From Thermanaeromonas toyohensis ToBE (lineage in GTDB: Bacteria; Bacillota; DSM-521; Neomoorellales; Neomoorellaceae), in contig NZ_LT838272.1 in assembly GCF_900176005.1 (NCBI RefSeq), positions 3,187,501 through 3,251,500 on the forward strand: 64,000 nucleotides of DNA, written 5' to 3'. Positions 1 through 64,000 of the stretch are shown here, piece by piece. A model generated the notes under the pieces. It ran no database searches and was not told the DNA's origin. It was given only the letters and a program-made list of their open reading frames with translations. A program made the translations under genes and the position numbers. Positions within the stretch are counted from its first letter, which is position 1, and each line of letters begins with the position of its first letter.

Positions 1-242
1 TAAATCTGAATACGGCCCTCCTGATCATATAGGTCGGCGAAAGTGGCTTTGCCATGTTCCCGGATAGCCCGCAGCCTTCCTGCTATGCTTACTTCCTGGC
101 CGTCGAGCTCTTCAAAGTGCTCAATAATATCCCGGGTAGAATGAGTACGTTCATAGCGTCCCCCATAAGGCTCGATACCTGCTTGGCGTAAAGCAGAAAG
201 CTTTTCTAACCTTACCCGAATTAACTCATTGTCTATTTCCAA
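1..242 (-). CDS. lysS: lysyl-tRNA synthetase, N-terminal part (runs off the left edge)
   Basis: About 80 codons are visible. Class II lysyl-tRNA synthetases charge tRNA-Lys. The N-terminal helix and start of the anticodon-binding OB fold are recognisable: RVRLEKLSALRQAGIEPYG, then a stretch containing VSIAGRLRAIREHGKATFAD. I chose the TTG at 240-242 because AGGGGG lies 7 bases upstream. greA lies just upstream, a common greA-lysS order in Firmicutes. The catalytic core is outside the window. Confidence 0.88.
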   Translation of the reverse strand, partial: MEIDNELIRVRLEKLSALRQAGIEPYGGRYERTHSTRDIIEHFEELDGQEVSIAGRLRAIREHGKATFADLYDQEGRIQI

Positions 243-319
243 CCTCGATCCCCCTACTTAAAACTTGTTTTTTAGGGCCGGCTTTTATTTGAGATCTCTA
301 TTTAAAGGTAATTTTATCC

Positions 320-796
320 TCATTTACTAATACTTAGGATTTGATAACGAAGAGTCCCGTCTGGTACCTGAATTTCTACAAGGGTTCCTACCTCGCGGCC
401 TAAAAGGGCCTTGCCCACAGGCGATTGAGCAGATATGCGCATTTCCCCAGGATCTGCTTCCAATGAGCCTACTATCTCGTAAGTCAGTTCTTCTCCGCTA
501 TCCACATCTTTAACCGTGACTTTAGACCCTAAGGAGACAACGTTATCCGGCAACTCCTGGGTGTCGATTACTCGGGCATGGCGTAAGGTTTTCTCTAAGG
601 CTAAAATCCGCCCTTCGATGAAAGCTTGTTCATTTTTAGCGTCTTCGTACTCCGAGTTTTCGCTTAAGTCTCCAAAGCCTATGGCTTCTTTTATGCGCTC
701 TGCTACTTCTCGCCTCTTAACGGATTTCAAGTATTCTAGTTCTTCCTCTAGCTTTTTCAGACCGCCGAGGGTAAGAAGTACTTCTTTTTCTGGCAT
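320..796 (-). CDS. greA: transcription elongation factor GreA
   Basis: 158 residues, the normal GreA length. GreA rescues backtracked RNA polymerase by stimulating transcript cleavage. The N-terminal coiled coil carries the acidic tip motif [15 protein letters not shown] (about residues 38-52). The C-terminal FKBP-like domain ends with [21 protein letters not shown]. The reading frame stays open 13 codons further upstream, but the ATG of MPEKEVLLT follows GGAGAGAGAAGGG and gives the family length, so I start there. Likely co-transcribed with lysS. A GreA/GreB C-terminal fragment occurs separately near 18.8 kb. Confidence 0.95.
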
Positions 797-885
797 ATCC
801 CTTCTCTCTCCTTTAGCCTTCTCTTCTAAGGGCAAACCCTAGTTTACCCTTTCTTATAGTCCAGTATATTCCCCTTAAGCGGTTA

Positions 886-911
886 AAAGCACTGGGGGAA
901 GCCCCAGTGCT
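886..911 (-). terminator. rho-independent terminator of the amino acid ABC operon
   Basis: AGCACTGGGG (888-897) pairs with CCCCAGTGCT (902-911) around a 4-base loop. On the minus strand the stem is followed by TTTT. It lies between the end of the ABC operon at 1019 and greA, so it separates the two transcripts. Confidence 0.75.
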
Positions 912-1018
912 CCCTGTCTTTGGCGCTCGTTAATCTTTTATAGGTATTATAGGTTGGGCTATTATCCTTGTCAAGGAGAATCGGGCTCTATCAGGAGACT
1001 CCCCTCCACAAATTATCC

Positions 1019-1741
1019 CTAAAGAATCTTACTTAAGAAAGCTTTAGTACGAGGATTCTCAGGGCAGTTAAAGATCTTTTCCGGGGAACCCTCTTCTACG
1101 ATCTTACCTTCGTCCATAAACATCACCCGGTGACCCACCTCGCGGGCAAAACCCATTTCGTGAGTTACCACTACCATAGTCATTCCCTCTCGAGCTAGAT
1201 CCCGCATAACTCCTAAAACTTCTCCTACCATCTCAGGGTCAAGGGCAGATGTAGGTTCATCGAAAAGCATAACTTTAGGTTGCATGGCCAGGGCCCGGGC
1301 GATGGCTACTCTCTGTTGCTGACCCCCGGAGAGCTGGTCGGGGTAAGCCTTGGCCTTATCCTCCAGGCCTACTTTTCTAAGAAGCTCGTAAGCTTGTGCC
1401 TCAGCCGCTGCCCTATCGAGCTTCTTTACCACTATGGGAGCCAAGGTTATGTTCTCCAGAACATTTTTGTGGGGAAAAAGGTTAAAACTTTGGAAAACCA
1501 TACCCACCTTTTGGCGTACCTGGTTAATATTGGTTGAAGGATCAGTCAGTTCTACTCCATCAATAACTATAGAGCCTTCCGTAGGTTCCTCTAGCAAGTT
1601 AAGACACCGGAGAAAGGTACTTTTACCTGAACCGCTCGGACCTATTATAACCACCACTTCTCCAGAAGCTATGTCACAATCTATACCCCTTAATACCTCC
1701 AGACGGCCGAAGCTTTTCTTCAACCCCCTAACGCTTATCAT
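1019..1741 (-). CDS. polar amino acid ABC transporter, ATP-binding protein (GlnQ/HisP type)
   Basis: 240 residues, full length for the family. It energises amino acid import at the cytoplasmic face. Motifs in order: Walker [10 protein letters not shown] (34-42), signature LSGGQQQ (137-143), Walker B with catalytic Glu [10 protein letters not shown] (159-168), switch His194. The start overlaps the end of the permease gene by 14 bp, typical of translational coupling. The exact amino acid cannot be read from sequence; glutamine, arginine, cystine or another polar amino acid are all possible. Confidence 0.93.
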
Positions 1742-2447
1742 CGTTTATGTCTAATCTCCTTTCTAAGAAGTCTACCAGGCGCGAGATAGAAAAGGTTAAG
1801 ACCAAGTAGATAAGGGCTACAGTAAACCAGATCTCAAAGGGTCTAAAGGTGCTAGCTATTATTATCTGCCCCCTACGGGTGAGTTCGACTATACCGATTA
1901 CGGAAAGCAAAGAGGTATCTTTGAGCAGGGCGATAAACTCGTTTCCCAGAGGCGGGATCACCCGTCTGAAAGCCTGGGGTAGGATAACATATCTCATAGC
2001 CTGTGTCGGGGTCATACCCAGGCTCCGGGCAGCCTCCATTTGTCCCCTATGGATGGATTGAATCCCGGCCCGAAATATCTCTGCCACGTAAGCACCACTG
2101 TTGAGACTGAAAGCAATAATAGCGGCTACAAAGGGAGGAATACGAGTAACGGGCGAGCCCAATTGTTCTAGCAACTGAGGAAAACCGAAATACACGATAA
2201 AAACCTGCACCAGAAGAGGGGTGCCCCGTAGGAAATCCACATAGCATGCAGCCAAGAACCGGATAACTCTTTGACCCGATATTCTCCCCAATCCCACAAT
2301 AAGACCGAATATAGTCCCTAAAGAGACGGCAAAAATGGTTATCTTTAAGGTTTCCACAGCCCCCATGAGCAAATAGGGGAGGGACTTCAAGATCAATCCC
2401 AAAGCTGCCACCTCACCCAGTATAATACAAAAGATGCGTAGTGCCAC
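1728..2447 (-). CDS. polar amino acid ABC transporter, permease (HisM/GlnP family)
   Basis: Up to 239 residues with about five membrane segments. The cytoplasmic coupling motif is the stretch [21 protein letters not shown], and [11 protein letters not shown] is the family N-terminal signature. The GTG at 2447 overlaps its own possible Shine-Dalgarno. A TTG about 15 codons downstream (near 2402) sits 5-6 bases after GAGGTGG and may be the real start. It forms a transporter with the genes on either side. Confidence 0.9.
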
Positions 2448-2484
2448 CTCAAAACGACACTACGCACTATATACTACCACAAAC

Positions 2485-3333
2485 TTAAGGTTTATTTGGG
2501 GGTTCGCCAGGGAGGAAATCAGGTGGGTTTTCGCCGAACCACTTGCGGTAGATTTCACTGTATTTACCGCTCTCCTTGAGTTTCTTAAGCCCCTCGTTAA
2601 CTTTCTGCAGCAATTCAGCTTTACCCTTGGGGATAGCAATACCGTAAAATTCGCTGTTGGCTAAGTCTCCCACAATCTTTACCTTAGTGTTGCCCTGCTT
2701 GATGAAATAAAGAGACACGGGATAGTCGTTTACAAAGGCATCTACTCCGCCATTAATTAGCTCCATAAAAGCATCGTTAACCGTATTATATTCGGTCACC
2801 TGGGCCCCCTCTATGTTGTTCTTGACGTATTTGGCCCCGGTAGTGCCGATCTGTACGGCTATCCTTTTACCCTTAAGATCCTGAAAACCTTTGATGGTGT
2901 TATTGTCCGCCCGTACGGCCACGCTCAGTCCGGACTGGTAGTAAGGTAAAGAGAAGTCTACCTGTTGTTTCCTATCGTCATCGATGCTTATGGCGGAGAT
3001 GGCCATATCTACATTTCCGGTTTTCACCGCCGCTATGATGCCGTCAAAGCCCATATCCTTAAATTCTACGTCGAAACCTTGGACTTCCGCCAAGGCCTTC
3101 ATAAGCTCGATATCGAACCCTACATACTGACCTGTCTTATCGTCCCGAAATTCGAAAGGAGCAAAAGACGCTTCAGTAGCCACTACATATTTGGGCTTGG
3201 ACTGGCTCTGCTGCTTGTCAGAGCCCTCTTTGTTCGCCCCTTTCTTAGAACTGCTTTGTCCGCAGCCTACAATAGCTACCGCCAACACTATAGCCGCGGC
3301 TAAGAAGATTATGTTCCTTAAAAATGTTTTCAC
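2485..3333 (-). CDS. amino acid ABC transporter, substrate-binding lipoprotein
   Basis: 282 residues beginning with GTG, 6 bases after AAAGGAGGAG. The lipoprotein signal peptide has a hydrophobic core and lipobox AIVGC with the lipidated Cys24, then a Ser/Lys-rich linker. The mature part is a family 3 solute-binding domain (YVVATEASFAPFEF, MDLAISAISID-like region, GTTGAKYVKN). It binds the amino acid outside the membrane and delivers it to the permease. First gene of a three-gene operon ending at the terminator near 890. Confidence 0.93.
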   Translation of the reverse strand: MKTFLRNIIFLAAAIVLAVAIVGCGQSSSKKGANKEGSDKQQSQSKPKYVVATEASFAPFEFRDDKTGQYVGFDIELMKALAEVQGFDVEFKDMGFDGIIAAVKTGNVDMAISAISIDDDRKQQVDFSLPYYQSGLSVAVRADNNTIKGFQDLKGKRIAVQIGTTGAKYVKNNIEGAQVTEYNTVNDAFMELINGGVDAFVNDYPVSLYFIKQGNTKVKIVGDLANSEFYGIAIPKGKAELLQKVNEGLKKLKESGKYSEIYRKWFGENPPDFLPGEPPNKP

Positions 3334-3433
3334 CTAGGTCTCCTCCTTTTGTTTTGTATTTCGACGTCATTTATTCTCAAACGAAAGTGTTATTTCGTCA
3401 TTACCTTAAGAACTCCTGCCGTCAGAATAAAAT

Positions 3434-3899
3434 TTGATTGACAGCTTAAGGGTGATGATGGGAAAATTAGGCTTGGTGATCTTGGTGGGTAAATCACTTA
3501 TACCTGGTTTAGCCTTACTAGGAGTTGCGTTTGTTTGGGGCGCAACCTTTTATTTTGTACGTGAAGCCCTAAAGGACATAGCTCCCTTCCACTTCCTCTT
3601 TTACCGTTTCATATTAGCCTCACTCTTTCTCCTGGCCCTAACTATAAAGGAGCGGCCCTCATGGACGCGCAAGACCACAACCCACGGTTTTATGGGTTGC
3701 TGCCTTTCTCATACAGCTAAAGGTTCAACGTTACCTCTCTGCCGCAGCCACAGCAGTGATACTCGCTACAGAGCCGGTTTTCGGTGCCCTCATCGCCTAT
3801 ACCTTCGGTGGCGAAATCTTAACTTTAAAACAACTTTTAGGATGCGCCCTTATACTTGTAAGCATATTGTTCATACAAATTGCAGCTAAAAAAGTCTAA
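3434..3899 (+). pseudogene. EamA/DMT-family transporter remnant with internal deletion and frame change
   Basis: The 5' part encodes a normal EamA N-terminus (LALLGVAFVWGATFYFVREAL, FHFLFYRFILASLFLLAL) up to about 3660. After about 3685 a different frame encodes the family C-terminus (YLSAAATAVILATEPVFGAL, TLKQLLGCALILVSILF), stopping at TAA 3897-3899. Together about 135 residues remain of a normal 290-300, so the middle of the protein is missing and the two parts are out of frame. It cannot make a working permease. It may still be transcribed divergently from the ABC operon. Confidence 0.85.
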
Positions 3900-3945
3900 C
3901 AAGAAAACAACAAGTCGGCCCTCTTGCTACTTTAGTCCTCTCATA

Positions 3946-4857
3946 TTAATCTGCCAACCGGAAATGGGGGCTAGCTTCATAGGCCAGGCGCAGGGCCTCT
4001 CTATACTCCTCCGTTGTAATCCGCCTAGTGAGAAGAGGATAACGGTGGGCCTCCCCTGCTGGGTAATACTGGCTCATGATATTGATATAAGAGTAAGGGG
4101 ATATCTCCCGGGCGATAAACTCTAAAACCTCTTTAGTACCGGCTAGGCCTCCAGGTAAAACCAAATGCCGGATGATGAGCCCCTTTCTCGCTATACCTCC
4201 CTCATCCAATTCCAGATCCCCCACCTGGCGGTGCATTTCTTTAATGGCCTCTTGGGCTACCTGAGGATAATCAGGAACCTTGGATAAGCGCCGACCCACT
4301 TCAGCATCGGCATATTTAAAATCAGGCATATAAATATCTATGATACCCTCAATGGCCCTTAAGGTTGCCGTTTCCTCATAACCTCCACAGTTATATACTA
4401 ACGGTAAACGTAAACCCTGTTCTGCTGCTATGGCTAAAGCTGCTATTATCTGGGGAACATAATGGGAAGGAGTAACTAGATTGATATTGTGGCAACCCCG
4501 CTCTTGCAAGGCTAGCATGATACGCGCAAGTTTCTCTAAGGAAACCTTTTCACTCTGCCAACCCCGGCTGATCTCGTAATTCTGGCAGAAAACGCAAGCC
4601 AAATTGCAGTGGCTAAAAAATATAGTCCCCGATCCTCCCCGGCCAACTAAGGGAGGCTCCTCCCCAAAGTGGGGACCGTAACCCCCTATCTCTACCTCAA
4701 AACCTGCTCGGCAGAATCCCTTCTCCCCTTTCTGCCGGTTCACATGACAATGATGGGGGCAGACAGTGCAGTCCTTAAGGAGATCCATTAATTCTAAAGC
4801 TATTTCCTTGAGTCTGCCTCCCTTAAGCTTATCCAAGTAGCCCGGGTAGCTCGCCAT
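3946..4857 (-). CDS. radical SAM protein, PflX-like (pyruvate-formate-lyase-activating-enzyme family)
   Basis: 303 residues. The radical SAM cluster motif is C-x3-C-x2-C at Cys84, Cys88 and Cys91 (CNLACVFC). An N-terminal cysteine group (C30, C33, C37, C49) may hold a second metal site. The protein fits the stand-alone COG1313-type subfamily, whose substrate is not known. No pyruvate formate-lyase or other glycyl radical enzyme is nearby, so calling it a true PFL activase would be overreach. Its downstream neighbour is a dead transporter, so context is uninformative. Confidence 0.85.
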   Translation of the reverse strand: MASYPGYLDKLKGGRLKEIALELMDLLKDCTVCPHHCHVNRQKGEKGFCRAGFEVEIGGYGPHFGEEPPLVGRGGSGTIFFSHCNLACVFCQNYEISRGWQSEKVSLEKLARIMLALQERGCHNINLVTPSHYVPQIIAALAIAAEQGLRLPLVYNCGGYEETATLRAIEGIIDIYMPDFKYADAEVGRRLSKVPDYPQVAQEAIKEMHRQVGDLELDEGGIARKGLIIRHLVLPGGLAGTKEVLEFIAREISPYSYINIMSQYYPAGEAHRYPLLTRRITTEEYREALRLAYEASPHFRLAD

Positions 4858-4957
4858 ACTCCTTCCACCCTGACAAGGATTGGTAAAGGTTTAAGGCTTA
4901 AATCCTTGGCGAAATATATTTTAAACCCGAAGGCTCCTCTTTTATTGGCCTCCTCTT

Positions 4958-6646
4958 TTATTTAAACTTTAGGCCCAGAAATTTTTCTACCACCTCTGAT
5001 AAAATCTCCTCCCCTAACTGTTCCTCTACCAAATAAGGCAGTCGGTGCTCGCGCACTTGAGGTTGCGGGAAAAAGCCGCTCCATTCAAGCTCTAAAAGGC
5101 AACGCCTGGCGATGTTTTCTGGGATCAAAAAAACTCCTGGCGCGATCTCTTCTATCAACCATCCCCGCGCTTCTAAAAAGGCTTTGATCTGACCGGACAG
5201 CTCCTCCTTTAGACACCGCACCAGTAACCCGCGTTCAAGATATATTTGCCCCATTCTGGATCCCCAGTCCTCTAGGGAAACACGCACGTTGGAAGGCAGG
5301 GGATACTTGCTGTGCTCTTCTAAAAGCCCTAATACGTCCCCCGGCATCCTTCCCTTAAGAAAGCCTCGATAAAGGGTTCTTTCATTGAGCTTAAAAATAA
5401 AGGCCCGGTCTGCACTCTTAAGATCAGCAAAGGTAACCACTTCAAAGAGAAGCCCAGGGCTAATCTCCAGGGGCGCCAAGATTTCAAAGTCGGGCTGCAC
5501 CACTATATCTTCAACCTCGGGAAAATGCTTTTCCAGAGCTTCTTTAAGTTTTTGCACCCGCTCTTCCGGAATCTCTACCCCTTCATCTTCTTTTAAAGAT
5601 CGCTGGAGAGATTTCTCTCCATATATCAACCCTAGCTGGGATAACCGTATAGCTCCTTTATCTAAATCCCCTTTTAGCTCTATCAATCCCAACCAAGTGA
5701 GCTTTTGTATCAGCTCCTTTATGTCCCTTAAGGCTAGCTCTAGGGTAGAACCCGAGTTATAATCAGCTACCAGGCGATATAAATTAGAAAGGGATAGCCA
5801 CCTATTACGGGGGGCCAGGAAAAGAAAAGACATGATATGCTCTGCCCATACTTGGGAACCCTCAAAATGGGGCTCTAACAACCAGGAAGTAAACATCTCC
5901 CATTGTTCAGCCTGGGGCAGCTCCAACCATTCCCAGGCTACTTTCCCTAAGGTAGCTCTCCCTTCTCCCTCCACCAGAAATTGAAGCCCCCAGGCTAGCC
6001 TTTCTAGAAGTTCATAGCGCATCTCTTCATTGGGGAAATGCTGAAGGCTCAATATACGCTTGCGGTCCTTTTTATAAATATGCCCGGCCTGGGCCACCTT
6101 GACTTCCCACTGCAAAACCGAGGCTAGAAGGATATAGAAATCTAATAAAAGGAATAAACCGTGGCTCTCAAAATCCTGGTCTTCCTTTCTTAACGGTTCT
6201 ATCAAGGTCCAGATCTTTTGATTATATATTAAATTTCTGACCTCCCGAGGAAGAAGAAAATATTCCCTCTGAAATCGCTCTTGTTTTACAAACACCAAAC
6301 CGTAATCTAAAACCCGCTTCCGCACTTCCCAAGCTGTATCTTTTCCCCAAAGTCTATTGAGCTTTTCATTTACCCTTAAGGCCTCCGCTCCCGAGGATGA
6401 AGAAGAATTAAAATGAACCAGCTCCAAGAAAAAGCGTTCAGGCTCTCCTAGGCTCTGCCAAAGCTTCTCTAGATTTTGGTCTTCCTGGAAAAAGGCAACT
6501 AACGCCTCATATAAACTCTTGCGCTCTTCCTGCCGCTGCCCACGCTTATTCTTTTGCTCTCCTGGGATTTTTATATTCAAATTATGCGCTAGGGTGCGTA
6601 AAAAATCCAAAGGGGCCTCCGCTAGATATTGGGCTAAATCTTCCAT
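4958..6646 (-). CDS. helicase-associated protein with XPB/Ssl2 N-terminal-like domain
   Basis: 562 residues, ATG after GAGGTGATAAAGC. No ATPase motifs are visible. A region at about 385-475 (PDFEILAPLEISP, DLKSADRAFIFKL, EEHSKYPLPSNVRVSLEDWG) matches in pattern the N-terminal domain of the adjacent helicase (SELSKYPLPANVVTDIREYMG), the helicase-associated C3-type domain. The pair is co-directional, with the helicase gene upstream. The rest is helical and unassigned. Mycobacteria carry a similar pairing beside their XPB gene, as I recall. Probably a partner or regulator of the helicase; function unproven. Confidence 0.75.
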   Translation of the reverse strand: MEDLAQYLAEAPLDFLRTLAHNLNIKIPGEQKNKRGQRQEERKSLYEALVAFFQEDQNLEKLWQSLGEPERFFLELVHFNSSSSSGAEALRVNEKLNRLWGKDTAWEVRKRVLDYGLVFVKQERFQREYFLLPREVRNLIYNQKIWTLIEPLRKEDQDFESHGLFLLLDFYILLASVLQWEVKVAQAGHIYKKDRKRILSLQHFPNEEMRYELLERLAWGLQFLVEGEGRATLGKVAWEWLELPQAEQWEMFTSWLLEPHFEGSQVWAEHIMSFLFLAPRNRWLSLSNLYRLVADYNSGSTLELALRDIKELIQKLTWLGLIELKGDLDKGAIRLSQLGLIYGEKSLQRSLKEDEGVEIPEERVQKLKEALEKHFPEVEDIVVQPDFEILAPLEISPGLLFEVVTFADLKSADRAFIFKLNERTLYRGFLKGRMPGDVLGLLEEHSKYPLPSNVRVSLEDWGSRMGQIYLERGLLVRCLKEELSGQIKAFLEARGWLIEEIAPGVFLIPENIARRCLLELEWSGFFPQPQVREHRLPYLVEEQLGEEILSEVVEKFLGLKFK

Positions 6647-6773
6647 GCTTTATCACCTCATATACACCTTCCGTCGCCTCTGTCTCCTATTCTATAATTC
6701 CTTCTGTGTATCTTAAATTTCCTATGTCTATCTTAATTCTCCCTCTGGTCTATCTTAAGCCTCTGTTTAGCCC

Positions 6774-8516
6774 TTATTTTTTACCCGCCCTCTGTTTCCA
6801 TTCCGCCAAGCTCACTATCTTACCTCTTTCAGCCTTTTCTACTCCCTGGGAGAGCAAACGTTCGGGTCCTATAATCTCATACCGGTATCCCTGTTCAGTT
6901 AAGAAAAGCTGGCGATGCATGGCGTATTGCTGTTCCACTGTATCCCGCGTAACTAAAGAATAGAAGCTTGCGGGTAGCCCAGATTTTTTAGGGCGCAGGA
7001 TCCTACCTAAACGCTGGGCCTCTTCCTGGCGGGACCCGAAGGTACCCGAAACCTGGATGGCCACACTAGCCTCTGGTAAGTCTAGAGCAAAGTTGGCCAC
7101 TTTAGAAACTACAAGACAGGGAAGCTTACCCTCCCGGAAAGCCTGATAAAGCTGCTCCCTTTCGCGGTTAGCAGTCTTACCCGTAATTAAAGGTGCTCCT
7201 AAACGCTTGGCCAGGCGCTCAAGTTGCTCAAGGTACTGCCCTATCACGAGGATCTGTTCTCCCTTGTGGGCCTCTACAATTGCTTCCACCACAGCATCCT
7301 TATCTGGGTTAGTGGCTGCTACCCGGTGCTTTTCCCGGTCGTCAGCCACGGCATAAGACAAGCGGTCTTCCGGCGGAAGATTCAAACGGACTTCATAACA
7401 AGTGGCCTTAGCTATCCATCCCTGGGCCTCTAGCTGTTTCCAGGGTATATCATACTTTTTAGGACCAATAAGGGAGAAAACATCATCCTCCCGGCCATCC
7501 TCACGGACCAGGGTGGCCGTCAATCCCAAACGACGCCTGGCCTGGAGCTCGGCTGTGATCCGGAAAATGGGGGCTGGGAGAAGATGGACCTCATCGTAAA
7601 TGATAAGGCCCCAGTCTTGCTGATTAAAAAGTTGAAAATGCGGGTAATCTTCCCCTTTTTTACGCCTATGGGTGATAATCTGGTAAGTAGTAACGGTTAC
7701 CGGCCTTATTTCCTTTTTCTCTCCTGTATATTCACCCACCAGATCTTCCGGAAGGTCAGTTTTATCCCGGATTTCCGTCAGCCATTGCCGGGCGGCAGTA
7801 ACGTTGGTAACCAAGATTAAGGTGTAACATTGGGTGAGGGCCATGACCGCCAGGCCTACTATAGTTTTGCCGGCGCCGCAAGGAAGAACAATAACTCCAC
7901 TACCACCTTTGGAACTGCCGCTAGCATAAAATATTTCAGCAGCTTCTCGCTGGTAATCCCGCAGGTTAAAAGGCTCACCGCTTAAAGTGAACTTGCGTAA
8001 GTTAAACTTAAGAGGTGCACCCGGTACATATCCGGCCAGATCTTCCACCGGGTAACCTATCTTAATCAGGGCCTGTTTGACTAGGCCTCGTTCCCAAGGG
8101 TCAATGAGAAGGGTACAGTCATCTCGCCGGCCCTTAATATACTCCTTAACCCGCTTGTTGCTCAAAATCTCCAAAGCGATGGCCGGATCCGCTGTAACAA
8201 GGCACATCTCCCCGCCTTGAGCCACCAGCTTAACCTTCCCGTAACGGCCCATATATTCCCGGATGTCCGTTACCACATTGGCGGGCAGGGGGTACTTGCT
8301 AAGCTCGCTTAAAACCTGTATAACCGTTTCGGCATCCAGCCCGCTGGCCGCCGCATTCCATAAAGAAAGGGGGGTCAAGCGGTAGGTATGCACATGCTCT
8401 GGGCTCTTCACTAACTCTGCAAAACGTACAAGATAATCCCGCGCTTCGGTATAAGCGGGATTATCTACTTCTAAAAGAATAGTACGATCGCTTTGAACTA
8501 TAAGGGGTTTATCCAA
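6774..8516 (-). CDS. XPB-type superfamily 2 DNA helicase
   Basis: 580 residues, TTG start 6 bases after AAGGGGGG. Residues 1-130 are the helicase-associated XPB N-terminal domain. Residues 185-350 form RecA-like domain 1 with Walker A PCGAGKT (212-218), DEVH box (308-311), TAT motif (333-335) and the XPB-specific RED motif (338-340). The second RecA domain ends with motif VI QRLGRILRPK. XPB enzymes are ATP-dependent 3'-5' unwinding or translocating proteins; the bacterial role is thought to be DNA repair or transcription-linked, not settled. Confidence 0.92.
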   Translation of the reverse strand: MDKPLIVQSDRTILLEVDNPAYTEARDYLVRFAELVKSPEHVHTYRLTPLSLWNAAASGLDAETVIQVLSELSKYPLPANVVTDIREYMGRYGKVKLVAQGGEMCLVTADPAIALEILSNKRVKEYIKGRRDDCTLLIDPWERGLVKQALIKIGYPVEDLAGYVPGAPLKFNLRKFTLSGEPFNLRDYQREAAEIFYASGSSKGGSGVIVLPCGAGKTIVGLAVMALTQCYTLILVTNVTAARQWLTEIRDKTDLPEDLVGEYTGEKKEIRPVTVTTYQIITHRRKKGEDYPHFQLFNQQDWGLIIYDEVHLLPAPIFRITAELQARRRLGLTATLVREDGREDDVFSLIGPKKYDIPWKQLEAQGWIAKATCYEVRLNLPPEDRLSYAVADDREKHRVAATNPDKDAVVEAIVEAHKGEQILVIGQYLEQLERLAKRLGAPLITGKTANREREQLYQAFREGKLPCLVVSKVANFALDLPEASVAIQVSGTFGSRQEEAQRLGRILRPKKSGLPASFYSLVTRDTVEQQYAMHRQLFLTEQGYRYEIIGPERLLSQGVEKAERGKIVSLAEWKQRAGKK

Positions 8517-8623
8517 GGAAGGCCCCCCTTAAAAACGAGGTTCTTCTTTTTGGGCCTATTTTCCTGCTAAATTTCACACTTTATTTTACATCAAAAACCT
8601 TTTATGTTAACCCCCTTTGTTTA

Positions 8624-9880
8624 TTATTTATTTACGTAAGGAATAGTAGAATTCGCCTTGGGAAGTACAACTACCCGGGAATCGCGGGGTAAGCTCTGAT
8701 CCGCAAGCTTTAGGGCCTCTGTTAAATTGGGGGCGGGCGTAACTTGCATAATCCGGGCCATCTCAGAATCTATACCCTGGCTAACTAAGATGACACGGGC
8801 CTTTTTTAGACTGCGACACCATAAATAAGCTTTATGGGCCCCCATGCGGAACTCTTGGGAGGCGAAGTTAGTGAGAACTCCTTCCACTGTGCGCCCTTCC
8901 CGCATGGCCTCAACAAAGCGGTCATCCCCAGCCCCTTCCCGGCATTCAGCACATAAGATAATGGTACCCCCCTCTTTCACAATCCGTGTGGCATGGGCTA
9001 ATCCTTTTTGGGCTTGGTACAGGTTTATATCCTTGGGAAACCCGCCAGGGGAAGCGATGACTAAATCTGCTGGACCCGCTACTGGAACTTCACAGATCTG
9101 CCGGGCTATCTCCACCCCCTTACGGTGAGCCTTAAAGTAATGGCCGGCCACAGCCCGCGCGATACGACCTCGGCCGTCAAGGATAACATTAACAATAAGG
9201 TTTATCCCGACTCGTCCGCCTATCTCGTCTATATCCTCCCGTGCCGGGTTACCTTCCACCCGACCCAGCTCGCTCCCTGGCAGTTTAAGGAGGGAGTGGT
9301 TAGCCCGGATGGTCGCCTCTCCCCCACAGCCAATGACTACTCCTTTAGCCCCACCGCTATATCCCACGATCTGGTGGGGATCGATCATGCCCACTATTAT
9401 CCGTACTTCGGCCTCCAGGTAGTGGCGATTTATAAAAATCGGCGTGCCCCGGAAAGAAGAGCCAACTTCCCTTAATATCCCGGGAGCATAAGCATTATGG
9501 CTTATAACCTCCACTGCGCCTCCCGCTATGGCCTCTAAAGCAGCCAATTCTTCCTGGCTAGCAGGGCGATGTAAACCTGTGCCTACGAGAATTTTTATAT
9601 GTGAAGGTTTTAACCCCACCTCCATAAGTTTCTGGATTAATGGTGGCAAGATAAGATTATTGGGCACCGGTCTAGTGGAATCGCTTACCACGATAACGGC
9701 GTTACTTGCTCCCCGCAGGTCTTCCCAATTAAAATCTAAAGGCCTAGCTAAGGCCCTTTCAATCTCCTCCCTTTCATCTGGCACCCCTGGGTATGGTCGC
9801 AATTTTACTTCTTCCACTTCCCAAGGATAAGGCAACTCTGCTGTTTGTATACCTTCACCATAAGGTACTTCTAGGCGCAT
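8624..9880 (-). CDS. LarA-family nickel-pincer racemase/epimerase
   Basis: 418 residues, ATG after AAAGGGGG. Lactate racemase family (DUF2088). Key residues known from Lactobacillus LarA are all here: Arg70 in SDSTRPVP, His104 in GTGLHRPAS, His169 and Lys179 in DPHQIVGYSGGAK, and His195. The His169-Lys179-His195 spacing (10 and 16) equals that of His174/Lys184/His200. The family uses a nickel pincer nucleotide made by LarBCE, which are not in this window. Many relatives act on 2-hydroxy acids other than lactate. It sits beside a GntR-type regulator and a TTT transporter, so the substrate may be the imported acid. Confidence 0.88.
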   Translation of the reverse strand: MRLEVPYGEGIQTAELPYPWEVEEVKLRPYPGVPDEREEIERALARPLDFNWEDLRGASNAVIVVSDSTRPVPNNLILPPLIQKLMEVGLKPSHIKILVGTGLHRPASQEELAALEAIAGGAVEVISHNAYAPGILREVGSSFRGTPIFINRHYLEAEVRIIVGMIDPHQIVGYSGGAKGVVIGCGGEATIRANHSLLKLPGSELGRVEGNPAREDIDEIGGRVGINLIVNVILDGRGRIARAVAGHYFKAHRKGVEIARQICEVPVAGPADLVIASPGGFPKDINLYQAQKGLAHATRIVKEGGTIILCAECREGAGDDRFVEAMREGRTVEGVLTNFASQEFRMGAHKAYLWCRSLKKARVILVSQGIDSEMARIMQVTPAPNLTEALKLADQSLPRDSRVVVLPKANSTIPYVNK

Positions 9881-9928
9881 ATCAGTTTTTCCCCCTTTGT
9901 GTCCTTTATCACCTTTAGCCTTTAAAGT

Positions 9929-10660
9929 TTACTCTTCTGGTACAACTTGCCGCTCCACATTTTTAAGGTGCCGGAGCATAGCTATGGAGGCAGCCTCGGG
10001 ATCACGCCGTAAGAGAGCTTCTACTATTACGCTATGCTCTTCTACTGAGGCCTCGCCCCTCCCAGGTATAGAGAGGGCGCGGGAGCGGATATCAGCTAAG
10101 AGATCCATTAAGCTTTCCACAATACGTACCAGTACCGTATTCCCGGTAGCCTTAGCTAAGTTATAATGGAACTGGCTATCATGGCGGGCCAAAAGCGACA
10201 GACGACCGCTAGGCAAGTGCTGCAAATTTTCTTTAGTTTGGCGAATTAAGGTGGCTAACTCCTCTAGTTCTCGATCCGTTCCTCGCTCAGCCGCCCAGGC
10301 CGCTGCAGCCGGTTCCAGGGTTTTACGGATTTCGAATAGATCTTTTATCGTTTTAGGATTTACAAAAATACGCCTGGCAAACTGCTGGAGGTAATCATCG
10401 GGATCCTGTTCGGCTATAAAGGCCCCTTGTCCATGCTTGATTTTTACCAGGCCCTCAGCAGCTAGCATCTTTAAAGCTTCGCGCACAGAGGTGCGGCTCA
10501 CCCCTAGCATCTCTGCCAATTCCCTCTCCGCTGGAAGCCGGTCTCCCGGCTTAAGGCGACCTTCAAAAATGCGAGTCTTAATTTCATCTACAACCCGGTG
10601 ATAAACGCTCCGGGGATCTTTAATTATCTGGAATAATTCTTGGGATTGCTCTGCCTTCAT
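9929..10660 (-). CDS. GntR/FadR-type transcriptional regulator
   Basis: 243 residues, ATG after GGAGGAAAGAA. The N-terminal winged helix spans about 10-85 (DRLPAERELAEMLGVSRTSVREALKMLAAEGLV, the classic GntR pattern). The C-terminal FCD ligand-binding domain (about 95-235) has the metal-binding pattern with Asp and His residues in LARHDSQFHYNLAKATGN and HSVIVEALLRRD. Such proteins usually sense a carboxylic acid. It is sandwiched between the racemase and the TTT transporter and very likely controls one or both. Confidence 0.92.
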   Translation of the reverse strand: MKAEQSQELFQIIKDPRSVYHRVVDEIKTRIFEGRLKPGDRLPAERELAEMLGVSRTSVREALKMLAAEGLVKIKHGQGAFIAEQDPDDYLQQFARRIFVNPKTIKDLFEIRKTLEPAAAAWAAERGTDRELEELATLIRQTKENLQHLPSGRLSLLARHDSQFHYNLAKATGNTVLVRIVESLMDLLADIRSRALSIPGRGEASVEEHSVIVEALLRRDPEAASIAMLRHLKNVERQVVPEE

Positions 10661-10735
10661 TTCTTTCCTCCGGGAATAGATTTAGTTTGGTTATTTCTAT
10701 GATATTCTAGCACATCTAGCTAATGAAAGAGAAAA

Positions 10736-10773
10736 AGGCACCCGTTCTTACATTTACTTGCGAACGGGAGCCT
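10736..10773 (-). terminator. terminator of the TTT transporter operon
   Basis: AGGC-A-CCCGTTC (10736-10747) pairs with GAACGGG-A-GCCT (10762-10773), leaving one A/A mismatch. On the minus strand the stem is followed by a T-rich run (TTTTTCTCTTTC). It falls just after the tctA stop and before the GntR promoter region. Confidence 0.75.
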
Positions 10774-10804
10774 AACGAATAAGAAAGGCCAAAACTTGGT
10801 CTTT

Positions 10805-12316
10805 TTAAGCCTCCCCGTCTTCGGTGGCTAGCTCTACCCCGCGGCCACGGAGGTTTAACCATAACCCCCAGGCGATCATAATAAGCGCCAAAGCCATGAA
10901 GCTTGCCGCAATAGGCCGGGTGAAGAAAATCCAGGGTGAACCCCCAGAAAGAACCAGCGACTGCTTAAGGGAAGTCTCTAGCATTTGGGCTAGAACAGAG
11001 GCTAAAACCATAGGAGCTAAGGGGTAACCTAGTTTGCGCATGAGATACCCTACAAGCCCAAAAAGCAAGGCCATCCAGACGTCGAACATTAAGAAGCGTA
11101 CGCTATAAGCACCTATAACTGAGAACAAAATAATTAAAGGCCCTAAAATAGGGAAGGGAATAAGGGCGATACGAGCCCATAGACCTACCAAAGGTAAATT
11201 TAAGACCAAGAGTATACAATTTCCTATATACATGCTGGCGATTACCGCCCATACTAGATCTGGATTTTCCTTAAAAAGCATGGGTCCAGGCTGGAGCCCA
11301 TACATCATAAAGCCGCCTAAAAGTACCGCTAAGGCCGGACCGGAAGGGATACCGAAGGAAAATAAGGGGACAAAGCCACCGCTACAAGTAGCATTGTTGG
11401 CTCCCTCAGCTGCGGCTACCCCTTCGATGGCCCCTTGGCCGAAAAGATGGGGCCGCTTGGACACCTTCTTTTCTACATCGTAAGCCACAAAGGTAGTCAC
11501 TGCTGGGCTGCATCCAGGTAACAACCCCAGGAAAAAGCCTATAACGGAAGAACGCAACATAGCCCCTAGGCTCTGCTTAATATCTTGTAAAGTAGGTAAC
11601 CATCCCCGTACTTTAGTTTCATAAATAAAAGTGGCTGCCTTTTCTATATTCACCAACACCTCACCGATGGCAAATAACCCAATGATGACGCTGATAAAGT
11701 TAACTCCAGCCAGGAGGGAAACCGAGCCAAAAGTAAGCCGCGCTTCCCCAGTTAAAGGATCTAAACCCACCATAGCCACCAGTAGACCTAAGGCGGTAGC
11801 GATTAAACCTTTAAGCAAAGCCCGGCCAGATAGACTTATCACCAGACTTAAGGCCATGAACATAAGGGCAAAATATTCAGGGGGACCAAAGGCCAAGGCT
11901 ACACTGGCCAGGGCAGGGGCAAAGAAGGTAAGCCCCACCAGGCTTAAAGTCCCCGCTACAAAAGAAGAGATAGCGGAGATACCCAAGGCAGCCCCAGCCC
12001 TGCCCTGGCGCGCTAATTGAAAACCGTCCAAAGCCGTAGGCACCGAGGAGGCTTCCCCGGGGATGTTAACCACAATGGCAGTGGTGGAGCCGCCATACAT
12101 GGCCCCATAATATATGGCGGCCATCATGATAATAGCCGGTATAGGAGGTAAAATAGTAGTTAAAGGTAAAAGAATAGCGATGGCCGAAGTAGGACCAATG
12201 CCTGGTAAAACTCCTACCAGGGTGCCAATTAGACTACCTATTAAGGCATACAGGATATTTATAGGCGTTAACGCTTGGCTAAAACCGTGCCAGAGAAGAC
12301 TCCAAGAAAACGCCAT
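10805..12316 (-). CDS. tctA: tripartite tricarboxylate transporter, large membrane subunit TctA
   Basis: 503 residues with about 11-12 membrane segments, ATG after TAGGAGGCAGGAAAC. Family hallmarks: GTLVGVLPGIGPTSAIAILLP near the N-terminus, YYGAMYGGSTTAIVVNIPGE, and the mid-protein repeat GLLPGCSPAVTTFVAYDVEKK with FSFGIPSGPALAVLLGG. It forms the membrane channel of a binding-protein-dependent, ion-driven secondary transporter for carboxylates. Preceded by tctB with a 12-bp gap. Confidence 0.95.
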   Translation of the reverse strand: MAFSWSLLWHGFSQALTPINILYALIGSLIGTLVGVLPGIGPTSAIAILLPLTTILPPIPAIIMMAAIYYGAMYGGSTTAIVVNIPGEASSVPTALDGFQLARQGRAGAALGISAISSFVAGTLSLVGLTFFAPALASVALAFGPPEYFALMFMALSLVISLSGRALLKGLIATALGLLVAMVGLDPLTGEARLTFGSVSLLAGVNFISVIIGLFAIGEVLVNIEKAATFIYETKVRGWLPTLQDIKQSLGAMLRSSVIGFFLGLLPGCSPAVTTFVAYDVEKKVSKRPHLFGQGAIEGVAAAEGANNATCSGGFVPLFSFGIPSGPALAVLLGGFMMYGLQPGPMLFKENPDLVWAVIASMYIGNCILLVLNLPLVGLWARIALIPFPILGPLIILFSVIGAYSVRFLMFDVWMALLFGLVGYLMRKLGYPLAPMVLASVLAQMLETSLKQSLVLSGGSPWIFFTRPIAASFMALALIMIAWGLWLNLRGRGVELATEDGEA

Positions 12317-12328
12317 GTTTCCTGCCTC

Positions 12329-12793
12329 CTACCATCCTAAGGGGCCTGTGGGAAAGGTTAGCTCCAAAAAGCGAACAAATACTAGGGAAATAGTAACTGC
12401 GGTTAAGATCCCTAAGCCCAAGGATATAAACCACCGGTAACGTCCTAAATACCAAGTTAAAAAGGTAATAAAAAGAAAGCTACTTAAGGAAAACCCCAGG
12501 GGTTCCAATAAAGCCAAATAGAAAATAATACTTACTAAAGTAACTAATATTCGCTTAAAGCCTCCACGGTCGGGCCAGTCGATGGGCTTATCCCCACCCC
12601 GGGTAGCCCAGCTTAAAATAGAAAGAAGGGCCCCTGCTCCTAGAATTACCCAGCTTAAAAGGAGGGGTAGGGTACGGGGATGCAAATGCTCCCCCGTAAC
12701 CCCGTGGATGCTAAAAGAAGCTACCAGGGCCACAGCGCCCAGGGCTACTAGAGTTAATCCCCCAACTATATCGGCTATACGTTGAGTACGCAT
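12329..12793 (-). CDS. tctB: tripartite tricarboxylate transporter, small membrane subunit TctB
   Basis: 154 residues with four predicted membrane segments. The layout is typical of the poorly conserved TctB family: an N-terminal hydrophobic hairpin, a short polar loop (ATRGGDKPIDWPDRGG), then two hydrophobic segments. Identity rests mainly on its position between tctC and tctA and on its size and topology. Confidence 0.88.
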   Translation of the reverse strand: MRTQRIADIVGGLTLVALGAVALVASFSIHGVTGEHLHPRTLPLLLSWVILGAGALLSILSWATRGGDKPIDWPDRGGFKRILVTLVSIIFYLALLEPLGFSLSSFLFITFLTWYLGRYRWFISLGLGILTAVTISLVFVRFLELTFPTGPLGW

Positions 12794-12825
12794 AAAGCTT
12801 ATCTCTCCCCTTTAAGGTAAGGGAG

Positions 12826-13827
12826 TTACTTTTTAAGCTCAGCTGCTAATCCTTTATATAGCTCAGTAAGTTTTGCGATATGGGCTTTAGATTCCTCGTG
12901 ACCCAAGCTTAACGGCACAAAACCTTCTTTCTTCATTTGGGCCTGAATATCCGGGTTACGGGCTATTTCTAGGAAGGCTGCTTCAAGTTTCTTAATTATA
13001 TGGCTGGGTGTACCCGGTGGTACCGCTACCCCCCGGTCTATGCTCTCTACTAGGTCAATACCCTTTTCCTTAAAGGTAGGAGCCTCTTTAAAGGCCTCAA
13101 ACCGCTCATTTCCAGCAAAGGCTAAGAGGCGAATCTTGTCTTTATATTTGACCAGATCATCAGAGTTACCAAAGATAGCATCTACATGGCCCCCCAGGAA
13201 AGCAGTAATCTGGGGCGCTGCACCAGTAAAAGGCACATACTTAAACTTTGTTCCCGTTAACTTCTCCAGCCGCATAGTAGCAAACTGATGGCCAGAGAAA
13301 GTCCCCGAACCGCCGATGGATATCTGTCCAGGCTTCTTTTTAGCTTCCGCCAAGAAATCCTCGAGGGTTTTATAAGGGCTAGTATTTAACACAGCCAGAC
13401 CCAAAGGTGTAGATTGAAAAAGGGCCACGGGTACTATCTGCTCTGTTTTATAACCCGTCTGTTGTTGCATGGGTTGTAGGATAATATGGGGCAAGTTAAA
13501 GCCAGCGATGGTATAGCCATCAGGTTTAGAACGAACGAGCTCACTCCAGCCTACTGCCCCACCGCCTCCAACTTTATAGTCTATTACCACCTTCTGGCCT
13601 AAAATCTTTTCTAGTAAAGGCTGCTGCCGCCGTGCCTCCCGATCCGACTGACCACCAGGATCGAAGCAAATAAGGTAGGTAATCTGCTTAGTGGGGTAAT
13701 CTTCTTTAGGGGCAGCCTGTTGCCCTTTAGAACAACCCGCTATTCCCCAAGCGAGTAAAACCAGGATTAAATATAAACCTAAAAAACTCATTTTCTTTTT
13801 AAAACTAAAACCCATTTTCTTATACAT
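12826..13827 (-). CDS. tctC: tripartite tricarboxylate transporter, substrate-binding lipoprotein TctC (Bug family)
   Basis: 333 residues from the ATG of MYKKMGFSF, which follows GGAGGAGGGGG; the frame is open a further 31 codons upstream but that part is arginine-rich and not signal-like. A signal peptide and lipobox (AWGIAGC) come first. The mature protein has Bug-family features: a YPTKQITYLICFDPGGQSD start, GGGGAVGWSEL and SKPDGYTIAGFN. Bug proteins bind carboxylic acids or related anions. It supplies substrate to TctAB; the ligand is unknown. Confidence 0.92.
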   Translation of the reverse strand: MYKKMGFSFKKKMSFLGLYLILVLLAWGIAGCSKGQQAAPKEDYPTKQITYLICFDPGGQSDREARRQQPLLEKILGQKVVIDYKVGGGGAVGWSELVRSKPDGYTIAGFNLPHIILQPMQQQTGYKTEQIVPVALFQSTPLGLAVLNTSPYKTLEDFLAEAKKKPGQISIGGSGTFSGHQFATMRLEKLTGTKFKYVPFTGAAPQITAFLGGHVDAIFGNSDDLVKYKDKIRLLAFAGNERFEAFKEAPTFKEKGIDLVESIDRGVAVPPGTPSHIIKKLEAAFLEIARNPDIQAQMKKEGFVPLSLGHEESKAHIAKLTELYKGLAAELKK

Positions 13828-13937
13828 ATACCCCCTCCTCCTATAAGTATATGAGTTCAGTGGTCTTACCACTTTATACTTAATTCGACGCCTCCTAATA
13901 AAATCCTTCTTACAAGCCAAGAAAATTCATAAAGGTT

Positions 13938-15023
13938 TTAGGAGGGGGATAGCATCAGCTTCTTTTGAGCGCGCTCTCGAATAGCAAAGATCTTTTCTTC
14001 AGCCAAGGGTCGTTCGAAACTCCGAAGACCCGCCAGGCGGAAACCGTGTTTGCGGGCCAGGCGGCTTATCTCATCCACCTGTTCCACAGTAAGGTCGCGG
14101 CCTAAAGTGAAGCTCTCCAGCCTACCTTCCAAAGCCAAGATCATAGTCTCGGCCATGCAGGCGTAAGCCAGGCCGGGCGGGTAACCGAAGTTAAAGCGGA
14201 AATCAACTTCCCCGGGCACCTCCACTACACCGCCCTCAATGACCAGTACATCATCCCTTTCCTCTGCCACCCGCCGGGACACGTCCCGCGGCCTTGCTAC
14301 ATCACAGACTACAGCGCCGGGCTTTAAATATTCCGGCTCAATGATAGCTTCCACCGCCGAACTCACCGTAAGGATGATTTCTGCCTCTTTAAGGGCTCCT
14401 TTTATATCCCGGGTAACCCGCACATCATTCCCTGTATCCTCTAAAATACGCTGGCGCAAGTTGCCTAGCTTTTCCTCATCTCGGGCTACCAAAGTTAAAT
14501 TGCGGCATTCTCGGGCCAGGATGCGAGCGCAGACAGAGCCAATAGCGCCAGTAGCCCCTATTACCACCACGGGAGCAGCTTCCATATGGATGCCCATCAG
14601 TTCCGCTGCCTTCCGCGTCCCCTCTAAAGCCGTAGCCACTGTATAGCTATTACCCGTAGTCACAGGAATATTTAAATGCCTGGCTATGGTTATTCCGGCA
14701 TCTCCCACCACCGAAGTCATGGCGCCTAAACCTACGATCTCAGCCCCCAGCTTTTCAGCTAGGCGGCCAGCTTGGATGATACGCTTAAGGACAAAGCTTT
14801 CGGGAAGAGTAACCATCTGCCGGCTAGTAAGAGGGCAAGATATGAACCATCCTTCTGTGCTAGCGTATTCTGAACGTACGCCTGTAATGTAAGAGGTCTT
14901 AATAGGCGGCAACCACAACAAAAGTTTTTCCACCAGTCGGGAAGGCAAATGAGAAGCTATGGGGAACTTGCGCGCCACATCGCTAACATCTAAGGGGTGG
15001 ATAATGAAAGCGAATCTATGCAA
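13938..15023 (-). CDS. acyl-ACP reductase (AAR)-like oxidoreductase
   Basis: 361 residues, TTG start 6 bases after AAGGAGGCG. The Rossmann motif is GATGAIGS (156-163). Several stretches parallel the cyanobacterial fatty acyl-ACP reductase that makes fatty aldehyde: LGAMTSVVG, VTTGNSYTVATALEG, and AYACMAETMILALEG. In the last, Cys289 aligns with the catalytic cysteine of the cyanobacterial ACFAE motif. It may also be compared with shikimate/quinate dehydrogenases, which share the fold. Encoded between a putative quinate dehydrogenase and the TTT transporter. The real substrate is unknown. Confidence 0.7.
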   Translation of the reverse strand: MHRFAFIIHPLDVSDVARKFPIASHLPSRLVEKLLLWLPPIKTSYITGVRSEYASTEGWFISCPLTSRQMVTLPESFVLKRIIQAGRLAEKLGAEIVGLGAMTSVVGDAGITIARHLNIPVTTGNSYTVATALEGTRKAAELMGIHMEAAPVVVIGATGAIGSVCARILARECRNLTLVARDEEKLGNLRQRILEDTGNDVRVTRDIKGALKEAEIILTVSSAVEAIIEPEYLKPGAVVCDVARPRDVSRRVAEERDDVLVIEGGVVEVPGEVDFRFNFGYPPGLAYACMAETMILALEGRLESFTLGRDLTVEQVDEISRLARKHGFRLAGLRSFERPLAEEKIFAIRERAQKKLMLSPS

Positions 15024-15139
15024 TTTAAGCGCCTCCTTGGAACGAACCTAGCTGTACTAACCAAAACAAAGTAAGTAATTAAGCCCGAGACCCTAAACAT
15101 TGATTACCTGCACTTAGCAGAATCCCTTTAGGGAAGTCC

Positions 15140-16039
15140 CTACAGATGTAGTATCCGGGGTTCAAAGCCAAGACGGTCAAGGAGGGTATTATAATCCTCT
15201 CGCGTCAGTTCCTCTGGCCGTTTACCGCTTAAAACAACAAGAACCCCCTCTAGTACATTGGTACCAAAGGAACGCCCCTGAAATTCTGGAGTAGTAGTAA
15301 TTAAGATTTTTACTTGGCGCTTCCTTAGTTCTTCGATATCTTTAGGCGTTACCGTATTGGTAATGATAATTTTACCCGGGAGTCTTTCCGGCATAAACCG
15401 GCGGATAAAATGAAAATCACCGGCTATAATCTCAGCTTCTTCATAAAAGCGGGTATACCGGGGCTCGATCTTTTCCTGCTCTTTACCTGTAGGATAAAGC
15501 ATTTTAAAAGGCAAAAGCCTGACTACTGGCGCCACTAAATAAGCCACTCTACGAAAAGTGGGCAAGGAACGTAAAGGAATAGGAAGGCCCAACCCAAAAA
15601 TTAAATCTCCACAGGTGACCTGAGCTCCCGCCTCAGCCAGAGCCTCGGCCAAGCCGAAACGATCTACCGCACAGACTACCAAAGTTTTTTTGCCCTGGAA
15701 ATGAAAACCCTGGGCAGCAAGTTTAGCGATTACCCTACGCTCCAAGGTATCCTTAAGGCCCCCACCATCCACAATGGGCGTCTTTTGGGCTGCCCTTACC
15801 ACCCGGGCCGCATCGCGCAAAAGATACTTCCGGGAGCCGACTCGTAGGTATAGATCCATGCCTCCTAAACCGAAGGCATCCACTTTACCGTCCATCTCCC
15901 GGATTAAGGAGATCATCTTCTCCATATCACCATCGGTCCCAATACGGGATAGCTCAAAAGGTACACCTAAAAATTCCGCGCGGGCCACATGATCCCTTTG
16001 GGAAGAACCCAGGCTTATGCTTACTACCCGCTTTAACAT
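15140..16039 (-). CDS. putative quinate/shikimate-type dehydrogenase
   Basis: 299 residues, ATG after GGGGAGAG. A nucleotide-binding half is suggested by KTLVVCAVDRFGLAEALAEAGAQV (around 117-140). Homologous proteins in related Firmicutes are, to my memory, labelled quinate 5-dehydrogenase, but I see no decisive catalytic motif, so the label is tentative. N-terminal half: VDAFGLGGMDLYLRVG and TPIVDGGGLKDTLERR. It follows the HTH regulator gene and precedes the AAR-like gene, so the three probably act together. Confidence 0.5.
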   Translation of the reverse strand: MLKRVVSISLGSSQRDHVARAEFLGVPFELSRIGTDGDMEKMISLIREMDGKVDAFGLGGMDLYLRVGSRKYLLRDAARVVRAAQKTPIVDGGGLKDTLERRVIAKLAAQGFHFQGKKTLVVCAVDRFGLAEALAEAGAQVTCGDLIFGLGLPIPLRSLPTFRRVAYLVAPVVRLLPFKMLYPTGKEQEKIEPRYTRFYEEAEIIAGDFHFIRRFMPERLPGKIIITNTVTPKDIEELRKRQVKILITTTPEFQGRSFGTNVLEGVLVVLSGKRPEELTREDYNTLLDRLGFEPRILHL

Positions 16040-16096
16040 TTTTCTCTCCCCTTATTTTCTTCTTAAGAATTAATAGTTACCTGCTTTTAATCGCTC

Positions 16097-16648
16097 TTAA
16101 CTCTGATAAGCCGCTTTTTTCTCCCGGCTGGTTAACTGGCGGATAAGGCCACGCAACCTTTCTACATCCACTACCCGATCTTCCCGGATAGGGGAGGTTC
16201 CGATCTCTACCCCTACTACCTCCCGGCCCAGCAAGGCCTCACTGAGCCTAATCCGATAGTCAGATCCGATGATAACTACTACGTCATATTCCCTCAATCG
16301 AGCAATAATCTCCATAATCTCGTTTATAAGTTGTAGCCCGTTCTTCTGCCGAACATAATCCCAGCGTTCAGCCTCGGTAAGAAGGAAAATATACTCTACC
16401 CCTTCCTCTTCTAGCATCTGGTGCAATTCTTCTTTATTGGCCACCGGAAAACCTATAACCGCGATCCTTCGCCCACGCCGAACTTCCCCCAACTTTTCCA
16501 GGCGGGAGATAAAGGTGCGGTCTACTGCTACCTTCTGGGCCACTTCTTCTTGGGAAAAACCCTGGGCCCTGAGTTCAAGTATGCGTTCCACAGCAGAATA
16601 TATCTTACGCCGGTCCAAGAGCTTCTCTCCCACCCGGATAAAATCCAT
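16097..16648 (-). CDS. helix-turn-helix transcriptional regulator with unassigned C-terminal domain
   Basis: 183 residues from the ATG preceded by GGAGGAG at ideal spacing; the frame stays open 10 codons upstream through a palindrome. Residues 12-50 form an XRE-like HTH (QGFSQEEVAQKVAVDRTFIS). The C-terminal domain (RRGRRIAVIGFPVANKEEL, YDVVVIIGSDYRIRLSEALLG) looks alpha/beta and nucleotide- or ligand-binding but is not recognised. The gene has its own promoter and a perfect palindrome at the transcription start, which suggests autoregulation and possibly control of the following dehydrogenase genes. Confidence 0.8.
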   Translation of the reverse strand: MDFIRVGEKLLDRRKIYSAVERILELRAQGFSQEEVAQKVAVDRTFISRLEKLGEVRRGRRIAVIGFPVANKEELHQMLEEEGVEYIFLLTEAERWDYVRQKNGLQLINEIMEIIARLREYDVVVIIGSDYRIRLSEALLGREVVGVEIGTSPIREDRVVDVERLRGLIRQLTSREKKAAYQS

Positions 16649-16658
16649 ATCCTCTCCT

Positions 16659-16680
16659 CCGTGCACAAGTTTGTGCACGG
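16659..16680 (-). promoter_or_regulatory. perfect palindromic operator of the HTH regulator
   Basis: CCGTGCACAA (16659-16668), a 2-bp spacer, then TTGTGCACGG (16671-16680). It begins just downstream of the -10 box and ends next to the ribosome binding site. A bound repressor would block transcription start and perhaps translation. I found no second copy elsewhere in the window. Confidence 0.75.
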
Positions 16681-16683
16681 TAA

Positions 16684-16712
16684 ATTATAGCAGAGACTCC
16701 CCCCGCTAGCAA
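16684..16712 (-). promoter_or_regulatory. sigma-A promoter of the HTH regulator operon
   Basis: -35 TTGCTA (16707-16712), 17-bp spacer, -10 TATAAT (16684-16689), read on the minus strand. The predicted start falls at the edge of the palindrome. Confidence 0.75.
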
Positions 16713-16816
16713 GTGCTGTTAACACTTAAATTACGCCTAGACAATTTTCAACATGCTTTTTTCTCCGCTTTGTATCCACTACGACAATAAATAAGGCCAT
16801 GCTCCCTAAACCTTAC

Positions 16817-17821
16817 CTACCCTAAGTAACGCTTATACTCTTCCAAAATTTGGACAAGCCCCAGGAAGCTTGCTTCCCTATTTATAGCTTCCCGGATACG
16901 GGCGGCATGGGGCAATCCCTTCAAATAATAACTTAAGTGTTTCCGCATCTCCTTAACCCCGCGCTCTTCTCCCCTGGCTTCTATAGCAGATCTCAAGTGC
17001 CTTAAGGCCATATCCAGTCTCTCCCCCGGAGTAGGGGGCGGAGGAAGGGGTTGGCCAGATAAGAGGACACGGATCCGGCCAAAAATCCAAGGATTCCCCA
17101 AGGCCCCCCGACCGATCATTACCCCATCGCACCCTGTAAACTCAAGCATACGCAGGGCATCCTCGGGGGTAAAAATATCTCCATTACCTATAACGGGAAT
17201 ATCTATGGCTTCCTTGACCTGCTTTATGATTCCCCAGTCAGCTACTCCGCTATAAAACTGGTCCCGGGTGCGTCCGTGTATAGTTACAGCTCGGGCACCG
17301 GCTTCAGCTACTTTTTGGGCGACTTCCACAGCGTTGACTTCTGTTCCATCCCAGCCTTTGCGCATCTTAACCGTAACCGGCACAGGAGAGATAGCTTCTG
17401 CTACAGCGGTTACTATGGCCTGGGCCCGGAGGGGATCCCTCATTAGGGCTGCTCCTTCCCCGTTACGGACAACTTTAGGGACAGGACAACCCATATTAAT
17501 ATCTATTAAGGCCGCCCCTGCCCGAACAGCCTCTTTAGCTGCCCAAGCCAGTATTTCAGGCTCCCGACCAAAAAGTTGGACGGCTACCCGTCCTTCCTCT
17601 CCTTTTAAATCCAATAACGCCCAGGTAGCTTTATTCTGGTAATAAAGCCCCTGGGCGCTGATCATCTCGGTATAGGTAAGGGCTGCACCGGCTTCCCTTA
17701 AAAGCTTTCGGAAAACTTTATCCGTGAATCCCGCCATGGGAGCAGCCAGCACTGGAGGGCTAAGGCTTAAGTTACCCAGTTGTAGAGTAATGTGTACCCG
17801 GTTATGCCCTGTTACGTTCAT
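16817..17821 (-). CDS. dusB: tRNA-dihydrouridine synthase
   Basis: 334 residues. FMN-dependent reduction of uridine to dihydrouridine in tRNA. Dus signatures: [18 protein letters not shown] near the N-terminus, [21 protein letters not shown] with the catalytic Cys, [14 protein letters not shown], and [20 protein letters not shown] followed by [13 protein letters not shown]. The ATG lies 12 bases after GGAGGGG and overlaps the coaX stop by 20 bp, so the two genes are coupled. Confidence 0.95.
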
Positions 17822-18569
17822 AAACTATACGTATCCCCTCCAGGGTGAGCCAGGGATTAACTCTATCAATGATCGGCGTCTCCGGGGCAATAAGATCAGC
17901 TAAACCTCCGGTGGCGACCACTATGGGATCTCCTCCCAGCTCAACCTTCATGCGCTGGACAATACCTTCCACCTGACCTATGAATCCGTACATGATGCCC
18001 GCCTGCATACAGGCAATAGTGTTCTTACCGATGATACTGCGCGGCCTTATCAGCTCCACCCGAGGCAGTTTGGCAGCGTGGTAAAAAAGGGCGTCTGTAG
18101 AGATACCGATGCCAGGAGCAATGGCCCCGCCCAGATACTCGCCATTGGCTGAAATAGCATCAAAGGTAGTAGCTGTACCGAAATCTACCACGATGGCCGG
18201 TCCCCCGTATAGCTCATAAGCCGCCACGCCGTTTACAATACGGTCGGCTCCGATCTCCCGGGGATTATCGAACCGGATAGGCATCCCTGTCTTCACCCCT
18301 GGCCCGATGACTAGGGGCTTAGTACCAAAAAGCTCTTCGGCTGCTTCTACCAGGCTCTGGGTCAACATGGGTACTACGGAAGCTAGGGCCACGTCCTTTA
18401 TATCTTTGGGTATAAGCCCATGGTACTGGCAGAAGTGATACCACGACAAGGTGTATTCATCTGTTGTTTTACGGGGATCAGTAGCCATTCTCCAGTGGCA
18501 AACTAGCTCCTTACCCCGGTACACGCCGCATACGATATTAGTGTTACCTACATCTATAGCTAAAAGCAT
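17802..18569 (-). CDS. coaX: type III pantothenate kinase
   Basis: 255 residues, normal for CoaX. It phosphorylates pantothenate, the first step from vitamin B5 to CoA; the type III enzyme needs a monovalent cation and is not feedback-inhibited by CoA. Motifs: [17 protein letters not shown] (phosphate loop), [13 protein letters not shown], and [14 protein letters not shown] with the catalytic Asp. Lies 2.7 kb from panD-panC, which make its substrate. It is preceded by a terminator-like hairpin, so it probably has its own promoter. Confidence 0.95.
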
Positions 18570-18595
18570 GTTCTCTCCCCCGTCTTAGTATATAA

Positions 18596-18625
18596 ATTAA
18601 AACCCCCTATCTAGGGGTTTTAATT
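18596..18625. terminator. A/T-flanked hairpin, probable bidirectional terminator
   Basis: AAAACCCCCTA and TAGGGGTTTT pair around a 2-3 base loop, with T-rich sequence following on either strand. It lies between coaX and the GreA-like fragment and would end transcription coming from bioY. Confidence 0.65.
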
Positions 18626-18729
18626 TTAAGCTTTGAGTTTATTGCCAGCCTACTTTACACCACGGTTTCATTCTAACATTACTGGCAAGCTACGACAAGA
18701 AGCACTTCTTCAGGAATATTTAAGTATAA

Positions 18730-18936
18730 TTTTTTCTCTACTCCGGGGGCAATGTAAAAAAATTTAACTGTTGCAGCGAAGTTGAAGTGGAGAATCTGGA
18801 TACCCAGGAAATTAGCCACTTTCGTATAGTAAGTCCTTTTGATATCGATGTAGAAAGTGGCGATATATCATATTTGTCACCAATGGGAAGAGCGTTACTG
18901 TTAAAGAAGACCGGAGATGAGGTGACAATTTTTTAA
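18730..18936 (+). pseudogene. GreA/GreB C-terminal domain fragment
   Basis: An open frame of 68 codons ends at TAA 18934-18936. It reads SEVEVENLDTQEISHFRIVS, a short gap, then GDISYLSPMGRALLLKKTGDEVTIF, the FKBP-like C-terminal domain of GreA/GreB. No start codon with a ribosome binding site is present and the N-terminal coiled coil is missing. It therefore looks like a decayed or truncated Gre paralogue, and it is clearly divergent from the intact greA at 320-796. It fills most of the 418-bp gap between coaX and bioY. Confidence 0.75.
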
Positions 18937-18987
18937 TCCGCAAAACCTACCTAATCCGCGGCTAGTCAGCGAAAGAGCGCTTTAAAC

Positions 18988-19539
18988 CTAATGGGGAAAA
19001 GAAAGGAGACCAGCCTGCTTTAAGATCCGGCGGAGCTTTACGCTTAAAACACTGGCTAAGAGGAGCTTAACCATATCCAGGGGTAAGAAAGGAACTACTC
19101 CTAGAAGAAGGGCCTTCTGCCAAGGTAAATGCATCAGATAGGCCAATTGGAGAGCACCTAATATATAAACCACCACTAGACAAAGGAGCATCCCTCCGGC
19201 TGCGCGAAGGAAGGTGAATTTATTTCCCTTATCTACTACCCATCCTAGCAGATAAACACCTATTAGGAATCCCCAGAGATACCCGCCTGTGGGGCCCAGC
19301 AGGCGAGCTATTCCCGCACCACCCCGGGCAAAAACGGGAAGCCCTATGGCCCCTAAAATCAGGTAAAGTAAAACAGCCAAAGTCCCCAGCCGCCTACCCA
19401 AGAGGGCGCCAGTTAAAAATAAACCTAAAATTTGGCCCGTTATGGGTACTGGCGAAAAAGGAAGGGGGATAGCTACCTGGGCCAAAACAGCCATAATCCC
19501 GGCAAAAAGGGCTGCTATAGTTAATTCTTTTGTGCGCAT
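18988..19539 (-). CDS. bioY: biotin transporter substrate-specific component BioY
   Basis: 183 residues with about six membrane segments. I start at the ATG of MRTKELTIAALFAG (19539), which sits 8 bases after TAGGAG; the in-frame GTG three codons upstream overlaps that site. BioY signatures: PLPFSPVPITGQILGLFLTGALLG, GLPVFARGGAGIARLLGPTGGYLWGF. It is the S component of an ECF-type biotin importer; the energising EcfAAT genes are not in the window. birA lies immediately upstream. Confidence 0.93.
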   Translation of the reverse strand: MRTKELTIAALFAGIMAVLAQVAIPLPFSPVPITGQILGLFLTGALLGRRLGTLAVLLYLILGAIGLPVFARGGAGIARLLGPTGGYLWGFLIGVYLLGWVVDKGNKFTFLRAAGGMLLCLVVVYILGALQLAYLMHLPWQKALLLGVVPFLPLDMVKLLLASVLSVKLRRILKQAGLLSFPH

Positions 19540-19553
19540 ACTATCCACTCCTA

Positions 19554-19570
19554 TTTAAACTTTGTTTAAA
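19554..19570 (-). promoter_or_regulatory. palindrome upstream of bioY
   Basis: TTTAAAC, 3-bp spacer, GTTTAAA, ending just before the bioY ribosome binding site. It is A/T-rich and does not match the biotin operator seen upstream of birA, so its role is uncertain. Confidence 0.3.
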
Positions 19571-19641
19571 GAGCCTTTTATAATCTCTTATTCTTTCTTA
19601 CTAATATGTGCTTTAAGAAACCAATTAAGTTTTGTTAATCA

Positions 19642-19669
19642 CTTAAATAAAGCCTGAACAGAAGCAGGC
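19642..19669 (-). terminator. probable terminator after birA
   Basis: GCCTG (19652-19656) pairs with CAGGC (19665-19669); the minus strand continues with TTTATTT. It lies 8 bases after the birA stop. The stem is short. Confidence 0.45.
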
Positions 19670-19676
19670 ATGGTAC

Positions 19677-20663
19677 CTAGATCCTTAGAGTTACCTCCCC
19701 ATAAGTAAAACGCCGCAAGGTATGGTCAGCACCCTCCACCAGGAGCCTCCCTTCCCCATCTATATCTATAGCTCGGCCCTCATATACTTCGTTGCCCGCT
19801 TCCACCTTAACCAGGCGGCCTAAGGTTACACTGGCTTTTTTCCAGGATTCCCTAACGGGGACAAACCCTTCTTTTTCCCAAATCTGGTACCAACCTTCCA
19901 GGTGATAAAGGAGGGATTGCAAAAGGGGAAGCCTGGGTACTTCCCATCCTAACTCTAGTTTTAGAGAAGTAGCTAAAGGCCAAAGGTCGCGCGTGAAATC
20001 CTCTATATCTAGATTTACGTTAAGGCCGATTCCTAAGATCACATACTGGGTAATCTCAACTTCAGCACGCATCTCTGTGAGGATGCCACATAACTTCTTG
20101 CCCCTACTTAAAATATCATTGGGCCATTTTATACCTACCTCTAACCCAGTGATCTCCTTTATTGCCGAAGCTACGCCTACGGCGGCCAACAGGCTAAGCT
20201 GAGGAAGCTGCCAGGGTGCCACCCGAGGACGTAAGACAAGGGAAAGCCAGATGCCCTTTCCGGCGGGTGACAGCCACCCACGGCCCAGGCGCCCCCGGCC
20301 GCTGGTCTGCCCCTCAGCCAGTACAGCGGCTCCGTGGGGTGCTCCTTGCTCCGCCAAGTCCTTGGCCACTTGATTGGTGGAACCTACTTCTTCGTAATAA
20401 TAAAAAGGTCGCCCCAGCCAAGTGGTTTTAAGGCCGGCTGTAACTTCCTCAGGATACAGCCTATCAGGAATACAGAGAAGAGTATAACCGCGCCGGGTAC
20501 AAGCGCTGATCTGGTAACCGTCGCGCCGTAAAGCTTTAATATGTTTCCATATGGCGGTCCTGCTTAAGCCCAGGCGACGGCTGAGCTCTTCCCCGGAAAC
20601 ATATTCACCCTTTCTTTTCCGGAGCTCCTCTAATACTTGTTGTTTACTCTTTTCTTTGGTCAT
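19677..20663 (-). CDS. birA: bifunctional biotin ligase / biotin operon repressor BirA
   Basis: 328 residues, the regulatory long form. Residues 1-65 are a winged helix (GEYVSGEELSRRLGLSRTAIWKHIKALRRDGY). The ligase domain has GRGRLGRGWLSPAGKGIWLSL (biotinyl-AMP loop) and GIKWPNDILSRGKKLCGIL, followed by the small C-terminal SH3-like domain. It biotinylates acetyl-CoA carboxylase carrier protein and represses biotin genes. The bipartite site at 20692-20724 indicates autoregulation. bioY lies downstream. Confidence 0.95.
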   Translation of the reverse strand: MTKEKSKQQVLEELRKRKGEYVSGEELSRRLGLSRTAIWKHIKALRRDGYQISACTRRGYTLLCIPDRLYPEEVTAGLKTTWLGRPFYYYEEVGSTNQVAKDLAEQGAPHGAAVLAEGQTSGRGRLGRGWLSPAGKGIWLSLVLRPRVAPWQLPQLSLLAAVGVASAIKEITGLEVGIKWPNDILSRGKKLCGILTEMRAEVEITQYVILGIGLNVNLDIEDFTRDLWPLATSLKLELGWEVPRLPLLQSLLYHLEGWYQIWEKEGFVPVRESWKKASVTLGRLVKVEAGNEVYEGRAIDIDGEGRLLVEGADHTLRRFTYGEVTLRI

Positions 20664-20691
20664 GGTAATAGTATATTATACCCAGGGCTTA

Positions 20692-20724
20692 TTGTCAACT
20701 ATTTTTGCTTCCTATGGTTAACAA
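20692..20724 (-). promoter_or_regulatory. BirA (biotin) operator upstream of birA
   Basis: TTGTCAAC (20692-20699) and GTTAACAA (20717-20724) form an inverted repeat with a 17-bp spacer, matching the known TTGTTAAC-spacer-GTTAACAA pattern with one mismatch. It begins 28 bp upstream of the birA start. Confidence 0.75.
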
Positions 20725-20797
20725 TTGATAGATTAAGCCTGCCTTGCTTTCGCCAGACTAGATGCGCCAGCTAGAATTGCAGACGCCAAAAACGGGC

Positions 20798-21148
20798 TTA
20801 AGGCAGGGGTTTGTTATGGGCATCCACGAAAACTACCCGGGGTTTAAGGTGCCGGGCTTCTTCATCGGTGTATACGCCATAGGAGATAATTATCACAATA
20901 TCCCCAGGCTGCACCAGGCGAGCCGCGGCCCCATTTACGCAAATAACTCCGCTACCTCTCTCACCAGGAATAGCATAGGTCTCCAACCGAGCACCGTTAT
21001 TAACGTTTACCACTTGTACCTTTTCATGGGGAAGGATATCTGCAGCTTCTAAAAGCTCGCTATCGATGGTGATGCTTCCTATATAATGGAGGTTGGCCTC
21101 GGTAACTGTGGCCCGGTGGATCTTGGATTTCATCATAACACGCCACAT
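20798..21148 (-). CDS. panD: aspartate 1-decarboxylase
   Basis: 116 residues. It converts aspartate to beta-alanine for pantothenate. The self-cleavage site is Gly-Ser in [15 protein letters not shown]; cleavage leaves the pyruvoyl group on the Ser. Other family motifs: [40 protein letters not shown]. The ATG at 21148 follows AGGAGGGG. It is about 90 bp downstream of panC and probably in the same transcript, so under the same leader control. Confidence 0.95.
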
Positions 21149-21240
21149 GGTGGGAATTACCCCTCCTTTACAACAAGATTCCTTCTTCGCCGGGGCCTCC
21201 CGGCCCCTCCACAGGCCTGGCTTCCCACAGTCCCTGTCTC

Positions 21241-22086
21241 TTATACTTCTACCACCAGATTATCAATAAGCCTGGTGGAGCCTATCCATACAGCTACCGC
21301 AAGTAATACCTTGCCGGAAATCTCCTCCAAGGGGTTTAAGGTCTCTGCATCATTGATACTTACATAATCGATCCTGGCCAAGGGTTGGCTAAGAATCTCC
21401 TTAGCCATAGCTTCTCGTACTTTGGATGCCTGCCGTTCCCCCTGGCGAATGAGCCCTTCCCCCAACTTTAGCGCCCTATATAAACTTAAGGCTTGCCTAC
21501 GTTCCTCTGGAGTTAAATACTTGTTTCTGGAACTTAAAGCCAGCCCATCCTCTTCCCTTACCGTAGGAACGGTGACGATCTCCACCGGGATATTCAAGTC
21601 CTGCACCATACGTTTAATAACCATAGCCTGTTGGTAATCCTTAAGACCAAAAAATGCTTTATCAGGTTGTACAATATTAAAAAGCTTGGTCACTATAGTA
21701 GCCACACCCCGGAAATGCCCAGGCCGGGAAGCACCACAAAGCACTTCGGTAAGCCCTTCTACTTCCACATAAGTAGCATAGCCTGGTGGATACATCTCCT
21801 CTACTTCTGGAGCGAAAACCGCGTCCACCCCTACCTCCTGGGCCAACCTGAGATCCCGTTCCAGGTCGCGGGGATATCGTTCGTAGTCTTCCTGGGGTCC
21901 GAACTGGGTAGGGTTTACAAAGATGCTCATAATTACAGCATCGCAAAGATCTTTAGCCCGGCGGACTAAGGTCAAGTGTCCCTCATGAAGGTAACCCATA
22001 GTGGGGACTAGGCCTATGCTCTTTCCCTGTTGCCTTTGAGCCTTTACCCATTGGCGGACCTGAGGTATAGTCTTAAACAACTCCAT
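21241..22086 (-). CDS. panC: pantothenate synthetase
   Basis: 281 residues, ATG with GGGAGG about 10 bases upstream. It joins pantoate and beta-alanine using ATP. Signatures: [18 protein letters not shown] with the HIGH-like [48 protein letters not shown], and [19 protein letters not shown] (KMSKS-like). panB and panE, which supply pantoate, are not in this window. The 180-base leader contains an attenuator (see separate entry). Confidence 0.96.
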
Positions 22087-22115
22087 CCCTTTTCTTACCT
22101 CCCTACCCTAAAATT

Positions 22116-22183
22116 AAAAATGCCTTCCAGACGGGACATCTAGAAGGCATATTTTTAGTACGCCTTATTTTTTAATCCCGTCT
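22116..22183 (-). promoter_or_regulatory. panC leader attenuator: terminator with competing antiterminator
   Basis: Read on the minus strand. The terminator stem is ATGCCTTC (22150-22143) with GAAGGCAT (22127-22120), followed by TTTTT. The competing fold pairs AAGGCGTA (22166-22159) with TATGCCTT (22151-22144) and, outside it, AGACGGGA (22183-22176) with TCCCGTCT (22136-22129). The two folds use the same bases and exclude each other. This is the layout of a riboswitch expression platform upstream of panC-panD. Confidence 0.75.
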
Positions 22184-22213
22184 CGGTCCCTTAAGGATCC
22201 AAGCGGAAAATCT

Positions 22214-22275
22214 AGTTTGAAGGGGTAAAGGTTGCACAGTGTAAACCCCTTTAAAGGTTTCACCTGCGCTTTTCA
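22214..22275 (-). ncRNA. possible sensor domain of the panC leader
   Basis: Minus-strand GCGCAGGTG can pair with CACTGTGC, and inside it AAACC with GGTTT, giving a long hairpin with single-base bulges. Its downstream arm region AAGGGG can instead pair with CCCCTT. A 'pan' RNA motif with bulged adenosines is known upstream of pantothenate genes in Firmicutes; this may be one, but I could not confirm the consensus. Confidence 0.4.
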
Positions 22276-22333
22276 GTGTACCACACTAAAGGATTAATAA
22301 GCAACAATTTTCTCCAACTTCCTATACAACTTC

Positions 22334-23089
22334 CTATAAGACTTCAAGTTTCCCGTTAGCAGCCTCCCAGGCTGTGAGGAAACGCTCCCGTATGTAAGGG
22401 TATTTCGTGGCTAAAAATTTTACCAGCTCCTTAATCTCCTTTCGCCGGGTATGGCCCGCAGCTGGACAAGGATTGGTTAGCACAGGCAGGTTTTCTTTTC
22501 TGGTCAAAGCTTCTACAGTGGCTTCCCGGAGGTAAATAAGGGGGCGAATGACCGTAAGCCCGCTCTGGGTTAAATAAGTGGCAGGTAGAAAGGTAGAAAA
22601 ACGCCCGTTGTATAGCCAATTTAAAAGAAAGGTTTCCAGGAGATCATCCAAATGATGCCCCAAGGCCACCTTATTGCATCCTAAGCGAAGGGCTACCTTA
22701 TTGAGGGCACCGCGCCGGAGGTGAGAACAAAGGGCGCAAGGGTGCTCCTCCCTCCGATAGTCAAAGACTATTGCTTTAATGACGGTAGGTTCCACGTGGA
22801 AAGGTATCCCATGCTCCCGGCAAAAACCCGCAAGGGGTGCGGGATCCAGGCCCCAGCCTAGATCCAGGAAGACAGCCTCAAATTCAAATTCCAAGGGTGA
22901 AAAATTTTTAAGGAGCCAGAGAATATAAAGGAGGGCCGAACTATCCTTTCCGCCAGATGCACCTACCAATATCTTGTCTTGGGGCTTAATCATCTCATAG
23001 CGCTGGATGGCCCGCTTAACTTTACTCAAAAACCATTTCCCGTAGCTCCGTTTTATCTTATACTGGGTTAGGGCTTGGGTAGCCTCCAT
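22334..23089 (-). CDS. TtcA-like tRNA 2-thiolation ATPase
   Basis: 251 residues. PP-loop ATP pyrophosphatase motif GASGGKDSSALLYIL at 43-57. The cysteine pair in the CALCSHLRRGALNKVA stretch, plus GHHLDDLLETFLLNW, is the TtcA pattern, in which cysteines bind an iron-sulfur cluster and sulfur is put on tRNA C32. The central Cys-x2-Cys and a later Cys (TNPCPAAGHTRR) are present. The exact tRNA position is inferred from family resemblance. It is the gene upstream of panC and reads towards it. Confidence 0.8.
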   Translation of the reverse strand: MEATQALTQYKIKRSYGKWFLSKVKRAIQRYEMIKPQDKILVGASGGKDSSALLYILWLLKNFSPLEFEFEAVFLDLGWGLDPAPLAGFCREHGIPFHVEPTVIKAIVFDYRREEHPCALCSHLRRGALNKVALRLGCNKVALGHHLDDLLETFLLNWLYNGRFSTFLPATYLTQSGLTVIRPLIYLREATVEALTRKENLPVLTNPCPAAGHTRRKEIKELVKFLATKYPYIRERFLTAWEAANGKLEVL

Positions 23090-23208
23090 TCTAAGTCCTT
23101 CTCCTTAAAGAAAATAATATGAGCACTCGCCTTACATTTGAGGGTTGTTAAAATAAGATTATAGACCCCATGCCATAAGTATTAACTAGCCTAAAGGAGG
23201 TAAAACTT

Positions 23209-23610
23209 ATGTTTCAGCTAACTGTGCAGTCCCATCAGCGGGTAGAACTTATAAACATTACTTCCCAGGTACAAGCTTTAATTAGCCAACAAAAAATAAA
23301 TTCTGGTGCTTGTCTCCTCTTCGTCCCCCATACTACAGCTGGAATTACCATCAATGAAAATGCGGACCCAGATGTTGCCCGCGATATTATGGCTACTCTG
23401 TCTCGCCTAGTTCCCCAGCGAGGGGACTACCAACACCTAGAAGGGAATAGCGATGCCCATATTAAAGCTGTACTTACAGGTTCTTCAGTAATAGTACCCA
23501 TCTCCCAGGGCCGGTTGCAGCTCGGTACCTGGCAGGCCATCTATTTTGCTGAATTCGACGGGCCCCGCCGTCGCCAGGTCTTGGTATCTTTCCTGGCTTC
23601 TTTAGTATAA
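23209..23610 (+). CDS. YjbQ family protein (secondary thiamine-phosphate synthase-like)
   Basis: 133 residues, ATG after AAAGGAGGTAAAACTT. Family UPF0047: SGACLLFVPHTTAGITINENADPDV with the conserved His-Thr-Thr, HLEGNSDAHIKAVLTGSS with conserved His residues, and LGTWQAIYFAEFDGPRRRQVLV. The E. coli member complements thiamine-phosphate synthase loss weakly, but the true role is unknown. Divergent from the ttcA-like gene. thiM occurs 13 kb away. Confidence 0.9.
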   Translation: MFQLTVQSHQRVELINITSQVQALISQQKINSGACLLFVPHTTAGITINENADPDVARDIMATLSRLVPQRGDYQHLEGNSDAHIKAVLTGSSVIVPISQGRLQLGTWQAIYFAEFDGPRRRQVLVSFLASLV

Positions 23611-23637
23611 AGATGTAGGTTCCCCAAGTTAAAAGTG

Positions 23638-23649
23638 TGATATATATCA
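23638..23649 (+). promoter_or_regulatory. FNR/CRP-like palindrome upstream of the zinc-ribbon gene
   Basis: TGATATATATCA is a perfect palindrome close to the FNR half-site pattern TTGAT-N4-ATCAA. It lies about 63 bp upstream of the start expected from the TATAAA near 23696, where CRP/FNR-family activators often bind. Confidence 0.4.
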
Positions 23650-23754
23650 TAGCTTCCTGGCTAGAGAGCTTTTAAAATAAAGGTACCCACCCTGGTATAA
23701 AAGGCGCAAGAAGGTTTTTAAGGAAGCTAAGTAGCGAAGTAGGGAGGAACCACC

Positions 23755-24396
23755 ATGAGCATCGGGCGTTGCCCAGGCCAGGACCGTAGGTACTGGAAGC
23801 CAGAGGATATTTTCGAAGAACCCTGCCCGCACTGCGGTAAATTAATAGAATTCTGGAAGGATGACGTTACTGTACGCTGCCCCCACTGCCGACAATATGT
23901 AAAGAATCCTCGTTTCGATCCCGGATGTGCCGCGTGGTGTTCCTATGCTAGCAAATGCTTAGGGCCTTTGGCTCAAGTCTATCAGAGGCAGCCCCGGGTG
24001 CTTCGCGACAAGCTAGAAGTAGAAACGCGCAAAAAACTATTAAACCAAAAAGAAGTACTAACTATGGCCCTTCAGGCAGCTTCCTTCGCGGAAAAAATCG
24101 CCCGGGAGGAAGGGGTAGAGCCCCTGGTAGCCATAGCCGCCTGCCTCTTATATGATGTAGAGGAGGCAGAAAGGATTATGGCCTCTGTGGGTATAGACGA
24201 AGAATTGGCCCAGCGGGTGATGGGGGTATTGGTTTCCCGCAACAAAAATCCAGGTGATCCCGCTTGGGCCGTAGTCCAGGACGCCAGGAAGCTCGCCAAG
24301 CTACAACTTGCCGCACCTGAGCCAGAAGCTAGAAACTCTATACTCCTTAACGATTTCTATACGGAAACGGCAAAACGCTTAAGTCAAAACCTTTAG
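23755..24396 (+). CDS. conserved anaerobe protein: zinc ribbon plus HD-like helical domain
   Basis: 213 residues, ATG after AGGGAGGAACCACC. N-terminal part: PGQDRRYWKPEDIFEEPCPHC, a Cys-x2-Cys ... Cys-x2-Cys zinc ribbon (residues about 24-46), then GCAAWCSYASKCLG with three more cysteines. The C-terminal half resembles a small HD-type helical domain, but the catalytic HD is replaced (CLLYDVEEAERI), so hydrolase activity is doubtful. Similar proteins are, from memory, common in strict anaerobes. It ends 9 bp from the convergent accA. Function unknown. Confidence 0.6.
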   Translation: MSIGRCPGQDRRYWKPEDIFEEPCPHCGKLIEFWKDDVTVRCPHCRQYVKNPRFDPGCAAWCSYASKCLGPLAQVYQRQPRVLRDKLEVETRKKLLNQKEVLTMALQAASFAEKIAREEGVEPLVAIAACLLYDVEEAERIMASVGIDEELAQRVMGVLVSRNKNPGDPAWAVVQDARKLAKLQLAAPEPEARNSILLNDFYTETAKRLSQNL

Positions 24397-24405
24397 GAGA
24401 AGCCT

Positions 24406-25353
24406 TTACAAGATAAAATCCCAACCCACCCGGCGGTAACGAGCTACCCGGGAGCTTACTAGCTCTTCCGGTTGTTTTGGTAATAGCTCCTTAAGGTGAT
24501 ATACCAGCCTCTCCTTAATCCTCTCCGCCATGCCTGTTTTATCTCGGTGAGCACCACCTAAGGGTTCCAGGATTATCTCATCGATTAAATTTAGCTCATA
24601 TAGATCCCGGGCCGTAAGTTTTAAGGCCTCGGCTGCCTCCCGCGCCCGGCTAGGATCCTTAAAAAGGATGCTAGCGCAGCCTTCAGGGGAAATCACGCTA
24701 AAGAAAGCATTTTCGAGCATCAAGATCCGGTCAGCTACCGCCAGGGCTAAAGCCCCACCGCTCCCCCCTTGCCCTATGATAATAGTTATTATAGGGACCT
24801 TTAAGGCGCTCATAATAAAAAGGTTCTGGGCGATGGCTTCGCCCTGGCCACGCTCTTCCGCCCCGGTTCCTGGATAAGCGCCTGGGGTATCTACCAGAGT
24901 GATAATAGGCCTTCCAAATTTCTCCGCCTGCTGCATAAGCCTCCGGGCTTTACGGTAACCTTCGGGATGGGCCATCCCGAAATTATATTTCATATTTTCT
25001 TTAGTATCATTCCCCCGCCGGTTACCTATAACCGTAACCGGTACACCTTCTAGGGTGGCCAGTCCCCCTACTATACTAGGATCATCCCCGAAGGAACGAT
25101 CTCCATGGAGTTCTAAGAAGTCTGGAAAGATGGCCTGGATATAGTCCATGGCCCCTGGTCTTTCGGGGAGACGGGCCAAGTGGACTCGCTCAAAGGCGCT
25201 CAAATTCTGGTAAATTTCTTCCTCAAGCATCCTGATCCTCTCGCGTAAAAGCTTTATTTCAGAAGTTAAATCTATATGGCGTTCCTGGCAAAAGGCTTCT
25301 AGCTCATCAACTTTAGTCTTAAGTTCAGCAAAATCGCGTTCATAAACGAGCAC
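24406..25353 (-). CDS. accA: acetyl-CoA carboxylase carboxyltransferase, alpha subunit
   Basis: 315 residues, GTG after GAGGGGATAGA. Catalyses, with AccD, transfer of the carboxyl group from biotin to acetyl-CoA to give malonyl-CoA for fatty acid synthesis. Signatures: an N-terminal coiled coil, ELHGDRSFGDDPSIVGGLA, HPEGYRKARRLMQ, TLVDTPGAYPGTGAEERGQG and SVISPEGCASILF. It overlaps the accD end by 14 bp. Confidence 0.97.
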   Translation of the reverse strand: MLVYERDFAELKTKVDELEAFCQERHIDLTSEIKLLRERIRMLEEEIYQNLSAFERVHLARLPERPGAMDYIQAIFPDFLELHGDRSFGDDPSIVGGLATLEGVPVTVIGNRRGNDTKENMKYNFGMAHPEGYRKARRLMQQAEKFGRPIITLVDTPGAYPGTGAEERGQGEAIAQNLFIMSALKVPIITIIIGQGGSGGALALAVADRILMLENAFFSVISPEGCASILFKDPSRAREAAEALKLTARDLYELNLIDEIILEPLGGAHRDKTGMAERIKERLVYHLKELLPKQPEELVSSRVARYRRVGWDFIL

Positions 25354-26191
25354 TTCTATCCCCTCGTGGATGGAGTCTTAAAAGTCTGGCCAAGGTAGCC
25401 TTCATATTCTTTCTAGGCACTATAAGGTCTACGAAGCCCTTAGCCAGCATAAACTCGGCCCGCTGGAAGCCGTCGGGCAACTTCTGACCAATGGTTTGCT
25501 CGATAACCCGCGGGCCAGTAAAACATATAAGGGCCCCGGGTTCAGCCAGGATAATATCCCCTAAGGAAGCAAAACTAGCCGTCACTCCTCCAGTGGTGGG
25601 GTCGGTAAGCACACTTATGTATAATAGCCGGGCCTGGCTTAACTTGTTGAGGAGGGCCGAAATCTTAGCCATCTGCAAAAGGGAAAGCATCCCTTCTTGC
25701 ATGCGGGCTCCCCCGGAAGCACAGAAGGCTATGAAGGGAAGGCGCCGCTCTAAAGCTACCTCTATGGCCCGGGCTATCTTCTCCCCTACCACTATTCCCA
25801 TACTCCCCATCATAAAGTGACTATCCATAACTGCTAGAGCTGCAGGCTCTCCTTCTATCTCACCATACCCGGTAACTACAGCCTCTTTAAGACCCGTAGC
25901 TTCCCGGGCCTCTTTAAGCTTCTCCAGGTACCCAGGAAAGGAAAGAGGATCGCGGGAAGAAAGATCCGCATCCCATTCCTGGAAAGTACCCTCATCTACT
26001 ACCTGACTTAAGCGCTCAGCAGCCGTCAACCGGAAATGATATTCACAGCGCGGGCAAACCTTAAGGTTATCCCATAGCTGCTTTTGCACCAGTATCTCCT
26101 TACAGGACGGGCATTTCTCGAAGGGGTGCTCCTGAAAATACCTTTGGGTATCTAGTTCTATATACCTGGTTTTCTTAAGGCCTGGAAACAT
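25340..26191 (-). CDS. accD: acetyl-CoA carboxylase carboxyltransferase, beta subunit
   Basis: 283 residues. The N-terminal zinc finger has CPSC (24-27) and CPRC (43-46). Carboxyltransferase motifs: FMMGSMGIVVGEKIARAIE, CASGGARMQEGMLSLLQMAK, LTDPTTGGVTASFASLGD and FTGPRVIEQTIGQ. First gene of an accDA pair; a -10 box and a FapR-like operator lie just upstream. Confidence 0.97.
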   Translation of the reverse strand: MFPGLKKTRYIELDTQRYFQEHPFEKCPSCKEILVQKQLWDNLKVCPRCEYHFRLTAAERLSQVVDEGTFQEWDADLSSRDPLSFPGYLEKLKEAREATGLKEAVVTGYGEIEGEPAALAVMDSHFMMGSMGIVVGEKIARAIEVALERRLPFIAFCASGGARMQEGMLSLLQMAKISALLNKLSQARLLYISVLTDPTTGGVTASFASLGDIILAEPGALICFTGPRVIEQTIGQKLPDGFQRAEFMLAKGFVDLIVPRKNMKATLARLLRLHPRGDRSARL

Positions 26192-26224
26192 GAAATTTTT
26201 ATAGCCTCCTGCTATTAGTTAATC

Positions 26225-26247
26225 TTAATACCTACTGTTAAATTATA
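26225..26247 (-). promoter_or_regulatory. accD promoter -10 and FapR-like box
   Basis: On the minus strand a TATAAT (26242-26247) is followed directly by a 17-base near-palindrome. Read on the plus strand this is TTAATACCTACTGTTAA (26225-26241), which agrees at about 14 of 17 positions with the FapR box as I remember it (TTAGTACCTANTACTAA). FapR represses lipid genes until malonyl-CoA accumulates. The -35 is weak. fapR itself is not in the window. Confidence 0.55.
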
Positions 26248-26297
26248 GCATATGCCTTCTCGACCAGCTATAAGCCCCCTCTAAAAACCTTATAAAT

Positions 26298-26313
26298 TGT
26301 GAGCTAAATCACA
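26298..26313. promoter_or_regulatory. CRP/FNR-family palindrome TGTGA-N6-TCACA
   Basis: TGTGAGCTAAATCACA is a full CRP-type site. It lies about 70 bp upstream of the accD start of transcription and, on the other side, 98 bp before the apparent left end of the IS110 element. Without the element it would stand about 230 bp upstream of hcp. Which gene it serves is not clear. Confidence 0.45.
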
Positions 26314-26421
26314 GACTTTGATCCAGAATCCCTCTATCCTTTCCTAATGGAAGGCCGGGAGTTACAAAAGCTTGTTTAAGCATTCCTGTAATGATTTAGG
26401 ATAGCCGTTGCCAATAAGAAA

Positions 26422-26471
26422 GCCTCCTGGTAGAAAGGAATTGAACGACAAAACCTCAGATACCAGGAGGC
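26422..26471 (+). promoter_or_regulatory. hairpin that hides the transposase ribosome binding site
   Basis: GCCTCCTGGTA (26422-26432) is the exact complement of TACCAGGAGGC (26461-26471). The second arm contains AGGAGG, the Shine-Dalgarno of the transposase ATG at 26481. Read-through mRNA would fold and block translation, a known way of keeping transposition low. Confidence 0.7.
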
Positions 26472-26480
26472 GAGCAAGCG

Positions 26481-27761
26481 ATGCAAAAGGCCGAAAAGAA
26501 AGCCTTAGTTTATGGCAACGTGCTGATCGTGGGAGTGGATGTAGCTAAGAAAAACCATTACGCCCGGATATATAACAGCATGGGTATCGACGTAGTAAAA
26601 CCGTTCTACTTTCATAATAGCAGAGAAGGTTTCTGCCGTCTACTAGGGAAAATAAGCGAAGCCAAGGAGAAAGAGAAGGCGGAACGTATCATTATAGGCA
26701 TGGAACCCACAGGACACTACTGGAAACCTCTAGCCTATTTCCTAAAAGAGGCAGGTTACACTGTAGTAATTGTAAATCCTTATCACGTTAAAAACAGCAA
26801 AGAGATGGAAGACAATAGCCAAGACAAGAACGACCGCAAGGATGCAGGCCTTATAGCCCAACTGGTAAAAGAGGGCAAATTCTTGCACTGCATTTTACCG
26901 GAAGGGATATATGCAGAACTGAGGACCCTTTATATTACCCGGCAGCAGGAACACAAAAAACTTAACGCTGCCCTCTGCCAGCTTAAAGCCATAGTAGATG
27001 AATATTTTCCCGAGCTAATGGAAGTATTTAAGAGTCTTTTAGGCAAGGCAGCCCAGTGGGTCTTAAGGAACTGTCCCTTTCCTAAGGACATATTAAGCCT
27101 AAAGTTAGAAGAACTAGAAGAAGGGCTAAAACAAGCCTCGAACAGTAGAGTAGGGATAAAGAGGGCTCTTGCTCTAAGGCAAGCAGCAGAAAAGAGCATA
27201 GGTGTTAAAGAAGGGCTAGAAGGGGCTAAAGTCAAACTTCAAGCCTGCTTGGAAGAAATCGAGTTTTACCAAGGTCAAATAAGGAAGACAGAGGAAGCCA
27301 TGGGGCGATACCTAGAGGAGACAGGTTTAGCGAATTATCTTTTAAGCATTCCTGGGGTAGGGGTAGTAACAGCGGCAGGCTTTTTAGGGGAGATAGGTGA
27401 CCCAGCGAAATACCAGCACTGGAGACAGATACGGAAACTAGCTGGTTATAACCTAACGGCCCAGAAATCGGGGAAGAAACAGAAGGCCAAGACCACCATA
27501 TCCAAGAGGGGTCGGCCGGGGCTAAGGAATCTACTTTACCAGGCGAGCCTTATTCTAGTGGCTAAGAACAAAGAATTTAAAGCGCTATATCACTATTTCC
27601 TAAAGAGGCCGGAAAATCCTTTAACGAGGAAGCAGGCTCTAGTAGCTGTGGCTTTAAAGCTAGTGCGGGTGATGTTTACCCTTATTACCCAGAAGAAGGA
27701 ATATGATGCCAGCAAAGTATTAGGGAAATACCGGGAAGAACAACTAAAGAAAGTAGCTTAA
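26481..27761 (+). CDS. IS110-family transposase (DEDD recombinase)
   Basis: 426 residues and intact. N-terminal RuvC-like DEDD domain: VGVDVAKKNHYARIY (first Asp near 19), GMEPTGHYWKPLAYFLKE (Glu), DRKDAGLIAQLVKEG (Asp pair). A central coiled coil is followed by the transposase-20 domain LLSIPGVGVVTAAGFLGEIGD and RKLAGYNLTAQKSGK with the serine-containing C-terminal motif region. These enzymes act with a bridge RNA encoded in the element's own non-coding end. No frameshift or internal stop, so probably active. Confidence 0.95.
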   Translation: MQKAEKKALVYGNVLIVGVDVAKKNHYARIYNSMGIDVVKPFYFHNSREGFCRLLGKISEAKEKEKAERIIIGMEPTGHYWKPLAYFLKEAGYTVVIVNPYHVKNSKEMEDNSQDKNDRKDAGLIAQLVKEGKFLHCILPEGIYAELRTLYITRQQEHKKLNAALCQLKAIVDEYFPELMEVFKSLLGKAAQWVLRNCPFPKDILSLKLEELEEGLKQASNSRVGIKRALALRQAAEKSIGVKEGLEGAKVKLQACLEEIEFYQGQIRKTEEAMGRYLEETGLANYLLSIPGVGVVTAAGFLGEIGDPAKYQHWRQIRKLAGYNLTAQKSGKKQKAKTTISKRGRPGLRNLLYQASLILVAKNKEFKALYHYFLKRPENPLTRKQALVAVALKLVRVMFTLITQKKEYDASKVLGKYREEQLKKVA

Positions 27762-27771
27762 AGAGCTAGGG

Positions 27772-27947
27772 AGGTTTTGGGTGGGGGAAGCCAAATCCCT
27801 CCATAAGGGCATAGACCCTGTAATTAAGTAAAGGCAGGCCCCACCCGCCCCCTTAAGGCAGGACGAAGGAATGAAAGGGCAAGACCCTGCGAGAAATGAT
27901 AGGGTAGCCTGGGGGCGAATTTTAAGGTGAGGGTCCACCCAAAACCT
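27772..27947 (+). ncRNA. candidate bridge RNA of the IS110-family element
   Basis: AGGTTTTGGGTGG (27772-27784) and its exact complement CCACCCAAAACCT (27935-27947) enclose a G/C-rich region of 150 bases with further hairpins. Two near-identical hairpin segments occur inside: AAGGGCATAGACCCTG (27805-27820) and AAGGGCAAGACCCTG (27875-27889). Two related loops in one RNA fit the target- and donor-binding loops of bridge RNAs. Assignment is inference from position and fold. Confidence 0.5.
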
Positions 27948-27994
27948 TAGGATAAAAAATACTCAAAAATACCCATGGTAATTTTTAACCCTTC

Positions 27995-28049
27995 TCTCTC
28001 GTTTCTTAGATGGAGGATGAAAAACTTGAAAATCTAAGAGAGCGAGAGA
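27995..28049 (+). promoter_or_regulatory. imperfect hairpin in the hcp leader
   Basis: TCTCTCG-TTT-CTTAGA (27995-28010) pairs with TCTAAG-AGAG-CGAGAGA (28033-28049) around a 22-base loop. It lies 43 bp upstream of the hcp ATG. No T-run follows, so it is not a terminator. Role unknown. Confidence 0.35.
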
Positions 28050-28092
28050 TAGAGGGAGATTTAAGCAAAAAATTGAGATAGGAGGGAAAAAT

Positions 28093-29376
28093 ATGTTCTG
28101 TTACCAGTGCGAACAGACAGCCGGAGGAACCGGTTGCACTAAGGTAGGTGTCTGTGGCAAAAACGAAGATTTATCAAGCCTCCAAGATACCCTTATTTTG
28201 GGAGTTAAAGGTATAGCAGCTTATTCCTTCCATGCGCGGGAACTAGGTTATTATGATGAAGAGATAGATTCTTTTATGGAAGAAGCCTTATTTGCCACTT
28301 TGACTAATGTGGACTTTGATATGGATAGGCATCTAGAACTCCTCCTCAAATGCGGGGCCATGAACCTTAAAGCCATGGAGCTCCTGGACAAGGCCCATGT
28401 AGAACGTTTCGGTGCCCCCACACCTACTCAAGTCTCCACAGGGACCAAGGCTGGCCCCGGAATTTTAGTTACTGGCCATGATCTTTTGGATCTCTACGAA
28501 CTTTTAAAGCAGACAGAGGGTACAGGGGTGAACGTATATACCCATGGCGAAATGCTCCCGGCCCATGCTTACCCCGAATTAAAGAAATTCCCTCACCTTG
28601 TAGGAAATTACGGTACAGCTTGGCAGAATCAGCGTAGCGAGTTTGAGGAGTTTCCAGGGGCCATCTTGGGTACCACTAACTGTGTGCTTACACCTAAAGA
28701 CACCTATAAGGACCGCATGTTCACCTGCGGAGTGGCCGGTTTGCCCGGGGTAACCCACATCAAAAACCGGGATTTTACCCCGGTAATTGAAAAGGCCAAG
28801 TCCTTACCTCCCCTGCCGGAAAAAGAAGGTAAAACCATAACCACCGGTTTCCACCATACAGCAGTCTTAGGGTTGGCTGATAAAATTATCTCTCTAGTTA
28901 AAGCCGGCAAAATCCGCCACTTCTTCTTGGTGGGTGGCTGTGATGGGGCCAAAAAGGGGCGCAGTTACTATACGGAATTCGTCCAGAAAGTACCCCGGGA
29001 CTGTGTAGTCCTAACCCTAGGATGCGGGAAGTATCGCTTCAACTATCTGGACCTGGGCGAGATCGAGGGTATTCCTCGCCTCCTCGATATGGGCCAGTGC
29101 AACAATGCGTATTCTGCTATCCAAGTGGCTTTAGCCTTGGCCCAGGCCTTTAGCTGTAGCGTGAACGAATTACCCTTAAGCCTTGTGCTCTCCTGGTTTG
29201 AGCAGAAGGCCGTGGCCATACTTCTTACCCTCTTCCATCTGGGAGTTAGGAATATCCGTATAGGTCCTTCAGCTCCTGCCTTCATTTCGCCCAATGTACT
29301 GAAGATACTACAAGATAAGTTTAACCTCCAGCTAATTACTACTCCGGAAGAAGATCTTAAGGCTATTTTAGGTTAA
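28093..29376 (+). CDS. hcp: hydroxylamine reductase / hybrid-cluster protein, class III
   Basis: 427 residues, ATG after ATAGGAGGG. The short (class III) form that lacks the internal helical insert of about 100 residues found in the roughly 540-residue enzymes. The N-terminal cluster motif MFCYQCEQTAGGTGCTKVGV carries the first cysteines. Hybrid-cluster ligands are visible in HGEMLPAHAYPEL, GTTNCVLTP, RMFTCGVAGLPGV and TLGCGKYRFN. Hcp handles hydroxylamine or nitric oxide under nitrosative stress in anaerobes. An IS110 element has landed in its upstream region. Confidence 0.95.
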   Translation: MFCYQCEQTAGGTGCTKVGVCGKNEDLSSLQDTLILGVKGIAAYSFHARELGYYDEEIDSFMEEALFATLTNVDFDMDRHLELLLKCGAMNLKAMELLDKAHVERFGAPTPTQVSTGTKAGPGILVTGHDLLDLYELLKQTEGTGVNVYTHGEMLPAHAYPELKKFPHLVGNYGTAWQNQRSEFEEFPGAILGTTNCVLTPKDTYKDRMFTCGVAGLPGVTHIKNRDFTPVIEKAKSLPPLPEKEGKTITTGFHHTAVLGLADKIISLVKAGKIRHFFLVGGCDGAKKGRSYYTEFVQKVPRDCVVLTLGCGKYRFNYLDLGEIEGIPRLLDMGQCNNAYSAIQVALALAQAFSCSVNELPLSLVLSWFEQKAVAILLTLFHLGVRNIRIGPSAPAFISPNVLKILQDKFNLQLITTPEEDLKAILG

Positions 29377-29414
29377 ATCTTTAGGTTAAACCTTTCAAGG
29401 TAAAATAAATAGTT

Positions 29415-29447
29415 AAAGGGGGCTTGATTTACCAACAGCCCCCTTTT
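29415..29447 (+). terminator. rho-independent terminator of hcp
   Basis: AAAGGGGGCT (29415-29424) pairs with AGCCCCCTTT (29437-29446), ending in TTTT, 39 bp after the hcp stop. Confidence 0.85.
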
Positions 29448-29512
29448 AGGTGAATTAGCTCCTCTATTTTTAGCCAGGGACTAAATAACCATTTATAAAA
29501 ACAAAAATGGTA

Positions 29513-30052
29513 CTATTTTAAAGCTGTCTGGTATATTGCATATACGATACCAGCCGCACCTATTAAAACGGCAAAAAATGTACCGACCGCCGCCCACAAA
29601 GTATTATTAAGCTTCCCATCAATATGTCTAATATCTTCTTTTAATTCTTGGCGCAAGTTACTAATCTCTTGCTTCATCTCTTGGCGTAGGCCATTTGTCT
29701 CTTGCTTCATCTCTTGGTGTAAGCCATTTATCTCCTGCTTCATCTCCTGGCGTAAGCCATTTATCTCCTGCTTCATCTCCTGGCGTAAGCCATTTATCTC
29801 TTGCTTCATCTCCTGGCGTAAGCCGTTTATCTCTTGCTTCATCTCCTGGCGTAAGCCGTTTATCTCCTGCTTCATCTCCTGGCGTAAGCCTTCCTTGACC
29901 TCCGCTATCTGCTTCTGCAAATCAGTCTTTAATGTAGCTATCCGGTCTACGAGAAGATAAAACCCAAAGTCTACCAACCTCTCTTCCCCAGCGGCAATCT
30001 CTTTTTTACTGTGTTCAATTTCTTCTTTGACATCTTCCGGCACGCTAGCCAC
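29513..30052 (-). CDS. membrane-anchored hendecad-repeat coiled-coil protein
   Basis: 179 residues. Residues 1-54 are helical (EEIEHSKKEIAAGEERLVDF). Residues 55-142 are exactly eight tandem 11-residue repeats with consensus GLRQEMKQEIN; five copies are identical, and later ones drift (GLHQEMKQETN, NLRQELKEDIR). Residues about 150-175 form one membrane segment (WAAVGTFFAVLIGAAGIVYAIY), so the coil is probably cytoplasmic or external and tail-anchored. An 11-residue period implies a hendecad (three-turn) coiled coil. No family assignment; a role in scaffolding or envelope spacing is only a guess. Confidence 0.75.
   Translation of the reverse strand: MASVPEDVKEEIEHSKKEIAAGEERLVDFGFYLLVDRIATLKTDLQKQIAEVKEGLRQEMKQEINGLRQEMKQEINGLRQEMKQEINGLRQEMKQEINGLRQEMKQEINGLHQEMKQETNGLRQEMKQEISNLRQELKEDIRHIDGKLNNTLWAAVGTFFAVLIGAAGIVYAIYQTALK
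29627..29890. repeat. eight tandem 33-bp repeats
   Basis: 264 bp of 33-bp units, near-identical at DNA level in the central copies, encoding the 11-residue coiled-coil repeats. Such identity points to recent copy-number change by slippage or unequal recombination, always in frame. Confidence 0.9.
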
Positions 30053-30122
30053 TCCTTTCCCTCCCCTTACCAGTATTTTACCACAACCAGCTTGGACATT
30101 TATTGCTCAATTTATAAAAAAG

Positions 30123-31373
30123 TCAACGTGCTAAATGCGCCAGGCGGCGTAGTGCGTCCATCTTTTCACTCCGACCCACTTTGGCTTCGGTTAAGGCTTT
30201 CTCTAGTATAGCGATAGATCGGTCATACAGCCGGCGGTCTACAGGATAGGGGTGACCGTCTTTGCCACCATGGCTAAAACTATACTTTACGGGATCTCGA
30301 AAACTGGCTGGAGCTCCAAAGGCTACCTCTGACACCAGGGCTAAAGCCCGCAAGGTTTTAGGCCCTATACCTTCTATCCCTAGCACAGAAATAAAATCAA
30401 CAGGCTGGCTAGCGTATAGCTTAAGGAGGGCTTGGTTTAAGTATTCAGCCCGGGGGAGATCATGCCTCCAAGGGAGTTGTAGTAGGGCCGGTTGGTTAAA
30501 TTGGGAAGTATACTCCACAGTATCCCAAAGGGTTAGTTGCCCATCACCTGGAAGTTCTAAACCCCCAGGTCCGCCAGAAAATACCCCCTTAGCTTCCCCT
30601 AAAGGGCACTCCCGGTTTAGGAGCGCTGGCGTTTCAAGTAGAACCTTCTCTGAATTCGAGGGAAGTCTTTCTAGGATTCGGCGATACTCCTTTACTACCT
30701 TTTCTGGCTTCTCCCTAGCCAGTTCCGTTACCACCTGGCGAGCCTGTTCGCTCTCCCTAGCCACTAGATTTAAAGCGAACCCTTTTTGGTCACAGCATAC
30801 TGCAGCATGGGGATCGCATACAAAATCTTTAAGCCTTTCCCCCAACCAATGGTAGCGCCGGGCCAGGCGGGTAGCTTCATTCATACCTTGTTGAACTACA
30901 GCCCACTGGCCATCGAAGGTAAAAACGAAGACGTGGTGATAAAGCTGGTACCCATCCTGGAGGGCAGTATTATCCACTTTAGCCGCCATCCGGCTAGCAA
31001 AAATAAGATATCCTGGATCTAAGGTGAGGGCATGCTTATCAGCAGCCGCCGCGATCTCCGAAGGCGCCTGCCGGGAGGTGCGGCCTTTACCTCCAGCGAT
31101 GATAAGTCCTACATCCTTTTCTCTACCCCGTAGTCCTTCCTTAAGGGCGCCACAAACAGTAGTGGTTAGTCCAGATGAATGCCAGTCAAACCCCAGTACA
31201 CAGCCAAAGGCCTGAAACCAAAAGGGATCGCTTAACCGGCGTAGTACTTCTTGCGGGCCAAATTCTTGGACTATCACCTCTATGATAGCTACAGCCAGGC
31301 GTTTCATACGTTCAAAAAGCCAAGGCGGGCAATGCCCCCCATGCAAAGGAAGGCTAGCTACCCCTGTCCGCAA
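30123..31373 (-). CDS. DUF763 protein with helix-hairpin-helix
   Basis: 416 residues, TTG start 4 bp after the previous gene ends. Family signature at the N-terminus: RTGVASLPLHGGHCPPWLFERM and FGCVLGFDWHSSGLTTTVCG. A helix-hairpin-helix is visible at about 330-350 (ISVLGIEGIGPKTLRALALVS), suggesting DNA binding. The C-terminus has FSHGGKDGHPYPVDRRLYD. The family is found mainly in archaea and thermophilic bacteria and has no established function. Runs directly after the CopZ-like gene. Confidence 0.85.
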   Translation of the reverse strand: MRTGVASLPLHGGHCPPWLFERMKRLAVAIIEVIVQEFGPQEVLRRLSDPFWFQAFGCVLGFDWHSSGLTTTVCGALKEGLRGREKDVGLIIAGGKGRTSRQAPSEIAAAADKHALTLDPGYLIFASRMAAKVDNTALQDGYQLYHHVFVFTFDGQWAVVQQGMNEATRLARRYHWLGERLKDFVCDPHAAVCCDQKGFALNLVARESEQARQVVTELAREKPEKVVKEYRRILERLPSNSEKVLLETPALLNRECPLGEAKGVFSGGPGGLELPGDGQLTLWDTVEYTSQFNQPALLQLPWRHDLPRAEYLNQALLKLYASQPVDFISVLGIEGIGPKTLRALALVSEVAFGAPASFRDPVKYSFSHGGKDGHPYPVDRRLYDRSIAILEKALTEAKVGRSEKMDALRRLAHLAR

Positions 31374-31377
31374 GTCA

Positions 31378-31887
31378 TCACTTCCCTCCGGAAGAAACTC
31401 CCCACCCTATAGCCGCTTCTGTTTCCCTTTGGCTTTCTTTCTGCCGGGCGATAAATTCTTCCAGGGCAGGATGGCAGCAACGGCCAGTTGGATTCCGGTA
31501 CAAGCAATTACCCCCTCGACCTGCTCCAGTACACTCCATAACCGCTTTTACATCCACAGGGCAACCTGAAGCTAAGGCCTCCAAGATATCCTTCCGCGTG
31601 ACTTCCTGACAATAGCAGAGGGGTACATCTAGGCCATCATCCTTAAGCCATACGCGTACCCGTAGATCTGTTTTAAGGAAGTAAGTTTTATCATCAGGAG
31701 AAAAATATACTATCTCGCATTTTTTGTTGGGGCATAGAAAATAATTGACTTCTTTAACCTTAGAAGCCTTTTCCCCCGCTACTAAGCTTTTAACCGTTAC
31801 ATGTTTTACCTTAAACCCTGGGGTACCACAAACTGGGCAGGCTTGTTGGCTAATCTCTTGAGGGTAACACTCACAACAGTTGGCCAT
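31378..31887 (-). CDS. CopZ-type zinc / [2Fe-2S] protein
   Basis: 169 residues. N-terminal zinc-binding part with CCECYP and CPVCG, then CPNKKCEIVYF. The C-terminal half is a BFD-like [2Fe-2S] domain with CYCQEVTRKDILEALASG and later cysteines in CTGAGRGGNC and CC. This combination is that of the extra domain of Archaeoglobus CopZ, a copper chaperone; here the ferredoxin-like copper-binding domain is absent. It may be an electron carrier or metal-handling protein. The next gene is a DUF763 protein. Confidence 0.75.
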   Translation of the reverse strand: MANCCECYPQEISQQACPVCGTPGFKVKHVTVKSLVAGEKASKVKEVNYFLCPNKKCEIVYFSPDDKTYFLKTDLRVRVWLKDDGLDVPLCYCQEVTRKDILEALASGCPVDVKAVMECTGAGRGGNCLYRNPTGRCCHPALEEFIARQKESQRETEAAIGWGVSSGGK

Positions 31888-31954
31888 CTACTTTAGCCTC
31901 CTAAAGAGTTTATATTTTTATAGGTATTCCTGCTTCTTTAAGGTAAAATTTTGC

Positions 31955-33049
31955 TTAAGTACAGGCCTCGGCTAATATCCTTTCTCCCTCCCAGCGGTAA
32001 GGATAAAGTTGGTTTAAAACTTGGGCAACCATTTCCTCCAGGCGAGCCCCTGGGGGAAGCCCGTAATTTAATAAAGCCTGGTATAGAAGGAAATTAATAA
32101 GCTGGGTAAATTTAAGCCCTATGGATGCCCCCATGGCCATCAGGGAAGAGGTCGGGTTAAGGGAGGGGGTGCCATTAACGTCAATGATATAAAAATTACC
32201 CTGGCTACCTGCACGCAGATCTAGGCGCAGGGCATCCCTGGCCCCCAGGCAGGAAAATACCCGGCCTGCTAAATCGGCAAGGTAATGGTATAGCTCTTCC
32301 CCAGCCAGGATAGGAGAATACTGGGCTTTTCCCTTTTTGACGGATATGGTTCTAATTTGGCTTTCTAAGAAAGCCAAGGGAGGTAAAACGTAACAAGGGC
32401 TCTGGCCGATGATGCCCACTGTCACCTCCTGGCCAGGAAGGTATTCTTCCACCAGTATAGGTACCTCACCTAAAGTTTGCTTTAGGGACAGAACTTTGCG
32501 CTTTAGGTCTTGATAATTAAAACTAAGGGAATCCTCATCGATGCCTAAGCTATTACCTCCACCGTTGGGTTTAACAAAAAGGGGAAAGCCTATTCTTTCT
32601 ATAGCCTCCTCTAGCTGTTCTACCCAATTATCCTGGCTAAGTTCCACAAGCACATATCGGGGTATGGGAAAGCTATGGTTAGCTAGAACTTCATAAGTTA
32701 AGTTTTTGTGCCGGCATATCTCCATGACACCCACAGGGGAGTGGCTAGCAGGAATACCATAATGCTGTAATAAGGTACGGACGGCGGCTGCCCCTGTACC
32801 ATCATACAGGGTACGCGGCTCCTTTAAGAAACCTTCAGCCAGGACAAAGGCTAAATGGGGTAAGGGTATCCTAGCCAAGTATTTATCCAGTTGCCGGGGA
32901 CTACGGAGATTTAAAGGGAAAACTTTATGGCCACTTTCTAGTAAAGCTTTATAGATCAGGCGAGCTACATCCCAGGAAAGGCAGTCGCTGTAAGCGCCCT
33001 GACGGTCTTTAGCCGCCACAGCGTTAAAAAGGAAAAGGATGCGTAACAC
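31955..33049 (-). CDS. D-alanine-D-alanine ligase-like ATP-grasp enzyme
   Basis: 364 residues from the GTG of VLRILFLFN, 8 bases after AAGGAG. ATP-grasp core motifs: ASHSPVGVMEICRHKNLTYEVL, FPLFVKPNGGGNSLGI, VPILVEEYLPGQEVTVGIIG and a metal-binding end YIIDVNGTPSLNPTSSLM. It fits the Ddl superfamily but is not the usual cell-wall Ddl (no mur neighbours, N-terminal domain diverges). It probably makes a dipeptide-like bond; substrate unknown. Confidence 0.75.
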   Translation of the reverse strand: MLRILFLFNAVAAKDRQGAYSDCLSWDVARLIYKALLESGHKVFPLNLRSPRQLDKYLARIPLPHLAFVLAEGFLKEPRTLYDGTGAAAVRTLLQHYGIPASHSPVGVMEICRHKNLTYEVLANHSFPIPRYVLVELSQDNWVEQLEEAIERIGFPLFVKPNGGGNSLGIDEDSLSFNYQDLKRKVLSLKQTLGEVPILVEEYLPGQEVTVGIIGQSPCYVLPPLAFLESQIRTISVKKGKAQYSPILAGEELYHYLADLAGRVFSCLGARDALRLDLRAGSQGNFYIIDVNGTPSLNPTSSLMAMGASIGLKFTQLINFLLYQALLNYGLPPGARLEEMVAQVLNQLYPYRWEGERILAEACT

Positions 33050-33255
33050 AGGCGGCACTCCTTAAACTCTATGTGCATTTAAATTTATTCTGCAGTTTTA
33101 TTGTAACTTAAAGGATACAGACCTGTACAGGGCCTAAGTAGAATCCTCACATTTTTTACCTTAAAGAAGCAAGTTTTTCCTATACTAGCAGGAGAAAAAA
33201 CGTTGCTGTCGAATTGAATTTCTTATGAGCGAGCCACAAAATAGAGGTAGGAGAT

Positions 33256-33726
33256 ATGGTTAAAGAAACCTTCCCGGCTGCTATATATGCTCTTTTCTTG
33301 CAAGATTTTCCAGAAAGCCTTGCAATGAGTTTGCTTGTCTTTAGTATTCTAGGCCTTAAGCTGCGGGATAAGAGGATTATTTACATAGCTTTATTGCAAG
33401 CTTTAACTAATTTAGTGCGCCACCTTCCGATTGCTTTCGGGATGCATTCTGTCCTTTTGCTATTCTCCCTTGTTCTCTATACCAGGCTTTTCACCCGGCA
33501 GCCCCTAAGTAGGATTTTTCTGGCAGGGTTAGTTTGCTTTACTATATTGGCTATTTCTGAATTACTCTACACTAAGCCCCTCTTAAACTTAACAGGGATT
33601 CCGTATACTTATGCCTTTACTAATCCCTTCTTAAGGGCAGCCTTCGCCCTCCCGGGCGAGATAACCTTACTAGTTGTGGCCCTAGGGAAAAATTATTATA
33701 ACCAAAAGAAGGGGTTAATTTGCTAA
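33256..33726 (+). CDS. small membrane protein, AgrC-like sensor domain without kinase
   Basis: 156 residues with about five membrane segments, ATG after GGTAGGAGAT. No signal-processing residues are visible. In layout and pattern (KRIIYIALLQALTNLVRHLP, then FGMHSVLLLFSLVLY) it resembles, to my eye, the multi-pass sensor domain of clostridial AgrC-type histidine kinases, but it ends where the kinase would begin. It overlaps the agrB-like gene by 7 bp, so it belongs to the signalling operon. It may be a receptor, an export helper or an immunity-like protein. Confidence 0.5.
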   Translation: MVKETFPAAIYALFLQDFPESLAMSLLVFSILGLKLRDKRIIYIALLQALTNLVRHLPIAFGMHSVLLLFSLVLYTRLFTRQPLSRIFLAGLVCFTILAISELLYTKPLLNLTGIPYTYAFTNPFLRAAFALPGEITLLVVALGKNYYNQKKGLIC

Positions 33727-34361
33727 GGCTTAACTTAACCCGGCCGGCTGTGGCTTATTTAAGGGATAAGCTAGGTTTAAGCCCGGCGCAGGAAGAGGTA
33801 GCCTTGTACGGGCTGCAAATAATTACTTATAGCGCGGCAAACCTCTTCTCTGTGGTTATCGTAGGCCTATTTTTAGATTGCCTGGGGCCAGCCCTGGCTG
33901 CCACCGCCGCCGCAGGCATCTTACGTTTGTTTTCTGGCGGGGCCCATAGCCGCTCCCCTTTGACCTGTAATATCTTGGGTATGCTCGTCGCCGGATCCAT
34001 AGGAAAATTTTCTTCCTTTTTAGCCCCTTTGCTTCCTCCTTCTGGTTTGCTTCTTTTAGTCCTTATGGGGGCAGGGCTCGCTTTCCTTCCTTTTTTATTC
34101 CTTGCTCCAGTAGATTCGCCTAGTAAACCCCTTACCTCAAAGGAGCGCAAGAAAATGCGCCGGCTTTCTATAATCTTTTTCTTCCTCATCACTTTTTCGC
34201 AGGTAGGAATATTAGCCTTAAGGGGTCCTTCTTCTTTAGTGTGGGCCATAAGTTTAGGGGTCTGGTGGCAAGCCTTCAGCTTAACCCGCGCGGGGCAAGG
34301 CTTAGCCACTACTATAGATAAGCTTTTTAGTTTAAATCAAAGGGAGGTCCTGGGAGGATGA
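33720..34361 (+). CDS. agrB: AgrB-like accessory gene regulator peptidase
   Basis: 213 residues, TTG after AAGGGG. AgrB is a membrane cysteine protease that trims and cyclises the AgrD precursor into a thiolactone or lactone autoinducer. The catalytic pair is His76 and Cys83 in RLFSGGAHSRSPLTCNILG (His-x6-Cys, family spacing). Several membrane segments follow, with a basic loop SKERKKMRRL. The next gene (AgrD) starts in its stop codon. Confidence 0.85.
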   Translation: MLRLNLTRPAVAYLRDKLGLSPAQEEVALYGLQIITYSAANLFSVVIVGLFLDCLGPALAATAAAGILRLFSGGAHSRSPLTCNILGMLVAGSIGKFSSFLAPLLPPSGLLLLVLMGAGLAFLPFLFLAPVDSPSKPLTSKERKKMRRLSIIFFFLITFSQVGILALRGPSSLVWAISLGVWWQAFSLTRAGQGLATTIDKLFSLNQREVLGG

Positions 34362-34489
34362 AACGCCTGGTCTACCGCCTGCTCCCCACCATATTTTCTT
34401 TCTTGGCCTTGGCCGCCGCTGTAGGTGTTAAACCAACTTGTGCATTCTTCTGGTATCAGCCGGAAGTCCCCAAGGCCCTAAGGAAGTAA
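34358..34489 (+). CDS. agrD: AgrD-like cyclic autoinducer peptide precursor
   Basis: 43 residues; the ATG overlaps the agrB stop (ATGA) and follows GGGAGG. The N-terminal amphipathic helix is MKRLVYRLLPTIFSFLALAA, then the core and charged tail PTCAFFWYQPEVPKALRK. The Cys28 followed by aromatic residues and the tail QPEVP are the typical clostridial cyclic-lactone-autoinducer pattern. The expected product is a ring closed by Cys28, with sequence around TCAFFWY; the exact ends are not fixed by sequence. It was identified by translation of the agrB-downstream region. Confidence 0.85.
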   Translation: MKRLVYRLLPTIFSFLALAAAVGVKPTCAFFWYQPEVPKALRK

Positions 34490-34500
34490 CTTAAGTAAAG

Positions 34501-34528
34501 GGGTACCGGTTCGCCCCGCCCGGTACCC
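34501..34528 (+). other. stable hairpin between agrD and the GGDEF/HD-GYP gene
   Basis: GGGTACCGG (34501-34509) pairs with CCGGTACCC (34520-34528) around a 10-base loop. No T-run follows, so it is not a terminator; it may be an mRNA processing or stability element. A weaker alternative pairs GGTTCG with CGAACC. Confidence 0.5.
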
Positions 34529-34575
34529 GAACCAAACAGAAAGTACGCGGGTGGTGACCGGAGGAGAGCTAAACG

Positions 34576-36243
34576 ATGCGCCCATGGGAACATAAAAGAG
34601 CAACCGAGATCTCAGAATATGTTATAGTTACACATATTAGCTCTCTTTTAATCTTCCTAATGATTATTTTTAGTTTTTATAACCTACCCTTAGGCTCAGG
34701 CTTACCGGTGGCACTAGTATTCGCATTTGTCATTTCTGCCTTGGGAATAACAGTATATACCGCCCGCAAGATATTGCCCAAAATCCTACCCTTAGGGCCA
34801 TCTAGATTAGATGAAATACTCCTTCTTCTGGTGGTCTTCCCGCTGACCTTCATTTTCTTATGGGTTAGCCATAACTTTTATGGCGCCAAGGTCCTCATCC
34901 TGGTCCCCGCTATAATCGCTGCCACCGCCTTTGGTAAGGCTATGGGGACCATCGGAGCCATCCTAGCCTCGGGATTGCTTTTCTTTCTGGATTACAGGCT
35001 CTACCTTCACTTTCCTCCGGAAGTGTTTCAAACCGATGTTATTGTGAGCTCTGTGATAATCTTGCTCTCCTGGCTTATGGGAGGATTGATGGAGGTAGAA
35101 CGCCGGGCTCAAAAAGAATTGTTGCAGCTCGCCGATTACGACCAGCTCACCGGGCTTTATAACCACCGTTGCCTCCAAGAAAAGCTGGCCTTATCCTTAA
35201 AGGAAGCAGCGGAAAAAGGCCAGCCCCTTACGGTAGTGCTCCTCGACATAGATCAGTTTAAATACTATAACGCTGTCTATGGATACCAGAAGGGAGACGA
35301 AATTTTAGCTGCCATTGGTAAATTGCTCCTAGAGGAGCTACTCTCCCCTTTTTACGCGGCCCGTTATGCCAACGACGAGTTCGCCCTGGTCTTCCCTGGT
35401 AAGGAAAAAGAAAGGGCTTTAAAAATGCCCACAGAATTAAAAGAAAAGATCGCCCAGGCAGCTACTTTGTGCTTACTAGAAAGCCATCTGGAGCCCCCTT
35501 CCAAGCCTTTCGCTTTAACCATGGGTTCCGCCAGTTTCCCCGATGATGCCGACACAGCTTTACCCCTTATCCGGGCTGCCGAAAACGATCTGTTCAGGGC
35601 CAAATCTAGCCAAGGTAAGGCTCGCCTTTACCAGTCCATTTTAAGCGAGATCTGCGCCTTAAAAATTAAGGAAGCCTTCCCTACCTTGCAAACCTTAGTA
35701 GCCCTTATTAATACTAAGGACAGATATACCTACGGCCACTCGGAAAGGGTCATGTCTTATGCCCTGGCCCTCGCCGAAAAGTTAAATCTTCCCGAAGAAG
35801 ATAAAGATGCTCTACGTTATGGCTCCTACCTTCACGACCTAGGAAAGATTGAAATCGAAAGCAATCTCCTTAATAAAAATGGACCCTTAAATGACAAAGA
35901 ATGGGAGATTATGAAAACCCATCCTATATGGGGAAGTGAACTGGTTAAACCTTTAATATTTTTCCAAAAAATAGCACTTATACTTCGCTATCATCACGAA
36001 AACTATGATGGCTCCGGCTACCCGGACGGCCTAAAGGGAAAAGAAATTCCGTTATTGGCCCGCATCGTACGGCTAGCTGATAGCTTCGATGCTATGACCA
36101 CTGATCGCCCTTACCGGAAAGGCCTTACCTTTGAACAAGCAAGTGAAGAGTTAAAACGACACGCTGGGGTATTCTACGACCCCGAGCTAGTGAAACCCTT
36201 CCTAGAAGCTGTAAAAGAAATTTACCAGGCTGAAAAAAGTTAA
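34576..36243 (+). CDS. membrane GGDEF / HD-GYP signalling protein
   Basis: 555 residues, ATG after GGAGGAG. An N-terminal part of about 170 residues has several membrane segments. The GGDEF-type domain runs from about 185 to 345, but the active-site motif reads YANDEF (near 265), so cyclase activity is doubtful. The HD-GYP domain (about 370-550) is intact: HSERVMSYALALAE, the HD of SYLHDLGKIE (His420-Asp421) and HHENYDGSGYPDG (near 472). It would break down cyclic di-GMP and may bind GTP in the degenerate domain. It follows the agrBD genes, suggesting a link between peptide signal and c-di-GMP. Confidence 0.85.
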   Translation: MRPWEHKRATEISEYVIVTHISSLLIFLMIIFSFYNLPLGSGLPVALVFAFVISALGITVYTARKILPKILPLGPSRLDEILLLLVVFPLTFIFLWVSHNFYGAKVLILVPAIIAATAFGKAMGTIGAILASGLLFFLDYRLYLHFPPEVFQTDVIVSSVIILLSWLMGGLMEVERRAQKELLQLADYDQLTGLYNHRCLQEKLALSLKEAAEKGQPLTVVLLDIDQFKYYNAVYGYQKGDEILAAIGKLLLEELLSPFYAARYANDEFALVFPGKEKERALKMPTELKEKIAQAATLCLLESHLEPPSKPFALTMGSASFPDDADTALPLIRAAENDLFRAKSSQGKARLYQSILSEICALKIKEAFPTLQTLVALINTKDRYTYGHSERVMSYALALAEKLNLPEEDKDALRYGSYLHDLGKIEIESNLLNKNGPLNDKEWEIMKTHPIWGSELVKPLIFFQKIALILRYHHENYDGSGYPDGLKGKEIPLLARIVRLADSFDAMTTDRPYRKGLTFEQASEELKRHAGVFYDPELVKPFLEAVKEIYQAEKS

Positions 36244-36301
36244 AAGGTCCGCTTTCTCTCCACTTCTACTCCGCTATAGGCTTCCCTAGCAAGATATTTC
36301 C

Positions 36302-37111
36302 TTAGCTTCGAAGTTCTCGTATCCTTACCCCATAAGCGAGCTCTTCCCCTTCCAAATTGTACAACATATCCCACAAGGCCTCTTGAAAGCTCCCCGGGCC
36401 TTGAGCAATTTTCCCCGCCTTCTCCGCTGCCAAGCCATAGTAGGCCAGGGCCGCAGCGCTAGCCACCACCCCGTCAGGTTCTACTGCTCGGAAAGCCGCA
36501 ATAACAGTAGTAGCCGAACACCCGGTACCCGTAACCCTGCTCAACATTTGATGACCATTATCCACAGCCAGGAGGCGCTGGCCATCGCTTATGTAGTCTG
36601 TCGCCCCTGTTACAACTACTACTGTATTTAGCTTTTGCGCTACCTTAGGGGCCATCTCCGCCGGTTCAAGGGAAACCTCAGTAGCATCTACTCCTCTAGT
36701 ACGGCCACCCAAGCCGCCTACAGAGGCTATCTCTGAAGAGTTACCCCTTAAAATATCTATACGCAGTTCTTGTACTATTTCTCGAGCGATCTCTGTCCGG
36801 TAGGGTGTGGCGCCTGCCCCTACAGGATCAAAAATTACAGGTATACCGGCTTTATTGGCTGTCTTACCGGCTAAGAGCATGGCCTCCACCAACACATCAT
36901 CAGGAGTACCCATATTTAAGACTAGCGCCTGGGCCAAACCCACCATGTCCGCCACTTCCTTTAAGGAGTAGGCCATAACCGGTGCGGCCCCCATTGCCAA
37001 GGTAATGTTAGCTGTCAAGTTAGTGACCACTACATTTGTAATGTGATGGATTAAAGGGCGCTCCTCCTTAACCTTCTGTCTAATAGAAGCTACTCGTTTT
37101 CCCCAGTCCAT
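36302..37111 (-). CDS. thiM: hydroxyethylthiazole kinase
   Basis: 269 residues from ATG at 37111, after AAGGAGACTTTA; the frame stays open 12 codons upstream. It phosphorylates the thiazole alcohol for thiamine salvage. Family motifs: PLIHHITNVVVTNLTANITLA, GAAPVMAY, VFDPVGAGATPYR, RGNSSEIASVGG and TGTGCSATTVIAAF with the catalytic Cys. It stands alone; no thiE or thiD is nearby, and no TPP riboswitch was recognised in the 85 bp upstream. Confidence 0.93.
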   Translation of the reverse strand: MDWGKRVASIRQKVKEERPLIHHITNVVVTNLTANITLAMGAAPVMAYSLKEVADMVGLAQALVLNMGTPDDVLVEAMLLAGKTANKAGIPVIFDPVGAGATPYRTEIAREIVQELRIDILRGNSSEIASVGGLGGRTRGVDATEVSLEPAEMAPKVAQKLNTVVVVTGATDYISDGQRLLAVDNGHQMLSRVTGTGCSATTVIAAFRAVEPDGVVASAAALAYYGLAAEKAGKIAQGPGSFQEALWDMLYNLEGEELAYGVRIRELRS

Positions 37112-37196
37112 TAAAGTCTCCTTCCTTAATTTATTAATATTTTCCAAGGGTGCTAGAGAGCGCAGGTTAGACCCACTTAAGCTAGCTATTTAGCTT

Positions 37197-38420
37197 CTAC
37201 TGCAGGGCACGGTAGGCATTAACCCTTCCTACCGGGGTGTCAAACCCTGTAGTAGGATCTACAGCCCTTTCTATCCGCCACCTCACTTCTCCATTTTTCA
37301 AGTAGGGATACCGGGCCCATACTAGGGCTGCTGTACCAGCTACATGGGGGCTAGCCATGGAAGTTCCTGATAAATAGTCATACCCTAAGGCTATCCCATA
37401 CTGGTGAATGTAATTATCATGGTTAGGGGTAGTGGAGAAAATATCCACACCCGGGGCAGCAATGTCTACCCAAGACCCATAGTTAGAGAAGAAGGCCCGG
37501 GTATCCTCTTGGTCCGTAGCCGCTACAGCCATACACTTGGGATAGGCTGCCGGGTAGAAGGGGGAAGAAGTATTATCATTGCCTGCTGCGGCTACTATTA
37601 TAACCCCCTTGCTCCAGGCAAAATCCACAGCTCTCTCTAGGACTTTAGAAGGACGGGTGCCTCCTAGGCTTAAATTGATCACTTTGGCTCCGTTTTCTGC
37701 GGCCCAAAGGATACCCCGGGCCACCCAACTGTAAAAACCTTGTCCTTCGTCACCCAAAACTTTAACGTTAAAGAGAACAGTGCGATATCCTAGCCCAGCT
37801 ACCCCTAGTGCATTATTGGTAACCGCTGAAGCTATGCCAGCCACATGGGTACCATGGCCGAATCTATCATCAACAGTACGGCTATTGCTAAAATTAACAT
37901 TGGCAACCACCTGGCCAGCCAGGTCCTCATGGTCTTGGTCAATACCAGTGTCTAGGATAGCTATGGCTACTCCTTTGTCTCCAGTGCTCAGGTCCCAAGC
38001 TTCCGGGCCCTGGATCTGTGTCATACCCCATTGTTTCGCGAAGTAGGGATCATTAGGTATAAAAACAGCCCTGGCTATATAATCAGGTTCCGCAAACTCA
38101 ACATGTGGGTTGCGGCTATAACTGGCTGCCTTCTCTGCTGCCTGGCCTTGAGGTACTTCTACTACTTGTACCCCCAATTCAGGGATAAATTCAACTACCC
38201 GCCCACCATTCTCCCTATGTACCTTGTCTATTTGGTCCTGGGGTACATTAGAAAAGAATTTAACCAGAACTCGGTCCCCAAAGGAAGCTTGATTTGGAGG
38301 CCTAGGCGGAAGGAAAGGTCGGGGAGCCGCCATGCCTTTAAAGGAGGGCCCCAGCCAATACAAGAACAAAAATATAATAACGCCTGCTCCCGTAAGTATT
38401 CTAATTAAACTTTTCTGCAT
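37197..38420 (-). CDS. secreted subtilisin-like serine protease (S8)
   Basis: 407 residues, ATG after AAAGGAGTAGACAAAA. An N-terminal membrane segment (about 7-30) acts as signal or anchor. A propeptide-like I9 region follows (VLVKFFSNVPQDQIDKVH, then VQVVEVPQGQAAEKAA). The catalytic triad is seen: Asp in AILDTGIDQDHEDL, His in FGHGTHVAGIAS, Ser in LSGTSMASPHVAGTAALVWA, with oxyanion Asn in AAGNDNTS. Probably an extracellular or cell-surface protease of a thermophile. Confidence 0.92.
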   Translation of the reverse strand: MQKSLIRILTGAGVIIFLFLYWLGPSFKGMAAPRPFLPPRPPNQASFGDRVLVKFFSNVPQDQIDKVHRENGGRVVEFIPELGVQVVEVPQGQAAEKAASYSRNPHVEFAEPDYIARAVFIPNDPYFAKQWGMTQIQGPEAWDLSTGDKGVAIAILDTGIDQDHEDLAGQVVANVNFSNSRTVDDRFGHGTHVAGIASAVTNNALGVAGLGYRTVLFNVKVLGDEGQGFYSWVARGILWAAENGAKVINLSLGGTRPSKVLERAVDFAWSKGVIIVAAAGNDNTSSPFYPAAYPKCMAVAATDQEDTRAFFSNYGSWVDIAAPGVDIFSTTPNHDNYIHQYGIALGYDYLSGTSMASPHVAGTAALVWARYPYLKNGEVRWRIERAVDPTTGFDTPVGRVNAYRALQ

Positions 38421-38609
38421 TTTTGTCTACTCCTTTCTAGCAGAAGTCTACTTAAAATCTTATTCTCCCGGCCCCTTCAAGACCCTTAAGCATTATTCAA
38501 GGTTAAAGCTTTAAATCCATGGCTTAACCTTCCAAGGATAATTTTAACATATCTTTTTAAACCTTTTAAGCCCCCGCCAGTTTTCAAACTTACCCGAAGG
38601 GTTTTTAAA

Positions 38610-38634
38610 AAACATAAGGGTAACCCTAAGGTTT
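38610..38634 (-). terminator. possible terminator of the deacetylase gene
   Basis: AAACATAAGGG and CCCTAAGGTTT pair with two mismatches around a 3-base loop, starting inside the stop codon region. The minus strand continues with TTTTTT. Confidence 0.45.
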
Positions 38635-39645
38635 ACGTCCTTCGGCAGTGCGGGTATTTTCGGTTACCCCCGCCACCCGCCTGAGGAGGAGATCCAGCTC
38701 AGCAGCAGTAACTCTAGGCGAGCCTACATTAATGCGTGGTAAATTTAAGGGATTACTATGGCGTGTAATTACTCCATACTGGGTGGTAAATATAAGCTTA
38801 AAACCCAGACGGGCTGCTATATCCCGGGCTTTACTGCTAGCCCGCCCGTAAGGCCAGGCCAAGGCATAAATTGTATGGCCTAGGTTATTCTCTAACTCCT
38901 GTTTGGCTTTTGTAAGATCTTGCAAAACCCGTTTCTCAAAGTCTTGGTCTGTCTCCCCCGCCAAAGGTCCCTCTAAAAAGGGACGCAGCACCCCATCCCT
39001 TCCCCGGCCAAAATGGTGTTGATTGTAAGTATGGGAATGGATGGCTATCCCTTGGCCTTCCATTTCCCTAGCTTCCAACCAACCAAAATGGTGTAAGTTG
39101 TTTATGGTCTTTCCCATATAAGCTCCTATCACAAAGACTACTGCCGGCATCTTACGATACCTTAGTTCAGGAAAAGCTACTTCGTAAACGCTACTGTAAC
39201 CATCATCTATCGTTATAAGTACAGCGTTAGGGGGAAGGGGACGGCCTTCAAAAAAATTTAGTAAGTCCTCGAGTGTAATAACCCGATAACCTTTACTAGC
39301 CAAAAGCTCCAAATGGCTCACTAAACGCTCACGGGAAATGGTAACATCGCTCTCTGGGGAAGCAAAGTGATGATATATTAAGGCCACCACCTTATCCCTG
39401 TACAATATCGGACCTTCGGGGGTAGCTGGCCCTTGTCCATTAGTTTTCCCAGCCCTAGGAACTTCAGCAGGAATAATATTTTCAGGAACATTAGACGTTA
39501 CTAAAGTAGAGGATACCAGATGGCTTCGGTACTCGGCCTTCGCGCGATTAACTTTGGAGTAACGAGCGGCTACGGCCCGATATTGGATGGCCAAAAGGAG
39601 AAAGGCTATAACACAAAATATTATGGCAGGATAGAATTTTTTCAT
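38626..39645 (-). CDS. membrane-anchored polysaccharide deacetylase (NodB family)
   Basis: 339 residues. One N-terminal membrane segment (IIFCVIAFLLLAIQY) suggests an outer-surface enzyme. The NodB motifs: LITIDDGYSSVYEVAFPEL (catalytic and metal Asp), IAIHSHTYNQHHF (metal His pair), and AWPYGRASSKARDIAARLG. It would remove acetyl groups from peptidoglycan or another polymer. It has its own promoter 100 bp upstream. Confidence 0.9.
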   Translation of the reverse strand: MKKFYPAIIFCVIAFLLLAIQYRAVAARYSKVNRAKAEYRSHLVSSTLVTSNVPENIIPAEVPRAGKTNGQGPATPEGPILYRDKVVALIYHHFASPESDVTISRERLVSHLELLASKGYRVITLEDLLNFFEGRPLPPNAVLITIDDGYSSVYEVAFPELRYRKMPAVVFVIGAYMGKTINNLHHFGWLEAREMEGQGIAIHSHTYNQHHFGRGRDGVLRPFLEGPLAGETDQDFEKRVLQDLTKAKQELENNLGHTIYALAWPYGRASSKARDIAARLGFKLIFTTQYGVITRHSNPLNLPRINVGSPRVTAAELDLLLRRVAGVTENTRTAEGRKP

Positions 39646-39746
39646 AGACTTTCTCTTTCTCCTTATGAATTCAATTTTTTCTCAAGCGGACCGCATCGTA
39701 GACTTAGGGTAAAAAAAGAAAGGCCCTAATGTAGACTGTTGGCTAT

Positions 39747-39775
39747 ATTCTACCACGTTCTTAAAAAAGAGCCAA
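39747..39775 (-). promoter_or_regulatory. sigma-A promoter of the polysaccharide deacetylase
   Basis: -35 TTGGCT (39770-39775), 17-bp spacer, -10 TAGAAT (39747-39752) on the minus strand. This lies in the 331-bp gap between divergent genes. The remaining gap shows no gene; a small inverted repeat TTAGGG/CCCTAA lies at 39706-39730. Confidence 0.6.
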
Positions 39776-39983
39776 GATACAAAAAGCCCGGGTTATCCCT
39801 AAGTTCTGTTTTAAGCACCTGCCTGTTAAAACAAATTTCAAGCTTAAAAACGGTCAAGCTTTACGGCCCCGGAGATAAGGACTAAAAAACTATAGTTTGG
39901 ATGCTGGAAATAAGAAGGAACTGCAGATTCCGTTAGCGAAATAACATTAAAGTAGACCTGGAAATAGCGAAAGGGGGATGGAG

Positions 39984-40727
39984 ATGGGAGATGCTATCTT
40001 CGTACAAAAATCAGGGTTATTAGGGGTAGGAATAGTAGCTAGATGCGGTGTTTTAACCCCTAATCAGCTTTCCGGGCTTGCACGGTTGGCCCAGGAGCTA
40101 GATTGTAAAGCCTGTAAACTCACTACCCGACAGACCTTAATTTTCCTCCTACCAGAAGATAAGCTCGAGGCATTAAGAGCGGGAGTAGAAGCTTTAGGGC
40201 TCCGGATAGGCGTATTCGGGGAGATCGTCCGCAATGTAAAAGCCTGTGCAGGAAGCAGTGAATTATGCCAGCGGTCACTGGCGGATGTGTATGAACTAGC
40301 AGGAAGACTACAAGATAGATTTATGAACCGGCCAGTGCCTAATGATTTTAAGATCTCCGTGGCTGGTTGCCACCGGGGTTGTACGGAACCCTTCTGTGCC
40401 GACTATGGGGTGGTTGCTACTGGGGAAGACCGTTATAACGTATATTTAGGGGGGCGCGGGGCGAGCAAGAAGCCTGTACATGCCGCCCTGCTAGCAGAAG
40501 GTATAAACTCCGAAGGAGTTATTGCCCTCTTAGATTACATATTGGAACGGTATACCGCTTTGGCCCAGCCTAAGGAAAGGTTATGCCATACCATAAGCCG
40601 GGTAGGCTGGGAAGCCTTCCAGCCTCCAGAGGAATTATTAAGGAAGTTCCGCCAGGAAGAAGAAAGGGATTTCCTCAATTTCTTGGCTCAAGTATCCATG
40701 GGGGAGAAGATAAACAATGTCGGCTAG
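39984..40727 (+). CDS. small nitrite/sulfite reductase-like siroheme/[4Fe-4S] protein
   Basis: 247 residues. I start at the second ATG (39984), 6 bases after AAAGGGGG; the first ATG abuts that site. It has one half-domain plus the cofactor domain: TTRQTLIFLLPEDKLEALRAG, then the cluster pattern Cys-x5-Cys (KACAGSSELCQRS) and Cys-x3-Cys (AGCHRGCTEPFC). Four cysteines fit a [4Fe-4S]-siroheme centre. Full-length dissimilatory or assimilatory reductases are twice this size; low-molecular-weight forms are known in anaerobes. Overlaps a cysteine-rich gene. Substrate unknown (sulfite or nitrite). Confidence 0.8.
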   Translation: MGDAIFVQKSGLLGVGIVARCGVLTPNQLSGLARLAQELDCKACKLTTRQTLIFLLPEDKLEALRAGVEALGLRIGVFGEIVRNVKACAGSSELCQRSLADVYELAGRLQDRFMNRPVPNDFKISVAGCHRGCTEPFCADYGVVATGEDRYNVYLGGRGASKKPVHAALLAEGINSEGVIALLDYILERYTALAQPKERLCHTISRVGWEAFQPPEELLRKFRQEEERDFLNFLAQVSMGEKINNVG

Positions 40728-41175
40728 GGATATAAATGCATCCATCTTACGCCAGGCTGTGGATAAATGCTGTAAGACAATCGAGGAGTGCGGTACCTGT
40801 GAAAAAGCTACCTGCCTCATCGGTTTTGCCCAAACTGTCTTAGATTATGCCCGGACTAAAAATACTACCCGTGTGCCCCAAGGCCACAAATTCATCCCAG
40901 AAAACGATCTTCGGGTTTACTATGAGGATGAACTCCTAGAGGCCATAAGCGAAGTTCTCCTCCAATGCCAGAGCTGCCAGGATAACCATGAGGAAGATTG
41001 TGTAATAAATATAGCCCGCCGGTGCTTGGAAAGAGCCCTTTTAGGTGAATATGTAGATTTTAGCGGGAGTATTACCGCCTACCTCGTTAGAATAGCTAAG
41101 TTATACCCAGGGATAGGGCAAAAGCTAATAAACCTTTACCAGGAAAAGAAAAAGGCTCCTACCACCTTAAAATAA
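40717..41175 (+). CDS. cysteine-rich protein paired with the sulfite-reductase-like gene
   Basis: 152 residues with nine cysteines in two clusters: C18, C19, C25, C28, C33 and C84, C87, C95, C103. The rest is largely helical (LVRIAKLYPGIGQKLINLYQE). The 11-bp overlap with the upstream gene indicates coupled translation. I do not recognise a family. Metal or iron-sulfur binding, and electron delivery to the siroheme protein, are plausible but not shown. It ends before a structured 3' region. Confidence 0.6.
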   Translation: MSARDINASILRQAVDKCCKTIEECGTCEKATCLIGFAQTVLDYARTKNTTRVPQGHKFIPENDLRVYYEDELLEAISEVLLQCQSCQDNHEEDCVINIARRCLERALLGEYVDFSGSITAYLVRIAKLYPGIGQKLINLYQEKKKAPTTLK

Positions 41176-41259
41176 GTAAGTTAGTTAACTTTCCAGGGGC
41201 AGGCTGGTAACCGGTTGCTGGGAGATGGCTACTTGGGCGAAAGAAGTAACCCTTAGAGC

Positions 41260-41305
41260 TTGTAGAGGCTTAAGGGGTAAGTTATAAGCCTAAAAGAGTC
41301 TACAA
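41260..41305 (+). other. nested inverted repeat after the cysteine-rich gene
   Basis: Outer pair TTGTAGA (41260-41266) / TCTACAA (41299-41305) and inner pair GGCTTA (41267-41272) / TAAGCC (41285-41290). T-rich sequence follows at 41321-41339. It may act as a terminator between convergent genes. The 220-bp gap up to dnaB has no gene. Confidence 0.4.
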
Positions 41306-41395
41306 ACTAAAAGGGCTTACTTTATTTTTACTTTATTTATAGAGATAATTATTGTGGAAGCACAAATTATAAGGATAAAAGAAGGTAAGAGAGAA

Positions 41396-42730
41396 TTAAC
41401 TGGCCGGCTCAGGAGCTAAGTCCACGAATTTAGTAAACTCAGGCAAAAAGGCCATCTCCACCGTACCGACAGGCCCATTTCTATGTTTAGCCACTATTAC
41501 TTCAGCAATCCCTTTTTTATCGGTATCGGGATCGTAATACTGGGGACGGTAAAGGAAAATAATTACATCGGCATCAGCCTCAATAGCCCCGCTTTCCAGG
41601 AGGTCAGCCATAACCGGCCGCTTATCCTGCCTTTGTTCTACTCCTCGGTTAAGCTGGGAGAGGACCAAAACAGGTACGTTTAGCTCTCTAGCTAAGGCTT
41701 TGAGGGCGCGTGAGATTAAGGCTATCTCCTGCTGGCGGTTGTCCACACGCCGGTGGGCCTGCATAAGCTGGAGGTAGTCGATGACCACTAGCCCTAGACC
41801 GCATTCAGCTTGTAACCGGCGAGCTTTAGCTCTTACTTCCATGACAGTTATGGCTGGGGTATCATCTATGTAGATAGGAGCCTCAGCTAAGAGGCTAGCC
41901 GCACTAACTAGCCGGGCCCAATCATCTTCTTTAAGAAATCCTGTGCGCAGCCGGTGTTGTTCTACCATGGCTTCGGCCGCCAGCATCCGTTGAACCACTT
42001 GGTCCCGGGACATTTCGAGGCTGAAGATAGCCACTGGTACTTTCCTTTTTAAGGCCACATTTTGGGCTATATTTAAACAAAAGGAAGTTTTACCCATACC
42101 AGGCCGGGCAGCACATATTATGAGGTCTGAAGGTTGGAGGCCAGAAAGAAGCCGGTCTAAGTCGTGGAAAGTAGGCAGGCCTGTAACTTCTCCCTTGTGG
42201 GTGGCTACCCGCTCCAGTTGCTGAAAAGTGTTTACCAGAACTTCCCTTATGCTCACAAAACCCTCCCGGTAACGGCCCCCTGCTACTTGTAAAATGAGCC
42301 TCTCCGCCTCATCTATTATTTCCGCCACATCGCCATCCTCATCATAGGCCCTTTCCGCTACCCTATGCGCAACCTGGATGAGCTGGCGCAGGGCAGCCTT
42401 CTGGGCCACAATACGGGCATAATAACCCGCATTGGCCACACTGGGAACTACTGTAGTCAAGGTAGTGAGGTAAGAAGCTCCCCCTACAGCCTCTAGCTCA
42501 CCCCGGCGTCGCAGCTCTTCTGTAACCATAAGGAGATCTATAGCTTCCCCCCGGGCCTCCAGGTCCAAAATAGCGCGGTAGATGAGCCGGTGGGCCTCAC
42601 GATAGAAATCTTCCACCCGCAAGATTTCAGCGACCTGTAAAAAGGCATCCCGGTCTAATAATATAGCCCCTAGAACGGATTGTTCAGCCTCCAGGCTATG
42701 GGGCGGCAGCCTCTCTAAAAGTTCCTTCAA
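41396..42730 (-). CDS. dnaB: replicative DNA helicase
   Basis: 444 residues, TTG after AGGGGTGA. The hexameric helicase at the replication fork. The N-terminal domain (LPPHSLEAEQSVLGAILLD) binds primase. The RecA-like part has Walker A AARPGMGKTSFCLNIA, LVVIDYLQLM, LSQLNRGVEQRQDKRP and DADVIIFLYRP. It follows the LonC gene, typical of the rpsF-ssb-rpsR-rplI-dnaB neighbourhood of Firmicutes. Confidence 0.97.
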   Translation of the reverse strand: MKELLERLPPHSLEAEQSVLGAILLDRDAFLQVAEILRVEDFYREAHRLIYRAILDLEARGEAIDLLMVTEELRRRGELEAVGGASYLTTLTTVVPSVANAGYYARIVAQKAALRQLIQVAHRVAERAYDEDGDVAEIIDEAERLILQVAGGRYREGFVSIREVLVNTFQQLERVATHKGEVTGLPTFHDLDRLLSGLQPSDLIICAARPGMGKTSFCLNIAQNVALKRKVPVAIFSLEMSRDQVVQRMLAAEAMVEQHRLRTGFLKEDDWARLVSAASLLAEAPIYIDDTPAITVMEVRAKARRLQAECGLGLVVIDYLQLMQAHRRVDNRQQEIALISRALKALARELNVPVLVLSQLNRGVEQRQDKRPVMADLLESGAIEADADVIIFLYRPQYYDPDTDKKGIAEVIVAKHRNGPVGTVEMAFLPEFTKFVDLAPEPAS

Positions 42731-42770
42731 TCAGCTTCACCCCTTTTTACTTTTGGGGTAGCAGCAAAAA

Positions 42771-44666
42771 TTACTCCAATAAATGTTCTAAGGCTTCGGC
42801 CACGGTAGCGACAGGTATAACCTCTATACCCGGCAATTCCTGGGGCACTTCTGCTGCATTGGCTTGGGGAAGGATAACGCAGCGCATCCCGGCTTGCCGG
42901 GCGCCATAAATTTTTTCCACAATACCGCCTACAGGTTTAACTTTACCTTGAATGGAAATCTCGCCGGTCACGGCCACATCCTGTTTCACCGGGCGTCTTT
43001 GTACAGCACTTATAATAGCTGCAAGAATAGCCAGGCCTGCGGAAGGCCCGTCTATATTGGCTCCGCCTACCACGTTTACATGCACATCATAATCGCTAAG
43101 GTCTTGCCCAGTGAGGAGGCGAAAAACAGCTACAGCATTGAAAACAGAATCCCGCGCCATGCTACCTGCCGTTTCGTTGAAACGAAGGTTCCCCTTTCCA
43201 GGTTCCCGGGCCGGAAAGGCAATAGCTTCTACTTCTAAGATCGAGCCTACAAACCCTGCTACAGCCAAGCCGAAGACCCGGCCTACCTCCGGTTGTTCCT
43301 GGGCCCGGGCAGTAACCAGAGGGGCCAAGCGCGCTGCTCTTACCACTTCTAAAACGTGATCCACAGTAATTACCTTGCGTCGGCGTCCTTTCTTTTTGTA
43401 TTGTTGGTATAAGGCCAGCCCATAGGCATCGGCCAGGATGTTCACCGCCTTACGGCCTTCTAAAGTATATTCGGCGATAAGTGAGGGAACAGCCGGCTCA
43501 AGCTTTACCCCTAATCTCTCTGCCGCTTGCCGGACTATGGTTTCGATCTGGAGAGGAGTAAGGGGCTCAAAAAAGACTTCGGCGCAGCGCGAACGCAAAG
43601 CGGGGTTAAGTTCCTCCGGGTCACAGGTAGTGGCCCCTATAAGAATAAAATCTGCCGGGGCTCCTTCTTCAAAAAGCTTCTTTATATACTGCGGGACGTT
43701 TTCATCCGTAGGATCATAATACGAGGAATCGAATTTAACCCGTTTATCCTCCAACACCTTAAGAAGCTTATTCAGAAGCAAGGGATCCATTTCCCCGATC
43801 TCGTCGATAAACAATACCCCTCCGTGGGCCTCCGTAACCAAGCCCAGCTTGGGTTCAGGCACCCCGCTTTCAGCTAGGTCCCTACGGGCTCCTTGGTAAA
43901 TGGGATCATGAACCGAGCCCAACAAAGGGTTGGTGACCTCCCGCGGATCCCAGCGCAAAGTGGCCCCATTCACCTCTACAAAAGGCGCGTCTGGTCTGAA
44001 GGGGGAAGTACTGATCTTTTTAGCCTCCTCCAGGGCCAGCCGAGCAGCTGTGGTCTTACCTACTCCTGGTGGTCCATATATTAAAATGTGTTGGGGATAA
44101 GGAGAAACCAGCTTAGCCAGAAGAGCCTGGATAGCTTTCTCCTGGCCTACGATTTGGTCCAGGCTCTGGGGCCGTAGGACTTCCATGGCTGAACGGGCTA
44201 GCTTCACGTGCTCCATTTTTTCTAACGTGGCTAGCTTTTTTAACGTATAAGGGTTCTCCGGTCCCCCATTTTCCTTAAGGATCTGGCGGCGTATCTCCTG
44301 AAGGTACTCCTCATGCCGCTCCTGCATTTTTTCGGCTACCCGGCGTTCCAGATTGTCCTCCACCGAACGCCGGGCAATAAAATCAGCCAGTTCCTCCTGG
44401 ATATCCTGTAAGATCTCGGGTATAGCTTCTAAGGGTGGCACTGTATCTATAGTAGGATCCTCATAGACCAGCTTCTGGAGGGCCAGGACCCGCTCCGGAA
44501 GCTTATCGGATTGCAGGAGTTCTAGCGCTTCTAGCTTGCTCGCCTTTAAAACCACCTTATCTGTTCCAAAAATATCACAAAGAATCCCGTACAGGGCGCT
44601 GACCTGTCGGGAAAGGAAATCGTACTCTCCATGGAAAAGCGTTCTAGCTTTAACCTTCTTAGACAT
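42771..44666 (-). CDS. lonC: sporulation-type Lon family ATP-dependent protease (LonC)
   Basis: 631 residues from the ATG of [15 protein letters not shown], 5 bp downstream of the rplI stop. An N-terminal coiled-coil region of about 170 residues is followed by the AAA+ module with Walker [17 protein letters not shown], Walker [13 protein letters not shown] and sensor region [18 protein letters not shown]. The C-terminal protease carries the Ser-Lys dyad: [17 protein letters not shown] (Ser) and [15 protein letters not shown] (Lys). It has no LAN domain, as in the LonC type found in spore-formers. Identity of substrates unknown. Confidence 0.88.
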
Positions 44667-44670
44667 TCCC

Positions 44671-45123
44671 TTAACCCCTCTCTGTAACCACCTCAACCGT
44701 TATCCTGGCCTGCACTTCGGGATGCAGGCGCAAGATTACGGGATAGGAGCCCAACAACTTAAGGGGCTCCTCTAGTTCAATTTTACGTCGGTCTATGGAA
44801 ATATGAAAGGTGTTTTCTATTGCCTGGGCTATTTCTTTATTGGTAACTGAACCAAAAAGTTTTCCTCCTTCACCCGCTCGGGCAACTACAGTTATCGTAG
44901 AACCCTCTAAAATCCGCGCAAGCCTCCTAGCTTCTTCTAGCTCTTTTTGCTTTTTCTTGGCCTCCCTATCTTTCTCCCGGTGCAGTTCCTCAAGCCGCTC
45001 CTCGGTAGCGGTTACCGCTAGTTTTCGGGGCAAAAGATAATTTCTAGCATAGCCATCTGCCACTTCCACTACGCTACCGCGCTTACCCAGCTTGGGAACA
45101 TCTTCTAGGAGAATAACCTTCAT
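44671..45123 (-). CDS. rplI: 50S ribosomal protein L9
   Basis: 150 residues, ATG after GGGAGGGC. It binds 23S rRNA at the base of the L1 stalk. Signature [21 protein letters not shown] and [14 protein letters not shown]; the long central helix and C-terminal domain ([19 protein letters not shown]) follow. Part of the rpsF-dnaB block. Confidence 0.97.
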
Positions 45124-45155
45124 GAAAGTTTTAGCCCTCCCTTTAATTAAGATTA

Positions 45156-46130
45156 TTAGCTGCCGGTGGGCTGCCGTCGCCAGCCTAGCAAGGTATCCAT
45201 TAAACCCAAACCCATAAGTAGTAAAAGGCCTAAGGGCAGGTTAAGCAAAAGAAAAAGGAATACCATAAATTTTAAAGCTCCTGCCCAGGGAAAACGGTGG
45301 ACCCAAAAGGCTACCACCGCCAGCCCATTTCCCGCCAGTAAAGGAAAATAAAGATATAGTATGTTCATCCCCGCAATTTTTAAAGTTGTTAGCTGCCAGT
45401 AGTCTCCAGCTAGCCATAGGGCTAAACCGGCAATGAAGCCCCATATAGCGTACCAGGGGAGTTGCCAGTACCGAAAAGGAGGAAGGGTTCTCGTCCTTAA
45501 ATTTAGCCGCCGCAGTATAGCCTCAGCAACCAAGTAATTAATTAAGGCTAAAAGAAGGGAAACCATAACCAGCATACCAGGTATTAAGAGCCTAAGGTAA
45601 GTTACAGTAACCTCTAAGGAACGGCGCAGGTCCTCCAGCGTGTTCCCCTGCTGCAAAAACCTTTCGAGTAAACCGGAACGCCGGTAAAAATCTAAGATAT
45701 GCTCGGGCATATACTGTAGGTCCTTTAAAAACTGAAGGGAAGACCATCCTAAAATTTGGGAGGAAAGAAGTAAGGTAAGGAGCAGGGAAAAAAGGACCAT
45801 AAGGCTACCCGCTATAACCATGGGCCCTGGCGAAGCTTCCCTTTTAAACAAGTAGCCGTAAAGCAGGCCCAACCCGGCAAACTGAACGAGCAAAAAAAGG
45901 GCTGTCAACAATCCGCTGAAAATGCTCACTAAAATACCGGCTACTAAAGTAGCCAATACCCCGGTACGCAGGTCCTGGCGCACCACTAGCACTACTATAG
46001 GAACCATCCATAGGACGTTAGTCACTACCTGTAAGGGTGGTAGCAAAATACCTAATAAAGCCAGGACTGCTGCTAAAGCAGCCACTAAAGCCCCCTCAGC
46101 TAAAGGGGCCAGAGCACTGCGTTCGCCCAA
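45156..46130 (-). CDS. yybS: YybS-family membrane protein (DUF2232)
   Basis: 324 residues, TTG start after a GGGAGG site. Eight or more hydrophobic segments; the C-terminal half contains FRYWQLPWYAIWGFIAG and LYFPLLAGNGLAVVAFWV. It sits between rpsR and rplI, the usual YybS place in Firmicutes. Function unknown. Confidence 0.85.
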   Translation of the reverse strand: MGERSALAPLAEGALVAALAAVLALLGILLPPLQVVTNVLWMVPIVVLVVRQDLRTGVLATLVAGILVSIFSGLLTALFLLVQFAGLGLLYGYLFKREASPGPMVIAGSLMVLFSLLLTLLLSSQILGWSSLQFLKDLQYMPEHILDFYRRSGLLERFLQQGNTLEDLRRSLEVTVTYLRLLIPGMLVMVSLLLALINYLVAEAILRRLNLRTRTLPPFRYWQLPWYAIWGFIAGLALWLAGDYWQLTTLKIAGMNILYLYFPLLAGNGLAVVAFWVHRFPWAGALKFMVFLFLLLNLPLGLLLLMGLGLMDTLLGWRRQPTGS

Positions 46131-46268
46131 AGATTAAACATCCTCCCTTTTAAGGCTTATTATAATGGCCAGGGATATAAAGGAAAGAGGGAGCAGCTTA
46201 AAGTATAGCCCCCTCCATCCACTCTAGTTCTTCATCCCTTCACATTATAACAAATATCTTCCGGGACG

Positions 46269-46496
46269 TTATTCCACTGTAAAGGGCAACAAAGCCATGA
46301 TCCGAGCCTTTTTTATGGCTCGAGTAAGCTGTCGTTGATGCCGAGCACAATTTCCAGTAATCCGGCGAGGTATTATCTTGCCCCGTTCGGTAATGTATTT
46401 GCGCAGCCTATTCACATCCTTATAATCCACCTGCTCAATCTTATCCATGCAAAAGCTACAGATACGTTTCCGGCCACGCTTGCGGTCGCGTGCCAA
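46269..46496 (-). CDS. rpsR: 30S ribosomal protein S18
   Basis: 75 residues, TTG start after GGAGTGTGAGG. It dimerises with S6 on 16S rRNA. Family motifs: [58 protein letters not shown]. The CSFC pair and Cys near 49 suggest a zinc-binding form. Confidence 0.97.
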
Positions 46497-46524
46497 GTTC
46501 CCTCACACTCCTTTAAGCTTAACT

Positions 46525-46947
46525 TTAAAAGGGGAGGTCATCTTCTCCCAACTCTACCTCCGTCCCTAGATCACTTAAGTCAGGGAAATCGCCTATTTCT
46601 TCTACACCTGTGCTCGCTGCCCTATCTTTAGGCCAGTCTAGGAAACGGACATCATCAGCTACTACTTCCGTAACCTGCCGCCTCTGGCCATCGGATGTCT
46701 CATAAGTACGCACCTGGAGGCGCCCCTCTACAGCCACCAGACGTCCTTTGCCAAGATGGCTAGCACAGGTTTCAGCCAGCCTACGCCATAAGCTTATCCG
46801 GATAAAATCCGTTTCTCGCTCACCCTGCTGATTTACGTAGGGGCGGTCTACAGCTAAAGTAAAATTAGCTACTGCCACCCCATTGGGCGTATAGCGCAAT
46901 TCCGGGTCCCGTACCAAGCGACCAATAAGGATCACCCGGTTTAACAT
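46525..46947 (-). CDS. ssb: single-stranded DNA-binding protein
   Basis: 140 residues, ATG after GGGGGAGGGCC. OB-fold N-terminus [39 protein letters not shown], and the conserved acidic tip ending DDLPF that binds partner proteins. Lies between rpsF and rpsR. Confidence 0.97.
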
Positions 46948-47002
46948 GGCCCTCCCCCACCTTCGGCCAACTTTTTAAATACCTTTTATTCTAAAAAGAA
47001 CG

Positions 47003-47299
47003 TTAGCTGGCTTTTTCCTCCAGGCGAGCAATAAGGTAACGGATAACTTCATCGGTGATTTTGAATACACGCTCTAGTTCTTGAGCTATAGCTGGCGTAC
47101 CCCTAAATTGCATAAGGACATAATAGCCCTCCCGGTATTTCCGCACCTCATAGGCCAGCCGCTTCTTACCCCATTTATCTACCTGGATGATCTCGCCGCC
47201 GTTCTTTTCTACCAAATTGGTAAACTTGTTTACCACTGCTTCAATCTGCTCAGCCTCCAGGTCGGGCCTTATAATGTAAAGGGCTTCATAGCTGCGCAC
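47003..47299 (-). CDS. rpsF: 30S ribosomal protein S6
   Basis: 98 residues, GTG start after GGAGGAGG. Signature MRSYEALYIIRPDLEAEQIEA, WGKKRLAYEVRKYREGYYVL. First gene of the ribosomal-replication block. Controlled by the S6:S18 leader and the promoter just upstream. Confidence 0.97.
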   Translation of the reverse strand: MRSYEALYIIRPDLEAEQIEAVVNKFTNLVEKNGGEIIQVDKWGKKRLAYEVRKYREGYYVLMQFRGTPAIAQELERVFKITDEVIRYLIARLEEKAS

Positions 47300-47311
47300 A
47301 TTCTACACCTC

Positions 47312-47358
47312 CTCCCTATGGACTAAGCGGCCCCACCCTTAAATAGTGGAGCAGGGAA
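47312..47358 (-). promoter_or_regulatory. S6:S18 autoregulatory leader
   Basis: Minus strand. Outer stem UCCCU (47357-47353) with AGGGA (47317-47313), inner stem CUCCACU (47351-47345) with GGGUGGGG (47338-47331), and CCG (47330-47328) in the unpaired stretch after the inner stem. This matches the known S6:S18-binding leader, which mimics 16S rRNA. The outer stem reaches the ribosome binding site. Confidence 0.75.
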
Positions 47359-47372
47359 GCATTTTCCGGTGT

Positions 47373-47401
47373 ATTATAGCATACCAGGCCAGCCTAAGCA
47401 A
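47373..47401 (-). promoter_or_regulatory. sigma-A promoter of rpsF operon
   Basis: -35 TTGCTT (47396-47401), 17-bp spacer, -10 TATAAT (47373-47378) on the minus strand. Confidence 0.8.
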
Positions 47402-47425
47402 GGGCTAAAAAATTTCAAGCCAGTT

Positions 47426-47566
47426 TTAGCCCCGTTCTAAAGTACGGGTCAACTCATTGATGGCAGCAGTTAAAGTATCAAGCTTCTTTTCAAAGCGAAT
47501 TAAAAGATAGAAGGCTATAACCATGGGAAATCCATAATTCCCCACATAAGTCCAAAGGTCTTCCAC
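47426..47566 (-). CDS. YvrJ family small protein
   Basis: 46 residues, GTG start 7 bases after GGGGAG. The sequence is VEDLWTYVGNYGFPMVIAFY, then LLIRFEKKLDTLTAAINEL: one N-terminal membrane segment and a short coiled coil, the pattern of the YvrJ family. It is the last of a DUF1659-DUF2922-YvrJ set. Function unknown. Confidence 0.85.
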   Translation of the reverse strand: MEDLWTYVGNYGFPMVIAFYLLIRFEKKLDTLTAAINELTRTLERG

Positions 47567-47600
47567 AACGGTTCTCCCCTTCCGTAGAAATTAAACTACA

Positions 47601-47619
47601 AGCGGAGGGCTCCTCCGCT
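47601..47619 (-). terminator. hairpin after the DUF2922 gene
   Basis: AGCGGAGG, 3-base loop, CCTCCGCT. Minus-strand downstream is T-rich but interrupted (TTGTAGTTTAATTTC). A possible weak terminator or mRNA structure between DUF2922 and the YvrJ gene; otherwise the 205 bp here show nothing else. Confidence 0.35.
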
Positions 47620-47771
47620 CCCTTGTCTAATTATTGCTGGGGAGCGTGGAGAGAAACCCTCCGTCTTAAACCATTTCCCTCTTTAAACCATAAAAAATCC
47701 CTTAGCCCTTATAGCAGGCCCCTGCGAGAAGGAAAGCCCTATCAAGTTTAAAGTTCTAGGACTAAAATTTT

Positions 47772-47993
47772 CTAGACTGTAATAAGATCCGTGATCTCTC
47801 GGCTCACCACTCGAGCTCCCGCAATGGCTACCAAGTCTCCCCCGCTGGAGGTGAAGATATTGCGGCTAAGGATAAATTCCATGGTAGCCTGCACCTCGCC
47901 TGAGGTGAGGTCAGCCCGGGGATCCTGTACCGTCAAGGTTATTCGCCGGCCGGATGCATTCTGGAAGATGAGCTCCAGCCGCTTAGAAAGCAT
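47772..47993 (-). CDS. DUF2922 family protein
   Basis: 73 residues, ATG after GGAGGAGAACATA. Typical family features: LELIFQNASGRRITLTVQDPR, VQATMEFILSRNIF, GARVVSREITDLI. Small beta-rich protein found next to DUF1659 and YvrJ in Firmicutes. Function unknown. Confidence 0.88.
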   Translation of the reverse strand: MLSKRLELIFQNASGRRITLTVQDPRADLTSGEVQATMEFILSRNIFTSSGGDLVAIAGARVVSREITDLITV

Positions 47994-48051
47994 TATGTTC
48001 TCCTCCTTTAGTTTCCCTTATTTTTCTGTACTGTTCTTTTCTTCTCCTCTT

Positions 48052-48279
48052 TTAAGCGCCAGAACTTAGGTTGTTTTCGTTTACCCTGGTGATGGTTGCT
48101 ACCGGGTGTACCTGAAGCCGGGCTAAGGCCTGGGCTACATCGAAAATATCTTGATCTGAAGCCCCTGGTTTCACCCGGTTATAGGTACGTGCCCGATAGA
48201 TGGGCTCCCCGCCGTCACCCGTACCTACCTGTAGGGTGAGGCGTAAGGAGCACTCTACAGGTGTGACTACTACTGCCAT
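48052..48279 (-). CDS. DUF1659 family protein
   Basis: 75 residues, ATG after AGGAGGTGAGCGGTC. Family features: SLRLTLQVGTGDGGEPIYRAR, NRVKPGASDQDIFDVAQALA. First gene of the DUF1659-DUF2922-YvrJ set. Function unknown. Confidence 0.88.
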   Translation of the reverse strand: MAVVVTPVECSLRLTLQVGTGDGGEPIYRARTYNRVKPGASDQDIFDVAQALARLQVHPVATITRVNENNLSSGA

Positions 48280-48355
48280 GACCGCTCACCTCCTTCTGCC
48301 TTCCAAGTTTAGCAATCACCACCCTTTTCCAACAAAAAAAGCCCCTTGGAAAAAA

Positions 48356-48386
48356 CAAAAAAGGGAGATAGTAAATCTCCCTTTTT
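48356..48386. terminator. bidirectional terminator between DUF951 and DUF1659 genes
   Basis: AAAAAGGGAGAT and ATCTCCCTTTTT pair around a 5-base loop. The minus strand then runs TTTTTTGTTTTTT, a very strong terminator for the DUF951 gene. Confidence 0.85.
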
Positions 48387-48466
48387 AAGATCTTATTCCA
48401 TAAAATTATCCTGAGGATACGTAGACTAAACTAAAGTATAATCCCCTACGGAAAGGAGCATAAACC

Positions 48467-48661
48467 TTAACCTCGCCCGCCAGGCTGTTCTACAACTTTT
48501 TTAAGGCTTTTCTCTAATTTAGAGCGCGGAATAAGGATAAGGCGGCCACATCCTAAGCACTTAAGCCTAAAATCCATACCGGTACGCAAAATCTCCCAGC
48601 GATTACTGCCGCACGGGTGCATCTTGCGCAATTCTACAATATCGCCTAAATGTAACTCCAT
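48467..48661 (-). CDS. DUF951 family protein
   Basis: 64 residues. The pattern DIVELRKMHPCGSNRWEILRTG, then KCLGCGRLILIPR, is the DUF951 family: a small beta-barrel with one Cys and a CxxC pair that may bind zinc. Often near ssb/rpsR in Firmicutes. Function unknown. Confidence 0.9.
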   Translation of the reverse strand: MELHLGDIVELRKMHPCGSNRWEILRTGMDFRLKCLGCGRLILIPRSKLEKSLKKVVEQPGGRG

Positions 48662-48714
48662 TATTAACCCGCCTCTCTCCTAAAAAGCAATCCAGCTTTA
48701 CCTGTTAAGGCTAC

Positions 48715-49569
48715 TTAGGTACCTTCTAAGGCTTTTAGGGCAACCTTGGCCGAAGTGCGTACCTGCCAAGAAGAGTCTTCCACAGCCCTTTTTAGATAGG
48801 GCAAGGCTCTTAAGTACTTTAAGCGGCCTAAAGTATAGGCTGCAGCTGCCCGCACCTTGGGGTCTTCGTCAGTCAAAACACGTAGAAGCTCCTCTCCCGC
48901 TTCCTCAAGGCCTGCCTCACCCAGGGCTCGGGCCGCCGCCACCCGAATAGCAGCCTTATGGTTTTTAAGCCCCCAGGTAAGATAGGGCAAAACCTGGGGT
49001 CCCCCAATGGAACCCAGGATCTCTAAGATGCGGGCAACAATCTCTGCAGGAACTTTCTCTAAAAGAGAGGCAAGATACGGTATACTCGCCTCTCCAAAGG
49101 CCACCAACACCTGGGCCACGCGGGCAGGAGGGATCTTCCCCTGAGGTTCAGCCAAGGCTAGCGCCAAAGGCTCTAGACAACGTGGGTCGCGCAAGTAGAC
49201 TAGACCCGCGGCAGCAGCCATTTGTACGGCCTCGTCCCGGTCGGCCAGGGCGGAAAGCAAAAGCCCCAGCGCCCGGCTTTGGCCTAAGATACCAAGGAGC
49301 TCAGAAACTGAAGCCCTCGCCTCACTAGAACCTGCCTTTAATAGACCTAGCCACTCCTCCACCAGACCTTCTTCCTTAAACCATACTTTAAGGTTTGCTT
49401 GGAGCGAGGAACAAAGGCTAGGCCAGCAGGCCAAAATAAGTTCTGCTGCCTTCTCCGGCTTCAAGCGTCGCAGAAGCCGCTTCAACTTAGGTGATAGTCG
49501 CCGGGCCTGGGAGAGCTCTCTCTTTAATCTTTCTGGGTCAATATCCTTCTTAACCCACCAGCCGAGCAA
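48715..49569 (-). CDS. HEAT-repeat protein
   Basis: 284 residues, TTG after AAGGAGAAAGGG. At least six HEAT-like repeats in residues 85-284, e.g. PYLTWGLKNHKAAIRVAAARA and EELLRVLTDEDPKVRAAAAYT. The N-terminal 80 residues are different and basic (SQARRLSPKLKRLLRRLKPEK). A scaffold or protein-binding role is likely; partner unknown. Confidence 0.8.
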   Translation of the reverse strand: MLGWWVKKDIDPERLKRELSQARRLSPKLKRLLRRLKPEKAAELILACWPSLCSSLQANLKVWFKEEGLVEEWLGLLKAGSSEARASVSELLGILGQSRALGLLLSALADRDEAVQMAAAAGLVYLRDPRCLEPLALALAEPQGKIPPARVAQVLVAFGEASIPYLASLLEKVPAEIVARILEILGSIGGPQVLPYLTWGLKNHKAAIRVAAARALGEAGLEEAGEELLRVLTDEDPKVRAAAAYTLGRLKYLRALPYLKRAVEDSSWQVRTSAKVALKALEGT

Positions 49570-49589
49570 AGATTATCCCTTTCTCCTTC

Positions 49590-50177
49590 TTAAAGGGTTA
49601 TGACCTTCTCGGCAGCTAGCAGATGTTCCATGATAGTGTACATATTAGTTATGCTACCTACGCAAAGCTTCTCTTTAAGCTGATAGTAATCAAGGCAGGT
49701 ACCACAGGATAGTATCTCTACCCCCCGCTGTTCCAGGCTAAGAAGGCTGGCCAGGGCCGGTGAACCTTCACAACAAAGCTTTACCCCGCTATTGATGAAC
49801 AAAAGGCGCCGGGGGATGACTTCGCCCTCGGCTAAAGTTTGGAGAAAGTTGCGCATTAACAATTCGCCCAGTTCTTGCGACCCCCGTCCTAAGGAGTCGG
49901 CGGTGATTAAGATGACCTGGCCCGGGTGAAGGCTAAGCTGGGTGGCGGGTACCCCTTCCTTGCGGATATGGATGTAGTAGTCGGTGCCCCTTTGTTCTAC
50001 CTCCACAGCGCAGTCTAAACTTCGGGCCAGCTTTACTACATTATCCCGCGCTACTTCATTATCTACTATAGTAACCACTTCCCCGCCATCCTTTAAAGCC
50101 TCGAGGGCCTTCTTCGTATTAATTACTGGCTGCGGGCAAGCGAGTCCACGGGCATCCACAGTAGTTTCCAAATCCAT
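49590..50177 (-). CDS. yedF: YedF-type sulfurtransferase-like protein
   Basis: 195 residues from the ATG of MDLETTVDARG; an upstream ATG has no ribosome binding site. N-terminal TusA-like domain with active Cys in RGLACPQPVINTKKALE. The C-terminal DsrE-like domain has INSGVKLCCEGSPALASLL and GTCLDYYQLKEKLCVG. This fusion is linked in other genomes to selenium metabolism, but no selA or selD is in the window. Confidence 0.85.
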   Translation of the reverse strand: MDLETTVDARGLACPQPVINTKKALEALKDGGEVVTIVDNEVARDNVVKLARSLDCAVEVEQRGTDYYIHIRKEGVPATQLSLHPGQVILITADSLGRGSQELGELLMRNFLQTLAEGEVIPRRLLFINSGVKLCCEGSPALASLLSLEQRGVEILSCGTCLDYYQLKEKLCVGSITNMYTIMEHLLAAEKVITL

Positions 50178-50262
50178 CCCGCCTTTCATGGGAACTAGAA
50201 TCCGCTTTAATACTTCGACACGTAGGCCTTTTTACCTCCTCTTTAAAGCAAAATCTAGGGCT

Positions 50263-51678
50263 TTAGCTCCGCAAGAAGGCTCCATAAGCCCGGTAGGCCA
50301 TGAAAATATCCACTTTGCTGGCTATCTCTAAGGGAGCGTGCATAGAAAGGAGGGGTGGGCCACAATCGGCCACCTCGGGTCCGAAATAGGCTAAATATTT
50401 AGCGATGGTGCCACCGCCACCTTGATCTACTTTGCCTAATTCACCGCTCTGCCAGATCACACCAGCGTTATGGAATATGGCCCGCAATTCAGCCATAAAC
50501 TCGGCGCTAGCGTCGTTAGCCTCATATTTGCCCCGGTAGCCGGTATATTTATTGAGCACTACTCCGCGACCCAACAGGGAAGCATTATGCTTATCAAAAA
50601 CCCCCTCATAAGTAGGATCCAAACCTGCCGTCACATCAGCAGAGAGGGCTTTAGAGGAAGCCATAATGCGTCCCACAGTCAAAATATCAACCTGGCCAGC
50701 CCGAGCAGCCAGCTCCGTAACCACCTGCTCCAAGAGGCGAGACTGGGCCCCAGTATTACCGGTACTCCCGATCTCTTCTTTGTCTACCCATAATACAATG
50801 GCAGTATGCTGGGGATGCTCTATCTCCAGCAGGGCCTGAAGGGCAGTGTAAGCGCATACGCGGTCATCCTGACCATACCCGCCCACCATGCTGCGGTCCA
50901 ACCCTAGGTCGCGGGCCGGTCCAGCTGGCACTAGCTCTAGTTCAGCTACGATAAAATCCTCCTCTACCAGGCCAAAGCGTTCGTGGAGGATCTTTAGGAT
51001 ATTTAGACGAACTTTCTCTTTTATATCCTCGCCGGGGTAAGGGATGTTGCCCACCACCAGGTTCAGGTCGTCTCCAGTTACGGCTTCTTCCATGTTTTTC
51101 TTCATTTGCTCTTTGGCCAGATGGGGGAGCAGATCGCTTATGCTAAATATGGGATCGGACGGGTCTTCCCCGATCACAATTTCCCGCCGGGTACCATCCC
51201 TTAAAATGGCTACCCCGTGCAAGGCTAAAGGAAGGGCCATCCATTGATATTTTTTGATGCCACCATAATAATGGGTTTTAAGAAGGGCTAACCCCCCACT
51301 CTCGTACAAAGGCAGCGGTTTTAAATCCAGGCGGGGAGAATCAATATGGGCACCCACCAGGCGTAAACCCCGGTCTAAAGGAGCCTCCCCGGCCACACCC
51401 AACACCAAAACCTTTTGCCTCCATTCCCAGAAAAATTTAGTTCCTGGCGCAAGCCCCTGACCAGGGGAAAGGCTATTTAGAGCTACAAATCCCTTTTCCC
51501 TTGCTAAACTTAAAGCCAACCGTACAGCTTCCCTTTCTGTCTTAGCTTGGGTTAAAAAGCTTTTATATCCCTCACAAAAGTTAAATACAGCCTCCACTTC
51601 TCCTGGCGCTAATCTCTCCCAGGCGCTCTTTTCGGGGAGGCCAAGCTCTGCCTTTAGTTTCTTGGCATCTTCTGTCAT
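50263..51678 (-). CDS. M18 family metallo-aminopeptidase
   Basis: 471 residues, ATG after AAGGAGGG. Motifs: VGAHIDSPRLDLKPL (metal His and Asp), GYGQDDRVCAYTAL (Asp), WVDKEEIGSTGNTGAQS (catalytic Glu pair), and LSMHAPLEIASKVD (His) near the end. A cytosolic zinc enzyme that releases N-terminal amino acids from peptides. Confidence 0.92.
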   Translation of the reverse strand: MTEDAKKLKAELGLPEKSAWERLAPGEVEAVFNFCEGYKSFLTQAKTEREAVRLALSLAREKGFVALNSLSPGQGLAPGTKFFWEWRQKVLVLGVAGEAPLDRGLRLVGAHIDSPRLDLKPLPLYESGGLALLKTHYYGGIKKYQWMALPLALHGVAILRDGTRREIVIGEDPSDPIFSISDLLPHLAKEQMKKNMEEAVTGDDLNLVVGNIPYPGEDIKEKVRLNILKILHERFGLVEEDFIVAELELVPAGPARDLGLDRSMVGGYGQDDRVCAYTALQALLEIEHPQHTAIVLWVDKEEIGSTGNTGAQSRLLEQVVTELAARAGQVDILTVGRIMASSKALSADVTAGLDPTYEGVFDKHNASLLGRGVVLNKYTGYRGKYEANDASAEFMAELRAIFHNAGVIWQSGELGKVDQGGGGTIAKYLAYFGPEVADCGPPLLSMHAPLEIASKVDIFMAYRAYGAFLRS

Positions 51679-51769
51679 ATCTTTTCCCTCCTTAAAAGTT
51701 AAATTTTAACTTTTCTGGGCTCCCCATATTAAATTCTCTCAAAGTCTCACCTATAATCTCGCACCTTCC

Positions 51770-52480
51770 TTAGATGTTGACTAATCCCCTTAGCCAGGAA
51801 AAAAGATCAAGAAGAGGGGGAGTAAGGCGGGAAGCCGATAGTTCCCGGGCTACGGGCAAAAGGAACGGAAACTTCAGAAACCATCCTTTCTCTATCCCTA
51901 ATTCTAGGATACCTAAAACCAAGGAAAGATATATGGCCTGACTCGCTAAACCTAAGGCTAGTCCTAGCAACCGGCAAGACAGGCCCCAAGGTGCCCATCC
52001 CCAGCTATGAGTTAGCCAAAGGCTCAAGCGCCTTAGAATCCAAAGGGAAATATAAAAAAGCACAACCATGGCCAATACCTTAAGCAGCCCTAAAGCCAAC
52101 TGGCGAGCTAAAGCTTCTCCCAAAGTAACTGGTCTACCCCCATTCTGTTGAATGGCTTCCCATAGGCCGGCCTTAAAAGAAGGCGGCAAGGGCCAACCGG
52201 AAAGCCAAGCATCCACCTGTTTTATAACTGGTACGCTCAATTCTTGGTCGAGGATAAAGCGCGGCAAAGGCAAGTAAGGGGCCAGCCAACTGGCCATTTT
52301 ACCAGAAATTTTCCAGCTATCATCGGCCCAGCGGATGAGGGGCCCCGCTAGGTTTAAGGATATAAAAACACCTACCAGGTACCCCACCAGTCCAGTTGCG
52401 AGCTTAGCAAAGCCGCGGCGGTATCCTTGAAAACCTGCCCAACCTAAGCTTAAGATAAGAAAGAGATCTGCATAATTCAC
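51770..52480 (-). CDS. CvpA-like membrane protein
   Basis: 236 residues, GTG start after GGGGAGGAG. Membrane segments are clustered at the N-terminus (ADLFLILSLGWAGFQGYRRGFA) and in the last 100 residues, as in the CvpA/colicin-V-production family. Function of that family is general (cell envelope or division). No close neighbour informs the role. Confidence 0.65.
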   Translation of the reverse strand: MNYADLFLILSLGWAGFQGYRRGFAKLATGLVGYLVGVFISLNLAGPLIRWADDSWKISGKMASWLAPYLPLPRFILDQELSVPVIKQVDAWLSGWPLPPSFKAGLWEAIQQNGGRPVTLGEALARQLALGLLKVLAMVVLFYISLWILRRLSLWLTHSWGWAPWGLSCRLLGLALGLASQAIYLSLVLGILELGIEKGWFLKFPFLLPVARELSASRLTPPLLDLFSWLRGLVNI

Positions 52481-52643
52481 CGGTAAGAATGCTCCTCCCC
52501 AGGGAAAAGACCTTCCCGCACCTCTTTAGCAATACTCCTCCAAGGCCCTAACGATCTCCCGGCCTATCTTTAGATTCCTTTAAGCTCCAGGCAAGGTTAT
52601 CTTCCCACGGGCCATTCCAAACTTTCCCCTTTCTTAGAGAGTC

Positions 52644-52799
52644 CTAGGAGTAATTATAACAAGAAAATCCCCGCTCCGGGGATTTTCTTGGTTCTTCCAC
52701 CTGTTCGGGGATCTCCGGCGGCGCGGTCCGGGGATGGGGGGTAGTAGCTGGTTGCGGTGTTTCCCCCGGCCATTCCGGGGAATCAATACGATTATACAG
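52644..52799 (-). CDS. possible small proline-rich protein, CTG start
   Basis: 51 codons if it begins at CTG, 8 bases after AAGGAGG. Its sequence (LYNRIDSPEWPGETPQPATT, then HPRTAPPEIPEQ) is rich in proline. The frame runs through a strong hairpin near its end. Codon structure and a good ribosome binding site are in favour; the unusual start and the terminator inside the frame are against. I recognise no family. Confidence 0.3.
   Translation of the reverse strand: MYNRIDSPEWPGETPQPATTPHPRTAPPEIPEQVEEPRKSPERGFSCYNYS
52661..52689. terminator. perfect 13-bp hairpin terminator
   Basis: AAGAAAATCCCCG, 3-base loop, CGGGGATTTTCTT. Strong stem with terminal A/T pairs on both strands; ends transcription in the 513-bp gap between the CvpA-like and DUF441 genes. 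The remainder of the gap holds only the possible small reading frame above. Confidence 0.75.
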
Positions 52800-52993
52800 G
52801 GTACCCACCTCCTTAGAGCCGTCCTAGGCGCCTTCCCAAACTAAGGTGCCTTTCCAACTAAAATATCCCCTTGTGTAAAAGAAGCTATACCCCTCCTTGA
52901 CCCTTAAGAGTCCAGTAATTGCTTACATAGGCTAGGGAGAGCATATAGCCATACGGCTAAAAAGTCCGGTTCCTTACCTTTGAAGGTCTCCCT

Positions 52994-53449
52994 TTAACGC
53001 AGGTATTCTACCAAATAGACTAATAAAGCAGCTATACCCCCCGCCATAAGGGGGCCTACTGGTATCCCCCCAAAAAAGGCCACACCAATGATAGACCCGA
53101 TGATCATACCGACCATCATATGGGGGTACCGCTTAAGGAGCTCTAATCCCTGATAATTAAGCAAGGTAGCCAAAAGCCCACTTAAGATGGCTATAAGACC
53201 GGTGGTACTGGTAAAGGAACGCAGAATCTCCACCGGCGCCACCCGTCCATAGGTGAAGGGGATGAGAACCGAAACAACTAAAAAGATAAGCCCCACCTCT
53301 AGCGCCCGGCGCTCTAGTAAAGGGAAAAAACGCTCTAGACTAGCAAACTCCAAAAGTAAGAGGGCAGCCGCTGCTGCCGCAATAATGTTAGAGCGCCCCA
53401 AAATACCTAAAAGCATAATGAGGAGCAGGAGGAGGGTGGAAGTGTTCAT
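52994..53449 (-). CDS. DUF441 family membrane protein
   Basis: 151 residues, ATG after AAGGGG. Four to five hydrophobic segments; GLIFLVVSVLIPFTYGRV and MVGMIIGSIIGVAFFGGIPVG are typical of the DUF441/YeaL family. Function unknown. Confidence 0.88.
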   Translation of the reverse strand: MNTSTLLLLLIMLLGILGRSNIIAAAAAALLLLEFASLERFFPLLERRALEVGLIFLVVSVLIPFTYGRVAPVEILRSFTSTTGLIAILSGLLATLLNYQGLELLKRYPHMMVGMIIGSIIGVAFFGGIPVGPLMAGGIAALLVYLVEYLR

Positions 53450-53579
53450 AAGGAAATCCCCTTGCGGCCAGGCTTCCTAGGCAATTATATGCCCCTTCCC
53501 CTCCCAAATAGTCCCCGCCGGGCTGCCACCAGAAGAGGTATCCGAAATATACTTCCCAAGGTAAGAGGACTTTTTAGAG

Positions 53580-54311
53580 TTAATCCCCCGCCGAATATTT
53601 TTTTACTAGGCCGCCATTATAGACAGGAACTACCTTTAAAATGCCTACTTGGGAGCTGTATTCTAAATCGGGCCCAAAACCCAATTCCAGGAGTTGAGCT
53701 CCGTGCAGGCTCTGCTTCAGTACCTTAAGGATGTCCGTCCTGACAGTACGATAAAACTCCCTAGCAGCTAGGGCGCCATCCCTCAATATGTAATTCCCCT
53801 TCTTTTCTAGCTCGCTTACAAGTAGACCTGCTGTCAAAAAATCCTCCAAGGAAAAGCGATCCCGGGTTCCCGCGCATAGAATTGTTATATCCCCTCCACC
53901 CATCCCGACCACCGCTTCCGCAACTGCTGGAGCATTTATCAAGGCAGCCAGAAGCACCAGGCGAGCTGGGGTCGCCTTCCGGATGGCCCGGGTACCGTTG
54001 GTAGTAGTCATGATGATCCTCTTCCCCTGTACTATTTCTGGCGTATACTCCAGGGGAGAATTTCCCAGATCAAAGCCCGGGATTTTTACCGCCCCTCGCT
54101 CGCCACCTAAAAGAACCCGTTCATCCCCTAACCGTTCCCTCATTTCGATGGCCTCTTCAGGGGTAATAACGGGTATAATCTCCAGGCAACCCGCATCCAG
54201 GGCGGCAGCGATGGTGGTGGTAGCCCTTAAGGTATCCACTACGAGGACAACTTTTCCGTTTAAGCCTTCATCAGTAGCGCTCGTAATGGTGGGAAATACA
54301 TCTATTTCCAA
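53580..54311 (-). CDS. comB: 2-phosphosulfolactate phosphatase
   Basis: 243 residues from a TTG that is 6 bases after GGAGGGG; an earlier in-frame TTG has poor spacing. It removes phosphate from phosphosulfolactate to give sulfolactate. ComB motifs: VVDTLRATTTIAAALDAGC, LLGGERGAVKIPGFDLGNSPLEY and TTTNGTRAI. comA lies just upstream, so both steps are present. Confidence 0.9.
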   Translation of the reverse strand: MEIDVFPTITSATDEGLNGKVVLVVDTLRATTTIAAALDAGCLEIIPVITPEEAIEMRERLGDERVLLGGERGAVKIPGFDLGNSPLEYTPEIVQGKRIIMTTTNGTRAIRKATPARLVLLAALINAPAVAEAVVGMGGGDITILCAGTRDRFSLEDFLTAGLLVSELEKKGNYILRDGALAAREFYRTVRTDILKVLKQSLHGAQLLELGFGPDLEYSSQVGILKVVPVYNGGLVKKYSAGD

Positions 54312-54418
54312 CCCTAACCCCTCCAACCTCGGCTCCTGTAAACTAGAATGGTACTTTGTAATAGTTTAGGGCCTGAGCGAAGATATTCTCCGCCCCGGCC
54401 CTGATTCCTCCTCACATA

Positions 54419-55237
54419 CTAAGAAATTGCAGATTTTAAAGTAGCCCTTAAAGTATCGCCACGTAAGCCTACCCGTAAGGCCTCCAGAGCCAAAACATCC
54501 TGGGGTTGTACATTACCTAAGTTTACATTGGGACCAAAACGCAAGATAAGCTCCTGTTGTTGGTGCTTTTGAGGTGCTTCCCAAATTATGTCCTCCAGCC
54601 GTTCTATTCTGCCAGCCAAAAATTCCAGTTCCTCCTCCTTAAGGGCCCCGCGGCTATCAAAGATAACTACCCCCTGGCCTGATTCCCGGCCTTCTACAAT
54701 AACCTTATAGGCTCCATCCTCTAAATCCCGCCGGATCTGGGCCAGGATAACTGTATTCTCCAGGCTATCCCGAGGATCCTTTTTGCCCACCTCGCTTAAA
54801 ACCCCTAAGCCCAGTTCTCGTGCCCGGCGAATAGCATAAGTTCTCATTTCTTGGCTTAAAGGTATAGTCCCATCAGAAACTTCAATAAAAGTATAGCCCA
54901 ATTCTTTAGCCGTCTGCAAGTAAAGTTCTAGCTTCCCTTGCCAGCAAGCTACTTCCAAGAAAGTACCCCCAGGGAAAATATCTATACCGAAGGAGCGTAC
55001 CAAGCGGATCTTCTCCCGTAACAACTCTGCCGGGTAAAATAGGGAGGTGCCGAAACCAAGCTTTAAAAAATCAATATAGGGTGCGGCCACCTTTAAAAGG
55101 TCATGCAGTTGAGCCAAACCTAGCCCTTTATCAATGACCATGGTTAATCCCTGATCCCGGGGTTTTTGCTGGCGGCCTGGTAAAGGAAACTCTAAAATGC
55201 CGTGCCAGCCACCGCAAGGCAAATCCTTCTCTATCAC
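54419..55237 (-). CDS. comA: phosphosulfolactate synthase
   Basis: 272 residues from a GTG 11 bases after GAGGAGG. It adds sulfite to phosphoenolpyruvate. ComA motifs: VIDKGLGLAQLHDLLKVA, IDFLKLGFGTSLFYP, GGTFLEVACWQGKL, FIEVSDGTIPLS and LSEVGKKDP. In archaea this starts coenzyme M synthesis; in some spore-formers it supplies sulfolactate. No later coenzyme M genes are in the window. Confidence 0.9.
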   Translation of the reverse strand: MIEKDLPCGGWHGILEFPLPGRQQKPRDQGLTMVIDKGLGLAQLHDLLKVAAPYIDFLKLGFGTSLFYPAELLREKIRLVRSFGIDIFPGGTFLEVACWQGKLELYLQTAKELGYTFIEVSDGTIPLSQEMRTYAIRRARELGLGVLSEVGKKDPRDSLENTVILAQIRRDLEDGAYKVIVEGRESGQGVVIFDSRGALKEEELEFLAGRIERLEDIIWEAPQKHQQQELILRFGPNVNLGNVQPQDVLALEALRVGLRGDTLRATLKSAIS

Positions 55238-55322
55238 TTCTACTTTCGCCTCCTCGTGAAGCAAAGTTCTAAAACTTAACTTCCTGTTTACTTTATTCTA
55301 TAGGCTTCCCCGAGGAGACAAT

Positions 55323-55598
55323 CTAACGGTGTAACCCGTAAAAAATAAGGCCCACCCCAGCCAAAATAATAAAAAATTTACCTGGTGCTATCTTCCCCGC
55401 CAAACCCCACAAGCCTAGGGCTGTAACAACTATCATTATAGTAGGGCCTACAAGGGCTAAAACAGCATTTATTTTTAAAGCTGTATCTACCCGGTTAAAC
55501 TTAAGCATAAGATAGGCAGCCGTCATTTCTACCAGGCTAGAAAAAAAGCGTAAGCCTGCCATGCCCAACACGTATTTATCGAGAAAAAAGAAAAACAT
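55323..55598 (-). CDS. YqhV family protein (DUF2619)
   Basis: 91 residues, ATG after CGGGAGGGAC. Three membrane segments; MAGLRFFSSLVEMTAAYLML and NAVLALVGPTIMIVVT are the YqhV pattern. Usually near sporulation genes in Firmicutes; function unknown. Confidence 0.88.
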   Translation of the reverse strand: MFFFFLDKYVLGMAGLRFFSSLVEMTAAYLMLKFNRVDTALKINAVLALVGPTIMIVVTALGLWGLAGKIAPGKFFIILAGVGLIFYGLHR

Positions 55599-55675
55599 GG
55601 TAGTCCCTCCCGTAAATCTTGTATGCCGGGTCGGGACAAAATAGAAGCAGGACTTAAAAAAGGGGTGATACAGCT

Positions 55676-56893
55676 TTGCAATCTTCCATGCGGCTTCCCT
55701 TTGCCCTCCTGTGCACTGTTCCCTTTATTATGGTGCTGGGAAATTCTATGCTCGTTCCCCTGCTACCTAAGATGAAGGAAGTTATGTCTGTAAGCCTCTT
55801 CCAAGTAAGCCTTTTCATTACCGCCTTTTCCCTTCCAGCCGGGATCACCATCCCTTTCGCTGGCTTTCTATCCGACCGCTTCGGCCGCAAAATAATTATG
55901 GCCCCCGCTCTTATCCTTTACGGTACTGGGGGGCTCCTGGCTGGAACGGCAGCCCTCCTAACGGCGCGACCTTATTACCTTATCCTAGGTAGCCGCATCC
56001 TTCAGGGTATAGGCGCCGGAGGAACTTATCAGCTAGCCATGGCCCTGGTAGGCGATATATTCCAGAGCAACGAACGGGCCAAAGCCTTAGGATTGCTGGA
56101 AGCTTCCAATGGGCTGGGTAAAGTTATAAGCCCTATCGCTGGGGCGCTCCTAGGATTAATAGCTTGGTTTGCGCCTTTCTTCGCTTACGGTTTCTTAGCC
56201 ATTCCTATAGGGCTAGCCATATGGTTGATAGTACGCGAACCCAAGCAGGGCATAGGCCAGCACCGCACTATAGAGAGCTATTTCGGAAGTCTTAAGCAAA
56301 TATTTAAGGAGAAAGGGGCTGGCTTGCTAGCTTGCTTTCTTGCTGGTATGACTGTACTTTTTCTTTTGTTTGGTATTTTAAGCCTTGTAGCTGATAATCT
56401 GGAGGCAAAGGGCTGGGAAGGGCTTCAAATAGGGTTGCTCCTCGCCCTTCCCGTAGGTTCCATGGCCTTGACTTCCTATCTCTGCGGTAGTTACTTACAA
56501 AAAAAGAATGCCCAAATATTAAAGATAACCCTGGTAACCGGTTTAAGTGTGGTAACGGGCGCCCTTCTCCTTATGGCTTTTAAACTACCTTTATATCTTT
56601 TTTTGATAGTGCTCATCTTTTTAGGTGTGGGTACGGGAAGTGTCCTTCCTGCGGTGAACACCCTTATCACCAGTGCTGCTTCCGCCTCCCAGCGTGGAGG
56701 TATCACCTGCCTTTATGGTTCTATGCGGTTTTTAGGAGTAGCCCTAGGTCCCCCTGTTTTTGGTCTTGCAGCCAGGGGGGGCCTCTTTCTTTGGGTTCTG
56801 GCGGCAGCTCTAACTTTCGTTATAGCTCTGCTTACCGCTTTCCTGGTCCATGTCCGGGAAATGCTACCGCCCGACCTCCTCACCCAGCCTTAA
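55676..56893 (+). CDS. major facilitator superfamily transporter
   Basis: 405 residues, TTG about 9 bases after AAAGGGGTG (an ATG follows four codons later). Twelve membrane segments. Motif A-like GFLSDRFGRKIIMAP between segments 2 and 3, and GSRILQGIGAGGTYQLAMALV for segment 4. It resembles drug/H+ antiporters, but the substrate cannot be told. Confidence 0.9.
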   Translation: MQSSMRLPFALLCTVPFIMVLGNSMLVPLLPKMKEVMSVSLFQVSLFITAFSLPAGITIPFAGFLSDRFGRKIIMAPALILYGTGGLLAGTAALLTARPYYLILGSRILQGIGAGGTYQLAMALVGDIFQSNERAKALGLLEASNGLGKVISPIAGALLGLIAWFAPFFAYGFLAIPIGLAIWLIVREPKQGIGQHRTIESYFGSLKQIFKEKGAGLLACFLAGMTVLFLLFGILSLVADNLEAKGWEGLQIGLLLALPVGSMALTSYLCGSYLQKKNAQILKITLVTGLSVVTGALLLMAFKLPLYLFLIVLIFLGVGTGSVLPAVNTLITSAASASQRGGITCLYGSMRFLGVALGPPVFGLAARGGLFLWVLAAALTFVIALLTAFLVHVREMLPPDLLTQP

Positions 56894-56933
56894 ATTTAGC
56901 TTAAGCCTAAACCTCTTTATTCTTAGCCTTAAC

Positions 56934-57644
56934 TCAATCATTTAGCTCCTTTCTTTCCCCAGTTTCCAGATAAATAGCTTCTTCGGCAATGTTGGTGGCA
57001 TGATCAGCAATGCGCTCTAGGTATCTGCTTACGAACAGGAGATAAGTGGCCTGGGTGATGGTGCGCGGATCCTCCATCATAAAGACTAATAATTCGCGGA
57101 AGATTTGGTTGTGCAGATGGTCAACCTGATCATCGCTTTCGGCCACGGCATAGGCTAATTTTACATCACCGTGGACATAGGCATCCAGGGCCTGCTTGAC
57201 CATATTCTGGGCCAGCTCCGCCATACGAGGTATATCTATCAAAGGTTTAATAAGGGGCTGGCCCGTGGCTATGATTCTATTGGCCGTCCGGGCGATGTCT
57301 ACTGAATAATCGGCTATTCTTTCTAGATCAGTAATGATCTTAAAGCCAGCAGCGATCTTTCGTAGATCCTTAGCCATGGGCTGTTGAGTAGCGATAAGCT
57401 TAAGGCACTGGTCCTCGATCTGAAGCTCCAGCTCATCCACAATAGTATCTCCCTCGATGACTTCATTGGCTATTTTGGAATCCAGCTTAGCCAGGCTTTC
57501 CACCGCTTTGGCTATCACCTGCTCCACGATACTCCCCATGCGTAATATCTCCTGCTGAAGGCTTTCTAAGGATTGGTGGAAGCTCTGACGAATGCTACCC
57601 GCCATGATCCCATCTCCCTCTAGGGTTTCTGCGGTATTATGCAT
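56934..57644 (-). CDS. phoU: phosphate-transport regulatory protein PhoU
   Basis: 236 residues from the ATG that follows AAAGGAGGTG; a second ATG 13 codons on (MAGSIRQSFH) also has a fair ribosome binding site and gives the more usual 223. Two PhoU helical repeats: MGSIVEQVIAKAVESLAKLD with IADYSVDIARTANRI, and AELAQNMVKQALDAYV with YLERIADHATNIAEEAIYL. It regulates phosphate uptake and signalling. It follows pstB. Confidence 0.93.
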   Translation of the reverse strand: MHNTAETLEGDGIMAGSIRQSFHQSLESLQQEILRMGSIVEQVIAKAVESLAKLDSKIANEVIEGDTIVDELELQIEDQCLKLIATQQPMAKDLRKIAAGFKIITDLERIADYSVDIARTANRIIATGQPLIKPLIDIPRMAELAQNMVKQALDAYVHGDVKLAYAVAESDDQVDHLHNQIFRELLVFMMEDPRTITQATYLLFVSRYLERIADHATNIAEEAIYLETGERKELND

Positions 57645-57735
57645 ATTATATTCCACCTCCTTTATTCTGTCACCTGCTGTTCTTTTATGAATATTGTATA
57701 CTTTGATATTGTATCTCTTGCTTTGTGCTCCTCGC

Positions 57736-58494
57736 CTAACCAAAACGGCCCGTGATGTAATCCTCGGTACGCTTGTCCCGCGGCCGGGTAAAAATGATGG
57801 CTGTATCATCGCACTCTACCATCTCGCCGTTTAAGAAAAAAGCAGTGGTATCCGACACCCGGGCTGCTTGCTGCATATTATGGGTGACAATCACAATGGT
57901 ATATCTTCCTTTGAGGGACAAAACCAACTCTTCTATTTTTAAGGTGGAGATGGGATCTAGGGCAGAAGAGGGCTCATCCATAAGGATCACTTCTGGCTCT
58001 ACAGCCAAGCAGCGGGCGATACAGAGGCGCTGCTGCTGTCCTCCGGAGAGGCTTAAGGCGGAAGCCTTCAAGCGATCTGCTACTTCGTCCCACAGGGCGG
58101 CAGCTTTTAAGCTCTTTTCTACAATTTCATCTAACTGCCTTTTCTTGGTTATACCGTGCACGCGGGGGCCATAGGCCACATTATCATAAATGGACATGGG
58201 GAAGGGGTTGGGTTTCTGGAAGACCATACCTACCCGCTTTCGGAGGGCTATAACATCAGTACCAGGGGCATAAATATTATGGCCATCCAAAAGTACTTCT
58301 CCAGAGAGGCGCGTGTTTTCGATAAGATCGTTTAGCCGGTTTAAGACCCGGAGGAAGGTGGATTTCCCGCACCCAGAAGGTCCTATGAGGGCGGTGACTG
58401 AATTTTCCTGGATAGTTAAGTTTACATCCTTGAGCGCCCAGGTACTCCCGTAGTAAAAATTTAAATTTCTGACTGTTATTTTAGCTTTAGCCAT
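57736..58494 (-). CDS. pstB: phosphate ABC transporter ATP-binding protein
   Basis: 252 residues. Walker [10 protein letters not shown], signature [20 protein letters not shown], Walker [15 protein letters not shown] and the Pst feature [22 protein letters not shown]. pstS, pstC and pstA are not next to it; the gene upstream is fhs. The membrane parts must be elsewhere or out of the window. Confidence 0.95.
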
Positions 58495-58637
58495 GAAACC
58501 CTCTACCTTACTGCTAGTTTCCCTTGTAATTATAAGGTACTCCTATTAAGGGTGGATTAGTAGTTTGTTAAGCTTAAGTTAAAGTTGATGGGGATGGCAA
58601 GCTAGGCATAAAGTATGGTAATGGGCTGGATGAAAAA

Positions 58638-58670
58638 GCGGTGGCAGGGCTATATTTAACCTGCCACCGC
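58638..58670 (-). terminator. rho-independent terminator of fhs
   Basis: GCGGTGGCAGG (58638-58648) and CCTGCCACCGC (58660-58670) form an 11-bp stem with an 11-base loop. The minus strand then reads TTTTT. It lies 47 bp after the fhs stop. Confidence 0.85.
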
Positions 58671-58716
58671 GCTGTAACTCCTCTAAGTTCTTTCGAATTT
58701 AGGATAATAACCCGGG

Positions 58717-60471
58717 TTAGAATAATCCCTTGACCACACCGGTTTCCACGTCCACGTCGATCCTCCGGAAGGCGGGATCCGAAGAGGTACCAGGTACTAA
58801 CCGGATCTCGCCGCAAAGGGGAACGAGGAACTTGGCACCGGCAAAGACCAGAACATCCCGTATAGGCAAGGTCCAACCCTTAGGTACACCTTTAAGGTTG
58901 GGATCGTGGCTTAAGCTTAAGTGTGTCTTGGCCATCATAGTGTAGAAGTCTGGATACTTTTCCTGGAGAACCTTGGCCTTGGCTTCGGCAGCTGGTAGCC
59001 ATTGCACGCCGTCTGCACCATATACTTCGCGGGCTATGACCTCTACCCTCTGCATGAAAGGCATCTCTAAGGGGTAGAAGAATTTGAAATCTACCTCTTC
59101 CCGACAGGCATCGATAACAGCATCGGCTAGTTCCAGGGCCCCATCGCCGCCATACCTCCAATGATTGCTGATGGCGCACCGCGCCCCAGCCTGCTCAACG
59201 TACCGCCGTACAAGCCTGTGCTCTTCTTCGGTATCGGTCGGGAAGGCATTAATACATACTACCGGCTTGACCCCCGATTTCTTAACTATACCGATATGAT
59301 GGAGAAGATTCTCGATACCTTTTTCTAACAGGGGGAGATTTTCCTTGGTATAGGCTTCATCCAGGGGCCGTCCAGGTACCACAGCAGGCCCGCCACCGTG
59401 CATTTTAAGGCTACGGACCGTAGCTACAATAACCGAGACATTGGGTTTAAGTCCACTGTGCCGGCATTTGACGTTTACAAATTTTTCAAAGCCTATGTCT
59501 GCTCCAAAACCACTCTCCGTACAATGGTACTCGAAAAGCTTAAGGCCTATACGGTCACCTATAATAGAAGATTGACCGACAGCTATATTGGCAAAGGGAC
59601 CGGCATGGACCATTACGGGCTGGTACTCGGCCGTCCAGCATAAGGTGGGATTAATGGACTCCCGCATAATGGCGCACATGGCGCCAGCTACTTCCAAGTC
59701 TTCGGTGGTGATAGGGTTACCTTGCCGGTCATAAGCTACAATTATACGGCCCAGGCTTTCCCGTAGATCCTTAAGGTCCCGGACCATAGCCAAGATGGCC
59801 ATAAGTTCCGAGGCCACGCTCACCATAAAACCGGACTGCATAGTAACGCCGTCCATTTCATTGCCCAAGCCGATGACAATGTTCCTTAAGGCTTGAGCGC
59901 CCAGATCCATCACCCAGCGCTGCTCTATCTTCTTAGGGTGAATGTTAAGCCGTCTTAAACCTCGCTTGGCCAATTCTTCATCGGTATAGTTAGTCTCGTG
60001 TTGCATACGGGCCGTTAAGGCTACCATCATGAGATTATGGGCATTGGTGATGTTGTTAATATCACCAGTCAAGCCTAAAGAAAACTCCGTCATAGGTATG
60101 AGTAAGGCATTGCCTCCACCAGCAGCAGTGCCCTTGATGTTAAAAGTAGGTGCACTAGAAGGCTGGCGGATACAACCGCCCGCGTTTTTACCCCTTTTAG
60201 CCAGGCCCTCTATGAGCCCTAAAGTGGTAGTTGTCTTGCCTTCCCCTAAGGGGGTGGGGGTGACCGCCGTAACTTCGATGTACTTGCCGTCAGGCCTGTC
60301 CTTAAGCCTTTGTAGAATCTTCATGTAATCCAACCGGCAAAGCCTACCGTAAGGGATTACCTCATCCTTCTCTAGTCCAAGCCTGTCCGGTACCTCCTCG
60401 GGCTTAGGCATGTTTTTTTCTGCTTCTAAAGAAATCTGCCAGTCAGGCATTTGAGTAGGATCCCAGGGCAT
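58717..60471 (-). CDS. fhs: formate-tetrahydrofolate ligase, long form
   Basis: 584 residues from the ATG of [12 protein letters not shown], 11 bases after GGGAGG; the frame is open 50 codons more upstream. ATP-dependent activation of formate on tetrahydrofolate, in the methyl branch of the Wood-Ljungdahl pathway. Motifs: [20 protein letters not shown] (phosphate loop), [19 protein letters not shown] and [11 protein letters not shown]-like [19 protein letters not shown]. In wording and length ([37 protein letters not shown]) it resembles the roughly 590-residue form I recall from sulfate reducers, not the 559-residue Moorella type. Confidence 0.9.
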
Positions 60472-60657
60472 CGAATTATCAACCTCCCTTGCAAGAAATG
60501 GTCTAGCCATCTGGCCGGTTATTCTCCTAAAAATTATTTCGCCAAGAAAGGGACAGTTCCTTCTATAAAACTTTGATATAAAACTTTTATGAGGATAAAA
60601 AATTAAACTTAGTAAATCCAAAAAGTAAACCTAAAAAATATGCCCTCCCCAACCACA

Positions 60658-61497
60658 TTAAACTTGTAAAAGCTCCAAACTTAAATCTAGGGCAGAAACG
60701 CTATGGGTTAAGGCACCCACAGAAATAAAATCGACTCCTGTGGCGGCCACCTCCGCTACCCTATCCAAAGTAATGCCCCCGGAAGCTTCCACCAGGGCGT
60801 ATCCTTGAGCCAGCTTTACTGCTTCCCGCATTTCCGCCACCTCCATGTTATCAAGCAAAATAAGATCGGCTCCGCCCTCTAAAGCCTCAGCCACCTGTTC
60901 TAGGGTCTCTACCTCTACTTCCACTTTCGTAGTAAGGGGTATGACCTCCCGCACCCGCCTTATGGCCTTAAGAATACTCCCGGCCGCCTTTATGTGATTA
61001 TCTTTAAGGAGTACGGCATCCCCTAGATTCCACCGGTGGTTGATACCGCCTCCTATACGTACGGCATATTTATCTAGAAGCCTAAGACCGGGCACAGTTT
61101 TACGAGTATCGCATATCCGGGCCTTATAGGGTTTAACCTTTTCTACATATAGAGAAGTGAGGGTAGCGATGCCAGACATGCGTTGGAGGAAGTTTAAGGC
61201 TACCCGTTCACCACCCAGGATAGCCAGCAAAGGCCCCTCCACCCGGGCCACCTCTTGTCCAGCTTGTACACGCGTACCTTCCGGTACAAGCGGAATAAAA
61301 GTACAACCAGGGGGACAAAGCTTAAAGGTAAGCTCAGCCACCGGGAGTCCGGCGATGATACCTTCTTGTTTAGCTAGTATCGTTCCATAGCCCTTGTCAG
61401 CAGAGGTAAAGAGGGCCAGACTGGTTATATCCCCTACTCCTAGGTCTTCTTCCAAGGCCCGGCGAACTATTTCCGTTACCGCAAGTAAGTTAAGCAT
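60658..61497 (-). CDS. nadC: nicotinate-nucleotide pyrophosphorylase (carboxylating)
   Basis: 279 residues. Turns quinolinate and PRPP into nicotinate mononucleotide. Motifs: EEDLGVGDITSLALF, ERVALNFLQRMSGIATLT, CDTRKTVPGLRLLDKYAVRIGGG, HRWNLGDAVLLKDNHI and EVEVETLEQVAEALEGGAD. Last of the nadA-nadB-nadC series. Confidence 0.97.
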   Translation of the reverse strand: MLNLLAVTEIVRRALEEDLGVGDITSLALFTSADKGYGTILAKQEGIIAGLPVAELTFKLCPPGCTFIPLVPEGTRVQAGQEVARVEGPLLAILGGERVALNFLQRMSGIATLTSLYVEKVKPYKARICDTRKTVPGLRLLDKYAVRIGGGINHRWNLGDAVLLKDNHIKAAGSILKAIRRVREVIPLTTKVEVEVETLEQVAEALEGGADLILLDNMEVAEMREAVKLAQGYALVEASGGITLDRVAEVAATGVDFISVGALTHSVSALDLSLELLQV

Positions 61498-61581
61498 ATA
61501 GAACTACCAACCCCCCATCCAAGGATTAGTACGTTTTGCAAAGGATACTTGGGGAGGCGAAGGCGTTTTTAATTTTTAACT

Positions 61582-63189
61582 TTAAGACACGGGACACTCC
61601 CGGGCTTCCTTCCCCCGGGCCAAAATTAGGTGCTTACGGTAAAGAGGATTAGGCTCGGGAAAATCCACCCGGTAATGGGCCCCCCGGCTTTCCCGGCGCC
61701 AGGCTGCAGCTTCTACTACTAAGCGAGAAAGAAGCAATAAATTCCGCACTTCAGCTTCCCGCCGGCTTCTAACCTCTTTCTTAAATAAGGACCATAAGGA
61801 ATCTAATTGAGCAGCGGCTTCCTTAAGACCCTGCCCCTGGCGCACCAATCCCACCCAGCGTTCCATTATCCCCTGTATAAAGAACAATTCCCTTTCCTCG
61901 TAAGGGGCACCCTCCCCTAATAAGCCATGGGATAAAGGGGGATAACTCCCGGTCTTCCAATTTCTTTCTAGGAGATCGGCAGCTATCCGGCCTCCAAACA
62001 CTAAAGCTTCCAGCAAAGAGTTGCTGGCTAGGCGGTTGGCTCCATGTACACCGGTACAGGCCACCTCACCACCAGCGTAAAGCCTTTCCAGGTTAGTCCG
62101 GCCATAAAGATCTGTACGTACCCCACCCATCCAATAATGAGCGGCCGGCGCTACGGGGATCCAATAATGGTGTACTTCCAAGCCTAGCTTACGGCAGGTA
62201 GAGACTACAGTGGGAAAACGCTTTTCGAGCATTTCCGGATCTAGATGGGTAACATCGAGGAAAACACAATTTGTACCCGTACGGGCCATTTCCTGGGCTA
62301 TAGCCCTGGCCACTACATCCCGCGGAGCAAGTTCGGCCAGGGGATGGTAACGGGGCATAAATCTTTCCCCGGCCTTATTCCTTAAAATGCCTCCTTCCCC
62401 CCGTATCGCCTCGGTAATCAGGAACCCGGAAGCCCCTGGGTGAACCAGGACGGTGGGATGGAATTGATAAAATTCCAGATCCATTACTTCCGCCCCAGCC
62501 CGGAAAGCCATGGCCACCCCATCACCCGTCGCCACAGCTGGATTGGTAGTCACCGGGTAAAGGCGACCAGCCCCTCCGCTAGCTAACACTGTAGCCTTGG
62601 CCAAAATAGCCTTAATTCTTCCGCTCCGGTCCAGGACTAGCGCCCCATAACAACGGCCATCAGCCACTAGGAGATCCAGCGCCATGGTTCGGGGAAGTAA
62701 ATAGATATTTTTCTCCATGGCCGCCCGGGCAGCCAGGCCTTGCCATATTACTGCCCCTGTGGCATCACCACCAGCATGAAGTATGCGCCGGTGGCTGTGG
62801 GCCCCCTCCTTGCCCAGGGCAAGGCGCCCGCCTTCACGGTCAAAGGGGATACCCCACTCTATAAGCTCTTGTACCCGCCTGGGTCCCTCAGTAGCCAAGA
62901 CCCGGACGGCCTGAGGATCACTTAAACCGGCACCAGCGGTTAGCGTATCCTGAGCATGAAGTTCGGCCGAATCTCCCTCATCTAGAGCTGCCGCAATACC
63001 GCCTTGGGCGAGGTCGGTGGAGCACTCTGAGGGATCCTCTTTAGTTATCACCACCACCCGGTACCGGCAAGCCACCTTCAAAGCCGTAAACAGCCCGGCG
63101 ATACCGCTCCCCACAATCAAGATATCAGTTTGCTCCTGGGGGAGCCGCTTCAAGTCAAAGTTAACCAGGTAGGAAGGCACTTCCCTCAT
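61582..63189 (-). CDS. nadB: L-aspartate oxidase
   Basis: 535 residues. FAD enzyme that oxidises aspartate to iminoaspartate for NAD synthesis; in anaerobes fumarate serves as the acceptor. Motifs: ILIVGSGIAGLFTALKVA (FAD), SDLAQGGIAAALDEGDSAE-like region, DREGGRLALGKEGAHSHRR, AGGEVACTGVHGANRLASNS and a helical C-terminus. Four bp after the nadA stop. Confidence 0.97.
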   Translation of the reverse strand: MREVPSYLVNFDLKRLPQEQTDILIVGSGIAGLFTALKVACRYRVVVITKEDPSECSTDLAQGGIAAALDEGDSAELHAQDTLTAGAGLSDPQAVRVLATEGPRRVQELIEWGIPFDREGGRLALGKEGAHSHRRILHAGGDATGAVIWQGLAARAAMEKNIYLLPRTMALDLLVADGRCYGALVLDRSGRIKAILAKATVLASGGAGRLYPVTTNPAVATGDGVAMAFRAGAEVMDLEFYQFHPTVLVHPGASGFLITEAIRGEGGILRNKAGERFMPRYHPLAELAPRDVVARAIAQEMARTGTNCVFLDVTHLDPEMLEKRFPTVVSTCRKLGLEVHHYWIPVAPAAHYWMGGVRTDLYGRTNLERLYAGGEVACTGVHGANRLASNSLLEALVFGGRIAADLLERNWKTGSYPPLSHGLLGEGAPYEERELFFIQGIMERWVGLVRQGQGLKEAAAQLDSLWSLFKKEVRSRREAEVRNLLLLSRLVVEAAAWRRESRGAHYRVDFPEPNPLYRKHLILARGKEARECPVS

Positions 63190-63192
63190 AAC

Positions 63193-64000
63193 TTAAGCCA
63201 CTTCCAACATACGTTCTAAAGCCTGGTAAGCCCGAACTCGGATATCTTCTGGAACTTTGATTACCGGTCGCATTTCTTTAAGGCACTGGGCTATTTTACT
63301 TAGCGTAGTGAGCTTCATATTAGGGCAGATGAGGCCAGGAGAGAGGAGGTAAAATTTTTTCCCGGGGTTCTCCTGCTCCAGGCGATGGAGGATGCCCATC
63401 TCTGTACCGATGATAAATTCCTGGGCGTCACTTTCCCGGGCATACTTTAAAATGGCGCTGGTACTCCCCACAAAATCAGCGGCTTCCGTAACCTCCGGAC
63501 GACATTCGGGATGTACTAATATTTTGGCCTGGGGATGGGCAGCCCGTGCCTCTTCTAGCTCCTCTAAGGTAACCCTATAATGGGTAACACAAAGCCCCGG
63601 CCAGGGGATGATTTCTTTATCCGTGAAACGGGCTACATAACTAGCTAGGTTGCGATCGGGTACAAAAAGGATACGGCGATGGGGAAGGGATTGCACAACT
63701 TTAACTGCATTGCTGGAAGTACAACAAATATCGCTCTCCGCCTTAACCTCGGCCGAAGAATTTACATAGCATACTACCGCAGCATCGGGGTACTTCTCCT
63801 TCTCCCGCTTAAGTTCCTGAACATCGATACTTTCCGCCAGAGGACAACCAGCAAAAATATCCGGCAAAAGGACCGTTTTATCCGGAGCTAAGATACTGGC
63901 GCTTTCAGCCATAAAGCGCACACCGGCCAGGACTATCACTTTAGCTTCAGTCTTAGCCGCATAGCGGCTTAGCTCCAAAGAATCCCCTACCAGGTCGGCG
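63193..64000 (-). CDS. nadA: quinolinate synthase, C-terminal part (runs off the right edge)
   Basis: About 269 codons are visible; the coding frame continues to the window edge (ADLVGDSLELSRYAAKT). A [4Fe-4S] enzyme that joins iminoaspartate and dihydroxyacetone phosphate. Motifs: VVCYVNSSAEVKAESDICCTS, LFVPDRNLASYV, ILVHPECRPEV with a cluster Cys, GTEMGILHRL and LICPNMKLTTL with another cluster Cys. First gene of nadABC; promoter lies outside. Confidence 0.95.
   Translation of the reverse strand, partial: ADLVGDSLELSRYAAKTEAKVIVLAGVRFMAESASILAPDKTVLLPDIFAGCPLAESIDVQELKREKEKYPDAAVVCYVNSSAEVKAESDICCTSSNAVKVVQSLPHRRILFVPDRNLASYVARFTDKEIIPWPGLCVTHYRVTLEELEEARAAHPQAKILVHPECRPEVTEAADFVGSTSAILKYARESDAQEFIIGTEMGILHRLEQENPGKKFYLLSPGLICPNMKLTTLSKIAQCLKEMRPVIKVPEDIRVRAYQALERMLEVA

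Follow-up and report, generated by a model that had tools for sequence, protein, structure and literature searches.

Agr, the standard example of a peptide quorum system, is regarded as a two-component system. The operon of Thermanaeromonas toyohensis ToBE described here shares with staphylococcal agrBDCA the His/Cys motif of AgrB, an AgrD with a five-residue ring started by Cys and a conserved proline-containing tail, and a membrane protein that matches the N-terminal half of AgrC-type receptors. Unlike the staphylococcal locus, it includes no receptor kinase, AgrA, or RNAIII; its predicted output is a c-di-GMP enzyme, and its promoter is of the sigma-H type rather than driven by AgrA. Clostridial agr loci lacking agrC and agrA are already known (PMC12312760; C. 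autoethanogenum, PMC8748961) and likewise contain agrBD with no linked agrA. However, their receptor is either unknown or an AgrC kinase, whereas the locus analysed here encodes a receptor half together with a c-di-GMP enzyme.

Two other systems are related in their output. In RpfC–RpfG, quorum sensing by DSF proceeds through a histidine kinase and a receiver domain to an HD-GYP output (PMC3609779, PMC5391125), so that a quorum signal is again coupled to an HD-GYP protein, but DSF is a fatty acid acting through a phosphorelay, whereas the signal here is predicted to be a cyclic peptide and no phosphorelay is present. In Vibrio cholerae, NspS, a periplasmic polyamine-binding protein (PMC5646818, PMC8079147), is a separate sensor that controls the membrane c-di-GMP enzyme MbaA, also without a phosphorelay; the counterpart of NspS in our locus is an AgrC-like half that is itself integral to the membrane, and the signal would be self-made. 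A literature search, mostly of open-access papers, found no report of agrBD in one operon with an HD-GYP gene.

Organization of the locus

The window, by which we mean the whole analysed stretch of 64,000 nucleotides, belongs to a complete genome of 3.33 Mb. The four open reading frames of the original prediction are all found on the plus strand at the coordinates given there, in the order SMALL, AgrB, AgrD, and GGDEF/HD-GYP protein (Table 1), and their overlaps and close spacing are as described: SMALL and AgrB share 7 nt, AgrB and AgrD overlap by ATGA, and a gap of 86 nt precedes the fourth gene. A hairpin within this gap (34501–34528) had been suggested to set relative expression, a role that its stability, at chance for its composition (folding z −0.01), and the absence of a terminator T-run do not support. 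The operon is flanked on the opposite strand by a D-Ala-D-Ala-ligase-like ATP-grasp gene upstream and a hydroxyethylthiazole kinase gene downstream.

Table 1. Features of the operon, in coordinates of the window
Feature	Coordinates	Strand	Profile match	Description
Sigma-H-type promoter	33190..33216	+		AGGAGAA, 17 nt from AGGA to GAAT; GTCGAATTG
SMALL	33256..33726	+		Multi-helix membrane protein of 156 aa; corresponds to the N-terminal sensor half of AgrC-type receptors, encoded as a separate protein
AgrB	33720..34361	+	PF04647, 5e-33	Peptidase/cyclase; TTG start; His76, Cys83
AgrD	34358..34489	+	TIGR04223	Precursor, 43 aa; predicted ring CAFFW (34439-34453), tail YQPEVPKALRK
Spacer	34490..34575	+		86 nt between AgrD and the fourth gene; GC-rich inverted repeat
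Fourth gene	34576..36243	+	GGDEF, 2e-29; HD_5, 1e-38	SENS-GGDEF-HD-GYP membrane protein, 555 aa
SENS	34576..35112	+		Six-helix input domain in the membrane, exchanged among outputs
GGDEF domain	35131..35613	+		Degenerate (ANDEF, FKYYNA); predicted catalytically dead or regulatory
HD-GYP domain	35692..36189	+		Motifs intact (HSERV, HDLGK, HHENYDGSGYP, RPYR); predicted c-di-GMP phosphodiesterase

A domain search found no kinase domain in the four-gene locus, and neither agrC nor agrA lies nearby; the AgrC–AgrA pair is thus missing, as had been claimed. The genome holds four agr systems, each with an AgrD of its own and with different cores: the operon in the window (ring CAFFW, SENS-GGDEF-HD-GYP), L036 (CYYLA, SENS-GGEEF-HD-GYP), L035 (STLAW, split kinase), and L034 (TGPWS, split kinase), the last of them with an IS110-family transposase gene inserted between agrB and agrD (3376-4656). 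None of these four AgrB genes has a LytTR gene near it, the three LytTR genes of the genome all being located elsewhere. A search for a better-linked agrC–agrA pair therefore found none, and no such pair competes for the signal of the window operon.

In a separate observation, sigK is split in this genome (G000:C1:2397404-2417523; L034, L240). Some 19.4 kb separate its N-terminal half (2417191-2417523) from its C-terminal half (2397404-2397751), and this interval carries a large serine recombinase, resembling a skin-like element. The N-terminal half is directly followed by one of the four agr systems; two relatives from the Moorella family (L044, L067) have an intact sigK directly upstream of the orthologous agr system.

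Conservation of the gene order

The four-gene order, which might have been lacking in relatives, is kept in 45 loci of at least 22 GTDB families in a sample covering one GTDB phylum, with a SENS-GGDEF-HD-GYP gene beside SMALL and AgrB and with differing flanks. Moorella mulderi, M. stamsii, and Desulfovirgula are among those that have it. A Thermanaeromonas MAG of the same GTDB genus (G001) is represented by locus L184 on a contig of 14407 bases.

SMALL and the sensor half of AgrC

SMALL has zero matches among Pfam and NCBIfam models. In a profile comparison with hhalign, stand-alone SMALL aligns over nearly its full length with the sensor half at the N-terminus of fused AgrC-type kinases (99.9%, E 4e-32), which identifies it as one half of an AgrC-type receptor and bears out the earlier description of a kinase-less AgrC-like protein. 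SMALL is found in three settings: next to a short AgrC-type kinase with two transmembrane helices ("split AgrC", as in L035), fused to a short kinase in proteins of 440-480 aa (L081, L090, L091, L165, L170, L172-L176, L180-L183), or next to a protein with SENS at its N-terminus. In the fused kinases, SPOB_a and GHKL domains of the AgrC type are present, and two of these proteins align collinearly with the staphylococcal AgrC model NF046015; the sensor halves alone do not match the NCBIfam (staphylococcal) AgrC model. The AlphaFold model of SMALL is confident (pLDDT 84), and a fold search of the PDB with it returned nothing below E 2, nor did a sequence search of the PDB yield a relevant match. 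The kinship of SMALL with the AgrC sensor thus rests on the fused AgrC-type kinases of related anaerobes. A search of phages for AgrB, intended to lead to a phage AgrC for comparison, gave no match.

SMALL is almost always present in the AgrB neighbourhoods of relatives, and a SMALL profile matches 138 of 398 genomes of the GTDB phylum sampled. For a scan of genome contigs, a close set took the place of a broad SMALL alignment, which was too little conserved. Several operons (L130, L132, L141, L148, L150, L167, L171) contain two or three SMALL genes in tandem, which suggests hetero-oligomeric or multi-peptide receptors.

The SENS domain and its outputs

SENS makes up residues 1-179 of the fourth protein, whose full-length AlphaFold model is weak (pLDDT 65) and usable only for the six SENS helices. 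In some members, this domain weakly resembles DUF4118, 6TM_PilS, and MASE1 (the best match, 1.5e-7, being to 6TM_PilS), with no match for the copy in the window. A duplication relating SMALL and SENS to each other was considered and rejected, as no homology was found between the two.

Among 67 non-redundant SENS genes tabulated around AgrB or SMALL, 48 have GGDEF/HD-GYP at the C-terminal end and 16 have a kinase there. The outputs comprise GGDEF/HD-GYP, a GAF-HisKA-REC hybrid, other, unrelated histidine kinases, or none, with SENS standing alone; both GGDEF/HD-GYP and kinase outputs occur together in locus L147. A SENS-GGDEF gene without HD-GYP (L144), positioned near a contig end, was left out of the counts. 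Because the table had been drawn around AgrB or SMALL, SENS was also searched on its own, and at least 66 of its 83 strong matches are no more than 2.5 kb away from AgrB or SMALL, several of the others being at contig ends. In a further group of loci (L138, L140, L143, L146, L152, L156, L158), SMALL and AgrB adjoin kinases of ~590-620 aa, the N-terminal part of which misses the SENS profile; these kinases are a possible further receptor partner of SMALL.

In four loci (L159, L161, L169, L179), SMALL adjoins a SENS-kinase and AgrB is absent, and the genome G107, complete in one contig, contains SMALL and SENS with no AgrB match genome-wide. The persistence of the two in these places separates SMALL from the making of the peptide and ties it to the receptor, and such pairs are candidate receptors for the peptides of other cells. 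In a tree of 135 SMALL domains, computed by a quick method and with low support for the deep split (51), the partner membrane domain (SENS or AgrC-type) changes ~5 times and the output within the SENS half 8 times.

State of the GGDEF and HD-GYP domains

In the protein from the window, GGDEF is replaced by ANDEF (within RYANDEF) and FKxxND by FKYYNA, and the GG(D/E)EF motif of an active diguanylate cyclase is missing. Near relatives have GSDEF, GNDEF, or GGDEF in this position, and more distant ones, including the second copy in the same genome (GGEEF in L036), have GGEEF or GGDEF. In turn, the signature residues of HD-GYP (HD, HHE, and GYP) are all present in the window protein and intact in nearly all proteins of the relatives. 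With a degenerate GGDEF motif and intact HD-GYP motifs, the net activity of the window protein is predicted to be the breakdown of c-di-GMP. HD-GYP enzymes can act on other cyclic dinucleotides too.

AgrB, AgrD, and the predicted signal

Both residues claimed for AgrB, His76 and Cys83, are present, and their H-x6-C spacing is found in all 123 AgrB proteins examined (104 with the strict pattern, 19 variants with the spacing unchanged). The 43-residue AgrD scores 40.1 bits with TIGR04223, compared to a cut-off of 19, and the identity assigned to it earlier stands; the core given for it, PTCAFFWY, was one residue too long. Across 94 AgrD sequences, the residue starting the ring is located five before an aromatic residue or His followed by QPEVP-like letters, and by this pattern the window ring consists of the five residues CAFFW, with Tyr in the removed tail. 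The ring starts with Cys in 49 of 52 SENS loci and with Ser or Thr in 36 of 42 other loci (Fisher p 3e-16, descent being ignored); the chemistry of the signal goes with the type of receptor. Some AgrD cores have Thr at the usual Cys/Ser position (TGPWS and TGFWS; L034 2921-3043, L067, L076) and are possible precursors of threonine lactone peptides.

Promoter and likely readers of c-di-GMP

The AGGA-N17-GAAT element upstream of the operon (33190-33214) fits the SigH motif mapped in Sporomusa, in which AGGA and GAAT are 17-18 nt apart (PMC12456013), and a SigH gene is present in the genome. This motif precedes 54 of 122 agr operons (26 of 63 of the SENS type and 28 of 59 others, versus ~2 each in shuffles) but only 28 of 507 neighbouring genes taken as controls, an enrichment across the family, in sets that include close relatives, which are not independent. 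The Spo0A box TGTCGAA, found upstream in 20 of 62 loci versus ~1 expected, was examined as well; it is almost confined to a single strand and often coincides with the −10 element of AGGA-N17-GAAT, which makes a sigma-H promoter the better explanation. Joint Spo0A control alongside sigma-H may still contribute.

Eight c-di-GMP-I riboswitches are present in the genome, adjacent to flgB-flgC, pilT-pilC, three chemoreceptor genes, a FapA-like gene, a CBS-domain gene, and an HD-domain gene, all named by eye from their translations. The genome contains ~16 GGDEF and ~16 HD-GYP genes.

Proposed mechanism and alternatives

The reading that we consider probable from these comparisons of sequence is that of an Agr-type operon in which SMALL and SENS form a peptide receptor controlling a c-di-GMP phosphodiesterase. 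AgrB would cut and cyclise AgrD to give a thiolactone peptide with the ring CAFFW, which would be read at the membrane by a two-protein receptor consisting of SMALL and of the SENS domain of the fourth protein. The signal would then pass through the last SENS helix to the GGDEF/HD-GYP part, altering the breakdown of c-di-GMP directly, with no phosphorelay or AgrA, the predicted output of the window copy being phosphodiesterase activity. We lean slightly to a peptide that activates, with c-di-GMP falling at high density. As cells enter stationary phase, the sigma-H promoter would activate the operon, and c-di-GMP would probably be read by the c-di-GMP-I riboswitches of flagellar, type IV pilus, and chemotaxis genes. 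In this scheme, the structure and binding of the peptide, the pairing of the receptor, the enzyme activity, and the sign are what we infer. The original prediction had named two possible sensors of the peptide, the stand-alone receptor and the membrane region of the HD-GYP protein; this reading is supported and can be sharpened to both acting as a pair, while the functional link to c-di-GMP stays at the level of a proposal.

SENS, with its weak likeness to DUF4118, 6TM_PilS, and MASE1, might sense something else, for instance a membrane protein, in the way that PilS detects pilin. SMALL alone could then be the peptide receptor, passing its signal to the partner by another route, with SENS detecting a different cue and the HD-GYP protein integrating the two inputs. 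This arrangement would suit both the resemblance of SENS to such sensor domains and its lack of homology with SMALL, as well as the fact that SMALL is the part common to AgrC-type kinases. We nevertheless judge it unlikely, since SENS is largely limited to loci with AgrB or SMALL and the SMALL family splits by the partner membrane domain, as expected if both cooperate.

The GGDEF/HD-GYP gene could also be a co-transcribed neighbour with an unrelated signal, placed next to agrBD through shared timing only. It does begin 86 nt downstream with no overlap, in a genome rich in GGDEF and HD-GYP genes, but the order persists across families while the flanks change, and the same position is held by kinases that have only SENS in common with it, which leaves this explanation quite improbable. 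Least credible of all is SMALL as a factor in peptide export or maturation (a stand-in for MroQ), with the fourth protein alone as the receptor: although the SMALL gene adjoins and overlaps agrB in the window, this role was rejected because many loci have SMALL fused to an AgrC-type kinase with no second SMALL copy and because SMALL persists beside SENS-kinases where AgrB is absent.

Implications

Whether the SMALL–SENS pair represents a general class seems to us evenly balanced. In each member, an AgrC sensor half would join SENS, a second membrane domain that plugs into c-di-GMP enzymes or unrelated kinases, to make a peptide receptor of two proteins. An Agr peptide could thereby control a second messenger directly, and the orphan SMALL–SENS pairs, which have no AgrB, would eavesdrop on the peptides of other cells.

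If the proposed model is true, the Agr peptide machinery reports to c-di-GMP without a phosphorelay across a branch of Gram-positive anaerobes that includes the acetogenic Moorella, and the AgrC receptor is built from separable halves. This would suggest where the receptor may be sought in agr loci that have no agrC and agrA, and the natural domain swaps would mark the sites at which a peptide receptor may be divided and joined anew.
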